Source: Ianthella basta
Taxonomy: Eukaryota > Porifera > Demospongiae > Verongiida > Ianthellidae
Direction of reading: 5' to 3'
Length of the DNA stretch: 64,000 nucleotides
NCBI GenBank assembly: GCA_964019415.1
Contig: OZ025890.1
Span: 909,458 to 973,457, forward strand
Both the position numbers and the translations under genes were made by a program. This document shows, piece after piece, positions 1-64,000 of the stretch. Under the pieces are notes generated by a model that saw only the letters and a program-made list of their open reading frames with translations, did not search any database and was not told the DNA's origin. The first letter of the stretch is position 1; every line of letters starts with the position of its first letter.

Positions 1-480
1 TGAATTGGAAGTCAAAAATTTTCACCTCGGATAAAGTCAAGCAGCTGCAGAAAAATTCTATCTACATAGTTCTGCCCTCAATGGCTGAACAGAGCCAAAC
101 TTATGATATAGAATCCAAAGGCAAGTGTACAGAAATCTATGGCAGACCACCATATCTGCTTGTATTGTGGAGTTATTCCCTCTTCATTCAAAAGTTATGA
201 ATTTTGCGATAGCGTTTTTCAGGTGGCCTGCCATACATTTCTGCACGTGGTTGTGTACATTAAGGTGAGCTCAACCAAATTGAAAGCGTTAGCGTTAGCT
301 TAATTTTGGTCGTTAGCAAGGAATGATGTGCTCCAAATTTTGGGTGTGCATATTAGATGTCTAAAGCAATGTCTGTACCAAAAATCATGCATGTTTGATT
401 TCGTCACTTTAGCCTTCCCTACTATACCTTAAGATATGCTACTTTTTCATACGTATGTATATTGCTTGTACTACCCCTAG
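1..480. other. No gene seen; probable intron of the receptor gene
   Basis: I see no convincing exon, RNA gene or signal peptide here. The last ~45 bases before 480 (ending in a pyrimidine-rich acceptor ctacccctag) are repeated upstream of the DOMON exons at 9335, 18204 and 20023. The stretch is therefore best read as the intron preceding the first DOMON exon, and the gene's 5' end with its signal peptide lies left of the window. Confidence 0.6.
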
Positions 481-1898
481 ATACAGCCACGTGTAGTGGA
501 TTCCACACTTTCTTTGGAACCAACTGGACTGTGTCTTGGGCAGTGAATGGAAGCAACATCACCTTTACAATGTTTGGGCCAGCGGATGGTTGGATTGGCA
601 TTGCCCTTACCTCCAATTTATCACAACCAGTACGTTTTACTGCTTTTCTTAGCCATGCTTCATCCACCGGCATTGAGTGAGCGTTACTTGTCCTCTTGTC
701 CTTAATATATTTAATCTTTTCCAGTCTGTGCATTCATTTGTACGCTTGTGCGTGGCATTAAAAACGGGCTTTTGATTGGATGACGCAATGACGTAGCCGC
801 AAACATGGCCGCACTGGCATTATACATGTGCCTTGCAGCCAGCTGTTTCTTAGAGGCTAAGACACTCCGCGCTCCTCAGTTTGGGTCTCCCAGGCGCGAC
901 GCGCACTTGCGCAGACGTTTACTGTTATTGTCTGGTGCAAGGTAACTGCTCTGGCTATCGGTACGTGGGTATTTTTGTTTCGTTATTTGGGTACTTTAGC
1001 TGTCAGCGCTCCGGGCTGCTGAAAGCCCTTCCTCTATGGCGAAGTAAGCTATTGGGTAGAAAGCTTGCTTAGCTTCGGCACTGACTTACTGGCTAAGGAA
1101 ATACGTGACCAAGCAATTCTTTTAACATGCAAATGAATGACGGTGCCCAATGTCAGTGCAAACAAGATCAGCACTATACCCAGGCAGTGACACCTAGCTG
1201 CAATCACCCAAATGGTAACGGATGGCCTGCGTTGTCCACTGGGCGACACGACGCAGAGCGAGCGCGGCCAAAGGCCGCACTTGCTCATAATACTAATACT
1301 ACATAGTGCAGTATACATGTATTAATGCACAGCTCAAGCTTCCTGTTACTACCAAATGCTTGTTGGAAGGCTGCCAATCTTCCTCACATATCCCACCATG
1401 TTTAGTTTGAGATGTAAGCTCTCTCCTTTCTCTGCTCTTCCAATATTAGTTCTCCACTGTTGTCATCTCTGGCCTAAATGGTTTCTTCTTTGATGGGTAA
1501 GTGTACATCGAGTCCCTTGCTGCATTAGTGCTCCATATTAATGATGATTACGTGAACCAGTTTTGTATCATAAATGTGTTGTCTGACCTTTTGCGTTCTT
1601 GTCCTCTGTCATGTCTGCTGCAGTTCTCTAAATGCTACTACTGGATCTCTGGATCCAGATGAAAAACCAGATGCTGTGCTGCTGAGAAGAGTAGTAGATC
1701 CTCAAACAAACTTTGCTATTGTGAATTTCTCAAGGCCACTGGTGACTTCAGATGATGATGATGAAGACTTGGATCGTCCTCTGTACCTGTCCTTTAGCTA
1801 TGGTCCGTTTGATGTAAATTCTCCCATTCCCATTGGTCCTCCCAACGGCACCTCATGGATCAACGGAAATCCAATCCAGTTTGACTGCAGTTCCACCT
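481..1898 (+). CDS. DOMON domain 1 (exons 481-629, 1450-1496, 1624-1898)
   Basis: Three exons of 149, 47 and 275 bp give 157 residues in frame. Features seen: an early Cys, the [16 protein letters not shown] strand pair, the glycine turn [13 protein letters not shown], then [15 protein letters not shown] in the tiny middle exon. The third exon carries [19 protein letters not shown], an acidic DDDDEDLD loop and YLSFSYGPF. This is the beta-sandwich pattern of DOMON domains, which are known to bind haem or sugars; the ligand here is unknown. The cassette is nearly identical to those at 9335, 18204 and 20023, introns included. Its first intron carries a ~589-bp insertion the other copies lack. 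Confidence 0.8.
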
Positions 1899-3225
1899 GT
1901 AAGAGCACCCTATAGCAGTGTAGTGCTGTCCACATTGTGTCATACTATGACCCAGCCACTGGCACATATGTACACACACTGTGAAGTCCACAAGCCAATG
2001 ACATAATACGTACACCTGGTACCAGACTCTTGACATCAATGAGCTTGCTGCATGTGACAAGACTAGATACATACAGGAGGTACGTAAGGACAACTGGAGG
2101 TGTGTTAAGGATTTAATGGCGTAGTCTCACCCATCATATTGAACCGCTTGTGAGGGTAGCTGACTGCCCCAGTGCCGTGTTCATCTCTGTTGAAGTAAGG
2201 AAACCTGGTAGCACTGCTCACCTTCAATCCAGTCCAGTATGCTGTGTGAATGGTAGCACTTGCATTATGGCTGAAGACATCACTGAGTGCCCTCTGCACT
2301 GCTCCCTTCTGCAGGCAACCCTGTGTGTCAGAATGGTGGTGTTTGCAATTTAGGGAGTTGTGTCTGTTCACTTGGGTTCACAGGCCAGTATTGTCAGGAA
2401 TTCTCAAGTGAGTGTACTACGATCATTAATGTGGTGTGAAGCATGAATCTTAACTAGCACCACACACTCATGCATGCACATGCACACTCGCACACACACA
2501 TGCATACACACACGGAAATCCAATCCAGTTTGACTGCAATTCCACCTGTAAGAGCATCCTATAGCAGTGTAGTGCTGTCCACATTGTGTCATACTATGAC
2601 CCAGCCTCATGGCTAAAGGCTTTCTCAGTTGAAATGAAGCACTAAAGTGCAAAACCCTCGGTGTGTTTGCAAACAAACATTGCTGGCTAAATTAACATTG
2701 TTGCGGAGTGTTGTATTCACTAAGAGTCTAGTGTAGAAGCTCAACATATGCATGCAATGACTGTAAGTATGCGACTGTAGCTATAGGTCATGAACTACAG
2801 CGAAGTGGTTCTCTACTCTACGCAAACTACGTACAGCATTCTACCGTGTTGTACGCATTGCAAATCAGATCTGGAGATCTACCACCAGACGCTGCACCGA
2901 GGGCTCACACCGCCAGAGTAGAACGCTGGGCTCAACACCTCTCGATTACATCCCACCATTGAGCACAAATTAGTCGTTCTCGGAAAGAGTATAAGATGCA
3001 TATCGGCTATTTTGCTGTTTTCACGCCATATCTCTAGTCTCGTCCCAGACCGATCTCCGCCGTTCCGCCATTTTGGTTAGGGTTGGGTACACTACGAGAC
3101 TACCATATCTCTTGAACGCAGTCCTTTTGAGACAATCGCCTTTTTTAACTTCCTACTTTGTTGTTCTGAATCCACTGGTATCACTCATAAGGCGCCTCAT
3201 GGCCTGCAGTGCTAGATTTGGCGCA

Positions 3226-3263
<38 letters not shown>

Positions 3264-6200
3264 AACCAAGTACCATGACCCCTCAATGCGCTACGCACTG
3301 CTGAGGGTTAATTAGATTTTCATACCATACATTCACTGCAAACTGTCCTAATAGCTATTGTCTAACATCCCTTACATGTTTATTCACACAAAGAATGTCA
3401 TTGTTCAATGCTCGCAGTGTATTGCAACGGTTCAGGGATTTTCTGCTTCAATGGAGGTAGCTGCAATGGATCTTCCAACAGCTGCATCTGCCCTCCTGGC
3501 TACTCAGGGAGTTCCTGCGAGTACATGGCCTGTGAGTGTTTGGGTTGCAAATAGTATACTGCAATGTGGGGATATAGCTCCCTCACATACAACATTGCAG
3601 TGTTCATGCCACCAATATTGTTACACCTATACCACTTTCACATGGCTACATGCAACCATTTCTATTTGTTGGCAGTTTCAACCTGTTTGCAGCAGTTCAA
3701 AGTTAGTTTACTACATTTGTCCAGAGCAAGTGTCTCCTAACCTGCTTTGTGAAACTCTTTGGAAATTAGAATGAGGGGTAAAGGGAATGAGTAATGGCTG
3801 TGAATATTTATGCGAATGGGGTTGTGTGTTTGAGGTATTGGATTGTGTCCCCATTCACATACATAGGTCCATCCGTGTGCTTGAATGGAGGCAACTGCAG
3901 TACCTATGGTTACTGCATTTGTCCTTTTGGCTACACTGGTCAATTCTGTGAGACAAGTAAGCTTGCACTTGTGGTGGTGTTGGTGGATGTACATAGTTGT
4001 GTCATCACTGTGTCTCCACACCTCTTAGGGCTTACAGTGTGCGGTAACAACACCATTTGCTACAACAATGCAACTTGTGAGAATGGGCGCTGCGTCTGCT
4101 CTGGTCCGTACACTGGATACAACTGCTCAACTGAGATTTGTGAGTGCTTGTCAGTGGGTGTGTGTGCTGAGTGGTAATGTACATTGTTGAGGGTTTAACA
4201 CCAACTTCACTGTGTATGCTGTGAGTTGTACAAATGTATGATGTGGGTGTGACAATGTTGGCTGATTGTGCTCAGGTGACCCACCCTGTCAGAACAACGC
4301 CAGCTGCTATCAAGGTCGGTGCTCTTGTAGTGTGGCTTTTACAGGAGAGACTTGTGAAACTGGTAAGTCGTTGACAATCTCCTACAGCGTGTAGAGGATT
4401 GTCACATGAAACAGAGTAGATCAAGTGCCAAACTTCTCATGTCTGTCTTGTTCACATATCATTTGTTCGTACCCCTCCCCCTCCCCCTCCCCCTCCCCCT
4501 CCCCCTCCCCCCAGCTCTTGGTGTGTCCTGTGGAGGCTACTACTGTTTCAACAACGGCTCTTGTGTCAATGGCTCATACTGTCAATGTGTCGGTCCTTAC
4601 TCTGGGCCGTATTGTGACAACATTGCATGTAAGTGGTGGAGCCCAAGCTGGATTAAAGTGCTTCAAGGTGTTGTATATTCCATTCAAGGAGTGTCCTCCT
4701 CCTTCAGGTGATCCCCCTTGTCAGAATGGTTCCTGCTACAATGGCACTTGTTCCTGTTACTATGGCTACACTGGACTCCGCTGTGAAACACGTGAGTAGA
4801 TGGCTGGTCACCATAGTGATGTCAAAGAGATGCTCTACTTTCCACCGCTATGATCTCTAGTCAGTTTAACTAACACTGTATGTTTTGCATAGTATACTGT
4901 AGTCCATAACGTAATGGTAAAGTGGTGGCAGGTCTGCATTCAATCATGTGTTTGTATCAGAGGTTCATGTAGGGTAGGTTGTATGCTTAGTTATGTTCAT
5001 TCTTACACTACACCAATGGTATCGGTGCATTGAATTATGTTTACTGAGTCACTGTTGTAGTCAGTATTTGATATGTGCTGCAGATATCACTGAATATAAA
5101 TTATGGACCATTGTGCCCTTATGTTGTGTTTCTAACAGAGCTTGAGTTTTGTGGCTTCAACAGCAGCTACTTTTGTTACAATGGTGGATCCTGTGTCAAT
5201 GGGTTGTGTGTCTGTCAGTCACCTTACAGTGGGTTTGACTGCACCAGCTACAATGGCAGTGAGTGATGGAGTAATGCTAGCACATGTTACGTTCAGTGAA
5301 GGGTGCCCTGAATGTGATTTATCTTTCATTTCATGCTTGCAGGTACTTCTTCCCCCCCAACTGGTGAGATGTGGACATGTGTGTGTGCTGGCCTAATTCA
5401 CATTGCATCCCGTACCGTTGTGAAGTCTAATGTATCCAGCTGTATCAAGTGATGATCAAACACTTTTATTGTATTACCTTGTTGTGAAGTTCTCTTTGAT
5501 TGATGTGTGCTTTTCTGTCATGCACTCACTCGTGCATGTTCTCTGAGTAAATGTGGTTCTCTTTTGTCTCCAGACTTCACTTCACCCCCAACCTCAATTC
5601 CATCAGGTAATGCATCTGTGTGGAGTCTGTAGCGTGAGCTGTGTGTCGTCTGTTAACTTCTGATGCTTCCTAGTCCATCTTAGCCCATGTAGCAATAACA
5701 TTCACAGCAAAACTGTCCCAATAACGGCTGTCCAATGTCCCTTACACATTTGTTCACACAAACAATATGTATTGGTTGAAACACATTAGGACTTGCTGTG
5801 GAAGAAGTTTCCATCCCCACTCCAAGTGCTTCTTTTACAGTATGTAATAGTTCTGCTAACTACAGTCTCTTACACGTCCTGCCTCACCTTGCTCGCAGTG
5901 TATTGCAACGGTTCAGGAATTGTCTGCTACAATGGAGGTAGCTGCAATGGATCCTCCTACAGCTGCATCTGCCCTTCTGGCTTCTCAGGGAGTTCCTGCG
6001 AGTACTTTTCCTGTGAGTGTTTGGGTTGCCAAATAGTACACTGCAATGTGGGGATATAGTTCCTATCACATGCAACAGTGTAGTGTTCATGCCACCAATG
6101 TCATTGTTACCAGGATGATGGGAGAGAGTATATACAGGTTATACCGAGGTCCGAGGTGTCTACGGGATTTAGAACACCGTGGGAAACCGATTACTATAGA

Positions 6201-9200
6201 GGCCCGCGTGCGAAGCGCCAGGGCCTCTATATCGGTTTCCTAGGTGTTCTAAATCCAGTAGACACTGAAGGAGCTCGGTATAAGGTGTTTAGACTATGAT
6301 AGCAACCAGCGTCAATACGGGGAAGGACCGCGCTGGCCAGTTCTACCGAGAAATGACGACAGAAGGTAGCCGAGTAGTCAAACGGCAGCGTAAACTGCGC
6401 GGAAACGACCCTGCGAAGCCCAGCTGCCGTGAAGTACCTCGGAACGTTGCTAAAGTTAATTTCGCTTCAAGCTTGTCGCGGCTACGTTGTCGAAAATTTG
6501 CTTTAAAGCGCCAGAAGCTACCAGAGGTAGTATAAGTTGAATCAGAGATGGTATAAGTGAAATCAGAGATGGTATAAGCAATTTAGAACACCTCCATTGG
6601 ACCAATCAGATTACAGCAATTTGTTGCATCATAGTCTAAAGCATTGGTATATACGAGTGGGGTTGTGTGTTTGAAGTGTTGGATTGTGTCCCCACGCACA
6701 TACGTAGGTCCATCCATGTGTTTGAATGGAGGCAACTGCAGTATCTATGGTTACTGCAACTGTCCTTTTGGCTTCACTGGTCAATTCTGTGAGACAAGTA
6801 AGCTTGGACTTGTGGTGGTGTTGGTGGATGTACGTAGTTGTGTCATCACTGTGTCTCCACACCTCTTAGGGCTTACAGTGTGCAGTAACAACACCATTTG
6901 TTACAACAATGCAACTTGTGAGAATGGGCGCTGCGTCTGCTCTGGTCCGTACACTGGATACAACTGCTCAACTGAGATTTGTGAGTGCTTGTCAGTGGGT
7001 GCATGTGCTGAGTGGTAATGTACATTGTTGAGGTATTAACACCAACTTCACTGCGTATGCTGTGAGTTGTACAAATGTATGGTGTGGGTGTGACAATGTT
7101 GGCTGATTGTGCTCAGGTGACCCACCCTGTCAGAACAACGCCAGCTGCTATCAAGGTCGGTGCTCTTGTAGTGTGGCTTTTACAGGAGAGACTTGTGAAA
7201 CTGGTAAGTCATTGACAATCTCCTACAGCGTGTAGAGGATTGTCACATGAAACAGAGTAGATCCAGTGCCAAACTTCCCATGTCTGTCTTGTTCCCATAT
7301 CATTTGATTGTACCCCCTCCCCTCCCCTCCCCTCCCCCCAGCTCTTGGTGTGTCCTGTGGAGGCTACTACTGTTTCAACAGCGGCTCTTGTGTCAATGGC
7401 TCATACTGTCAATGTGTCAGTCCTTACTCTGGGCCGTATTGTGACAACATTGCATGTAAGTGGTGGAGCCCAAGCTGGATTAGAGTGCTTCAAGTTGTTG
7501 TATATTCTGTTCAAGGAGTGTCCTCCTCCTTCAGGTGATCCCCCTTGTCAAAATGGTTCCTGCTACAATGGCACTTGTTCCTGTTACTATGGCTACACTG
7601 GACTCCGCTGTGACACACGTGAGTGTGTACTGTACTGTACATGGCTGGGCTTTATAGGGTTAACAGGGTTCGGGTTAGGCTTAGCAGAGTCTGCTTCTCA
7701 TCTGAACATCACTTTTAGTCGGACATGTTCTTCACACACAAGTCATGCGATCACAGATTGCACAACAAGGTGTCTGGAGGTATTCAAATGAATTTTGTAT
7801 ATTTTATCTGCTTGAACTATTACATAGAGCAATTCTACAGAATATTAGGATATTGTCAGTCTATGGAAGCTAATTGACCTAATTACTTATTTGCTATTGA
7901 AATATCCTTTTATAAATCCATCTGAATATCTGTGTGGTGCAAGAATGGTGGTCATCAAACACTACAGTCATCACCTCATTCGCCGCAAGGAATGCACTCT
8001 GCTACATGCTACATGGTGATGGCCTGTATTGGCTACCTGGGTCCTGATGAGCAACCTGCTGTCTTACTAATCTGGCTCCTTGTTAAAGTAGCTCTTCTAT
8101 TGCTGTTTGTGTCATTCATCCATCCACACTGTCAAAACCTGCCACCAATCCCCTCCAGTGGACAATACTCATTGGCCACCATTGCTCCACCTTGATCTGG
8201 TAGTTGCGGCCTCAATTAGCCCAAGTACATACATTAGCCTAGCCCAGCTCCACATCAAGTGTTACCCGATTGATTGTCATCTCCAGTGTCATTGCTGAGT
8301 TCAAATGATGTGAATGTGAATAGCTAAAGCTAGGCTGCTTCAGGGTGCACTCTCCGCTTTATGGCATAGCTGAAATGTACTTTGGCTACTACTTCCACTT
8401 ACAAAGCTGTAGCCGTCTGGTGGAGAGGGTATGTGCATGAACTGTGAGTTGCGCTGCAGTAAGCCCATTTGTTATGAGTTTGGTAGCCATCTAAGTGATA
8501 GTGTGCCAGTTGTCAACAGCATTTGTATCTGGAATGAGATTTTCAGAGTAATGAGCATTGGACATGGCAATGATATTTCTGTTATTCTGTGCAATGCCAT
8601 TAACTTCATGGCAGGGGATTGCCTGTCCTTACTCACCACTTCATTTTACCCAAGTTGCTTTCTCCCTTACTATAGCACTCCCCACTTGTGGTGGTACTTT
8701 CTGCTACAATGATGGAGTATGCATCAATGGATCCTGCCAGTGTCGATACCCTTACACTGGATTTGACTGCACAGGCAGGATCAGTAAGCATACTTATCTT
8801 CAAATGACTGTTTCAGTTGCTAGCACTGTACTGTACAACAGGTTTGATACAGTCATTTCAGGGGTTTAGTCCTGATTGTCATCTGTGCTCTGCACTCAAC
8901 CATGTGAAAAATGTATTGGAATAGGTAGATTTGCACGTGCTCCATTTGAGACTACTATGCGCATGAGAATTTGATATCCCAGATGCTTTAACTCACATGA
9001 CTGAGTGCAGAGCAAGTTGGACAATTGATACACAAACCCCTGAATGATTGTGCCAGTTCATTAGCGACCTCGACGCTAAAGGGCTTCAGTAGTGGGGACC
9101 ACACTCTAGTCCTCCCCCAGCAAGTGACCAGGAAGGTCACACTGTGCCTGGAGGTGGAGTGCAACCTGCATTCTTATCCATCGAGAAGAATGTGTGTATT

Positions 9201-12200
9201 TATTGGGCCTATTAGGTCACATGTTGTATACAGTGGTTCACTGAATGGCCAGCATATGACAATGACAGGACAGGAAGCAGAAACCATTAAGTAATGCTGC
9301 TTTTTCATACATATGTTGCTTGTACTACCCCTAGATACAGCCACGTGTAGTGGAGTCCAGAAGTTCGAGGGAACCAACTGGACTGTGTCTTGGGAAGCGA
9401 ATGGAAGCAGCATCACCTTTACAATGTTTGGTCCAGCAGATGGATGGATTGGCATTGGCTTTACCTCCAGTTTATCACAACCAGTACGTTTCACTGCTTT
9501 CTTCACCATACTTCATCCACCTGCATTGAGTGAACGTTACTTGTCCTCTTGTAATACTAATACTACGTACATAGTGCAGTATGTGTGTATTAATGCACAG
9601 CTCAAGCTTCCTGTTACTACCAAATGCTTGTTGAAAGGCTGCCAATCTTCCTCACACATCCCACCATGTTTAGTTTGAGATGTGCGCACTCTCCTTTCTC
9701 TGCTCTTCCAATATTAGTTCTCCACTGTTGTCATCTCTGGCCCGTTTGGTTTCTTCTTTGATGGGTAAGTGTACATCGAGTCCCTTGCTGCATAAGTGCT
9801 CCATATTAATGATGATTACGTGAATCAGTTTTGTATCATAAATGTGTTGTCTGACCTTTTGTGTTCTTGTCCTCTGTCACGTCCGCTGCAGTTCTGTAAA
9901 TGCTATTACTGGATCTCTGGATCCAGATGAAGAACCAGATGCTGTGCTGCTGAGAAGAGTAGTAGATCCTCAAACAAACTTTGCTATTGTGAATTTCTCA
10001 AGGCCACTGGTGACTTCAGATGATGATGATGAAGACTTGGATCGTCCTCTGTACCTATCCTTTAGCTATGGTCCGTTTGATGTAAACTCTTCCATTCCCA
10101 TTGTTGATCCCGGCACCAACAGATGGTTCAGCAGAAATCCAATCCAGTTTGGCTGCAATTCCACCTGTAAGAGCACCCTATAGCAGTGTAGTGCTGTCCA
10201 CATTGTGTCATACTATGACCCAGCCACTGGCACATATGTACACACACTGTGAAGTCCACAAGCCAATGACATAGTACGTACACCTAGTACCAGACTCTTG
10301 ACATCAATGAGCTTGCTGCATGTGACAAGACTAGATACATACAGGAGGTACGTAAAGACAACTGGAGGTGTGTTAAGGATTCAATGGCGTAGTCTCACCC
10401 ATCATATTGAACCGCTTCTGAGGGTAGCTGACTGCCCCAGTGCCGTGTTCATCTCTGTTGAAGTAAGGTAACCTGGTAGCACTGCTCTCCTTCAATCCAG
10501 TCCAGTATGCTGTGTGAATGGTAGCACACGCACCATGGCTGAAGACATCACTGAGTGCCCTCTGCACTGCTCCCTTCTGCAGGCAACCCTGTGTGTCAGA
10601 ATGGTGGTGTTTGCAATTTAGGGAGTTGTGTCTGTCCTCTTGGGTTCACAGGCCAGTATTGTCAGGAATTCTCAAGTGAGTGTACCACAATCATTAATGT
10701 GGTGTGAAGCAAGAATCATAACTAGCACCACACACTCACGCAGCACATGCACACTCGCACACACACACATGCATACACACACACACACGCACGTGCGCAC
10801 GCACACACACACACACACGCACACACAGTGCTGTTCTGCTGTGCTAATTGTCTCGCACTGTTCTCCTTCCAGGCTGCTTCTGTCTGAATGGTGGCTCGTG
10901 CATCACCAACAACATCACCAACAGCAGCACATGTGTGTGTCAACCTGGATACACTGGGCAGTACTGTGAACAGCCTTTGTGTAAGCCTCACTGTGTCTGA
11001 GGGATATTCCTCAGTATTGCTAAAGATACAGTTGCTTAGTAGCCAGAAGACATCACCTACCCTCTGTTTTGTTCCCTTCTGCAGGCACCCCTGAGTGCGA
11101 GAATGGTGGTATGTGTGTTTCTGGCCAATGCTTCTGTCAATTTGGCTTCAGTGGAGAGGCATGTGAGACAAGTGAGTTGACACCTATATCCGTCCATGTG
11201 TTGCAATATGTGAATCCTAGAGCTAATCTAATACTGTCTCTGTGTCTGTCCCACAGGCATCTTCCCCCCCTGTGGAGACTACTACTGCTTCTACAACTCC
11301 ACTTGTGACAATGACACTGGAAGCTGTGTTTGTCCTTTGGGTCTGACGGGCCGATATTGTCAAGATATTCAGAGTGAGTGCATGCAAGAACCACTGACTC
11401 TTGTGTATTGTGTTGTCTCTGTGGTGTGTTCCGCATGGTGTGTGGTATGTGTGGTATGTGGTGCCTGCAGACACAATGTGTGCACTGTACACCATGTGCT
11501 CTTGAACCTCAGTGTGATTAAAGATGTGCTAATTTACTTTGCTATTGTATACTCACTCCTACACAGCTCCATACACCAAACTGGCAATCAGCCTTATGTG
11601 GAGTTTAGGGGATTTCATTATGTACTCATTCTAAGCACTGTTCTCTTCCACTCCACTCCATTCCAGCCTGCTTCTGTGTGAATGGTGGTAGCTGTATTGG
11701 CAATAGCAGCATCTGTGTGTGCCCACCTGGATTCAGTGGACAGTACTGTGAACAGCAAATAGCATGTAAGTTGTTAGCGGATCTACAATGTTGTGTGTGC
11801 ATCCATCCAGCTGAGTAGTCTGCTGCCTTTCACAAGACGTATTCATCTTTCCTCCCCAACACACCACACCCACTTGTAGGTCCTGCTCCATGTCAGAACA
11901 ATGGCACATGTTACCAGGATGTATGCCTATGTCTATTTGGTTTTACTGGAGAGGCATGTGAGATTCGTAAGTGAAGTGCACTCTAACATAACCTCTTCCC
12001 TGCATGTATGTACGTGTCCTCCTATCCCTCACCCTGCTCCCCCCACCATCCTCTTCTCTCCCTCAGCTCCTGGGCCTCCCTGTGGAGACGTCTATTGCTT
12101 TTTTGGAGGAACATGTAACGTGAGCACTAATGTATGTGACTGCCCTCCTCCTCTGGCTGGGGACTACTGCTTAAATGCAACAGGTCAGTGTACTGTGGTT

Positions 12201-15200
12201 ATTGGTTTGTTGCATGAAATCTGTGGGCTTGTCACTGGTTGTGACATGTCACTGTTACTTATGTGACCTCCTTGTCGTTGGCTGTCACAATGACGTATGT
12301 TTGTGTTGACCTCTGTTGTCTCTGTACTGTAACATGTGGATTGATGGCCACTTGTAATGGATACACAACTGAAACCTATTCGTACTTTATCTGTGTAGGC
12401 TGTTTCTGCTTGAACAATGGTTCTTGCAACAGTGATGGTGTCTGTGAATGCCCAGATGGATTCACTGGAGAACTTTGTGAACAAGCAGTGTGTAAGTTAT
12501 ACTTAACGTTAAGGGTGCTAGATCATCTCATGATGGGCAGTAGTACATTGATTCTCCTGCCATCAACACCATGTAGGTGACCCTCCATGTCAGAATGGTT
12601 TCTGCTATCGTAACAGGTGCCTGTGTAACTTCCCTTGGACAGGAGATGCATGTGATGAGTGTAAGTCCATTACCACTTGACAATTGACTGTGTGTAAACA
12701 TTGAATTGCTTCAGCACTAACAGTATTGAGCAGTCCTACCAGTTCCTCATCTCCACAGTACATATATCTCTCCCACCTGCTACTTGACTGCTGCAGCTCA
12801 AACACAATAGACTCCCGTTTGTGAGACACTGCTCGTTCAGTGCTGCTCTGTCTCGCCCATCCAGGTAATGAGGGACCCCTGTGTAGAATGACCAACTGTG
12901 GCAACTTCACTTGCTTAAACCAGGGAGTCTGTGACTTGGCCAGCCAGAGCTGTTTCTGCCCCTCGGGATTCACTGGACGCTATTGTGAAAATGAGCTGCC
13001 AACTGAAGAACCAACTGTTGGTCCCACTGAGCAGCCCAGTGAGATGTGGTTGGGTGGCATTGTTTTGTACATGGTGAAGGAATTGTGAGTGTAATCATAT
13101 TCATTGTCAGTTTCCGGGCCATAATCCCTTCCATTGGATTTCTAGTGTGATTACGCTCACAATTTCTTCTACATTGACCACTGAAAATGGCAGTTGACTT
13201 GCATCTGTTGTTGTCTATATGTGAATGTGTATAGGACACTACCCTGTACATTGCTGATATTAATTCATTATTTTGCTGAATTTTCTTATTGTCCCTTTTC
13301 TTGCAAAACTGACATGAAATGAGTTACACTGTGCATGGATGTCACCTTACCTCTCCCTCACACAGGCTTCTGCTTTGGCAACTACACTTTCGTGGGAAGC
13401 AACTGGACTGTGTTCTGGGCAGTGAATGGAAGCAACATCATCTTTGGTATGTATGGACCAAGAGATGGATGGATTGGCATTGGGTTCTCTGAGGTTCAAG
13501 GAGGTCTGCAATCAGTAAGTGTCGCCACACCACTTGCAATCTGTTTACACACATTCATTCCTTCTGCACCAAGTTGTTCTCCTTATACCTGTGAAATGTT
13601 GTGACTGTCCTTTGCAGTTAGTATGCCATGCCTTGTCCACTTGGTGTAGCAAACATACACTATCGCCATCAGTTGCACTTAATTTACACCAATTGCCTAG
13701 TTCATTTTGTGATGTAACGTAATCCCTCTCCTCTGCCCTACTGATAACAGATCTCAGACCTTTACATCTACGGCCCAGGGGGCTTCTTTATAGATGGGTA
13801 TGTGCACAGTCACTCAAATCAATTTACTTCATACGTACTATGTAGTTTCCCTTTTCAAAGCCTTTCTTGTTTTGTCTCAATCTGTGACGTCTGCTGCAGC
13901 TACATCAATGCACAGGGAATGCCTGCTCTTGATCTACAGCAAGATGCTTCTATTGTTAATGTGTACTCACTGCTGAACACAAGTTATGTATATGTGTCAT
14001 TCACAAGGCCTTTGGAGACTTCAGATGATGTGGACTTGGATGACCCATGGTACCTGTACTATGCCTATGGTCCGTTTGATTCAACCTCCCCCACTGGTCC
14101 AGTGGGGGACCCTGGCTCCAACCTGTGGGTCAGTGCAGAGCGAATCCAGTTTGATTGTGAACGTAAGAACACTCTACATACATGTAGTAACATTGTATGT
14201 GTTGTATACATTGTGTGCTATGATGAGAAATGGCTATGTATACATACACACATGCAATAGGTTGCTGTATGAGCTCTCTGTATGTGTACGTATGTACTGT
14301 ACTACTGATAATGTCACACTGAACCTGCAGCATTGTGTGCACACTGAATTTGATTTGGTCAACCACTTTCAGTATCCTCTACTGTTATTGTTACAGATGC
14401 TGTTAGCTTTTGGCTGTTTAGTGTCTTTCTCCTGCCCCGTTCCCTCTCCACACAGCCATCTGTCCACGTCCATGTTCCAATGGTGGAGAATGCTTCCGTT
14501 ATGATGGTGCCCCCTTCGACATCTATGGGTGTGACTGTCAGAGTGACTATGTGGGAGAGTCTTGTGATTTCAGGAGCTGTGAGTTGGTTGCCATGGTAAC
14601 CTACAAACACAGAGAATCATTCTTTTCACTGACACGAGTGACACACTCTCGTATGTGTTTACAGGTGAAGGACGTTGTATGAATGGAGGAACATGTACTG
14701 ATGGCTACTACTGCCTGTGTCCGGTTGGTTACTCTGGAGTGTTTTGTGAGATGGGTGAGTTCGACTTTCATTGTGAACCCCATCTTTGGGATGGGTGAGT
14801 TGGATATTCAATGTGGTGCACAAGGTAATGCTGAACGTTCAGACTATGTGGCTGGCATTTCTACATGAGCTATGTAGTTGCAAAGTGGCAGTCATGCTGT
14901 GGATTACTATAATTTAGTCAAGGGTTTAGCAATTGCTGAAGTTTATTGTGGACCCCATCTTTTCTGTTTTGAATTTTGAAAACTATTTAGTGTGTACAAT
15001 AAAAGCCAGAAGCTCTTAGAATAGTAACTTTCTGCACTTTTGTCACATGCTTGTCACTACTATCACTAGTATACGTATATACTTGACCATACTCTGTTAT
15101 AACGTCAATAGTCAATTATCAACTCATTACTGTGTCATTAGTGGTTCTCTCTCACAGATTAGTGCTGCAAGTCATAACATTGTTTAAAGATGTTGGTATT

Positions 15201-15405
15201 TTCTGTAGCTGTGCCATTCTGCGGAGAAAGGAATGAATTGATATGCTCCAACAACGGAACATGTGTTGATAACGCATGTGTCTGCCGCATGCCGTTCACG
15301 GGTGTCAACTGCACAGAAGAGATCTGTGAGCTCCTGGTTGTGTTTAGTGTGTATGTGAACACATGTATTGTGTGAGTTCAGATTGGCAATGTTTGCCTTT
15401 TTCTT

Positions 15406-15468
<63 letters not shown>

Positions 15469-18400
15469 ACGTTGCTATTCTATCCCAGGTGACCCTGTGT
15501 GCCAGAACAACCGCAGCTGCTATAATGGTGTCTGTAGCTGTGGTTCTCTCTTCAGTGGGACAAGCTGTGAAAATGGTGCATCTCATAGCACTTAGGCGTT
15601 GACAGTTTGTGGTGTTTTATATCTGTGTTCATGCCTCCCCTCCCTCTCCCTCCCCCCTCCCCCTCGTAATTCATCTCTCAGCTATCGGTGTGCCATGTGG
15701 CAACAACAAGTACTGCTTCAATGGTGGCAGCTGTGTCAGTGGAAGCTGTGCATGTATGGACTCGTATACAGGAGACTACTGCCAGTACATGGACTGTAAG
15801 TGGATCAAAGCACATTCATACCCATAATGATATGTACCATACACCTACACTGTACACATGCTTGTCTTGCCAGGTGATCCACCTTGTCAGAATGGGGACT
15901 GTGTGAATGGAGAATCTTATGCTTACTGTGAATGTGAATTTGGCTATGATGGAACCAGCTGTGAGAACAGTAAGTCATACAACACACATTACTTATTCAT
16001 GCAATACTACGACTGTCCTTGTGTATAGCGAGTTTCTACTATGAGTTATGTATTACATAGTATAGCTTTGGATGGACACTGACAGTAGGTTGTGTTCTTA
16101 GTCCATTTGACAGCAGGGACGATACCACTAACAAGGAAGATTTAGTGCTTTTCTTATAGTTCCAATACTACATTACATGAAATTTAAAAGGAATTTGTTT
16201 TCGTGGTTACTTACATAAATTACATAGAGACGTCTTAACTGTAACCACTGCGGGTTTCTGTGGGATTCAGTAGTAATGACAGTTGACTGAGTATGTGGAG
16301 GAATCAAATGCTCATCTGTCTTCTCTTGTTCAATCAGGGCTTGAGGTGTGTGGAGACCTCATCTGCCAGAATGGCGGGTCATGTGTAAATGGAGCCTGTT
16401 CCTGCCCACCTCAGTACACAGGAAGAAACTGCTCCATTGAGATCTGTGAGTACTGTGGGGTGTAAACAGTGATGTGTAGTTGTGAAGACAGAGTCATGCA
16501 GTTCTGCTTTATTGTGCTGTTTTCTTTGAAGGTGACTCTCCTTGTCTAAACGGTGGCTACTGCTTCAATCAGAGTTGCATTTGTAAGGCATTTTACACAG
16601 GAGCCTATTGTGATATTGGTAAGTTATGAACTATTTTAGTGCACCAATGGCGCCGTTTATATTTACTCTGTATTGTACAAGTCCACCAGCCTATTGTCCT
16701 GTTGTGTCATTTTATATTTTCATAGGAAATGTACATTTACGTTTGCTGGTGGTGTTATTCAGTTGCACATGCATCAGTAATCACAGGCAGTTTGCTGAAC
16801 GTTTTGGCACTGGTCCTTAAGTTCCACCTCCATGTGTATTGCAGCCCTGTGCCCAGAAGACGAATATGTGTGTAACAATGGAGGGAGGTGTACTGACGGG
16901 TCTGATCGCTGTTTGTGCCCACCTGGTTTCAAAGGAGAGTTCTGTCAGGAGACTGTTGAAAATGTCACTTGTGAGTTACAGCTACAATGAACACTACTCA
17001 CTCTCCTTTGAAGCGTATAGTGACCACAATACTCACTTCCTGTGGCGGCTTGTGTTAACTAGAGTGCTCATTGGAGCACAAAACCCATGCAGAATGCGTA
17101 TAAAGTGTAGCTAGTACAGAAGCGATATACAACAAGTTAATATAAAAGAAACAGAAGCAAAATGGCCAACCATGCATGAAATGCACCTCGTTGACTGCAA
17201 ACACCAGTCGTAGTGAAGCAATTTGTAAGGAGCTGGAGCCAGTTTTCCAAGACTTCCAGCGGAATCAGGGCCCATACAAGTAGCGCAGTTGTGTAGATGT
17301 TGACAACTGCTGTTCTTTGTGTCCACAACAACGGACAACGATGACGACACCCAAACTGATCACTTTACTCCTTGACAATCACACGGGGTAACAATTCCTT
17401 TTGGTATGTAGCATGTGGTGTGTCCTGTTGTGCAAATGTCTCAGCAGTTTGAATGTACAGTAAAATCAGACTGGAAAAATCTGCTTCATTCATATCTAGC
17501 TGCACTAGCTGACCCTGCTCCAAACCAACGTGCCTCTGTCTGCACAAAGACATCTGTATCTCCTGCATGCATGTATCAGGTCAGCCACACAGAACATCAC
17601 CTTCTTTCTACAGGCACCCGCGAGTGTATGAATGGCGGCAGATGCATCTCTGGTGAATGCTACTGTCCCGTCGGCTTCGTTGGAGCTGCGTGTGAGATAG
17701 GTGAGTTAGTACATGTTGCACCTCCCAGTCACCACTGGAGCCATGCAATAGTATGGTGTATTAAGGATGGTCTGTTGGAACAGGTAGATTTACACATGCT
17801 ACAAGCATCAGTTGACACTGCAATGTGCATGAGAATTTGATATCCCAGATGCTTTAACTCACATGACTGAATGCAGAGCACATTGGACAATTGATACACA
17901 AACCCCTGAATGATTGTGTCAGTTCATTAGCGACCTCGACGCTAAAGGGCTTCAGTAGTGGGGACCACACTCTAGTCCTCCCCCAGCAAGTGACCAGGAA
18001 GGTCACACTGTGCCTGGAGGTGGAGTGCAACCTGCATTCTTATCCATCGAGAAGAATGTGCGTATTTGTTGGTCCCATTAGGTCACATGTTGTATACAGT
18101 GGTTCACTGAATGGCCAGCATATGACAATGACAGGACAGGATGCAGAAACCATTAAGTAATGCTGCTTTTCATATGTACCTATGTTGCTTGTACTACCCC
18201 TAGATTCAGCCTTGTGTAGGGAAAAGTACACTTTCGAGGGAACCAACTGGACTGTGTCCTGGGCAGTGGCTGGAAGCAACATCACCTTTGCGATGTTTGG
18301 GCCAGCGGATGGATGGATTGGCGTTGGCTTTACCTCCAGTTTATCAAAACCAGTACGTTTCACTGCTTTCTTCACCATACTTCATCCACCTGCATTGAGT

Positions 18401-21400
18401 GAGCATTGCTTGTCCTCTTATATTACTAATACTACATAGTGCAGTATACATGTATTAATGCACTGCTCAAGCTTCCTGTTGCTACCAAATGCTTGTTGGA
18501 AGGCTGCCAATCTTCCTCACACATCCCACCATGTTTAGTTTGAGATGTAAGCTCTCTCCTTTCTCTGCTCTTCCAATATTAGTTCTCCACTGTTGTCATC
18601 TCTGGCCTAAATGGTTACTTCTTTGATGGGTAAGTGTACATCGAGTCCCTTGCTGCATAAGCGCTCCATATTAATGATGATTACATGAACCAGATTTGTA
18701 TCATAAATGTGTTGTCTGACCTTTTGTGTTCTTGTCCTCTGTCATGTCCGCTGCAGTTTTGTAAGTGCAGGTGCTGATGCATTGCCTATTCAAGATGAAG
18801 AACCAGATGCTGTGCTGCTGAGAAGAGTAGTAGATCCTCAAACAAACTTTGCTTTTGTGAATTTCATAAGGCCACTGGTGACTTCAGATGAAAGTGATGA
18901 CGACTTGGATCGTCCTCTGTACATGACCTTTAGCTATGGTCCATTTCTTGTAAATTCTCCCCTTCCCATTGGCCCTCCCAACGGCACCATATGGCTCAGC
19001 GGAAATCCAATCCAGTTTGACTGCAGTTCCACCTGTAAGAGCACCCTATAGCAGTGTAGTGCTGTCCACATTGTGTCATACTATGACCCAGCCACTGGCA
19101 CATATGTACACACACTGTGAAGTCCACAAGCCAATGACATAGTACGTACACCTAGTACCAGACTCTTGACATCAATGAGCTTGCTGCATGTGACAAGACT
19201 AGATACATACAGGAGGTTCGTAAGGACAACTGGAGGTGTGTTAAGGATTTAATGGCGTAGTCTCACCCATCATATTGAACTGCTTCTGAGAGTAGCTGAC
19301 TGCCCCAGTGCCATGTTCATCTCTGTCGAAATACTCTCCTTCAATCCAGTCCAGTATGCTGTGTGAATTGTATCTCCTGCATGCATGTATCAGGTCAGCC
19401 ACACAGAACATCACCTTCTTTCTACAGGCACCCGCGAGTGTATGAATGGCGGCAGATGCATCTCTGGTGAATGCTACTGTCCTGTCGGCTTCGTTGGAGC
19501 TGCGTGTGAGATAGGTGAGTTAGTAAATGTCGCACCTCCCAGTCACCACTGGAGCCATGCAATTGTATGGTGTATTAAGGATGGTCTATTGGAACAGGTA
19601 GAATTGCTCATGCTGCAATCATCAGTTGACACTGCAATGTGCATGAGAATTTGATATCCCAGATGCTTTAACTCACATAACCGATAATTGAGTGCAGAGC
19701 ACATTGGACAATTGATACACAAATCCCTGAATGATTGTGTCAGGTCATTAGCGACCTCGACGCTAAAGGGCTTCAGTAGTGGGGACCACACTCTAGTCCT
19801 CCCCCAGCAAGTGACCAGGAAGGTCACACTGTGCCTGGAGGTGGAGTGCAACCTGCATGCTTATCCATCAAGAGGAATGTGCGTATTTGTTGGTCCCACT
19901 AGGTCACATGTTGTATACAGTGGTTCACTGAATGGTCAGCATATGACAATGACAGGACAAGATGCAGAAACCATTAAGTAATGCTGCTTTTTTCATACAT
20001 ATGTTGCTTGTACTACCCCTAGAATCAGCCTTGTGTAGGGACAGCTACACTTTCGAGGGAACCAACTGGACTGTGTCCTGGGCAGTGGCTGGAAGCAACA
20101 TCACCTTTGCGATGTTTGGGCCAGCAGATGGATGGATTGGCGTTGGCTTTACCTCCAGTTTATCACAACCAGTACGTTTCACTGCTTTCTTCGCCATACT
20201 TCATCCACCGGCATTGAGTGAACGTTACTTGTCCTCTTGTAATACTAATACTACATAGTGCAGTATACGTGTATTAATGCACAGCTCAAGCTTCCTGTTA
20301 CTACCAAATGCTTGTTGGAAGGCTGCCAATCTTCCTCACATATCCCACCATGTTTAGTTTGAGATGTAAGCTCTCTCCTTTCTCTGCTCTTCCAATATTA
20401 GTTCTCCACTGTTGTCATCTCTGGCCTAAATGGTTACTTCTTTGATGGGTAAGTGTACATCGAGTCCCTTGCTGCATAAGCGCTCCATATTAATGATGAT
20501 TACATGAACCAGATTTGTATCATAAATGTGTTGTCTGACCTTTTGTGTTCTTGTCCTCTGTCATGTCCGCTGCAGTTTTGTAAGTGCAGGTGCTGATGCA
20601 TTGCCTATTCAAGATGAAGAACCAGATGCTGTGCTGCTGAGAAGAGTAGTAGATCCTCAAACAAACTTTGCTTTTGTGAATTTCATAAGGCCACTGGTGA
20701 CTTCAGATGAAAGTGATGACAACTTGGATCGTCCTCTGTACATGACCTTTAGCTATGGTCCGTTTGTAACAGTTGTAAATTCTCCCCTTCCCATTGGTCC
20801 TCCCAACGGCACCATATGGCTCAGCGGAAATCCAATCCAGTTTGACTGCAGTTCTATCTGTAAGAGCACCCTATAGCAGTGTAGTGCTGTCCACATTGTG
20901 TCATACTATGACCCAACCACTGGCACATATGTACACACACTGTGAAGTCCACAAGCCAATGACATAGTACGTACACCTAGTACCAGACTCTTGACATCAA
21001 TGAGCTTGCTGCATGTGACAAGACTAGATACATACAGGAGGTACGTAAGGACAACTGGAGGTGTGTTAAGGATTTAATGGCGTAGTCTCACCCATCATAT
21101 TGAACTGCTTCTGAGGGTAGCTGACTGCCCCAGTGCTGTGTTCATCTCTGTTGAAGTACTCTCCTTCAATCCAGTCCAGTATGCTATGTGAATGGTAGCA
21201 CTTGCACCATGGCTGAAGACATCACTGAGTGCCCTCTGCATTGCTTCCTTCTGCAGGCAATCCTGTGTGTCAGAATGGTGGTAGTTGCGTTTTACGCCGT
21301 TGTGTCTGTCCACCTGGCATCAGTGGAGAGGCGTGTGAAAGACGTCAGTTGACACTCCATGTACCATTTTTGTCTGTAACACTTCCTTCCTCCATCAGTG

Positions 21401-22761
21401 TATTCCTTATGAGTGTGCAGTCATACACTCAGAATGGGTTATTTGTAGCTATACCTGTTATGTATGGTGGACTCCTGCCATTGGTTTAGCAAGTGACGCT
21501 GTTCCACTTTGCTGCAATGACTGCTGCTAAGAGAGTGTCTATTTATTATTTAGCATTGCTCAATGGATTATTGCAGTGCTATCACAACTGTTCATTCGTG
21601 TTTGTGTCATCCTGCAGTACCCACCACTGAGCCTACCACTGAGCCTACCACTGGACCTACCACTGAGCCAGGTGATATAGCATGCATGACAGTATGGTTG
21701 TGGATATTACTAGGCGAATGCAAGCATTGTGGGGCGAGCCTGAGCGAGCGTCACGTACTCTTGCAGTGATCATGGCCTAGAGAGTGGGCGATGACAGGAA
21801 TGGAGCACACATGCATGATGGGTGTAGGTGAATGAAACAGGTTATAGGACATGTGGATAGGCCTATTGAGGACGGACACACCTCCATGCACATGAGTACC
21901 AAATGCAGAGCATAAGACAGCAAGTTACTGCATTGATACCAGTTTATCTATCTCTAGTATGTGAATGGGTACACCCTGGACAACTGGACTAATCTGTCAT
22001 GTTACTGCGTTCTGATTGCTGCACCATGATTATGTTGAGTCACAATGGCATGTTCTTAATTGTATTGTGCATTATATTTCACTTGTTTTGACATAATTAT
22101 TTCGCATTATAAACTTCAATGTAAAATGGTGGGCAAGATGGTGACTCTCTGACTGTCTTCCTCAGCATAATGTGCTAGACATGGTGATATCATGGAGTGG
22201 GGCAGACGGACAACTTATACCCATGCCCACAAATATACTGACAACGTCACTGCATCAGCATGTATGCACTAGATGAGCAGCCTGCTCGAAGGGAACTCGC
22301 TGCAGCCAACTTTGATCGCTGAAGAGTCTGGTCCCTGGCTAGAACAATGGCTGGAGCGCGCTGTCCTTCCAGTGAAACGTTGACTGTAGCCGCCTGAGCA
22401 TGAAGTTCACGCAAAAGCCGTGCATCAAAAATCGGCATCCTAGCCAACGTGTGGACCCGCTGCTTTCCCATAGCTACAACAACAAAGGTAGGGGAGAGCG
22501 TCCTTGACATAGCGTCGTGAGTGCGAGCGACGCTCCAACAGGGTGTGTGCGGTTGCTAAGGCATCTTTGTTTCGAAGTCTGCACGGTTGGTAAGGCGTTT
22601 TTGTTTCGGACTGTGCGCGGCTGGCAAGCGAACGGCATGCAGCCGTGTTCTTCTACACCGGCGAAGAGACTCGGCTTGGGGCATATATAGACGTCTTATG
22701 CTTGGGGCTATGACCTAGACGAAATCGGCCCCGGGGGCCAAAACGGACGTACCATCTATAC

Positions 22762-22799
<38 letters not shown>

Positions 22800-25732
22800 C
22801 AGAGACTTCCGCCTACACTCCACGCCACAGTGGGGCTCGCTCAGGCTCGCCCCAATTATAATACAGCTTAACACTCCATGCTCATCATACTTGGGTGGAT
22901 CACTGCTACTCCTCTCCTCTGCTCCATGCCCCTCCCTCGCACAGTGAGGGTCTGCAGAAGAGTACAACAGCGTATAGACCAACTCAATGACAACTTTGAC
23001 TGGCCAGAGACAGCCATTGGAGAGTTCGCCTCCATCCAGTGCCCCTGCACGGGAGCCCCAGACTTGACCAAAGATCTCTTTGCCATCAGAGTTTGTGGAG
23101 ATGGTGGACGCTGGCAGGCAACTGATTACTCTGTTTGTGTCTCTGACAGAACTTTGGAATTGTGTGAGGTATGTATGTATGTGCATGTGTGTCTATGAGA
23201 GGTCAGACTGTGTGTCATTGTGAGAGTATTAAGTGATATACAATACATATGTATGTGAACAGTGGGACGTGTGGAGTGTGTACAGTTAAGGTATACCTGA
23301 AGCTGACCCTATGTGCACCTCCCTATTCTGCAGGGTGGTGATTTGACAAACACTCTGTTTAGCAGTCTAAATTCGACTGACTCCTTGGCACCTGGTGATG
23401 TAGCAGTCCTGTTCAGTGCCACAAGCACTCTTCTCACCAATGAAGCCATCAACAACGAGACAGTAAGCAACAAAACTGTTTGATAGACTTGAGCGACTTC
23501 TTGTATGTAAGAGTGCGGTCATTTAGACTATGCCCTATCCATTTGTACATTTGTTAATGCATCATTGTACATACCTGTCTGATCTTCTAACTTGATAGGC
23601 AAGAGATGCCCTGCTGAATGCTTTTGATAGCCTTTTGTCCGTTGATGATAATGTTCTGGAGACCACTAGTGCAACAACAGGCGCTGGAGACACGTGGGTT
23701 GATGCAGCTAGGTCCTGCCCTGTGGTGTGATGCATGCCACAGTTCTGCTTGTCACTAGTGACTGCTGTACGTGTGTTTGGCAACATCACCCACTCCGTTA
23801 GAGATGGAATGGCAGTAGCTTTAACGAACTTGTAGCCTGCATAGATCTGCGTATATGGTGTCCGCCAATGGCATTTACATTGTGTCTTGTAATAATGGTG
23901 ACCTTTTCATTTCTCTCCTTATGGCAGTCTGTTGACTGCTTTTGACAGGATTGGAGACGCTCTAAACCTTGTGCCCAGGACACCTTTCAAAGTAACGAGG
24001 ACACGTTTTGATCTTGAATTCGTAGAACTTGACTTTAATAACATCCCTGATGAAGGATACGGTACCAGATTTGGCGGTCCAGATGATGATGAGGTGAACC
24101 TGCCCAAGTCTCTCTTCAATGGCTACACAAGTAACCCCACTATCAGCGGGTCGCTGGTTAAGCAGACGTCTCTCTTCAGAGGCCGGGATACCACTATCAG
24201 CATCTCCAGTAGTGTGCTGTCCATCAGCGTGCTTCAGAACGAGGTGAAGGATTTGGAGGAGCCTGTGACAATGAAACTCAAAAAGACAGCTCCCGTGAGT
24301 GGCATGAACAGAGTTGCTTTTTGTATCCACATGATGGATACCTCTCTGTGCACCTCACATTGAGGTAATGGCTCACCCCTTCCTTTCACCTTGCAGACTC
24401 CAAGTGGAATGGAGGCCACTTGCCGCTTCTTGGATAAGAGCGAAAATTGTGAGTTAATAAAGTGTAAAAGAAAAACATGCTATAGATTGCTTGGGTAGGA
24501 CAGGTCCTGCCTTTCCTTCAGTTGCAGTGGCCTGGTGGACAAGACGGCTTCCTAGCTAGAGCTATTGTAACATTTGTGTAGTTACCCAAAAGTGCGTGAT
24601 TGCTTAGAATTGTGCACAAAAGGTTGCCACATCCGCTTTAGATTCACTGTATGGACTGTTTATGCTTCCATTTACTGACTATTGCCATTTCATGTGCTTG
24701 CCTATAATATAAACTGTAACTGTCTTTGTTGTTGCTTCCCTGTGTGCCCCAGCCATTGGCAAGTGGTCAACGTCTGGATGTCAGCTTATGTCAGAGACAG
24801 ACACAGAAGTGAACTGTGCTTGTGACCACCTGTCAAGCTTTGCCATCATCCTGGTTAGTAATACAAGAACATCTTATGTAGTGCTTGACATACATACACT
24901 AGTATCTATCTGGTAGCAAGCCTTGTCCCTCCTCCTGCCATCCCCCCCTCTTCCCTCCCCCATCTTCCCTCCCTGTGCACAGGCTCCTGCAGCTGCCTCT
25001 GGCCCTGCTGCCTCCCCTGTGGCGGCTATCGTGGTGCCCATTGTTGTAGGACTTTTGCTCATTGCTGTGGTGGTGGTGGCTGTTGTTGCAGTGGTGGTCT
25101 TCTACCTCAGGTGCGTAAGACAATGGCCGCTCCGTTGTTCCTCTGTACAGCACTGATATTAGCACCACGTGGGAAGGAATGGTCACATATTAAAAACTCA
25201 CACCATTGTTATACAGTGGAACCTGTCCAAGATAGCCACCTGTGGGCCAGTTCTAACTGACCTTTTTAGAGAGGTGGCTGCTCTGCAGAGGTAGATTGCA
25301 ATGCTTTAGTCCTATTTGGGCCCAGGAAGGCTGGCTGCATTAGAGAGGTGGCTGCGTAACACAGTGATCATCTTAGACAGGTTCCACTGTACTGTAACAA
25401 ACTGCTTGTCTAGCTGTGTGGCCATGCTTATATGGAAAATGTCACTGCAGATGAATTGATCCCACTGTAGGTCCAGTAAGAAGTCTGGTAAATACAGTTT
25501 AGCTCCTACAGCCTCTGCAGAAGAGAAGCAAATAGCCCTCGAGTGTGTGGAGAATCAGTACGTGGAGAATGCTGACAGCCCCCCTGCAACCAAGGAGGAA
25601 GAGGCACTGAAAAGTGCAGTGAACCCTTTGGCTGTTGAATATGCAGAGGGGGAGATGAATGAGGAGGTAACTGGGAAGGACGAGCCGTCTGCTGCTCCAG
25701 AGGCAGAGAAAGAGACCCCTCTTACTGTGTGA
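481..25732 (+). CDS. Giant DOMON-EGF-GAIN/GPS single-pass membrane protein (5' partial, multi-exon)
   Basis: Order of modules read from the sequence: DOMON, 15 EGF, DOMON, 10 EGF, DOMON, 10 EGF, DOMON, EGF, DOMON, EGF, Thr-Glu-Pro linker, HormR-like Cys module, GAIN, GPS, one transmembrane helix and a tail of about 90 residues ending at TGA 25730-25732. Every EGF exon is a multiple of 3 and flanked by phase-1 introns. Each DOMON is a three-exon cassette whose total is also a multiple of 3, so all modules join in one frame. The likely role is a cell-surface adhesion or sensing receptor, self-cleaved at the GPS and held non-covalently (inference from GAIN family behaviour). No signal peptide is visible, so the start lies outside the window. 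The possibility that it is two or more adjacent genes is not excluded, but no internal start, stop or signal peptide supports that. Exons are given in the sub-entries. Confidence 0.78.
699..1287. mobile_element. ~589-bp insertion in the first intron of DOMON cassette 1
   Basis: The intron after exon 481-629 matches the equivalent introns of DOMON copies 2, 4 and 5 up to tcctcttg at 698 and again from taatactaatac at 1288. The intervening sequence is absent from the other three. It is GC-richer than its surroundings. I found no clear terminal repeats or coding capacity, so the class is unknown; it may be a short non-autonomous transposon. Confidence 0.5.
2315..2407 (+). CDS. EGF exon 1
   Basis: A 93-bp phase-1 exon after ttctgcag and before gtgagtg, reading [17 protein letters not shown] then [12 protein letters not shown]. 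It has a canonical EGF cysteine pattern. Exon and flanks recur at 10583-10675 after DOMON 2, showing that the duplicated unit was DOMON plus EGF. Confidence 0.8.
2512..2606 (+). pseudogene. Relic of a DOMON third-exon end
   Basis: From 2512 the sequence repeats the 3' end of the third DOMON exon (compare 1863-1898), its donor gtaagag and about 55 bp of the following intron. It begins abruptly at the end of a (CA)-rich tract. It has no acceptor or remainder of the exon, so it is a truncated duplicate inside the 2408-3417 intron rather than a used exon. The rest of that intron (2607-3417) contains a (CA)n tract at 3225-3260 and nothing else I can identify. Confidence 0.65.
3418..5606 (+). CDS. 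EGF exons 2-8 plus two Ser/Thr/Pro linker micro-exons
   Basis: Exons, all phase 1 to phase 1: 3418-3531, 3867-3956, 4029-4139, 4276-4362, 4515-4628, 4708-4791, 5139-5258. Two micro-exons follow: 5343-5363 (21 bp, TSSPPTG) and 5574-5606 (33 bp, [10 protein letters not shown]). The EGFs alternate between a longer form ([18 protein letters not shown]...) and a short form ([17 protein letters not shown]...) whose first cysteine is supplied by the end of the preceding exon. Predicted extracellular, with several N-glycosylation motifs (NGT, NAT, NGS). The micro-exons would make a short flexible spacer; being so short, they are less certain than the EGFs. Confidence 0.75.
5899..8783 (+). CDS. EGF exons 9-15 (tandem duplicate of the 3.4-4.8 kb block)
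   Basis: Exons 5899-6012, 6708-6797, 6870-6980, 7117-7203, 7342-7455, 7535-7618 and 8676-8783, all phase 1. The first six repeat exons 3418-4791 one for one, with near-identical introns from about 6640 to 7640, so this is a recent tandem duplication of roughly 2.5-2.8 kb. The duplicate carries a fold-back insertion at about 6112-6645. The last exon ([14 protein letters not shown]...) is more diverged. The long intron 7619-8675 shows nothing I can identify. Confidence 0.78.
6112..6645. mobile_element. Fold-back / MITE-like insertion
   Basis: This stretch is present between EGF exons 9 and 10 but absent from the paralogous intron at 3532-3866. Two arms of about 60-75 bases (6139-6212 and 6220-6283) are inverted copies of each other around a short loop. 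A second inverted pair, tttagactatgat near 6285 and its complement near 6628, brackets the remaining ~350 bp. Short direct repeats of gagatggtataa-type sequence lie at 6531-6580. No transposase is encoded, so a non-autonomous element is the simplest reading. Confidence 0.6.
9121..9293 (+). repeat. Conserved block before DOMON 2 with a retained open frame (also 17988-18160 and 19809-19981)
   Basis: Upstream of DOMON copies 2, 4 and 5 (but not 1 or 3) lies a near-identical ~300-bp block. In it a frame reading [15 protein letters not shown] then ...[13 protein letters not shown] stays open in all three copies and ends at the same TAA. It is preceded by a cctcccccag acceptor-like site and followed by a gtaatg donor-like site. 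The bracketed length (170 bp) is not compatible with insertion between phase-1 exons, so it does not work as a simple cassette exon here. It may be a decayed exon or conserved simply because the duplication is recent. Confidence 0.4.
9335..10166 (+). CDS. DOMON domain 2 (exons 9335-9483, 9718-9764, 9892-10166)
   Basis: Same three-exon cassette as DOMON 1 (149, 47 and 275 bp; 157 residues). The strand pair is [16 protein letters not shown] and the glycine turn [13 protein letters not shown] is intact. The acidic loop DDDDEDLD and YLSFSYGPF are conserved. Toward the end it differs from copy 1 ([14 protein letters not shown] against [14 protein letters not shown]), and a Cys is preserved in FGCNST. 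It is followed by EGF exon 10583-10675, as in copy 1. Confidence 0.8.
10583..13038 (+). CDS. EGF exons 16-25 and Thr/Glu/Pro spacer
   Basis: Exons 10583-10675, 10873-10980, 11085-11171, 11257-11373, 11667-11765, 11880-11966, 12067-12183, 12399-12491, 12577-12660 and 12865-13038. All are multiples of 3 in phase 1. Long ([12 protein letters not shown]...) and short ([11 protein letters not shown]..., [10 protein letters not shown]...) EGF forms alternate. The last exon ends in a [13 protein letters not shown] spacer before DOMON 3. The intron at 10676-10872 holds a (CA)-rich tract at about 10737-10828. Confidence 0.8.
13366..14162 (+). CDS. DOMON domain 3, diverged (exons 13366-13514, 13751-13797, 13900-14162)
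   Basis: Exons of 149, 47 and 263 bp give 153 residues. The first exon reads [16 protein letters not shown] and [14 protein letters not shown], the middle exon [16 protein letters not shown], the last [19 protein letters not shown] and YLYYAYGPF. Exon sizes and phases match the other cassettes, but the sequence and introns are clearly diverged. This is therefore an older copy and shows the ancestral cassette structure. Confidence 0.8.
14456..17700 (+). CDS. EGF exons 26-35
   Basis: Exons 14456-14578, 14665-14754, 15209-15325, 15489-15575, 15682-15795, 15874-15969, 16338-16445, 16532-16618, 16845-16970 and 17614-17700. All are phase 1 and in frame. Most have the Gly-aromatic-Gly turn (GYSG, PYTG-like) before the last Cys. 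The donor of 15489-15575 (gtgcat) is weak. A (GT)n run of ~59 bp at 15409-15467 lies just upstream of the 15489 acceptor. Long introns 14755-15208, 15970-16337 and 16971-17613 contain nothing else I recognise. Confidence 0.78.
18204..19034 (+). CDS. DOMON domain 4 (exons 18204-18352, 18583-18629, 18757-19034)
   Basis: 149, 47 and 278 bp, 158 residues. It reads [29 protein letters not shown], then [11 protein letters not shown], the acidic loop DESDDDLD and YMTFSYGPF. It is closest to DOMON 5 (20023-20859), with which it also shares introns and the upstream ~300-bp block. The two are probably the latest duplication in the gene. Confidence 0.8.
19428..19514 (+). CDS. EGF exon 36
   Basis: An 87-bp phase-1 exon reading [17 protein letters not shown]... 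It encodes the same peptide as exon 17614-17700, and its flanking introns are also nearly identical. The duplicated unit in this part of the gene was therefore EGF plus DOMON, about 1.8 kb. Confidence 0.8.
20023..20859 (+). CDS. DOMON domain 5 (exons 20023-20171, 20402-20448, 20576-20859)
   Basis: 149, 47 and 284 bp, 160 residues. It is very close to DOMON 4, with an acidic loop DESDDNLD and a two-residue insertion around GPFVTVVNS. It is the last DOMON before the membrane-proximal part. Confidence 0.8.
21257..21671 (+). CDS. EGF exon 37 and Thr-Glu-Pro linker exon
   Basis: Exon 21257-21343 (87 bp) encodes [17 protein letters not shown]..., with a GTCAGT donor. Exon 21618-21671 (54 bp) encodes a short [17 protein letters not shown] repeat, a likely O-glycosylated stalk between the last EGF and the HormR/GAIN part. 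Both keep phase 1. Confidence 0.72.
21730..22854. mobile_element. 1.1-kb element with 20-bp terminal inverted repeats
   Basis: Positions 21730-21749 (tggggcgagcctgagcgagc) and 22835-22854 are perfect inverted complements, bounding 1125 bp inside the intron between the linker exon and the HormR exon. The interior holds a (TAA)n microsatellite at about 22765-22797. I saw no transposase; the open frames inside are short and unrecognised. I could not assign an unambiguous target-site duplication. A non-autonomous cut-and-paste DNA transposon is the likeliest explanation. Confidence 0.65.
22945..24294 (+). CDS. HormR-like module and GAIN domain (exons 22945-23166, 23334-23462, 23599-23693, 23928-24294)
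   Basis: The first exon has the hormone-receptor pattern: C..., [18 protein letters not shown]..., then a conserved [20 protein letters not shown]. Following exons give a mainly helical stretch ([26 protein letters not shown]) and then a beta-rich segment ([40 protein letters not shown]). This is the A then B subdomain order of GAIN domains in adhesion GPCRs. Phases chain without a stop. The donor after 23693 (gtgggt) is weak but is the one that keeps the frame. Confidence 0.75.
24397..24853 (+). CDS. GPS autoproteolysis motif (exons 24397-24448, 24753-24853)
   Basis: The two exons join to ATCRFLD...IGKWSTSGC... and end in [14 protein letters not shown]. The four GPS cysteines, the conserved Trp and the HLS triad are present, so the family's usual self-cleavage between Leu and Ser should be possible (family knowledge). 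It lies directly before the transmembrane exon, as in adhesion GPCRs and polycystin-1. Confidence 0.85.
24983..25732 (+). CDS. Single transmembrane helix and cytoplasmic tail (exons 24983-25110, 25471-25732)
   Basis: Exon 24983-25110 encodes an Ala/Pro-rich lead, then about 30 hydrophobic residues ([20 protein letters not shown]...) ending in FYLR. Exon 25471-25732 encodes a basic start (SSKKSGKYS) and an acidic, Glu-rich tail containing ENQYVEN, ending ETPLTV at the stop. No further hydrophobic segments occur before the stop, so this is a one-pass protein and not a 7TM receptor. Confidence 0.8.
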
Positions 25733-26487
25733 TCGAAGGCTCATACCTCAAATTGTGAACATTAGTTTTGTAGTTTAAACATGAGAGCTAGGCATACACA
25801 TACATATATGTACGTAGGCCCTGGACTCTTTGCTATATTTTGTTTGTATCACAAATAATTACCAGATTTATAGGCATTTACAGTATTGATGGCTTCCTTC
25901 GCGTAAATGGTGCATAGTTTGCAGCACTTTTAGATAATAATTGAATTTTAAATCAATACAGCAGAAATGTCTGCAGGGGCAATGTCGATACCTATATTCT
26001 CATTTTACACTTCCTGCAGGTGATCAGAGAGGTAAGTTTATAATTATTTTATGCATTTCTCACCAGTATCCTGTATTCAGTAGGGTAGTGCTGATCCAAC
26101 TCAAGCTTTATAATTTATATCTAGCATACCCTGCATGCATGGTACCATCCAGTCAATCGACAGCTATGTTAATAAGAGCATTGTGTACATGCGTGCATGT
26201 GTACATCTGTAACTACACAGTACCAAGCTAGAGATAATCACAATGTAAAGAAAATTATATTCTTCACAGTACACGTACCCTTAAAGGACATTATAGCATA
26301 GATCAGCAGAAGAAGGATCAATCACGGTCTTTCTAAAAATAGTGAATGGCAGTCAGTTGACTGAACTAGTTAAACAAAACGATGTAGCAGTTGTAAGCAA
26401 TGCTGATAACAGACAGTGCATTAACTCAAATATTCTACTACATCCACAGGTTGTGGTAATTAGGTCTGTGTGTGTATGTCCATGCAT
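25733..26487. other. Convergent 3' intergenic region
   Basis: The 3' ends of the receptor gene (plus) and SPT6 (minus) face each other across about 755 bp. The sequence is AT-rich. I found no exon and no canonical AATAAA that I could assign with confidence to either gene. Confidence 0.6.
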
Positions 26488-28773
26488 TCAATGTCTCCTG
26501 TGTCCTCGTTGGTGACCCCGCCCACTCTGCTGCCGCTCCCCACCCACCACCGCAGGGTAACCACTCCCACTGAGATGGCCAAACTGTGCCTCGTGTCCCT
26601 GGGGTGTTCCATACCCTGGTGTGCCCCACTGCACAGGTTGGGAGGGAGTGTAGGGGGCACTCATTCCAGGGGAAGGCTGCCCAAATGGAGATATCATCAT
26701 TGGAGTGCCAAACGCCTGTGGCGTACCAAATGTTTGCGGTGTACCGAAGCTAGGTCCACTCATCGGTGTTTGCAAAGTGTGTCCGGTTCCGAAGCCTGCT
26801 CTGGGTGGGGGCCTGTCCTTGTAGTGTGACTTGAACCACTTGAGAAGCTGGTCAAGTGTGTCAAACACCTGGCCTCTGAAGCGATACCCATCTGGTGTGA
26901 CTGTAAAGTACTCCCACAGTGGCTTCCTCGAGGGCTGGTAAGCAAGGACAAATTTACCACGAAGTTGCTTGCATGGACTGAAATAGTAAGGGATTTTGGA
27001 GGGCTGGGATTTCTTCTCTTCTGCCAGAAGGGCCGTGAGTTTGTTCAGGTCACCCCCGTCAGCAGGCCTGTAATACTTGTGACTGGCCACGTCTCGCACA
27101 TTGCTGGCCATAGGCTGGATGAACCGGGCCATTATTTCATCCAAGTCCTCGTACTCCTAAAGGGGAGGAAGAGGAGAGGAGGACAAAATGCCAGGGAGGA
27201 GCTGAATAGCATGAAGAAGCATGCATGTACATGAACAAATCTACATCAGCTATTGATTACAACCAGACACAATAAAACATCCATACAGCATTCTTGATGG
27301 GTCTAAAGTTAAGTATTGGTTGCTGAGGACTACAGTCCACCCACCCACTCACTTCATTGTCAATCATCAGCTTCCTTCCGAGAGAGAATGGATTGGGCTT
27401 GTCCTTCTCAACAATGTCCACGTGTTGATAAATGTCATCAGCAACCTTCCAAGTGACAGCCAGGCGATCAACTCCCTGCAGGATGACGGGAAGGAGAAGG
27501 GAGTGGGGATGGGAGGGAGAGAGGTCACTAAGAGGGATGGAAGGGGATGAACTTCAAGGAAATTCACTTCACACTAAATTCTTGTGGCACAAACTGGCTG
27601 TTACGTACTACCAGGAGTGGTGAGGTTCAAAACTGTGTGAATAACGTGGTCAGGTGCCATACATGTGTGCATCAAATGTTCCTACTTTGCTGCTTGGCCT
27701 GAATAGAGCCTCTCCTTGGTCCATGCTGGCTAGATGCTTTTCGGCCTCGGCAAAACTGCAGTTCTTGAAACACGGGTGGACAATGATGCGATTGGCGTAG
27801 GCTGGAGGGAGAGGTGAAGAAGAGCAACACATTACTGGTGAACTGAAGACAGGAGTAACAAGGTGCTTGTGCGTGTGAGTGTACTAATGAGTGCACATGC
27901 CTGTGCCAGGCTTGTCTTTGGCAGCCTTCTCCTGGTCCAGGTCAGCTGCCTCCTGCTGGGTGTCATAGTAGGTGTCCTTTGGTACCCTAAAACACACAAA
28001 CAGCAACAAACACACATTACATAGTATGCATATACACTAGAAATATCTACATACAATAAAGTATGCAATGTACATGTTACATACATACTGTAGTATACAA
28101 TACTACACATAATACAAATACAAAGCAAATATTAATATACAATAAAGTATGATATGCACACGTTACATGTACTACAGTAGCCATACTAAACAGATCTGTT
28201 ATTAGCTGGTTGTACTCAGGTTAGGAGCGCCAGTGCTAACAGGAAGGGACAAGTAGTGTGGTTACACACTTACATGAACTTCTTGTCCTTGTCAACAAGG
28301 TCAGAGGAGCGACAAGTGAGGTCCACTGAGAACTTGTCTAGGTTGACTTTTAGTATTCGACAGTGTACAGTCATCCCCATCTACCAGGAGCAGGGGAGGG
28401 GGTGGGAGGGGAGGGAGGAGAGGAAAGGGAAAGGAAGGGAGGGGAGGAGAGGGGAGGGGAGGGGAAGAGAGGGGAGGAGATGGGTGACCTTTGTGCGCCT
28501 CACTTGATGTGTACCAACTTTAGTGCAAATGCACATTGTACATGTGTAAGTAAGCCACACAACTAAGACAGCTATGTTCACTACAGTTGCTCTTGTAATC
28601 TCTCTGCTCTTCCACATTGCACTGCCCTTCACCTGGACCCTGTCCTCCACGTTCTTCACTGGCTTGTCACTGAGGTTCTTGATGTGAATGAACCCAGTGA
28701 TACCACTGTCCAGACGTGTGCGCACTCCAATCCCCTGTCCAGGACACCCACCGCCATCAATGTGTTGCCACAC
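26488..28773 (-). CDS. SUPT6H: SPT6 S1 domain, tandem SH2 and C-terminal tail
   Basis: The S1 part is [20 protein letters not shown] followed by [21 protein letters not shown]. The tandem SH2 begins [19 protein letters not shown], with the ligand-binding Arg in LFRPSSK, then [15 protein letters not shown] and GRKLMIDNE. The second half runs to [18 protein letters not shown] and [11 protein letters not shown]. The tail has [16 protein letters not shown] and GTPGYGTP repeats and ends at 26488. SPT6 SH2 modules bind phosphorylated RNA polymerase II linker (family knowledge). Confidence 0.92.
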
Positions 28774-29383
28774 CTACGTATGCAAACACAAGTTGCCAAG
28801 CAACACATACTGTAACTCCCTTCACTCCCAAAGTAGGCACACTCACAAGTGGACTTTACAAACTGTTGCACGACATTAAACTGCACTGTGATTGGCTACA
28901 GGTCACATGACCATGATAGGCACTGACCTCTCCAATGTTGTGGAACTCATTGAGGAGGCAGAAAGGACAGCCCCACAGGTTGTCAGCCAGTTTCTCTGGG
29001 TTCACTTGGTCTATCATCTCTGGGGTTGGCCTTCGGCGCACAATACCTGCCACTGAACAAGTGATCAGTTTGCCCTCGTGAAGGCTCTCTGTGGAGAGAA
29101 ACACACCCCATAACAACACAGTCAATACACTATGTATGTATTGGAATAGCCCAAGAAGCTGGATACTGTTTTACATACATGCCAGGTTACTGCTATAGCC
29201 CTACTAAACACATACACACTACATATGGTGTATATTGTACTGTATGTACGTATTGTACGTATGTATATCCAAATTCATACTATATTAACAAAATACAACT
29301 GCAAAAACAGAGGGCAGTGGTTGGACACATTTGCCACTTGGGGATCATTGAACAACAGCATATAACACAGGGCAATGTACACA

Positions 29384-29463
<80 letters not shown>

Positions 29464-31567
29464 GGTGTCTCCCCTGTAAGCAGTATGAACTTGTCTACTG
29501 GACTCAGTGTGGCTGATGCAGTCCTCTTGTCCTTAAAAGGGGCGTAAAGCTCCTCCCGAATGGCGTACACAGTCAGCTTCTTGTTGCCATAGCGCTGCAA
29601 CCACCAACACAGGAAAGATGTACAGTAAAGTGAGTTGTGTACAGAACAGACTACACAGTGCCATGGGAAGACGTGAAAATATTTACAGCATATCTATGTA
29701 ATGTAGCTTCATTTTGTCACTGCAGTCCCATCTCTCACTACCCCAGTCCCATCTCTCACTACCCCAGTCCCATCTCTCACTACCCCAGTCCCATCTCTCA
29801 CTACCCCAGTCCCATCACTCACTACCCCAGTCCCATCGCTCACTACCCCAGTCCCATCTCTCACTACCCCAGTCCCATCTCTCACTACCCCAGTCCCATC
29901 GCTCACTACCCCAGTCCCATCTCTCACTACCCCAGTCCCATCACTTACTACCCCAATCCCATCGCTCACTACCCCAGTCCCATCTCTCACTACCCCAGTC
30001 CCATCGCTCACTACCCCAGTCCCATCTCTCACTACCCCAGTCCCATCGCTCACTACCCCAGTCCCATCTCTCACTACCCCAGTCCCATCGCTCACTACCC
30101 CAGTCCCATCTCTCACTACCCCAGTCCCATCACTCACTACCCCAATCCCATCTCTCATTACCCCAGTCCCATCTCTCACTACTCCAGTCCCATCTCTCTA
30201 CCCCAGTCCCATCTCTCACTACCCCAGTCCCATCGCTCACTACCCCAGTCCCATCGCTCACTACCCCAGTCCCATCTCTCACTACCCCAGTCCCATCTCT
30301 CACTACCCCAGTCCCATCTCTCACTACCCCAGTCCCATCACCTGTTTCTCAAGCTCTTCCACAAATACATCAAGGTCCAGATCACCCAACTTCTCAGCCC
30401 TTTCCTGACTCTCAAGTATCTCTTCAACAGCACCACTTGGGTTGGCCTCGTCCAGCTGCAGAAGGCTAAGCTGAGTAAACACCCCCACCCACACCCCCAC
30501 CCACACCCCCCGCCCACACACCACACACCACACACCTCTTCATACTCCAAAGCATCAACAGCCATCTTCCTTGCCCACTCGTAAGTCTCCATATGTATCC
30601 TTGTGCTGTCCAGCACTTCAATGTATGTGTTAACACTACCAGGAATTGAAGAAGGCGAAGTGCTGACTGGCAAGTCAGTACACATGCAAAATACTGCGGC
30701 AGCTGTCACAAACACAAACTCACACACACACACACATTCACACACACTGCAGCAGCTGTTACAAACACACACTCACACACACTGCAGCAGCTGTTACAAA
30801 CACACACTCACACACACTGCAGCAGCTGTTACAAACACACACTCACACACACTACAGCAGTTGTTACAAACACACACACACACACACTGCAGCAGCTGCT
30901 ACAAGCACACACTCACACACACTGCAGCAGCTGCTACAAACACACACTCACACACACACTGCAGCAGCTGCTACAAGCAAACCGTCTACACTGTGTCAGA
31001 TGTACCATACATACACATAATGCAAGATGTTGGTGTTAAGCACTGTACCTGTCAGCAAAGATGCGCGTGTCGATACGGATGAAGGCAGAGCAATTGAGGA
31101 GCACCTTGGGCCCAATCCTGCATACAGTCACCAACTGGGAACGGTTCTCTAATGGAATCTTCTCCTGCCTCAGTGTCTGCAGTTAGGATGAAAGGGGCAG
31201 TGGGTGTGGCCTGTGGGTGTGGTCGACTTCAATGGAGGGAGCTGAGGCCGTTAAAATTCTCACTCATCTCTCATCATTCCCTAACTCTTACACACAAAGT
31301 TGGTGGGTGGGCCGGGGTGTACTGCAGGACACGGAGACTTACTCTCACGATGTATGCAGCCTTCCTGGGTCCCAATCCACACACAAACTGCAAAGCAGCT
31401 GCCCAGTGTGGGTGCTCCATGCACTGAGTTACGTCGACACCAACGCTGTTCACAAGAGAGACCAGAGTCTTTTCAGTGGCCATGTGGAGTATCTCCTTCG
31501 GTATCATAGCCTGACAGAATAAAGGAGGATAGCTGTGGCACATGTACACACGCACATGCACACCCAC

Positions 31568-31621
<54 letters not shown>

Positions 31622-33719
31622 GCAAAGGGTGTACTCGTAGAGACTGATGCTCGTCAAAAGATGAAGCAAACAATGCCACAAACTCCAGGAGGGGGTCAAT
31701 GCACCGACGACCAAGAGAAATAGCCATTGTCAGCATCTCAGGGTAGTGGGGAAACTCCTCCTGCAACAGAGGAAAATGCAACATGAACAATGGTAGTCAG
31801 CACAGCTGCTAGTTACTCTTTTTAACTTTCAAAGTAGGTGAAGCTGCGCACTTCCCAACTTGCCCCCCCCCCCCCCCCCCCCCCCCACTGCCCACTTCAT
31901 CCCATCCATCTTGCCACGCCCACTAGCCCCACCTACCTTGCCCCACCCACTTCCTTCCTTCCACCCTGCCTATAATGTCTCCTAAACTCACACGTGAACG
32001 AGGTGACTTTGCATATATCTCTGCCACATTGGGATCCATCAGCTCCACACTGATTGAGCCCATACCCTCCTCTCTCTCAAGGGTGGACGCAATCGCTTTC
32101 AACTCATCCACAACATTGAGGGTATCTCTGATACATAACAGAAGAGAACACATACAAAGAGAAGGAGAGAGAGGACAGAGGGTGACATACAGTTGTTTAT
32201 CGAGTTGGTACCAGACATACAAACACACCTCCCTCTGGCTCCCACTACTATTCTGTCAGGCTTCCTCTTCTGAATGAACTTCTTCAGTGTCTCCAGATCC
32301 TGAGTCTGCTCAAAGCAGGAATGAGGGAGTACTTCAGCACACGGAGCCACAACAGCAACTGAAATGCACACACATGTACACACACACATGCACACACCTC
32401 CCCACCCCAGAAGCTTCCCCCCACACATAATTAGATTGCCAGGCAGAACAGCGTACCTTGCCCTCAGCCTCCTGCTTGATCCTGCTGTTCTGTCTCTTCA
32501 TAAAGTTGTTCAGCTTGACATAATCCTTCACTTCTCCTTCAGCATCCACCAGCACAAAGTAAGCTGGGACACTCCTAAGAACAGGAATAGGCAACCAACC
32601 AGAATTAACGCTCTCCCCTTCCCCTCCCCCTCCTCCCCAAAGAGAGAACATGCTGAAAGAAGGCTTTGTACCACACCTAACCAAAGTTGCTTTGAGGAAT
32701 GAAGCAGTCTGCTCTGGTCAGCAACATAATACATAGGCCACAACACACCATGGCCATGTCTAAATACCTGACAGTACTAAAGACATGCACAGCTTTTCTA
32801 CATGATGACGCCAGCTGTCTCACTTCCACCCTCAATACCATGCCAGAAGACACTTTCTTCTCTCCTTTGCACCCACACACTGTGTCTGCCCTAGAAGTGT
32901 GACACTGGTTCACTGGTCCTTACTTGTCAGGTTCAAATGCACACGCAAGCACACGTGCACCCTCCTCTCTCTCGTCCAAGGTGTTATCCCAGCTCTCCCC
33001 CACTGGGTCAGGTTTAAAGGGTGCTACAGCCAGCCAAGATTGGAGCTTGGTAATGTAAGCCTGCAGGGGGTGGGGGGGAGAGGTAGGAGCTGCCCTGCAC
33101 CACCTTCCTTGCTAAGTGTTAACTCATGCCACTCAGAAGTTCTGTACATTAGTACCTTTTACCATTGCTGGAATTAGGCAACCATACAACACCAGTTACA
33201 AGACTAGCATCAATGGAGAGCGGTGACTCCAGTCACCTCCATGGTCTTTCTGATAAAACCTACAAGCTACCATGCCCTGCTTCACCTTTCTATATCACAG
33301 TCTAAACACTACGCCTCATCCCTTCCCTCCTTCCAGAGTCTCCTTCGCAGGGAAGACTCACATGCAGAACAGCCTCCCTTGCCTCCTGGATCAGTGTCAT
33401 GCGGATCTCCTTCTCCAACTGCGGGTAGAGCACCTTCAGCAAGGAATGGGCAAGGGCCTGACCTCGCTGGGTGTTCCAGTTCTCCACCAACAGGCTGTAC
33501 TCATCCTTGGAGGTGGGAGGTGCGGGTGGGGAGGGAGGCAGAGGGAGGGGGAGGGGAGGGGGAACTCAGTGGGTAACGGGCATGTGCCATTAAGAGCTTA
33601 GAGGAATATGACATTGGCTAAATGCAACAATAAGCGAAAACTAGTTCTTGTCAGGGCAGACAATTTGATATATACACACATGCATGTATACAGGAGGGCA
33701 GACAGATGTACATACATGC

Positions 33720-33778
<59 letters not shown>

Positions 33779-35216
33779 GATGTGCTACTCACCCTGTAGA
33801 AGAGCTGCTTGACTTCCTCAAAGTATGGTGACCCGTAGGCACCCTCCTGGTCAATGCGAATGGAGCTGGTCAGCAGGCCGTCCTCCTCAGCTTGCACAAT
33901 GTGCAGGAACTGGTCATCTTTGAGGGTGCCAATGGGTTTGTTCTTGAGATACTTGAAGGTGAAACATGGATGGCTGTCATCGATTTCCTGACAGGAGGAG
34001 GGGGGAGGGGGAGAGGGGGGAGAGGAGGAGGGAGGTGAGGACACAATTACTCCCATCTAGTGTGTACGTATACTCATGAACCAACAGTCAGGAGGTCAAG
34101 GAGGAAGAAGCATCTGCTTGCTCACTTTCTTTCCCTTCTTTGTGGGTCGTACATGCAGCACTGCCCTCCTCCTGAAGGCCTGCCGCACTGCTTGCCGCAC
34201 CAAGGGCTCATGGGCTATCTGCATGGCAACCATGTGCCTTGCCCCATGGAGGACCGCTTCTGGTGTGGAGAAGTGGCTGGGTAGGGGAGGGGAGGGGAAG
34301 GGAGGGGAAGGGAGGGGAAGGGAGGGGAAGGGAGGGGAGGGGAGGACACACTGTACATACAATACATAGGGCAAGGGTTGAAACGGGTGACAAGAGACAT
34401 GTTCCACATCAACACACCCACAAACAAACACAGGCATTGTCAAGCAAGCCAGCACATGCATACCACCCTACTCACTACACACACAGTCACACGCAAACAG
34501 TGTATGCACACATGTATGCGTATTCATACAGCATGCAACAATCCCTTACATACACACACACATCCTGCACGCACCCTGTGAGCTGCAGGTACTGCGCTGC
34601 TGCTGTCTCCGGCTCCTCTGTGTGTTGCTCCGGCTCGTGGCTCTTGTAGCGGTCCCTCAAGTTCTCACCAAACAGCTCAGCAGTGAGACCAAACTGCACG
34701 GCAAGACCTGCCAGTCCATTCTCCTGACAGATGGCATAAAAGTCACGCCTGAAGAGAAGGTACACACAGTCAGTGCTACAGACATAGAAGTGATGCCGCA
34801 GTTGACAGTTACAGAAACAATGTAGAAACTAGTCTGCTACACCCTCCCTCGGGCTGGAGTCTTGTGGAGGGGGGTCTAGCAGGCTGGACTGGAGTGGCCT
34901 CAGTCTAGCTGGCTAGACCCTCCCCTCACCCCAGGATAGGGCCTGCATACTGGACCTCTTGTATGGTGACACACAAACAGTTGTGATGACTCACCGGTAG
35001 GCATGCTTCCACTTCTTGGTCCCTTCTGTCTGTGAGGCCTCCCTCCCTCTCCTTGAGTTCTGAAGTGCTTCAATGTCAACCCCGTAGTAAAGGAGGAATT
35101 GACGGTACACGTCATTCAGCTCCTCATTGGTCTGCACATTGAGCAACCTGCAGGGGAAGAAGGCAAGGAGGGAGAAGGATGTGTACACATGCACCACACA
35201 CACATGCACACGCACA

Positions 35217-35295
<79 letters not shown>

Positions 35296-38200
35296 ACTGA
35301 TGTTAAGCCCACCTCTGCACATCCTCGTCCTGAAGCACCCGCACCTCGTCGGAGAGAACAGTGTCTGGGTTGTTCTTTATCTTCTCGTATTGGAAGGCCT
35401 GCATCCTTGTGAACAACTTCTGCATGCTTAGCTTCCTGCTCCTCAGCTGGGTCCACTGAAGAGGACAGGAGGGGGAGGGGCAGGAGGGGGAGGGGCAGCA
35501 CGGGGAGGGATGGTAGGGAAGGGGTGCGAGGGGAGGGAGGGGGTGGGAGGGTAAGTGTCAGATATTAGCAATGAGGTGTGAGGATGCACACATCCAAAAG
35601 CACACCTTCTCGTCCCACTGCCATATCTTCCACAGATCATCCTCAGTCAACTCTGGGTCAATGCACTCCCGCCGATAGGTGGCAATGAAAGGCACCTGCA
35701 CACACGCACGAGCACAGGAGATTCAGTGTGAGGTGCGGTGAGTGTGAGGGAGTGGTGAGGGCAGAAGTGAGGTGAGGTGGGGTGAGGTGAGAGTGGAGAT
35801 TCACCTCAAATGAGTGCTTTCTCATGAACTCAAGAGCACCCTTGATCTTTGGCACACACGAGGCAGGCTTGGATGGCTCCTCATCCCAGTACCCAGTGTT
35901 CTGGGGAAGGTGGGACTGTGTGTGCGTGTGTGTGTGTGTGTGTGTGCGTGTGTGTGTGTTGTGTGTGTGTTGTGTTGTGTTGTGTTGTGTTGCATTGTGT
36001 GTGGAAGTAGGAGAAAAGACATGTGACAAACTCTCACACTCACAACCACACAGTGGGACCACCGATCCTTAATTTACTGAGGTCAGCATTGAGGAGCACC
36101 TCCTCCGCTCCGCTCCATACATACCTGCTGGCTGATGGGAGTGGTGCAGAAGGCTTGGTTGTAGATCCACTCAGCCTCCTCCTCCCACTCTGCCTCGTCT
36201 CCCTCCAGCACTGGGCAGACACGCAGCTGCAAGGAGAGGTAACACACACACACAAACATATAGTGAACATGCACCTCTATCAATACAGCCACCAATCTGC
36301 AACATCATCACACAGTGGGGTGTGTTCACTGATGTACACACAGTGAGGTGTGTTCACTGATGTACACATAGTCAGTAGATACTAGCGAACTACATCTGAT
36401 CACCCTTCTGTATTTTATATATTTGCACAGTTATGTAGATCCCAGACAATCATCGTTTCCATAAAATTCAATATAATAATTAGTTCTGGGTCAAACCACT
36501 GTTTACACAGCCCACAGAATAAGCCGATAATATGGAGAAATGTTTGGATTTTTAATGACATACACAATGTCTCACACATGGCACTCTGCTTAGGGAAACT
36601 CTAAATCCTGTTTTGCACTGATAAACATCCTGTCAGCATAGTGCAACATAGTTCCACTTTCACTGTATGATCAGAAAACAGGGGGAACACCTCTTCCATC
36701 TTGCAATTATTATACATTGCTCCAGTCTCTATATAAACAGAACAGCTGAGAGCAGCCACAGTTCCTTGCGAGTGTAATTGCAAGTGAAGACCAATGACAG
36801 AAATGGGCATTCTAAAGAGTTTGTTCGTTCTCTGCTGCGCTGTGGTTGTCATGGGCAACAAACAAACCAACTGCAGTCTCCCTGCCTCCTCTCCAATGTG
36901 TTCTGTTCTTCAGGGACCTCCAGGAAGAGATGGGAGGGATGGGTTGCCAGGAAGGGAAGGACCTGCAGGACCACCTGGTACACCTGGCATCTCTGCATTT
37001 GATATAAAGACCATCAGTGACCAGATCAGAGATGAGTTCTTGAAAGATGTTGACAGCAAGCTGAGCAAGAGCAACAGAAAGTGCCACGACCTAGGACGCT
37101 TCTCCCACCTCCCTGCTACCTCATGCCAAGAGGTCTACCAGTGCAACCAAGACGCACCGTCTGGAGAGTACTGGATCAATGTCACACACGGGAACAGCAT
37201 GGTGATCCGTGAAGTGTACTGTGACATGGAGAGTGTTCATTGTGGCCACAGAGGGGGGTGGATGCGAGTGGCCTTCTTCAACATGTCCGACACTGCCTAT
37301 TCCTGCCCTGCCCCTTTAAGAACAGCCACTAACCAGGGGAAACGACTGTGCACTAGGTCAGTTGACAGACCGTTTTCATCAGTGATCTTTCGCACACACG
37401 GAGTACCCTACACAGCAGTATGTGGTAGAGCAGTGGCATACCAGTATGGGTACACAAATGCATTTTATGCTGCAGCACAAGGTACCCGTTATCATTCCAT
37501 CAATGATCCTTATGTGGATGGCATTTCCATCACTCATGGACAACCGAGAAAGCACATCTGGACGTATGCAGCAGGAAGGGCTAAGACTGACGACTCTCGA
37601 TTTCAGTGCCCTTGTTCCGCTCTGGATGCAACTAAACCACAACTATTTGTGGGAGAACACTATTACTGTGCTGAAGGAGCTCCGAACACTCCCACCAGTG
37701 CACGCTATTACCTGGATTCTCCCCTCTGGACTGGCAAGGACTGTCTACGAACCAGCAACTGCTGCACTCCAAGTGGCATGCCGTGGTTCTGCCGCACCTT
37801 ACCACAGCCAACCACTGACGACATTGAAGCGCGTTGGTCCTCTGACCAGGACCTGGCCAACGAGGCTGTCGCCACAGAACTGCTGGAGATCTTCATCAAG
37901 TAACCTGCCTAGCTGCAGACACTGCTAGTAGTGAACACACCATACATACATACATTAGGCACAGTATAGAACACCTGGCTGTACCACACATCTACAACAC
38001 ATAGTGAGTAGGGGTAGGTCAACACATTGACACTATTCAGGAATTGTATGCCTTTCTGTTACAGTTATTGCATTCATTAAACTGTCTGAAAATTTGAGAA
38101 ATTCAATTGATATTACGCTGTGCATGCAAAAATACACTTGCCAGAAGCTGGGTGTTACTGAACACTTGCCAGAAGCTGGGTGTTACTGAACACTTGCCAG

Positions 38201-41200
38201 AAGCTGGGTGTTACTGAACACTTGCCAGAAGCTGGGTGTTACTGAACACTTGCCAGAAGCAGGGTGTTACTGAACACTTGCCAGAAGCTGGGTGTTACTG
38301 AACACTTGCCAGAAGCTGGGTGTTACTGAACACTTGCCAGAAGCTGGGCGCTACTGAACACTTGCCAGAAGCTGAGTGCTACTGAACACTTGCCAGAAGC
38401 TGGGTGCTACTGAACACTTGCCAGAAGCTGGGTGCTACTGAACACTTGCCAGAAGCTGGGTGCTACTGAACACTTGCCAGAAGCTGGGTGCTACTGAACA
38501 CTTGCCAGAAGCTGGGTGCTACTGAACACTTGCCAGAAGCTGGGTGCTACTGAACACTTGCCAGAAGCTGGGTGCTACCGAACACTTCACATTAGTGTAT
38601 CATTCTGCTATGATACCTGCATGTATACATACTCAGTACTTAATCAAAACATGTCCCGACATAGTCAGGCGTCGCTGGGTCACACGACGCCTGTTTAGTC
38701 TGGATGCTGTGCATTATTGAAACACTGACATTCATCAACACAGAATTCATGCAAATTCTACACTATTTCACATTACAATAATTTGTGATATGACACATAA
38801 GATAGAGGCATTAAGCAGCAATAAACACTAGGAGGTTGTGGTACAGGCTGCAAGTGGTCTCAACATCCCACTCACCACACAGCAACTCACGCACGGTGTT
38901 GAGGCTGCCCTACACTTTGCTACGTGTGTGCATATTCGCAGCATTCCATTCGGGACACATCGATTGTGCAAGAGTCACATGGGCACCTCATGAACCAGGA
39001 GCTGTTCGTCATCAGCAGGTGCCACCTGACTGCTCAACATAGCAATTTGCGCTGTACACTACATCTCACCCTTCATTACAGTTGTCCATTGGTGTTTCGC
39101 ACTGTAGACAGCTAACTGCTTTCACCATTCCAATGACATCATTGGCACGATGTGGCCCAAGCACTGTATTCCAATCCCTCAAGGGTTGCATGCTGCCCTT
39201 CATGGTTAACATGATTTAGACATAGTCTGGCTTGCTATCTCCTTTGTTTGTCAGCCAGATATAACCAATCAAGACAGAGGCTAGCTATATTGGCCAAAAT
39301 GCGCTTTGCCGCATAAATTTTGTTTCGCTTCATACTATTCATCCTGAATAACTTTTAGTGAGGCTAAAAACACTTTAGGGACTGCTTAAGTGGCAGCCCC
39401 TGAAGAGCAATTAGAAAACCACAGCAAGACCACAACATCCTGAGTTACCAGCCCACAACTGGTTTATTCCACTGTAAGAAGACTGAGCTGCAGAGAGTGA
39501 CCACAGTTCCCTGTGACTGCAAGTGAAGAGCACTGACAGAAATGGCCATCCTAAAGACCTTGTTCCTCATCTGCTGTGCTGTGGTTGCCATGGGCAACAC
39601 ACACCCCAACTGCAGTCCCCCCACCTCCCCTTTAATGTCTTCTGTACTTCCAGGACCTCCAGGGAGAGATGGGAGGGATGGGTTGCCAGGGAGGGAAGGG
39701 CCTGCAGGACCACCTGGTACACCTGGCATCTCTGCATTTGATATAAAGACCATCAGTGACCAGATCAGAGATGACATCTTGAAAGATGTTGACAACAAGC
39801 TCAGCCAGAGCAACAGAAAGTGCGATGACTTGGGACACTTCTCCCACCTCCCTGCTACCTCATGCCAAGAGGTCTACGAGTGCAACCAAGAAGCACCGTC
39901 TGGAGAGTACTGGATCAACGTCACACACGGGAACAGCATGGTGATCCGTGAAGTGTACTGTGACATGGAGAGTGTTCATTGTGGCCACAGAGGGGGGTGG
40001 ATGCGAGTGGCCTTCTTCAACATGTCCGACACTGCCTATTCCTGCCCTGCCCCTTTAAGAACAGCCACTAACCAGGGGAAACGACTGTGCACTAGGTCAG
40101 TTGACAGACCGTTTTCATCAGTGATCTTTCGCACACACGGAGTACCCTACACAGCAGTATGTGGTAGAGCAGTGGCATACCAGTATGGGTACACAAATGC
40201 ATTTTATGCTGCAGCACAAGGTACCCGTTATCATTCCATCAATGATCCTTATGTGGATGGCATTTCCATCACTCATGGACAACCGAGAAAGCACATCTGG
40301 ACGTATGCAGCAGGAAGGGCTAAGACTGACGACTCTCGATTTCAGTGCCCTTGTTCCGCTCTGGATGCAACTAAACCACAACTATTTGTGGGAGAACACT
40401 ATTACTGTGCTGAAGGAGCTCCGAACACTCCCACCAGTGCACGCTATTACCTGGATTCTCCCCTCTGGACTGGCAAGGACTGTCTACGAACCAGCAACTG
40501 CTGCACTCCAAGTGGCATGCCGTGGTTCTGCCGCACCTTACCACAGCCAACCACTGACGACATTGAAGCGCGTTGGTCCTCTGACCAGGACCTGGCCAAC
40601 GAGGCTGTCGCCACAGAACTGCTGGAGATCTTCATCAAGTAACCTGCCTAGCTGCAGACACTGCTAGTAGTGAACACACCATACATACATACATTAGGCA
40701 CAGTATAGAACACCTGGCTGTACCACACATCTACAACACATAGTGAGTAGGGGTAGGTCAACACATTGACACTATTCAGGAATTGTATGCCTTTCTGTTA
40801 CAGTTATTGCATTCATTAAACTGTCTGAAAATTTGAGAAATTCAATTGATATTACGCTGTGCATGCAAAAATACACTTGCCAGAAGCTGGGTGTTACTGA
40901 ACACTTGCCAGAAGCTGGGTGTTACTGAACACTTGCCAGAAGCTGGGTGTTACTGAACACTTGCCAGAAGCTGGGTGTTACTGAACACTTGCCAGAAGCT
41001 GGGTGTTACTGAACACTTGCCAGAAGCTGGGTGTTACTGAACACTTGCCAGAAGCTGGGTGTTACTGAACACTTGCCAGAAGCTGGGTGTTACTGAACAC
41101 TTGCCAGAAGCTGGGTGTTACTGAACACTTGCCAGAAGCTGGGTGTTACTGAACACTTGCCAGAAGCTGGGTGTTACTGAACACTTGCCAGAAGCTGGGT

Positions 41201-44200
41201 GTTACTGAACACTTGTCAGAAGCTGGGCGCTACTGAACACTTGCCAGAAGCTGAGTGCTACTGAACACTTGCCAGAAGCTGGGTGCTACTGAACACTTGC
41301 CAGAAGCTGGGTGCTACTGAACACTTGCCAGAAGCTGGGTGCTACCGAACACTTCACATTAGTGTATCATTCTGCTACTATACCTGCATGTATACATACT
41401 CAGTACTTAATCAAAACATGTCCAGACATAGTCAGGCGTTGCTGGGTCACACAATGCCTGTTTAGTCTGGATGCTGTGCATTACTGAAACACTGACATTC
41501 ATCAACACAGAATTCATGCAAATTCTACACTATTTCAGATAACAGTAATTTTGTGATATGACACATAAGATAGAGGCATTGAGCAGCAGTAAACACTAGG
41601 AGGTTGTGGTACAGGCTGCAAGTGGTCTCGACATCCCACTCACCACACAGCAACTCACGCACGGTGTTGAGGCTGCCCTACACTTTGCTACGTGTGTGCA
41701 TATTCGCAGCATTCCATTCGGGACACCTTAATTGCACAAGAGTCACACGGGCACCTCATGAACCAGGAGCTGTTTGTCATCAGCAGGTGCCACCTGACTG
41801 CTCAACATAGCGATTTGCGCTGTACACTACATCTCACCCTTCATTACAGTTGTCCATTGGTGTTTCGCACTGTAGACAGCCAACTGCTTTCACCATTCGA
41901 ATGACATCATTGGCACAATGTGGCCCAAGCACTGTACTCCAATCCCTCAAGGGTTGCATGCTGCCCTTCGTGGTTAACAAGATTCAGGCTTAGTCTGGCT
42001 TGCTATCTCCTTTGTTTGTCAGCCAGATATAACCAATCAAGACAGAGGCTAGCTATATTGGCCAAAATGCGCTTTGCCGCATAAATTTTGCTTCGCTTCA
42101 TACTATTCATCCTGAATAACTTTTAGTGAGGCTAAAAACACTTTAGGGACTGCTTAAGTGGCAGCCCCTGAAGAGCAATTAGAAAACCACAGCAAGACCA
42201 CAACATCCTGAGTTACCAGCCCACAACTGGTTTATTCCACTGCAGGAAGACTACATAATCAAGCAGAGCCGCAGAGAGTGACCACAGTTCCCTGTGACTG
42301 TAAGTGAAGAGCACTGACAGAAATGGACATCCTAAAGACCTTGTTCCTCATCTGCTGTGCTGTGGTTGCCATGGGCAACACACACCCCAACTGCAGTCCC
42401 CCCACCTCCCCTTTAATGTCTTCTGTACTTCCAGGACCTCCAGGGAGAGATGGGAGGGATGGGTTGCCAGGGAGGGAAGGACCTGCAGGACCACCTGGTA
42501 CACCTGGCATCTCTGCATTTGATATAAAGACCATCAGTGACCAGATTAGAGATGACATCTTGAAAGACGTTGACAGCAAGCTCAGCCAAAGCAAAAGAAA
42601 GTGTGATGACTTGGGACGCTTCTCCCACCTCCCTGCTACCTCGTGCCAAGAGGTCTACCAGTGCAACCAAGACGCACTATCTGGAGAGTACTGGATCAAC
42701 GTCACACACGGGAACAGTATGGTGATCCGTGAAGTCTACTGCGACATGGAGAGTGTTCATTGTGGCCACAGAGGGGGGTGGATGAGAGTGGCCTTCTTCA
42801 ACATGTCCGACAACACCTATTCCTGCCCTGCCCCCCTGAGAATGGCCACTACTCAGGGGAAACGACTGTGCACTAGGTCGGTTGACAGACCGTTCTCGTC
42901 AGTGAACTTTTCTACACACGGAGTACCCTACACAGCAGTATGTGGTAGAGCAGTGGCATACCAGTATGGGTACACAAATGCATTTTATGCTGCAGCACAA
43001 GGTACCCGTTATCATTCCATCAATGATCCTTACGTGGATGGCATTTCTATCACTCATGGACAACCGAGAAAGCACATCTGGACGTACGCAGCAGGAAGGG
43101 CTAAGACTGACGACTCTCGATTTCAGTGCCCCTGTTCCGCTCTGGATGCAACTAAACCTCAAGCATTTGTGGGACAACACTATTACTGTGCTGAAGGAGC
43201 TCCGAACACTCCCACCAGTGCACGCTACTATCTGGATTCTCCCCTCTGGACTGGCAAGGACTGTCTACGAACCAGCAACTGCTGCACTCCAAGTGGCATG
43301 CCGTGGTTCTGCCGCACCTTACCACAGCCAACCACTGACGACATCGAAGCGCGTTGGTGCTCTGACCAGGCGCTCAGCAATGAGGCTGTCGCCACAGAAC
43401 TGCTGGAGATCTTCATCAAGTAACCTACCTAGCTGCAGACACTGCTAGTAGTGAACACACCACACATACATACATTAGGCACAGTATAGAACACCTGGCT
43501 GTACCACACATCTACAACACATAGTGAGTAGAGGTAGGTCAACACATTGACACTATTCAGGAATCGTCTTGTATGCCAAAAATGAGAAATTGTACTGCCA
43601 CTTTATGCTGTTTGCAGAAACACCTTGCCAGAAGCTGAGTGGTAGTGAACAATTGACATTTGCATGTTTCTACTACAGTAATTGCAACTTCTGGACTACT
43701 GCATATCAATTATATAATTATAAGGCCACCTGTGCATGCTGCAGAAGGTGACCACCAGAGGTGCAAGTGGAGTATTTGGATTACTTGATGAAGGGAAAAC
43801 ACCACCAGCACAAATAGATGATGCTCAGGGGAACTGGTAACACGCAGTGTTGGCACAAGTTGGAGTGCAATGCAGAAAGTATGCAACTTGCACATAGGCA
43901 GTGACAAGGTTCATAGTATCTGTTGTGCACACTACAACTTGTGCTGTCGCTGCTGCCTAGTGCCCAGCCTTCAGTAACTTGGGCTGGTGGAATTTCCCTT
44001 CCATCCACCAGCACAGATACTATGTGAACCAGCACTTGTGGTGGTCACCCTTTGAAACGTGCACTGGTGCATGGTCTTCATGGCCTACCACTCACTTGTA
44101 CTAACACACTTAACAAGAAAAGGCACGGTTAGACCAACCCCTACCCGGCCGCCGGCACGATGTAAGGGGGCAGTAACAACACCATGAAGGTGTTCAAGCA

Positions 44201-47200
44201 CCATCTGGTCCCACAAAAGGTGCAACAGTACTTGTTACGTTTATCTTCACTTATTAAGATGGTCTATGTACCATGATGACACGAATGAAAGACAACGTTC
44301 GGAACTACACAGGGTAAGGAAAGAAGGGGGGAAGGGAAAAATGGCAGTGAACTGGACCAGCACCGGCAACCTCCAGATCTTTAGCCGACCCTTTAGCAGC
44401 CGGGTCACTGGTCACCGCTAACAGCCACTGATCCATTCCCTCCTTATATAACAATGTGGGCGGGCTCTATCTAGAGTCTCCTTTGAAACTCCCACACCAG
44501 GCACTGACTAATCAGTGACACTCGGAAATGCTAATAGACCATCTTAATTAGCATTTCTGAGTCTCACTGATTAGTCAGTGCCTGGTAGGGCTCTTTGCTA
44601 TGTCCATTGCCCAGAATGGTCCAATTTGTTTATCAGCCATCTCTACAAATTACATCTTTTCAGATCACACCTATGAGGTCATTCACACTTGTCACCTCAT
44701 TCACACCTATGACAACACACCACAACCACAGGTTGCTGAAGGTGAGAGGGACTGGGCACCAGCACTGGCACAACTTGGAATGGGGATGCAGCAACAACAC
44801 AATTGGCACAAGGGCACCACTGTAAGCATTGCCAACTGCCCATGTGCAAGTTGCATACTGTCACTCCAAGTAAACTATGACAAAATAGGGTCCCTGAAAG
44901 GTGACGTCAGTGATGATGTCATAGTTATGCAACCCCCCCCCCCCCCTCTCATAGCATTCCTGACATATCTGCAACTGGCTCATTTCACTGAAAGGGAGAC
45001 TACTTTAACAGAACACCAGATAGCGACCACAGTTCCCTGTGATTGTAAGTGAAGAGCACTGACAGAAATGGTCATCCTAAAGGACCTGTTCCTCATCTGC
45101 TGTGCTGCGGTTGCCATTGGCAAAACACAACACAACTGCAGTCCCCCCACCTCCCATTTAAGGTCTTCTGCACTTCCAGGACTTCCAGGGAGAGATGGGA
45201 GGGATGGGTTGCCAGGGAGGGAAGGACCTGCAGGACCACCTGGTACACCTGGCATCTCTGCATTTGACCTAAACACCATCAGTGACCAGATTAGAACTGA
45301 GGTCTTGAAAGACATTGACAGCAAGTTTAACCAGAGCGAAAACAGGAAGTGCCAAGACCTGGGACACTTCTCCCACCTCCCTGCTACCTCGTGCCAAGAG
45401 GTCTACCAGTGCAACCAAGACGCACCGTCTGGAGAGTACTGGATCAACGCCACAGACGGGAACAGCATGGTGATTCGTGAAGTCTACTGCGACATGGAGA
45501 GTGTTCATTGTGGCCACAGAGGGGGGTGGATGAGAGTGGCCTTCTTCAACATGTCAGACACTGCCTTTTCCTGCCCTGCCCCTCTAAGAACAGCCACAAC
45601 CCAGGGAAAACGACTGTGCACTAGGTCAGTTGACAGACCATTCTCGTCAGTGAATTTTTCTACACACGGAGTACCCTACACAGCAGTATGTGGTAGAGCA
45701 GTGGCATACCAGTATGGGAGAACAAATGCATTTTATGCTACAGTGCAAGGTACCCGTTACCATTCCATCAATGATCCTTATGTGGATGGCATTTCTATCA
45801 CACATGGACAACCGAGAAAGCACATCTGGACGTACGCAGCAGGAAGGGCTAAGACTGACGACTCTCTTGTTCAGTGCCCTTGTTCCGCTCTGGATGCAAC
45901 TAAGCCTCAAGCATTTGTGGGAGAACACTACTACTGTGCTGAAGGAGCCCCTACATACATTCCCAACAATCAACGCTACTTTTTAGATTCTCCCCTCTGG
46001 ACTGGCAAGGACTGTCTACGAACCAGCAACTGCTGCACTCCAAGTGGCATGCCGTGGTTCTGCCGCACCTTACCACAGCCAACCACTGACGACATTGAAG
46101 CGCGTTGGTGCTCTGACCAGGACCTGGCCAACGAGGCTACTGCCACAGAACTGCTGGAGATCTTCATCAAGTAACCTACCTTGCTGCAGACACTGCTAGT
46201 AGTGAACACACCACACATACATACATTAGGCACAGTATAGAACACCTGGCTGTACCACACATCTACAACACATAGTGAGTAGGGGTAGGTCAACACATTG
46301 ACACTATTTAGGAATTGTATGCCATTCTGTTACAATTATTGCATTCATTAAACTGTCTGAAAAATTGAGAAATTCAATCATTATTACGCTGTGCATGCAA
46401 AAGTACACTTGCAAGAAGCAGGGTGTTACTGAACACTTGCCAGAAGCAGGGTGTTACTGAACACTTGCCAGAAGCAGGGTGCTACTGAACACTTGCCAGA
46501 AGCAGGGTGCTACTGAACACTTGCCAGAAGCTGGGCACTACTGAACACTTGCCAGAAGCTGGCTGTTACCAAACACTTGCCAGAAGCTGGGTGTTACTGA
46601 ACACTTGCCAGAAGCTGGGTGCTACTGAACACTTGCCAGAAGCTGGGTGCTACTGTACACTTGCCAGAAGCTGGGTGTTACTGAACACTTGCCAGAAGCT
46701 GGGTGCTACTGTACACTTGCCAGAAGCTGGGTGCTACTGTACACTTGCCAGAAGCTGGGTGCTACTGAACACTTGTCAGAAGTTGGGTGCTACTGAACAC
46801 TTGCCAGAAGTTGGGTGCTACCGAACACTTGCCAGAAGCTGGGTGCTACCGAACACTTGCCAGAAGCTGGGTGCTACTGAACACTTGCCAGAAGCTGGGT
46901 GCTACTGAACACTTCACATTAGTGTATCATTCTGCTATGATACCTGCATGTATACATACTCAGTACTTAACCAAAACATGTCCAGACATAGTCAGGCGTT
47001 GCTGGGTCACACAATGCCTGTTTAGTCTGGATGCTGGGCATTATTGAAACACTGACATTCATCAACACAGAATTCATGCAAATTCTACACTATTTCAGAT
47101 AACGGTAATTTTGTGATATGACACATAAGATAGAGGCATTAAGCAGCAATAAACACTAGGAGGTTGTGGTACAGGCTGCAAGTGGTCTCAACATCCCACT

Positions 47201-50200
47201 CACCACACAGCAACTCACACACGGTGTTGAGGCTGCCCTACACTTTGCTACGTGTGTGCATATTCGCAGCATTCCATTCGGGACACATCGATTGTGCAAG
47301 AGTCACACGGGCGCCTCATGAACCAGGAGCTGTTCGTCATCAGCAGGTGCCACCTGACTGCTCAACATAGCGATTTGCGCTGTACACTACATCTCACCCT
47401 TCATTACAGTTGTCCATTGGTGTTTCGCACTGTAGACAGCCAACTGCTTTCACCATTTGAATGACATCATTGGCACGATGTGGCCCAAGCACTGTATTCC
47501 AATCCCTCAAGGGTTGCATGCTGCCTTTCATGGTTAACAAGATTCAGGCTTAGTCTGGCTTGCTATCTCCTTTGTTTGTCAGCCAGATATAACCAATCAA
47601 GACAGAGGCTAGCTATATTGGCCAAAATGCGCTTTGCCGCATAAATTTTGTTTCGCTTCATACTATTCATCCTGAATAACTTTTAGTGAGGCTAAAAACA
47701 CTTTAGGGACTGCTTAAGTGGCAGCCCCTGAAGAGCAATTAGAAAACCACAGCAAGACCACAACATCCTGAGTTACCAGCCCACAACTGGTTTATTCCAC
47801 TGCAGGAAGACTACATAATCAAGCAGAGCCGCAGAGAGTGACCACAGTTCCCTGTGACTGTAAGTGAAGAGCACTGACAGAAATGGACATCCTAAAGACC
47901 TTGTTCCTCATCTGCTGTGCTGTGGTTGCCATGGGCAACACACACCCCAACTGCAGTCCCCCCACCTCCCCTTTAATGTCTTCTGTACTTCCAGGACCTC
48001 CAGGGAGAGATGGGAGGGATGGGTTGCCAGGGAGGGAAGGACCTGCAGGACCACCTGGTACACCTGGCATCTCTGCATTTGATATAAAGACCATCAGCGA
48101 CCAGATTAGAGATGACATCTTGAAAGATGTTGACAGCAAGCTCAGCCAGAGCAACAGAAAGTGCGATGACTTGGGACGCTTCTCCCACCTCCCTGCTACC
48201 TCATGCCAAGAGGTCTACCAGTGCAACCAAGAAGCACCATCTGGAGAGTACTGGATCAACGTCACACACGGGAACAGCATGGTGATCCGTGAAGTGTACT
48301 GCGACATGGAGAGTGTTCATTGTGGCCGCAGAGGGGGGTGGATGCGAGTGGCCTTCTTCAATATGTCCGACACTGCCTATTCCTGCCCTGCCCCCCTGAG
48401 AATGGCCACAACCCAGGGGAAACGACTGTGCACTAGGTCAGTTGACAGACCGTTCTCGTCAGTGAACTTTTCTACACACGGAGTACCCTACACAGCAGTA
48501 TGTGGTAGAGCAGTGGCATACCAGTATGGGTACACAAATGCATTTTATGCTGCAGCACAAGGTACCCGTTATCATTCCATCAATGATCCTTACGTGGATG
48601 GCATTTCTATCACACATGGACAACCGAGAAAGCACATCTGGACGTACGCAGCAGGAAGGGCTAAGACTGACACCTCTCGATTTCAGTGCCCCTGTTCCGC
48701 TCTGGATGCAACAAAACCTCAAGCATTTGTGGGACAACACTATTACTGTGCTGAAGGAGCTCCAAACACTCCCACCAGTGCACGCTATTACCTGGATTCT
48801 CCCCTCTGGACTGGCAAGGACTGTTTACGAACCAGCAACTGCTGCACTCCAAGTGGCATGCCGTGGTTCTGCCGCACCTTACCACAGCCAACCACTGACG
48901 ACATCGAAGTGCGCTGGTCCTCTGACCAGGTGCTCAGCAATGAGGCTGTTGCCACAGAACTGCTGGAGATCTTCATCAAGTAACCTACCTAGCTGCAGAC
49001 ACTGCTAGTAGTGAACACACCATACATACACACATTAGGCACAGTATAGAACACCTGGCTGTACCACACATCTACAACACATAGTGAGTAGGAGTAGGTC
49101 AACACATTGACACTATTCAGGAATCGTCTTGTATGCCAAAAATGAGAAATTGTACTGCCACTTTATGCTGTTTGCAGAAACACCTTGCCAGAAGCTGAGT
49201 GGTAGTGAACAATTGACATTTGCATGTTTCTACTACAGTAATTGCAACTTCTGGACTACTGCATATCAATTATATAATTATAAGGCCACCTGTGCATGAT
49301 GCAGAAGGTGACCACCAGAGGTGCAAGTGGAGTATTTGGATTACTTGATGAAGGGAAAACACCACCAGCACAAATAGATGATGCTCAGGGGAACTGGTAA
49401 CACGCAGTGTTGGCACAAGTTGGAGTGCAATGCAGAAAGTATGCAACTTGCACATAGGCAGTGACAAGGTTCATAGTATCTGTTGTGCACACTACAACTT
49501 GTGCTGCTGCTGCTGCCTAGTGCCCAGCCTTCAGTAACTTGGGCTGGTGGAATTTCCCTTCCATCCACCAGCACAGATACTACGTGAACCAGCACTTGTG
49601 GTGGTCACCCGCTGCAACGTGCACTGGTGCATGCCCTTCATGGCCTACCACTCACTTGTACTAACACACTTAACAAGAAAAGGCACGGTTAGACCAACCC
49701 TTACCTGGTCGCCACCATGATGTAAGGGGGCAGTAACAACACCATGAAGGTGTTCAAGCACCATCTGGTCCCATGAAGGGTGCAACAGTACTTGTTACGG
49801 TTATCTTCACTTGTTTGTCTAACCTTACTTGTTACAGTTATCTACACCTGCCATCTATCTTTCCTCTGTATTTTGGGCAAATGACGATTAAACATCAGCA
49901 CGGCGAGTATTGCTGACCAATCACAGATGAAGTGGTTGCTTGGTAACATCCGGATGCTGCTTGCCCAGTGCTGCTGATGAGGAGTGGTACTCTCCAAAAA
50001 GGCCTTCCAGCACAGTGGCAAAACTTTCAGCTTTTCGTCATCCTGGATGCAGAGGTAAGTGCCTTTTCTTGTCACTAACACATTTATTGCAGGTTTGCAT
50101 TGTGTGGTGGTGGCAACGATAGTTTTTGTACAATTGTATAAAATTAATAATAAGCTCAAATACGTATGAAGGCCTACATGGCTGAAATGTCCTATTTTAC

Positions 50201-53200
50201 TGACCCTTTGCTATGTCCATTGCCCAAAATGTTCCAAGTTCTTTATCAGCCACATAGCATTGACCCTGTACAACATTACTTCTTTTCAGATCACACCTAT
50301 GACGTCATTCGCACTTGCACTGGCACAAGTTGGAATGGGGATGCAGCAACAACACAATTGGCACAAGGGCACCACTGTAAGCTTTGCCAACTGCCCATGT
50401 GCAAGTTGCATACTGTCACTCCAAGTAAATTGTCACAAAATAGGGTCCCTGAAAGGTGACGTCAGTGATGACGTCATAGTTATACAAAAACTAACGTCCC
50501 ATAGCATTCCTGACGTATCTGCAACTGGCTCATTTCACTGAAAGGGAGACTACTTTAACAGAACACCAGATAGCGACCACAGTTCCCTGTGACTGTAAGT
50601 GAAGAGCACTGACAGAAATGGACATCCTAAAGGACCTGTTCCTCATCTGCTGTGCTGCCGTTGCCATTGGCAAAACACATCCCAACTGCAGTCCCCCCAC
50701 TTCCCCTTTAAGGTCTTCTGTACTTCCAGGACGTCCAGGGAGAGATGGAAGGGATGGGTTGCCAGGGACGGAAGGACCTGCAGGACCACCTGGTACACCT
50801 GGCATCTCTGCATTTGACCTAAACACCATCAGTGACCAGATTAGAGCTGAGGTCTTGAAAGACATTCACAGCAAGCTGAACCAGAGCGAAAACAGAAAGT
50901 GCCTTGACCTGGGACACTTCTCCCACCTCCCTGCTACCTCGTGCCAAGAGGTCTACCAGTGCAATCAAGACCGTCTGGACCGTCTGCACCGTCTGGAGAG
51001 TACTGGATCAACGCCACAGACGGGAACAGCATGGTGATCCGTGAAGTCTACTGCGACATGGAGAGTGTTCATTGTGGCCACAGAGGGGGGTGGATGCGAG
51101 TGGCCTTCTTCAATATGTCCGACACTGCCTATTCCTGCCCTGCCCCCCTGAGAATGGCCACTACCGAGGATAAACGACTGTGCACTAGGTCGGTTGACAG
51201 TCCATTCTCGTCAGTGAACTTTTCTACACACGGAGTACCCTACACAGCAGTATGTGGTAGAGCAGTGGCATACCAGTATGGGAGTACAAATGCATTTTAT
51301 GCTGCACAGCAAGGTACCCGTTATCATTCCATCAATGATCCTTATGTGGATGGCATTTCCATCACTCATGGACAACCGAGAAAGCACATTTGGACGTACG
51401 CAGCAGGAAGGGCTAAGACTGACACCTATCGATTTCAGTGCCCTTGTTCCACTCCAAATGCAACTAAACCACAACTATTTGTGGGAGAACACTACTACTG
51501 TGCTGAAGGAGCTTCTACATACATTCCCAACAGTCAACGCTACTTTCTAGATTCTCCCCTCTGGACTGGCAAGGACTGTCCACAAACCAGCAACTGCTGC
51601 ACTCCAAGTGGCATGCCGTGGTTCTGCCGCACCTTACCACAGCCAACCACTGACGACATTGAAGTGCGTTGGTGCTCTGACCAGGTGCTCAGCAACGAGG
51701 CTACTGCCACAGAACTGCTGGAGATCTTCATCAAGTAACCTACCTTGCTGCAGACACTACTAGTAGTGAACACACCATACATACATACATTAGGCACAGT
51801 ATAGAACACCTGGCTGTACCACACATCTACAACACATAGTGAGTAGGAGTAGGTCAACACATTGACACTATTGAAGAATTGTATGCCATTCTGTTACAGT
51901 TATTGCATTTTGAGGGCCTTCGTGGAAAGCCTAGCCAAATCACAGCTTGATTTAACTCTACTCTCTTACAGTACTCTCTCCTTGCAATATCTGAAAAATT
52001 TCACACACAAGAAAAGCGGGCATCTGCTAAAATATGCTAAAATTACATCATACAGTAGCAGCTGTTCACGTTACAGGTCATTGAAGCTGTTTGCTGTTCA
52101 ACCTGCACCAGTTTGGGCTTGTTTTGTTATTAGGGCATGCACTGATTGGCTAATTACATGCACAATTAGTCAGGTGTCGCTTGACCCTCCCCAGAAGTGG
52201 ATGGGTCAGGTACCATTGGATATAGCGACTTGTGCACAGTGTGACTACAGTTGCACTCCAATCAGATTGCTACATCACTATACACTACAACTTTACCTGG
52301 AACCTCTCAGGCAGGTCTGTCATGGCCATCATCTTGTCCTTGTCTGTGAGGTGCCCTCGCTCTAACTCACTCGGCTCATAGATCTGAACAGAGAAAACAT
52401 GGGCAGGTTACACCAGTAGCAATGGCATGTACACACCGACCCAAGTCACTCTGGGGACCAACCAGTAAGACTACTGCACTTGGGTTCACAAAAATACAAG
52501 CAAACAGTCTAAACGCTTAATGATTACGTTAGTGGTGGTTTCCAGAGTCGAGCACGCCAGCATTCGCAATTCTAACAAAATAGCACCACGATTTGATTAG
52601 TTCAGAAGAACTGATAGCCACTTACGTCATACACTGTTGTCTTCTTTTTCTTCTTCCTCTTGAGGGCCTTCCTCTGCAAGCGTTCAGCATCCAGTGCAGC
52701 CTCTCCATCACTCAGAGCCTACGTACACCCAGAACAAGGCACACTCTCACCTTCAGCAAACACACTCACACAGACTCTCACCCATACACAGGCTACAGTA
52801 GATATGCACACCTGAACTACCTTCACATTCTTAACCATTCATCTGCAGTTCTTCAGATAAGAACCAGAAAATTGACCAAACAGTACATTCCATACAAATG
52901 TGGCATTTTATGTTAGTGTTTAGCCTGATCTTACATATATTAATCTGCTGTGCTAGCAATAAAGTAACATAATCATGATCTTACACGAAGAAGGACTATC
53001 CTAGTCTGCTGCGCACACCATAATCATTCCACTTGCTCTATTATTCTACTGCACATCACTTTCATCTCACTCATCCTCCTGACCACCTACCCATCCCTCC
53101 CGCCCTTTCCCTGCCCACTTCACACCTCATCCACTCCTTCCTCCACCTCCTCCTCATCCGAGCTGAGATAGCTATCCTCCATCATTCGGTCCAGCTCCAT

Positions 53201-54925
53201 AGGGTCAAAATCAAGACCAAATATGTCTTGTGCTTCACGAAGAGCCCTTAGAACAAGACAACACTTACAATAGCACCTACATGTACAAGCTCAAGTACCA
53301 GACAAGACAGTGTACTCACGAGTCTGACAGTTCGTCTCTATACTTTTTCCTCTTAATTGGCTTGCCACTGTCATCCACAATGAAGTCATCTGCAATGTGC
53401 CCATGCCAGAAGAAGTGTGTCCACACAACAGGTAAGAACACGTTTTCATCAGATGTTTGTATGTGTAGTACCTTCTTCCTCAGAATCAACGGTCTCTTCA
53501 CCTCTCTCCAGGGTCTCATCACCCTCAACCTGACAAACACACAATACATACATACATCAGGGTGTTACACAAATAGATAAAGAGCACGTGCACATCTCAC
53601 TCCTCCTCCTCCCCTCCCATGCTTCTCCTTCACTCCTATGTTCCTCACTCCTTACCTCCTCCATCTCCTCCCACCCTTCCTTCCCTCCATTTCCCCCTCC
53701 CTCCCTCCCTCCCTTACCTCCCTTCCCTTTTTCCTCCTACCCTCCCTCCCTTACCTTCCCTCCCTCCTTCCTCCTACCCTCCTTCCCTCACCTCCCCTCC
53801 CTCCACAACCTCCTCCTCCTCTTCATCACTGGCCCCAAACAGCTCTGCCCCCAGACGAGCCTCATCATCACTTTCCCCGCCCCTTTGGTATGATGAAGGG
53901 GGTGGGGGAGCCTCCTCTTCATCATCACTCTCAAAGTGGGCATGACGGGAACGTTTCTACATAAAATTGAAGGCTGTACATCACAAATGCAGCGGGCAGT
54001 ATAATAAATACACACAACACTATATACCATGTACCTACTGTGAACAGCATACACAATATACACACAGTGCAATATAAAACATACACATGTATAAGCACAT
54101 ACAGTACAATATAAAACATACACATGTACACGCACACACAATACAATATAAAACATACATGTACACACAATACAGTATAAAACATACACATGTACATGCG
54201 CATACAATACAATATAAAACATACATGTACACACAATACAGTATAAAACATACACATGTACATGCGCATACAATACAATATAAAATGTACATGCACACAC
54301 AATACAGTATAAAACATACACATGTACATGCACACACAATACCATATAAAACATACACATGTACATGCATACACAGTATGATGTACATACTGATGCAGTA
54401 TAGTCTATCCCCATGTTCTCTGCGATCAGCATCAGATCCTCATCCTCCAACTGGTCGTAATCTAACATACACACACAAATACAGTACAGAGAGGAATTAT
54501 AAATTAATTTTTGCATCACTAACTTCAGCACACACTCACTTGGTGGGTGCCTTATGCACTCACTTCCTATCATGTACACATTCACACACATTGGTTAGTG
54601 GCAAGAGTGATGCCATACTTCAGAGCTCCCTACCTCTTTTCCTTCGCTTTGCGTCTATTCCATCTTCAGATTCCACCTCCTCTTCGTCCTCCTCCTCGCC
54701 CTGCCTCATATCCTCTCCCTCAGCGATGGCTTCCTCTCTCCCCCCTTCCACCACTCCCTCTCCTTCGTCAGATTCGTCATTAATGAAGTTTTCTATATCT
54801 TTGTTTGGAGCCTGGGTTTCCTCCTCCTCCTCCTCCTCCTCTTCGCTGCTGTCGGAATCACCTGGACTTCTGTCTTCTTCTGACTCTTCTGCATCACTGT
54901 CAAAGTAGTTCTCTTCGTCTGCCAT
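26488..54925 (-). CDS. SUPT6H: SPT6 histone chaperone / transcription elongation factor (34 exons)
   Basis: Known role: nuclear histone H3-H4 chaperone that travels with RNA polymerase II. Exons in transcription order: 54634-54925, 54391-54461, 53792-53956, 53472-53529, 53320-53389, 53126-53246, 52626-52718, 52297-52383, 36125-36226, 35805-35900, 35606-35695, 35313-35455, 34995-35147, 34575-34748, 34126-34276, 33793-33987, 33362-33505, 32924-33060, 32457-32574, 32229-32358, 31992-32127, 31620-31760, 31343-31510, 31049-31176, 30536-30635, 30342-30455, 29462-29594, 28928-29098, 28633-28773, 28274-28380, 27901-27986, 27686-27801, 27353-27475, 26488-27156. They sum to 4923 bp, an exact multiple of 3, giving 1640 residues, close to vertebrate SPT6. 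All introns are GT-AG except one GC-AG at 27900. The 16-kb intron 36227-52296 hosts six genes on the other strand. Confidence 0.93.
27899..27900 (-). other. Non-canonical GC splice donor in SPT6
   Basis: The exon 27901-27986 must end CACAG before GCATGT to join in frame with GCCTACGCCAATCGC (matching the SPT6 pattern before IIVHP). The nearest GT donor, three bases on, would shift the frame. This intron is therefore GC-AG. Confidence 0.75.
29385..29461. repeat. (CA)n microsatellite touching a splice donor
   Basis: An uninterrupted CA run of 77 bp ends at 29461. On the minus strand its first GT is the splice donor of SPT6 exon 29462-29594. Confidence 0.9.
29462..32574 (-). CDS. SUPT6H: SPT6 YqgF, HhH and DLD regions
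   Basis: [41 protein letters not shown] and [23 protein letters not shown] continue the YqgF-like domain. [15 protein letters not shown] and [13 protein letters not shown] form the helix-hairpin-helix. VRIH-like [20 protein letters not shown] and [13 protein letters not shown] are the following helical segment. Three donors in this stretch (29462, 30536, 31620 exons) abut CA or CA-like repeats. Confidence 0.9.
29724..30341. repeat. 21-bp minisatellite in an SPT6 intron
   Basis: About 29 tandem copies of ccccagtcccatctctcacta fill the intron between exons 30342 and 29594. Copies with tctctc and tcgctc alternate in part, giving a 42-bp higher-order period around 29960-30110. The unit length is a multiple of three, which creates long spurious open frames on both strands. 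The array runs right up to the splice donor at 30341. Confidence 0.9.
30711..30975. repeat. 35-bp CA-rich minisatellite in an SPT6 intron
   Basis: About seven copies of a 35-bp unit beginning actgcagcagctgttacaaa followed by CA-rich sequence (copies start at 30746, 30781, 30816 and so on). It is preceded by (CA)n. Confidence 0.85.
31572..31619. repeat. (CA)n microsatellite touching a splice donor
   Basis: A CA run of about 48 bp whose end provides the GT donor for SPT6 exon 31620-31760. A 24-base poly-C run lies further on at 31863-31886, in the next intron. Confidence 0.88.
32924..36226 (-). CDS. SUPT6H: SPT6 central core, helical and start of YqgF-like domain
   Basis: The exons encode [41 protein letters not shown], the [16 protein letters not shown] block, and [17 protein letters not shown] with [16 protein letters not shown]. 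They end in [11 protein letters not shown], the first strand of the YqgF-like fold. All are recognisable SPT6 core segments in the expected order. Introns contain a (CAGA)n run at 33718-33778, a GGGAGGGGAA-type repeat at 34283-34345 and (CA)n at 35221-35289. Confidence 0.9.
35221..35289. repeat. (CA)n microsatellite in an SPT6 intron
   Basis: A CA run of about 69 bp in the intron between SPT6 exons 34995-35147 and 35313-35455. A GT-rich, TTGTG-containing tract also occurs at about 35917-36002. Confidence 0.88.
36728..36737 (+). promoter_or_regulatory. TATA box of collectin-like gene 1
   Basis: tctatataaa lies about 70 bp upstream of the ATG at 36803, in a nested gene with no visible introns. 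The later copies do not keep it: copies 2, 3 and 5 have tggtttattccactg at the equivalent place, while copies 4 and 6 have a different upstream sequence. Confidence 0.55.
36803..37903 (+). CDS. Collectin/ficolin-like collagen-domain protein, copy 1
   Basis: Intronless, 366 residues. A hydrophobic signal peptide ([16 protein letters not shown]) is followed by nine Gly-X-Y triplets from [13 protein letters not shown] to GTPGIS, and a heptad-like neck ([20 protein letters not shown]). A Cys-rich globular domain of ~270 residues then carries [57 protein letters not shown] and [13 protein letters not shown]. The PSGEYWI...VYCDME...GGWMRV part resembles the start of fibrinogen-related domains. As I recall, the YVDG-x-S-x-THG...HIWT signature occurs in uncharacterised sponge and cnidarian secreted proteins. 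The likely role is an oligomeric extracellular recognition protein (inference). I chose the ATG at 36803 because all other copies start there; an in-frame ATG also exists at 36794. It is nested antisense in an SPT6 intron. Confidence 0.85.
   Translation: MGILKSLFVLCCAVVVMGNKQTNCSLPASSPMCSVLQGPPGRDGRDGLPGREGPAGPPGTPGISAFDIKTISDQIRDEFLKDVDSKLSKSNRKCHDLGRFSHLPATSCQEVYQCNQDAPSGEYWINVTHGNSMVIREVYCDMESVHCGHRGGWMRVAFFNMSDTAYSCPAPLRTATNQGKRLCTRSVDRPFSSVIFRTHGVPYTAVCGRAVAYQYGYTNAFYAAAQGTRYHSINDPYVDGISITHGQPRKHIWTYAAGRAKTDDSRFQCPCSALDATKPQLFVGEHYYCAEGAPNTPTSARYYLDSPLWTGKDCLRTSNCCTPSGMPWFCRTLPQPTTDDIEARWSSDQDLANEAVATELLEIFIK
38135..38588. repeat. 28-bp minisatellite, 16 units, 3' of copy 1
   Basis: Tandem units of cacttgccagaagctgggtg plus ttactgaa, exactly 448 bp to the start of the final cacttcac. 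Units nearer the gene carry ttac and those further away ctac, so variants are spatially sorted. 38589-39541 is spacer repeated at 41356-42322 and 46916-47882; I see no gene in it. Confidence 0.9.
39542..40642 (+). CDS. Collectin-like protein, copy 2
   Basis: 366 residues, same architecture as copy 1: signal peptide [16 protein letters not shown], nine Gly-X-Y triplets, neck, globular domain. From SGEYWIN to the stop the protein is identical to copy 1, and the 3' flank matches as well. The N-terminal third and 5' flank are instead closer to copies 3 and 5. That mosaic is the pattern expected from gene conversion or unequal exchange. The start follows gcactgacagaa, with A at -3. Confidence 0.87.
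   Translation: MAILKTLFLICCAVVAMGNTHPNCSPPTSPLMSSVLPGPPGRDGRDGLPGREGPAGPPGTPGISAFDIKTISDQIRDDILKDVDNKLSQSNRKCDDLGHFSHLPATSCQEVYECNQEAPSGEYWINVTHGNSMVIREVYCDMESVHCGHRGGWMRVAFFNMSDTAYSCPAPLRTATNQGKRLCTRSVDRPFSSVIFRTHGVPYTAVCGRAVAYQYGYTNAFYAAAQGTRYHSINDPYVDGISITHGQPRKHIWTYAAGRAKTDDSRFQCPCSALDATKPQLFVGEHYYCAEGAPNTPTSARYYLDSPLWTGKDCLRTSNCCTPSGMPWFCRTLPQPTTDDIEARWSSDQDLANEAVATELLEIFIK
40874..41355. repeat. 28-bp minisatellite, 17 units, 3' of copy 2
   Basis: Same unit as at 38135, 476 bp to the start of the terminal cacttcac, again sorted into ttac then ctac variants. 41356-42322 is spacer with no gene seen. Confidence 0.9.
42323..43423 (+). CDS. Collectin-like protein, copy 3
   Basis: 366 residues starting [12 protein letters not shown]. 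Compared with copies 1 and 2 it has [35 protein letters not shown] and [11 protein letters not shown]. All cysteines except one extra (RWCSD) match copy 1. The 5' flank and leader are nearly identical to copy 5 (47883). Confidence 0.87.
   Translation: MDILKTLFLICCAVVAMGNTHPNCSPPTSPLMSSVLPGPPGRDGRDGLPGREGPAGPPGTPGISAFDIKTISDQIRDDILKDVDSKLSQSKRKCDDLGRFSHLPATSCQEVYQCNQDALSGEYWINVTHGNSMVIREVYCDMESVHCGHRGGWMRVAFFNMSDNTYSCPAPLRMATTQGKRLCTRSVDRPFSSVNFSTHGVPYTAVCGRAVAYQYGYTNAFYAAAQGTRYHSINDPYVDGISITHGQPRKHIWTYAAGRAKTDDSRFQCPCSALDATKPQAFVGQHYYCAEGAPNTPTSARYYLDSPLWTGKDCLRTSNCCTPSGMPWFCRTLPQPTTDDIEARWCSDQALSNEAVATELLEIFIK
43424..45067. other. Spacer between copies 3 and 4
   Basis: It carries only one unit of the 28-bp repeat (about 43623-43650) and otherwise matches the spacer after copy 5 (48984-50617), apart from different insertions at about 44245-44600 here and 49815-50210 there. 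I see no gene. A run of 13-14 C lies near 44934, and a cgtcagtgatgatgtcat segment precedes copies 4 and 6. Confidence 0.6.
44497..44585. repeat. 89-bp near-perfect hairpin
   Basis: Two 39-base arms with two mismatches, starting ccaggcactgactaatcagtg and ending in its complement, surround an 11-base loop. A further inverted pair (ttaagatggtctat near 44253 and its complement near 44534) links it to the start of the insertion. It is likely a fold-back element unique to this spacer. Confidence 0.7.
45068..46174 (+). CDS. Collectin-like protein, copy 4
   Basis: 368 residues starting [12 protein letters not shown]. It differs from copies 1-3 in the neck ([20 protein letters not shown], with SENRKCQD), in [15 protein letters not shown], and in the loop [15 protein letters not shown]. 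The last of these is two residues longer than the [12 protein letters not shown] form. It pairs with copy 6. The upstream block (ctgaaagggagactactttaac...) is shared only with copy 6. Confidence 0.87.
   Translation: MVILKDLFLICCAAVAIGKTQHNCSPPTSHLRSSALPGLPGRDGRDGLPGREGPAGPPGTPGISAFDLNTISDQIRTEVLKDIDSKFNQSENRKCQDLGHFSHLPATSCQEVYQCNQDAPSGEYWINATDGNSMVIREVYCDMESVHCGHRGGWMRVAFFNMSDTAFSCPAPLRTATTQGKRLCTRSVDRPFSSVNFSTHGVPYTAVCGRAVAYQYGRTNAFYATVQGTRYHSINDPYVDGISITHGQPRKHIWTYAAGRAKTDDSLVQCPCSALDATKPQAFVGEHYYCAEGAPTYIPNNQRYFLDSPLWTGKDCLRTSNCCTPSGMPWFCRTLPQPTTDDIEARWCSDQDLANEATATELLEIFIK
46406..46915. repeat. 28-bp minisatellite, 18 units, 3' of copy 4
   Basis: 504 bp to the start of the terminal cacttcac, same unit as after copies 1 and 2 but with more point variants (gcagg, ttgg, tgtac forms). 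46916-47882 is spacer with no gene seen. Confidence 0.9.
47883..48983 (+). CDS. Collectin-like protein, copy 5
   Basis: 366 residues, [12 protein letters not shown], closest to copy 3. Differences include [21 protein letters not shown] and [14 protein letters not shown]. The collagen triplets, neck and globular-domain cysteines are intact, so it should be functional. Confidence 0.87.
   Translation: MDILKTLFLICCAVVAMGNTHPNCSPPTSPLMSSVLPGPPGRDGRDGLPGREGPAGPPGTPGISAFDIKTISDQIRDDILKDVDSKLSQSNRKCDDLGRFSHLPATSCQEVYQCNQEAPSGEYWINVTHGNSMVIREVYCDMESVHCGRRGGWMRVAFFNMSDTAYSCPAPLRMATTQGKRLCTRSVDRPFSSVNFSTHGVPYTAVCGRAVAYQYGYTNAFYAAAQGTRYHSINDPYVDGISITHGQPRKHIWTYAAGRAKTDTSRFQCPCSALDATKPQAFVGQHYYCAEGAPNTPTSARYYLDSPLWTGKDCLRTSNCCTPSGMPWFCRTLPQPTTDDIEVRWSSDQVLSNEAVATELLEIFIK
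48984..50617. other. Spacer between copies 5 and 6
   Basis: It parallels 43424-45067, including a single 28-bp unit near 49183, and has its own insertion at about 49815-50210. I see no gene or RNA in it. Confidence 0.6.
50618..51738 (+). pseudogene. Collectin-like copy 6, frameshifted
   Basis: It starts like copy 4 ([12 protein letters not shown], collagen triplets, neck [20 protein letters not shown]). Just after [10 protein letters not shown], a local triplication of a 9-base motif (cgtctggac, cgtctgcac, cgtctggag, 50972-50998) adds a net 14 bases relative to the other copies. The frame is lost and the first reading stops at 51037. The remaining globular domain is fully open in the next frame to 51738 with no other damage. 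The break is therefore recent, or an allele or assembly error. Confidence 0.75.
51739..52296. other. End of the nested array / SPT6 intron remainder
   Basis: The 3' flank of copy 6 matches the others for about 160 bp, then becomes unique sequence up to the SPT6 exon at 52297. No 28-bp array and no gene are seen. Confidence 0.6.
52297..54925 (-). CDS. SUPT6H: SPT6 N-terminal acidic region (8 exons)
   Basis: It starts [20 protein letters not shown] at 54925 and is dominated by Asp/Glu runs. Basic patches ([12 protein letters not shown]) and the conserved block ending LPERFQ lie just before the giant intron. In the family this region binds histones and the Spn1/IWS1 partner. The intron at 53957-54390 contains a degenerate tandem repeat of roughly 35-55 bp built on acatacacatgtacatg and acaatacaatataaa. 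Confidence 0.88.
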
Positions 54926-55050
54926 TTTGTTGGCTCACTTTGTGGGCGAGGTCACATAATAAACCTTACTGATTGCCGGTTGTACCCTTTCCATGGTAAC
55001 CCAAACAGGACAATATTAATTAGGAGAGCTAGTCTCTGTGCGCGGGAAGC
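54926..55050. promoter_or_regulatory. Bidirectional promoter region of SPT6 and the LRR-EGF gene
   Basis: Only 125 bp separate the SPT6 ATG (minus) from the LRR-EGF ATG (plus), so both transcription starts and 5' leaders must lie here. Positions 54987-55000 (ctttccatggtaac) match the RFX X-box consensus except at the first base. A ccggttgtac stretch lies beside it. No TATA box is evident. Confidence 0.6.
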
Positions 55051-58000
55051 ATGGAGCTGCGGGCGCGGGCCCTAATTGTCCTTCTGTCGCTTGTTGGGTG
55101 TGCCACAGGACAGCTTAGTTTTTGTCCTTCAGGTTGTGATTGCTTATTTCATCCTCTCGTCCACTGCGACATGATGGTCAGCGGCTTTCCAGTCTTTGCA
55201 GCAGAAGACAAGCCAACAATTCAGGACCTGTAAGCCTCTACACTGAGCGGCGTGTACTGTCAAGCGTGTAGCTGCATGCATCAAGCGTATTTCTCTTCAT
55301 GTGCTTAATGGTATTTGAGCTTCATGTTATACATCTTCTATAAAGTCATTGATCAACTCTGTACTCTATTTTGTCAAGCATTAATAGCATTCAATAGTAG
55401 TAATCACTTTAATCAACCTTTCTGGACTCATCTTTTATTTGTAAATCTGTGTACCCATGTGGTTGTGGCTGTCCCTGTACTGTCAGGACCTGCACAGAAA
55501 CCCACTTATGTGGATGCTGCATTCCTTTCATCCAGCACACCATGCTTGCAACCACATGTCTTTATGTTCATCTGTATGTGCACATAATGGCATATACTTG
55601 TCTCCCCTCCCCCCCCCTCCCCCCCCCCCCACACACACACATACACACCTACCTGGTTTTTGCTTTCTTCCCATAGCTTCATCGCGGGTGGATCTGTGTC
55701 ATCCATTAACCGCTCCACCCTGGTTAACTATACCGGCCTGACAAGTCTGGATATCAGGTCTACAGGGTTGCAGTCCATTGCAGCCAATGCATTTGTGGAC
55801 CTTCCGGCATCGGCAACGCTGTGAGTGGTGGCTTGGGGAGTTGAGACGAATGTGTACTGATGCAGTGATACAGTGTGCTACAGTACGATGACTGCACATA
55901 CTTACCTCTAAGATGATGTATGCACATATTGTATGTTTGGCTTATTGTGCATTCACGCAGCAAACATGTGCTATAACTGCAGTGGTACAACACTTTAACC
56001 AAGACCTTTGTGGTCAAAATATTGCACTACTTCAAGTTTGCACGTTTGCTGCATGAACGCTCAATAGTGTTACTCCCTATCCGAAGCCACAGCAATAAGC
56101 CTCTATGATGTCATTGGCTAGTAGAGTTGGGTGTCTATGCCCAGTCACACTGAATTACGAATGTGAACAAGTATGTACATACAAAATGACATGTACGTGC
56201 ATTGCACCTTGTGCACTTGCCTATTTCCAGGAACTTTGATGGAAATGAACTGACAGAGTTAGTCTCTGACACATTTGCTGGCACAAACATTCGGTCTGTG
56301 TCCCTGTCCAATAACAGGATAGCTATGATTGCACCAGGAGCTTTTGCTGGCATACGGGCCTTTGGTACCATTAACCTGGTGGGTAACAATCTGGAAACTA
56401 TATCAGAAGGAGTGTTTACCTTGAGCTACCGCAATTTGTAAGTGAAGTCCTTATTACATGCACTTGCTGTGTATTATTCCACTTGCTATTATCTCACTTG
56501 CTATTATCTCACTTGCTATTATTCCACTTGCTATTAATCCACTTGCTATTATCTCACTTGCTGTTATTCCACTTGCTGTTCAACGCTATCATTTTCCTTT
56601 GGCTTGCTAAATGTAGGTTACTGGAGAGCAACCCATTTGTCTGTGACTGCCGTTTACGATGGCTTCCCAGCTATATAGCCACATTTGCCCCATTCCAATT
56701 TACTGGTGTCTGTAGTGAGCCCAGTGTCATTGCAGGGGCGAGCCTGGACAACCTGACACTTGACCAGCTTCTCTGCCAGTGTGATCCTCCTTGTGTGGAG
56801 GGTGTGTGTAACACCACAGTCGGTGTGTGTGAGTGTAGTGAGGGCTGGATGGGGGAGGCATGTGACATGCCATGTCCTAGTGACACTTACGGACAGAACT
56901 GTCAGTTTAGCTGTCAATGCGTCAACAGTGACATGCCTTGTCATCATGTCAATGGAACCTGCTTTTGCAACCCGGGCTATACTGGTGATAGATGTGAGGA
57001 AAGTGAGTTTGTACTACATTCTTAATCTCATCAGTATGTCTACACAGTATTATTATTATAACACTTACCTGACTGTTGCATACTTTAGGTTGCAGTGAAG
57101 GGTTCTTTGGGGACAACTGCAGGGAGGTGTGCCTGTGTCAGAACGGTGCTGCATGTCACTTTGTCACTGGGGAGTGTACCTGCACTATTGGCTGGAACGG
57201 GACCTACTGTGACCAGCGTGAGCATATGCTGCCAAACTCGGACACTGTGTATTTAATAAAATCCCTCTATTTGTGATGCCACTAGTCTTGTTCCTGGTGC
57301 AGTAGGCCCACTCACTGTCTGTTTCGCCTACCGCCTGCTCCTGCAGCCTGTGACCAGGGGTTCTATGGACTGGGGTGCACTGAAGTGTGCATGTGCGATG
57401 AGACGGGGTTCTGTGACCCAATGAATGGGACGTGTACATGTGAACCAGGCTACTTCGGGGCAGACTGCACACATAGTGAGTCTCTTGCTGCACACACGCA
57501 CACCACATGGGCATGCCAACATCTCTGCACACGTTGCACAAGCACACCAGCACTCTCACATTGCACAAGCACACCAGCACTCTCACATTGCACAAGCACA
57601 CCAGCATTCTCACATTGCACAAGCACACCAGCACTCTCACATTGCACAAGCACACCCGCACCCTCACATATTGCACAAGCACACCAGCACTCTCACATAT
57701 TGCACAAGCACACCAGCACGCTCATATATTGCACAAGCACACCCGCGCCCTCACATATTGCACAAGCACACCAGCACCTCTGCACATTCAATTCATGCGC
57801 ATGAGGGAACACATGCACACATTGACATTCTCATAGTCAACTGCACACATTTTCATTTACACTGGACATTCCACCACCATGTCTTCTGTGTACCCGTTGT
57901 TCACTGTCTCTTTTGCAGACTGCTCAGCTGCTTCTGAGTGTGCTACTGTCAATAGGGAGCCCTGCTCACTGACCACACCGGAGAACACCTGTGGACCCTG

Positions 58001-60082
58001 TCTCTCAGGGCATTTGGGAACATCTGGATTTGGCACTGACTTGTGCACTTGTAAGCCAATGCCTGCTATGTCACGTGTATTGCAGTGTTCTCTCTAGGTT
58101 GTTTTGAAGGGTACAGAACCCTTCTAGATACACAAACTCCTTGAGGCTATAAACATGGTACTGTACCCTCCTGAATGATACCACTGGTCATGTGGCATAG
58201 GCATGCATTCTGTGCCATGAGGCTCTCAATGCATCCCCCCTACTGTGCTGTGCAGAGGAAGCTGACACCCTCTCCCACACTCCATCATCCACTAGCCAGT
58301 CCTCACATGACTAGCGGTCCAGCACACCCTTCTTAATCTTTATTCAGGGGAGAACATTGCTGTTTCCCCCCCACCCCCACCTGCCCCCCACCTGTCCCCC
58401 TCCTGTCCTCCTCCACCTTTCCCCTGCCTGTCCCCTCACCTGTCCCCTCACTTTACCCCCTTTTTCCTTCACCTGGTCCCTCCTACCTGTCCCACCCACA
58501 TATCCCTCTGTCCCCTCCTGTCTTCCCCATCTCCCCTGTCCCCCATTCTCTCCTGTCCCACCCACCTGTATTCCCCACCTGTCCCCTTTCCCCTTCACAT
58601 GCCCCTTCTCCACCTGCTCCATCCACCTGTCCCACACACCAGTCCCCCCATCTGTTTCACACATCTGTCTCACCCACATGTCCCCCTCCTGTCCCCCCAC
58701 ATCCCCCCCTGTCCCCCATATTCCCCAGTGAACTTCACCAGGGAATATGGCATCCCCGGTGAAGTTCACTGGGGTACTAGATGCCCAATGCACCGGGGAA
58801 AATGGCAATGTAGGTGAACTTCACTGGGGAAAACGGCATCCCCTGCAAACATTGGGCATCTAGTACCCCAGTGAATTCTAACAGGAATATGGCATCCCCT
58901 GCAAACATTGGGCATCTGGTACCCCAGTGAACTTCACCAGGGAAAACGGCATCCCCTGCAAACATTGGGCATCTGGTACCCCAGTGAATTCTAATGGGAA
59001 TATGGCATCCCCTGCAAACATTGGGCATCTGGTACCCCAGTGAACTTCACCGGGAATATGGCATCCCCTGCAAACATTGGGCATCTGGTACCCCAGTGAA
59101 TTCTAACGGGAATATGGCATCCCCTGCAAACATTGGGCATCTAGTACCCCAGTGAACTTCACCAGGGAATATGGCATCCCCTGCAATCATTGGGCATCTG
59201 GTACCCCAGTGAACTTCACCAGGGAATATGGCATCCCCTGCAATCATTGGGCATCTGGTACCCCAGTGAACTTCACCAGGGAATATGGCATCCCCTGCAA
59301 ACTTTAGGTATTTGGTACCCCAGTGAACTTCACCGGGGAATATGGCATCCCCTGCAAACATTGGGCATCTGGTACCCTAGTGAACTTCACCGGGGAATAT
59401 GGCATCCCCGGTGAAGTTCACTGGGGTACTAGATGCCCAATGCACCGGGGAATATGGCAATGTAGGTGAACTTCACTGGGGAAAACGGCATCCCCTGCAA
59501 ACATTGGGCATCTGGTACCCCAGTGAACTTCACCTGGAATATGGCATCCCCTGCAAACATTGGGCATCTGGTACCCCAGTGAACTTCAGGGAATGCTCCC
59601 TGGTGAAGTTCACTTGGGTACCAGATCCCCAATGTTTGCAGTGTGCATAAAATCCCTTGGGGGGGGGGGGGTGGCTACCGGATGCCCACTGTCCCCCTGT
59701 GCCCCCCACCTGTTCGCCACTGTTCCCCAATTGTCCCCCACCTGTTCCCCACTTCCCCCAACCTATACCCCCATTGTCCCCCCCCCCCCCTCTCTTGCCA
59801 CATCTATCATATTGATCATATATGCAATTCCATCTCAGTATAACGCAATAGGAGTGGATGAACATTTTTCATTTACATTTCTTCTTCCTTCCTTGTAGCT
59901 TGTGTTAGAGCACCAGAAGCATTCTGTGCTGGTCTAAACCGTGAGCCATGCTCTGTCCAGGCAGACACCTGTGGTCCTTGCTACACACGACACGTCACTG
60001 CCAGTGGTGTGGGGATAGATACCTTCAGTAATGAGATTTGTTTTGGTGAGTGAGTGTGTGTGTGTGTGCGTGTGTGTGTGTT

Positions 60083-60150
<68 letters not shown>

Positions 60151-61589
60151 GCATACAGTATTAGTTGTTGTCCTCTTTGACTGGCAGATCCTTGTTTGGA
60201 TGGTGTGATGAATTATGACGAAACTGATGTGGATTGTGGTGGACCATTGTGCCGACCATGTGGCAGCCGTCAGGTATGCACATACACATTACACATTACA
60301 CACACACACACAATTGTATGAGGACAGTAGGGAGTTTTGTATGACATTGTAGTGAGAGTCTTGTCACAGTTGTGTGCGAGATTCTACTGAGAGTGCACTT
60401 GTAACATGTCAATCTCTGTTTCTATTTGTGTTATAGACTTGTGCCTTGGACGCTGACTGTGGAGCAGAGGGGGCTTGCTTAGGTGTCTTTGAGCTGCCCT
60501 CTGGAATACCATATGGATATAATGTGGATGATGTACAGACATGCAGTGAGTAGGAGTGTACATGCACGTTCACACACAAATACCCACACAATGTATGTAT
60601 GTACACATGTGCACGTGTTATAGAATAGAATGATTATTAGAGTGACCACAGCATGAGGATCAGAGGCTGCTCAGACAAGGTTGGCTTACTGGTCACTTAA
60701 TAAGAACTACTTGCAGGTATAAGTGGATAGGTGAATGTACATAGTGACTACATTAATTGATGCATAAGGGATATGGTTGTATTGTGTATATAGGTGTCTC
60801 ACGTCTGTCACTCAGTACTGTACATAGAGAGTGTGTGTATGTACCTGTCTTTCCTTTCAGCTAATGCTACACTTGTGGCAGAGACAGTGTTGGTGAGGAT
60901 TAGGGTGAGTCAGTGAACACACACATAACTAGTTGCCATATGTACAACACGATGGGCATTTATGCATACGTAATCACATATCGTATGAATGTGTGTCCAG
61001 AATACATTTTTGGAGAGGTTTGCACTGCCAGGCGTCAGTGGTCTGGAGGAATACAACCGTTATATGGAGCAGCTCCGGAATGAGTTGGAATACCAGTTTC
61101 AGGTATGTGTCTGTCTGTCTGTGGGTGGGTGGGTGAGTGTGATGAACCAGCATGTAAGCCACTGGCCATTTGCTGTGACGAGGCTGTTGTATTTGCATGT
61201 CCTCCTCAGTCACCTGGTGCTATCCAGTCAGCTGCTGTGACTGCGGTGGGTACCAGACCGGGACAGTACCTGTACCAGGTGAGTGAGGCTCTCTACACTC
61301 AACACTGCTACGTATGTTGCTGATACATACATATAGAACAAGATGTCTGCCGGCAGTGATGCTTTCTAACAAGTAACAAAGCATCTATCATATATCCGTG
61401 TTTAACAGTTCTTGTCTACATCAGCCAACTCTTCCTCCATGCTAGGTTGATGTTACCTTACAACCTGGCTTGTCAGAGCAGGAGGCAGAGGATACGTATC
61501 GGAAGATTGTAGCCAACGTTCACAGCGGCAAATTAAAGGGCACAACAGTCTTCACCAAAGAGAATAGGAAAGCACTGTTTAACTTTTGA
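55051..61589 (+). CDS. Secreted LRR-EGF-Cys-rich protein (14 exons)
   Basis: Exons 55051-55229, 55677-55820, 56231-56437, 56617-57002, 57089-57217, 57347-57475, 57919-58050, 59899-60045, 60188-60273, 60437-60545, 60861-60904, 61001-61102, 61210-61278, 61446-61589. They sum to 2007 bp, an exact multiple of 3 (668 residues). Domains in order: signal peptide (ALIVLLSLVGCATG); LRRNT-like CPSGCDCLFHPLVHC; about four leucine-rich repeats (LTSLDIRSTGLQSI, IRSVSLSNNRIAMI); LRRCT (NPFVCDCRLRWLPSYI); laminin/Scavenger-type EGFs. Two paired Cys modules follow (NREPCS...TCGPC occurs in both), then LDGVMNYDETDVDCGGP with LCRPC, and an alpha/beta C-terminal part ending KENRKALFNF. No transmembrane segment is visible, so it is probably secreted. 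It is divergent from SPT6. Confidence 0.87.
56470..56580. repeat. Short tandem repeat in an LRR-gene intron
   Basis: Repeats of about 16 bp with the core tccacttgctattat or tctcacttgctattat, roughly seven copies. Confidence 0.75.
57530..57785. repeat. 27/30-bp minisatellite in an LRR-gene intron
   Basis: Tandem units of ttgcacaagcacaccagcac plus tctcaca; later units gain an extra tat. Lengths are multiples of three, which explains the open frames across it. It lies in the intron after exon 57347-57475. Confidence 0.85.
58345..59640. repeat. Pyrimidine-rich tract and ~57-bp complex repeat in an intron
   Basis: 58345-58735 is C/T-rich with many cacctgtcccc-type units. From about 58736 to 59640 there are roughly 15 copies of a ~57-bp unit containing ggcatcccctgcaaacattg, ggcatctggtaccccagtga and acttcaccgggg. 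Some copies are in inverted orientation (near 58756-58800, 59405-59445 and 59598-59635). It lies within the 1.85-kb intron 58051-59898, the longest in this gene. Confidence 0.85.
60053..60150. repeat. (GT)n tract immediately after a donor
   Basis: About 95 bp of GT repeat with a few interruptions begins a few bases after the donor of exon 59899-60045 (gtgagtgagtgtgtg). It is the same repeat-at-donor arrangement seen in SPT6. Confidence 0.85.
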
Positions 61590-61889
61590 ACCTATCTATC
61601 TTTGACTGTTCACTGTTTTTATGTATTGTTTTTTTGTATGACTAATTGTATGTGTGCATGTAATATATGACCAGATAATTCTTTTGTACTTACTGTACAC
61701 GAACAGAGAGGCTCAGTATCTCATCTGTATCACATCTTGCTGTCTCATATGTCTCAAGCTGCATTTTGCCATTCACATGCATATGATTCTAGCCCAACAG
61801 TCATGCTTCACACACATTCACTCCTGGCCCATGACAGCTTCATGTTCTCTCCCACCATTATACACATATATACATACATACATAAACAT

Positions 61890-61895
61890 AATAAA
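61890..61895 (+). terminator. Probable polyadenylation signal of the LRR-EGF gene
   Basis: AATAAA at 61890-61895, 300 bp past the stop codon and about 70 bp before the stop codon of the convergent minus-strand gene. The two 3' ends may overlap. Confidence 0.5.
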
Positions 61896-61965
61896 GACTG
61901 CAGCTTGGCAGTATGTACATGGATGCCACACAGTGATATTTGTTGATGTAATAATGCAGTAGAGA

Positions 61966-64000
61966 CTATAGATGTTGTTTCTGTCTTACTTTTAGTCTAT
62001 TTTGGTCCACCTTCATCAGCCTGCTCTTCCATGCGTCCAGGAAGAAGGGATCAGATCCAGGGTCCCCCCTCCGCTTTTTCCTGCAGTAATAGTAGGCACA
62101 TGAGAGTGAACCAGTTGTACTGAGCATGGTGGAAGGTCATGCCAATAAGAGATCAATAGTGTGCGGTGGACTATTGTATACATCATCATTCTTACACTTA
62201 GCGTATACACCAGCAATGGCATTATTGCATACCCGTTTATGGGTTGTTCTTTGTAGCAGATGGTCTTGGCAGTGCCAGTCCGTGAGCTCCTCCTGGTTTG
62301 AGTGTCTGCTGTATGTGGGAGCAACGATGAATCGCTCTGTCACCAGATACAAGTTATATTAGGCATGTGCACCTCCACTGTCATGTCGAGTACTCACCAT
62401 TGACTTGCATGTCTGTTAGTACCTCTCGCTCTCGCATTTGAAGGGAGGCTCTCTGTGGAATTGCCGATCGACCTCGTTTTCTGGAAGGGGAATCACTTTT
62501 TGGAGTCTCTGGCCGGTTCTTGCCCCCTTTGAGGGAACAGGACATGCCTCTGCCTGTTCTCCCCTTTATCTGGGGCACATCCAATAAGGGCAGCACAAGA
62601 GGTCTTGTACATGTGTGCCCCACACTGGCAACATCCTCCAGTGCAGTGTTATGTTCCCCCATTGCATTCGTCTTCGCTTGACCTGATGTGGGTATCTCTT
62701 GGTGGACTACAACTTCTGCTAGGTGTTGGGCATGCAAGGCAGTGTCCTCACAGATGGGGGATGGCAATGAAGTGCTGAGGTCAACCAGATCTAGAGTTGT
62801 CATGGGAACCTACGTATAAAAATGTCAGCATATTAATAACTAGTAGCATTGTACATATAATAGAAATTAATTGCACATGTTAATGAATGTCAGCAATAAT
62901 GTCATGCACTCAACTGTAGATTGCAATGTCCTACATGCTGGTACAAGCTGCTCACCACTGCAGTGTCAGGGCCCCAGGGCCGGCTGTGCGTGCTGTTGGT
63001 AATATCTGTTAGAGCTCTACTCCCCTGCAGTGATGAGCATGTAACATTGGTCAATTCGCCGTAAAACGTGATACTGGCACAGCCACGTCAGGTGTGTTGA
63101 TAGCCACCCACCATCTGTGCTCCACTGCTCTTCTTTGCTTTTGAACTAGTCACTGCTCTCCTGTCTAAGCTGCAATACCAATGTGTGTTGGAGTCACTGT
63201 CATGAATAGTGTACATAATGGGTTCTCTACTGTCAGTGGTACTAGCTAATCTGTAGAGATGTGACCCTTGCAGTGCATGACGTTGTGTGTACATTAAGCA
63301 TGAACCTTTCAGCATTCTCCAGTCTGTTGGCCTGCCCGCTGTGCTTTTCAGTCTGACCACCTGAACTGGGCTGGGTTCTCAATCTAGCTCCCATACCTAC
63401 AGAGAGCACAAATATCAACGCCAGAACAAATACACATGACAAGGCCACAATATGCAATTTTATCAATAATACCTGTCAATGTGGTAGTTTCAAGTTGCTC
63501 CTCAATGTCTCGCAGTATGCTCTCCATGTTATGATCACTCCCCAAGGGCAAATCGGGAGAAGGTTCACAGTAGGAATCAGCTGCAGTGGCACTCTCACTG
63601 CTGTCAATAGTTGATGGGACAAGGGGGCTGCATGAGCCAAAGTCATATGGGTATGCCGACGGCTCTGTACCACTATTAGGCAAATCTGATGGAGTCTTGC
63701 AATAGTTGGCAGGTTCAGGACCACTTCTTCTTCTTATAGGCCATTGCAGATCTGATAGCCTTCGAACAGGCCATTGGAAGCTATTCAGTTTCATCTGGCT
63801 CTTCTGTTGCCGTAGTTGCTTCATTTGTCTTCCCATTGACCCTGCTGCTGGGAGCTGTGGAGTTACAGCTTGCTTGTAAGTGGGATACTGCTCAGGAGGA
63901 TGGTGATGAGTGACACGAGCAGGGGATTCAGGAGACTGGCTCAGTAGATGGGATTTGCCTGCATCCTTGTTCACCCTTCTGCTGCTGAGTGGTTTGTGTG
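61966..64000 (-). CDS. Unrecognised Ser/Pro-rich basic protein (5' partial)
   Basis: Exons in order: 63473-64000 (open to the edge), 63306-63396, 63112-63169, 62956-63024, 62398-62809, 62198-62336 and 61966-62080. Phases chain and the stop is at 61966-61968. The first part is rich in Pro, Gln and Ser (PPEQYPTYKQAVTPQLP, then MKQLRQQKSQMKL) with a repeated QWPVRR / QWPIRR motif and ILRDIEEQLETTTL. The middle has KSDSPSRKRGRS. The last exons read ERFIVAPTYS and KKRRGDPGSDPFFLDAWKSRL. Basic clusters and low-complexity composition suggest a nuclear regulatory protein, but I do not recognise the family. The 62198 donor was chosen for phase and is the weakest call. Confidence 0.6.

Follow-up and report, generated by a model that had tools for sequence, protein, structure and literature searches.

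A collagen stalk ending in a globular head is the plan of collectins and C1q. Ficolins follow it too: they are secreted and have a short Gly-X-Y stalk and a C-terminal head that starts with a fibrinogen-like cap and is a full fibrinogen-related domain (FReD). Intelectins (X-type lectins) join such a cap to a C-terminal part that matches no fibrinogen; according to PMC6321704, those of placozoans are secreted, Cys-rich and organized in clustered families, and intelectins, unlike the family described below, have no collagen repeats. The cap also occurs in the C-propeptide (COLFI) of fibrillar procollagens, in which the triple helix is long.

The window (the whole stretch of DNA analysed: 64,000 nt of contig OZ025890.1 of the sponge Ianthella basta) holds six tandem repeat units on the plus strand at ~36.75-51.8 kb, whose starts lie 2,735-2,815 nt apart in the six-copy repeat families reported (Table 1). 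Each of copies 1-5 is a single intact frame, 366-369 codons long, in which a leader of hydrophobic residues and then nine Gly-X-Y triplets can be read directly. Copy 6 is another matter: with a repeated 9-mer at 50969-50997, the stretch exceeds that of copy 5 by 14 nt, and the resulting frameshift leaves the copy in two open pieces. Thus the "six tandem intronless genes" of an earlier, sequence-only reading stand as six plus-strand units and five intact single frames; six intact genes are ruled out.

Table 1. Coordinates of the array, its parts and the SPT6 intron that contains it (window positions)
Feature	Position	Strand	Remarks
SPT6 exon downstream of array intron	36125..36226	-	splice site and exon peptide
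SPT6 intron holding array	36227..52296	-	16,070 nt, GT-AG; splice sites, with SPT6 exon peptides on both sides
Copy 1	36803..37903	+	intact, 366-codon frame from start used; in-frame ATG also at 36794
28-nt tandem repeat downstream of copy 1	38134..38587	+	
Leader just before ATG, copy 2	39499..39541	+	mostly conserved across the six copies and in the C22 relative
Copy 2	39542..40642	+	intact, 366 aa; last 209 codons DNA-identical to copy 1
28-nt tandem repeat downstream of copy 2	40873..41354	+	
Copy 3	42323..43423	+	intact, 366 aa; reference copy
Nine Gly-X-Y triplets, copy 3	42434..42514	+	read directly; Pfam Collagen 21.4 bits, cut-off 27.2
Head part A, copy 3, residues 100-157	42620..42793	+	fibrinogen-like/COLFI/GGGWT cap
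Head part B, copy 3, residues 158-366	42794..43420	+	no consistent sequence-family match; YVDGxSxTxGxPRxHxWT motif
Copy 4	45068..46174	+	intact, 368 aa
28-nt tandem repeat downstream of copy 4	46405..46914	+	
Copy 5	47883..48983	+	intact, 366 aa
Copy 6	50618..51738	+	frameshifted; open pieces at 50618-51037 and at 51031-51738
SPT6 exon sequence upstream of array intron	52297..52383	-	splice junction at 52297

The host is the housekeeping gene SPT6 (SH2_2 exons at C23:936281-937253), and the nesting of the array in one 16-kb intron of it holds up: the intron runs from 52296 to 36227 with the borders ..CCAG/gtaaag .. ttgcag/CTG, and the peptide of the upstream exon ends in ..LPERFQ. The remaining introns are short, as had been claimed: 34 of 36 exon anchors, which had been read by eye, were located, and no other gap between them is longer than 833 nt, these gaps being upper bounds for introns. 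Nesting in SPT6 is probably incidental and without special function of its own, because most of the family sits elsewhere in the genome.

A chance pattern is excluded by the array itself, by the dN/dS values and by the family elsewhere in the genome. Selection on the intact copies is purifying (dN/dS 0.15-0.42). Judged from their codons, copies 1 and 2 have recently exchanged sequence: there is no difference in the shared 3' part, dS is 0.03 in head part A and 0.14 in the Gly-X-Y segment, and it is 0.26-0.47 in the signal, N-variable and neck regions. (A technical note: a GT-like motif in the leader preceding the ATG was considered as a possible splice donor but abandoned, since GC stands there in copies 1 and 2 and in the C22 relative.)

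The layout of collagen stalk plus head is supported by the nine triplets, which are perfect as read directly in the intact copies. Pfam Collagen scores 20.6-23.1 bits in these five and in copy 6 (first piece), under its cut-off of 27.2, and matches 18 of 25 family members at E<=0.1. The neck that follows had been called coiled-coil-like; in a simple heptad test against shuffles none of 28 necks, the five window copies included, passes at p<=0.05 (three do at p<=0.1), and a coiled-coil neck is unsupported. The "non-fibrinogen" head has to be divided. Its first ~50 residues are, by sequence match, a fibrinogen-like GGGWT cap common to procollagen C-propeptides and intelectins: NCBIfam NF040941 matches 24 of the 25 members at E<=0.01 (copy 3 scores 34 bits, cut-off 30), COLFI matches 22 of them at E<=0.1, and a head wholly unlike fibrinogen is ruled out. 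The last ~200 residues, to which the description still applies, have no consistent match in Pfam, NCBIfam, PHROG or PDB sequences.

Is the head nevertheless that of one of the known systems? Ficolins have the full FReD, whereas in the window family the cap alone matches: PF00147 (221 positions) gives four of the five intact copies 12.7-14.4 bits at E<=1 (cut-off 22) over ~41 positions, and finds one of 25 members at E<=0.1. The 141 Fibrinogen_C matches in the same genome are a separate set, without overlap with the family in the part compared (95 of the 141 against 49 of 173 places), and a full FReD is ruled out. Neither a C-type lectin nor a C1q/TNF-like head was matched at E<=1 in seven window frames, or at E<=0.1 among the families listed for 25 members; absence of a row from the VIA lists was not taken to exclude any family. 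Profile A1 matches intelectin-1 over profile positions 87-165 (E 5.7e-6), which places the intelectin cap in the family, and the match stops at about position 165.

The family is strongly expanded, as had been proposed: it occupies no fewer than 173 places, spread over 16 contigs of the 209.09-Mb genome, with local clusters, of which the window array is one small example. Some members without a stalk keep the conserved head. The last ~200 head residues also recur in Myxococcota: of 377 genomes sampled from this phylum, 16 carry them, including three known beforehand. The GGGWT proteins L068, L069 and L072 have the same cap and C-terminal domain, with a YVDGxSxTHG..RxHIW motif, and in alignment A2 they show 34-36% identity with the window head (L070, 30%; L071, 26%); no collagen stalk was seen in the Myxococcota proteins read, which have other N-terminal parts (MopE-type repeats in L069). 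Origin from phage or plasmid was rejected: tblastn with the copy 3 head found nothing at E<=1e-3 among 50,697 phage and 72,556 plasmid records; three scans of viral contigs (22, 2 and 4 stretches looked at) yielded no relative, and the best viral model in BFVD has E 2.1e-3, none reaching E<=0.001.

Structure prediction, suggested earlier together with the HMM search that placed the cap, gives beta-rich AlphaFold models of the head with weak resemblance to procollagen C-propeptides and to jelly-roll carbohydrate-binding modules (CBMs). "Non-lectin" is not established: the models lean, weakly, towards carbohydrate-binding jelly rolls in their fold. The reading to which we give about an even chance is that these are secreted, collagen-oligomerized, lectin-like surface-recognition proteins with putative binding activity, analogues of ficolins and collectins with a different head. 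The copies encode small proteins made of leader, short Gly-X-Y stalk, linker with a cysteine, and a Cys-rich head in which the cap runs into a beta-rich, probably jelly-roll domain. Three chains might join through stalk and cysteines, so that three heads would present a multivalent face to sugars or similar groups on microbes, particles or the sponge matrix. The mode of working would be that of ficolins and collectins, and copy number together with small differences between heads would widen the repertoire; tandem duplication within the SPT6 intron produced the array. We infer a recognition or immune role: the family may serve the sponge in recognizing surfaces, for example microbial ones.

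The main rival is a short-chain matrix collagen, whose head, a divergent procollagen C-propeptide, would chiefly trimerize the chains of proteins that build the sponge matrix. COLFI scores 28.5-30.5 bits in the window copies (cut-off 26.2) at the cap, and the best Foldseek matches of the window head are C-propeptides (whole-head E 5.8e-4). We consider this rival rather unlikely: the COLFI match spans just 43 of 233 positions, and the structural one amounts to three rows at E<=0.001 with TM about 0.3 and rmsd 11-14.5 A. In place of the long uninterrupted helix of fibrillar procollagen there are nine triplets, the longest single run among sampled members being 31; stalkless members conserve the head, bacterial relatives carry it without collagen, and Eph LBD and CBM folds are the better matches of the bacterial model.

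Recognition might instead be directed at the sponge's own cells (cell-cell or self/non-self recognition in aggregation or allorecognition) and not at microbes. A large, clustered paralog family with sequence exchange between copies would suit that purpose; selection, however, is purifying and not diversifying, and no transmembrane segment beyond the leader was seen by eye in the window copies, which makes the proposal improbable. Or are the intronic copies a side array, scarcely used or silent, while the family does its work elsewhere? Copy 6 is broken, with dN/dS of 0.36-0.52 for its pieces against other copies; two of the three C22 relatives listed are truncated matches; and neither AATAAA nor ATTAAA occurs in the 500 nt that follow copies 3, 5 and 6. 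Against this stand the selective constraint on five intact frames and the largely conserved leader before the ATG, and we regard such a side array as very improbable.

Sponges, which lack adaptive immunity, live alongside dense microbes. The many members of the family, collagen-stalked or related, are concrete candidates for how sponges tell partners, food and foes apart. If the preferred reading, of lectin-like recognition proteins, is true, they would show that the ficolin/collectin plan was reached by a separate route. A bolder version is possible if somewhat doubtful: a further collagen-stalk recognition class that would combine GGGWT cap and jelly-roll CBM-like head, comprise well over 100 sponge germline genes, share its head with Myxococcota by ancient descent or gene transfer, and furnish a large multivalent surface-recognition repertoire. 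The bacterial relatives in any case raise the question of the head's origin, and part of the head lies outside the coverage of the family libraries searched. Similar unnamed proteins may occur in other sponges and cnidarians. No description of the family was found in the open-licence papers searched, where wording may differ; the terms fibrinogen, collagen and expansion are absent from PMC12723187.

Two observations concern the assembly. A 2050-codon frame at C2:946770, at first sight a giant fusion, is an artefact of unread bases, because the adjoining stretch reads N. The mtDNA contig is 21,233 nt long, with 25 tRNAs found, TGA read as Trp, and a gene order that we take to be demosponge-like.

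The array is real and well described. Six plus-strand units, 2,735-2,815 nt apart from start to start, lie in one intron of SPT6, which the minus strand encodes (SH2_2 exons were detected by profile) and whose exon peptides run collinearly from 54.9 kb to 27.1 kb, with 34 of 36 anchors found; the intron that houses the array (52296 to 36227; 16,070 nt) has GT-AG ends, and the remaining inter-anchor gaps are all of 833 nt or less. The anatomy given by the sequence-only reading is upheld, with two exceptions: copy 6, counted there among six intronless genes, is frameshifted at a repeated 9-mer (the stretch is 14 nt longer than in copy 5), and the supposedly coiled-coil-like neck gave a negative heptad test. 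Copies 1-5 are single intact frames; direct reading gives copy 4 a stalk of nine triplets. All six copies and their closest relative, on contig C22, share most of the ~43 nt preceding the ATG. In their upstream blocks, copies 2, 3 and 5 resemble one another, as do copies 4 and 6; these two groups imply duplication in more than one step. A 28-nt minisatellite of 16-18 units lies downstream of copies 1, 2 and 4 only (none follows 3, 5 or 6).

Minisatellites of the array (window coordinates)
Feature	Position
28-nt minisatellite after copy 1	38134-38587
28-nt minisatellite after copy 2	40873-41354
28-nt minisatellite after copy 4	46405-46914

By the Nei-Gojobori method, dN/dS is 0.15-0.42 across all ten pairs of intact copies and 0.19-0.26 (dS 0.49-0.59) between intact copies and the C22 relative. 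For copy 6, each of whose two pieces was compared, the values are slightly higher when set against the other copies (0.36-0.52); with C22 they are 0.18 and 0.25. Copies 1 and 2 have zero differences over their last 209 codons, yet their signal, N-variable and neck parts differ with dS 0.26-0.47 (the triplets with 0.14; part A, the first ~50 residues of the head, with 0.03), which points to recent conversion or unequal exchange. The fastest-evolving head windows, in a clade on contig C2, are loops with indels; dS is also high there, and no clear positive selection was seen.

The genome-wide family and the uncatalogued part B of its head (the last ~200 residues) are a larger finding than the array. 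The genome comprises 209 Mb in 96 contigs, the window lying on C23. (Its mtDNA contig, C96, of 21,233 nt, yielded 25 tRNAs, reads TGA as Trp, and has a gene order that we take to be demosponge-like.) When copy 3 was searched against the whole genome, 848 candidates yielded 112 scored matches, of which 8 carry internal stops; a C10 member as query gave 143 rows, 101 main ones being retained. Both searches score the best candidates only, so that these counts are lower bounds. Together they cover at least 173 distinct places, spread over 16 contigs (191 with 41 rows for COLFI, the procollagen C-propeptide domain, added), some of them truncated or broken, so that 173 is not a number of working genes. 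C23 holds 10 of the 173, and the other 163 are on other contigs: the SPT6 intron is one site among many, and no evidence of a functional link between array and SPT6 was seen.

Of 42 loci tried beyond the window (L014, L018-L038, L048-L067), 39 returned an open frame with head; under the motif filter none was found at L051, L062 or L067, the last having been taken for a COLFI match. The leader was not seen in the stretch read for L053, L054, L055, L060, L061 and L065. Stalks range from 0 to 39 triplets, counting runs of at least 3. In a tree of 47 head rows the window copies group with the C22 relative (100/98). Single-contig clades are seen for nine rows of C2 and for three of C17, whereas one clade of 13 rows mixes contigs. 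The array's nearest relatives (L014, L016, L017; C22:2.34-2.48 Mb) are an intact gene and, ~61 and ~77 kb from that gene, two matches that are truncated; a stalk-and-neck fragment was noted by eye upstream of the intact one. A 2050-codon frame at L055/L083 (C2:942000-949800) proved false, part of that stretch, beside a family member, reading N.

That the head is non-fibrinogen, as first proposed, is half right. Part A matches COLFI (28.5-30.5 bits; cut-off 26.2) and NCBIfam GGGWT (34 bits; cut-off 30) and, in a 25-member profile, procollagen C-propeptide (1.5e-7), intelectin-1 (5.7e-6) and angiopoietin-1 (0.029). Part B has no consistent family match: its best among PDB sequences is at E 0.57, and 23 members gave just scattered single-member hits when compared with Pfam, NCBIfam and PHROGs. 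True Fibrinogen_C domains make up a second large family of this genome, distinct from the first (141 matches; best 269 bits, positions 2-219), with no overlap between the 95 of them and the 49 family places compared. Many of the 141 are clustered, nearly full-length single open frames (C2, C9, C16, C6); one, C2:821796, sits 5 kb from a family member.

A family-profile scan of prokaryote contigs picked out 17 stretches, among which 5 are relatives, labelled Myxococcales/Myxococcota (3), Deltaproteobacteria (1) and Bifidobacterium breve (1), a bin in which we take the relative to be mis-binned. The last (L070; CALQBK020000282.1), by eye, lies next to MopE-like repeats and is broken by a stop. 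For part B of L068, another relative, 377 genomes were sampled from the phylum of L068; 16 contain it (E<=1e-8; at most 8 candidates scored per genome), 3 of the 16 known beforehand. The cap alone is commoner: the whole L068 head gives 69 matches in genome G001, most confined to about the first 75-100 residues. In L069 MopE-type repeats precede the head, and its cap matches Fibrinogen_C (24.9 bits, cut-off 22; positions 3-46); that of L068 scores 21.0 against COLFI, below cut-off.

The most likely working is one in which chains would trimerise via stalk and cysteines, and the trimers would bind outside surfaces multivalently. What the sequences themselves show is frames of secreted type that have a short stalk and a conserved Cys-rich head, are under selection and belong to a large clustered family. 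The head probably does more than trimerise, because stalkless members and the bacterial relatives retain it. Against surface recognition count the best Foldseek match (a C-propeptide), the weak fold evidence, the heptad result, the want of clear positive selection, and Nematostella, where expanded fibrinogen-related proteins have, in the part of that report available, another possible role, venom (PMC12549020). For it count, besides the retained head, the indel loops of the C2 clade and, from the available parts of two reports, the clustered secreted 'intelectins' of placozoans, whose FReD match is similarly short (PMC6321704) and which are expressed in secretory epithelium (PMC12013895). Also in its favour, sponges given microbial patterns alter the expression of fibrinogen-domain genes, in either direction, and of collagen-superfamily genes, the collagen-stalk family not being identified in the available parts of those reports (PMC6208332, PMC8242945).

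Two further stretches of the window were noted by eye. Beside SPT6, 56387-57804 (+) holds open frames in which an LRR C-terminal cap seems to lead into EGF repeats (FVCDCRLRWLPSYIATF..., CECSEGWMGEACDMPC...); an EGF-like stretch at 7261-7791 (+) may be a second receptor-type gene.
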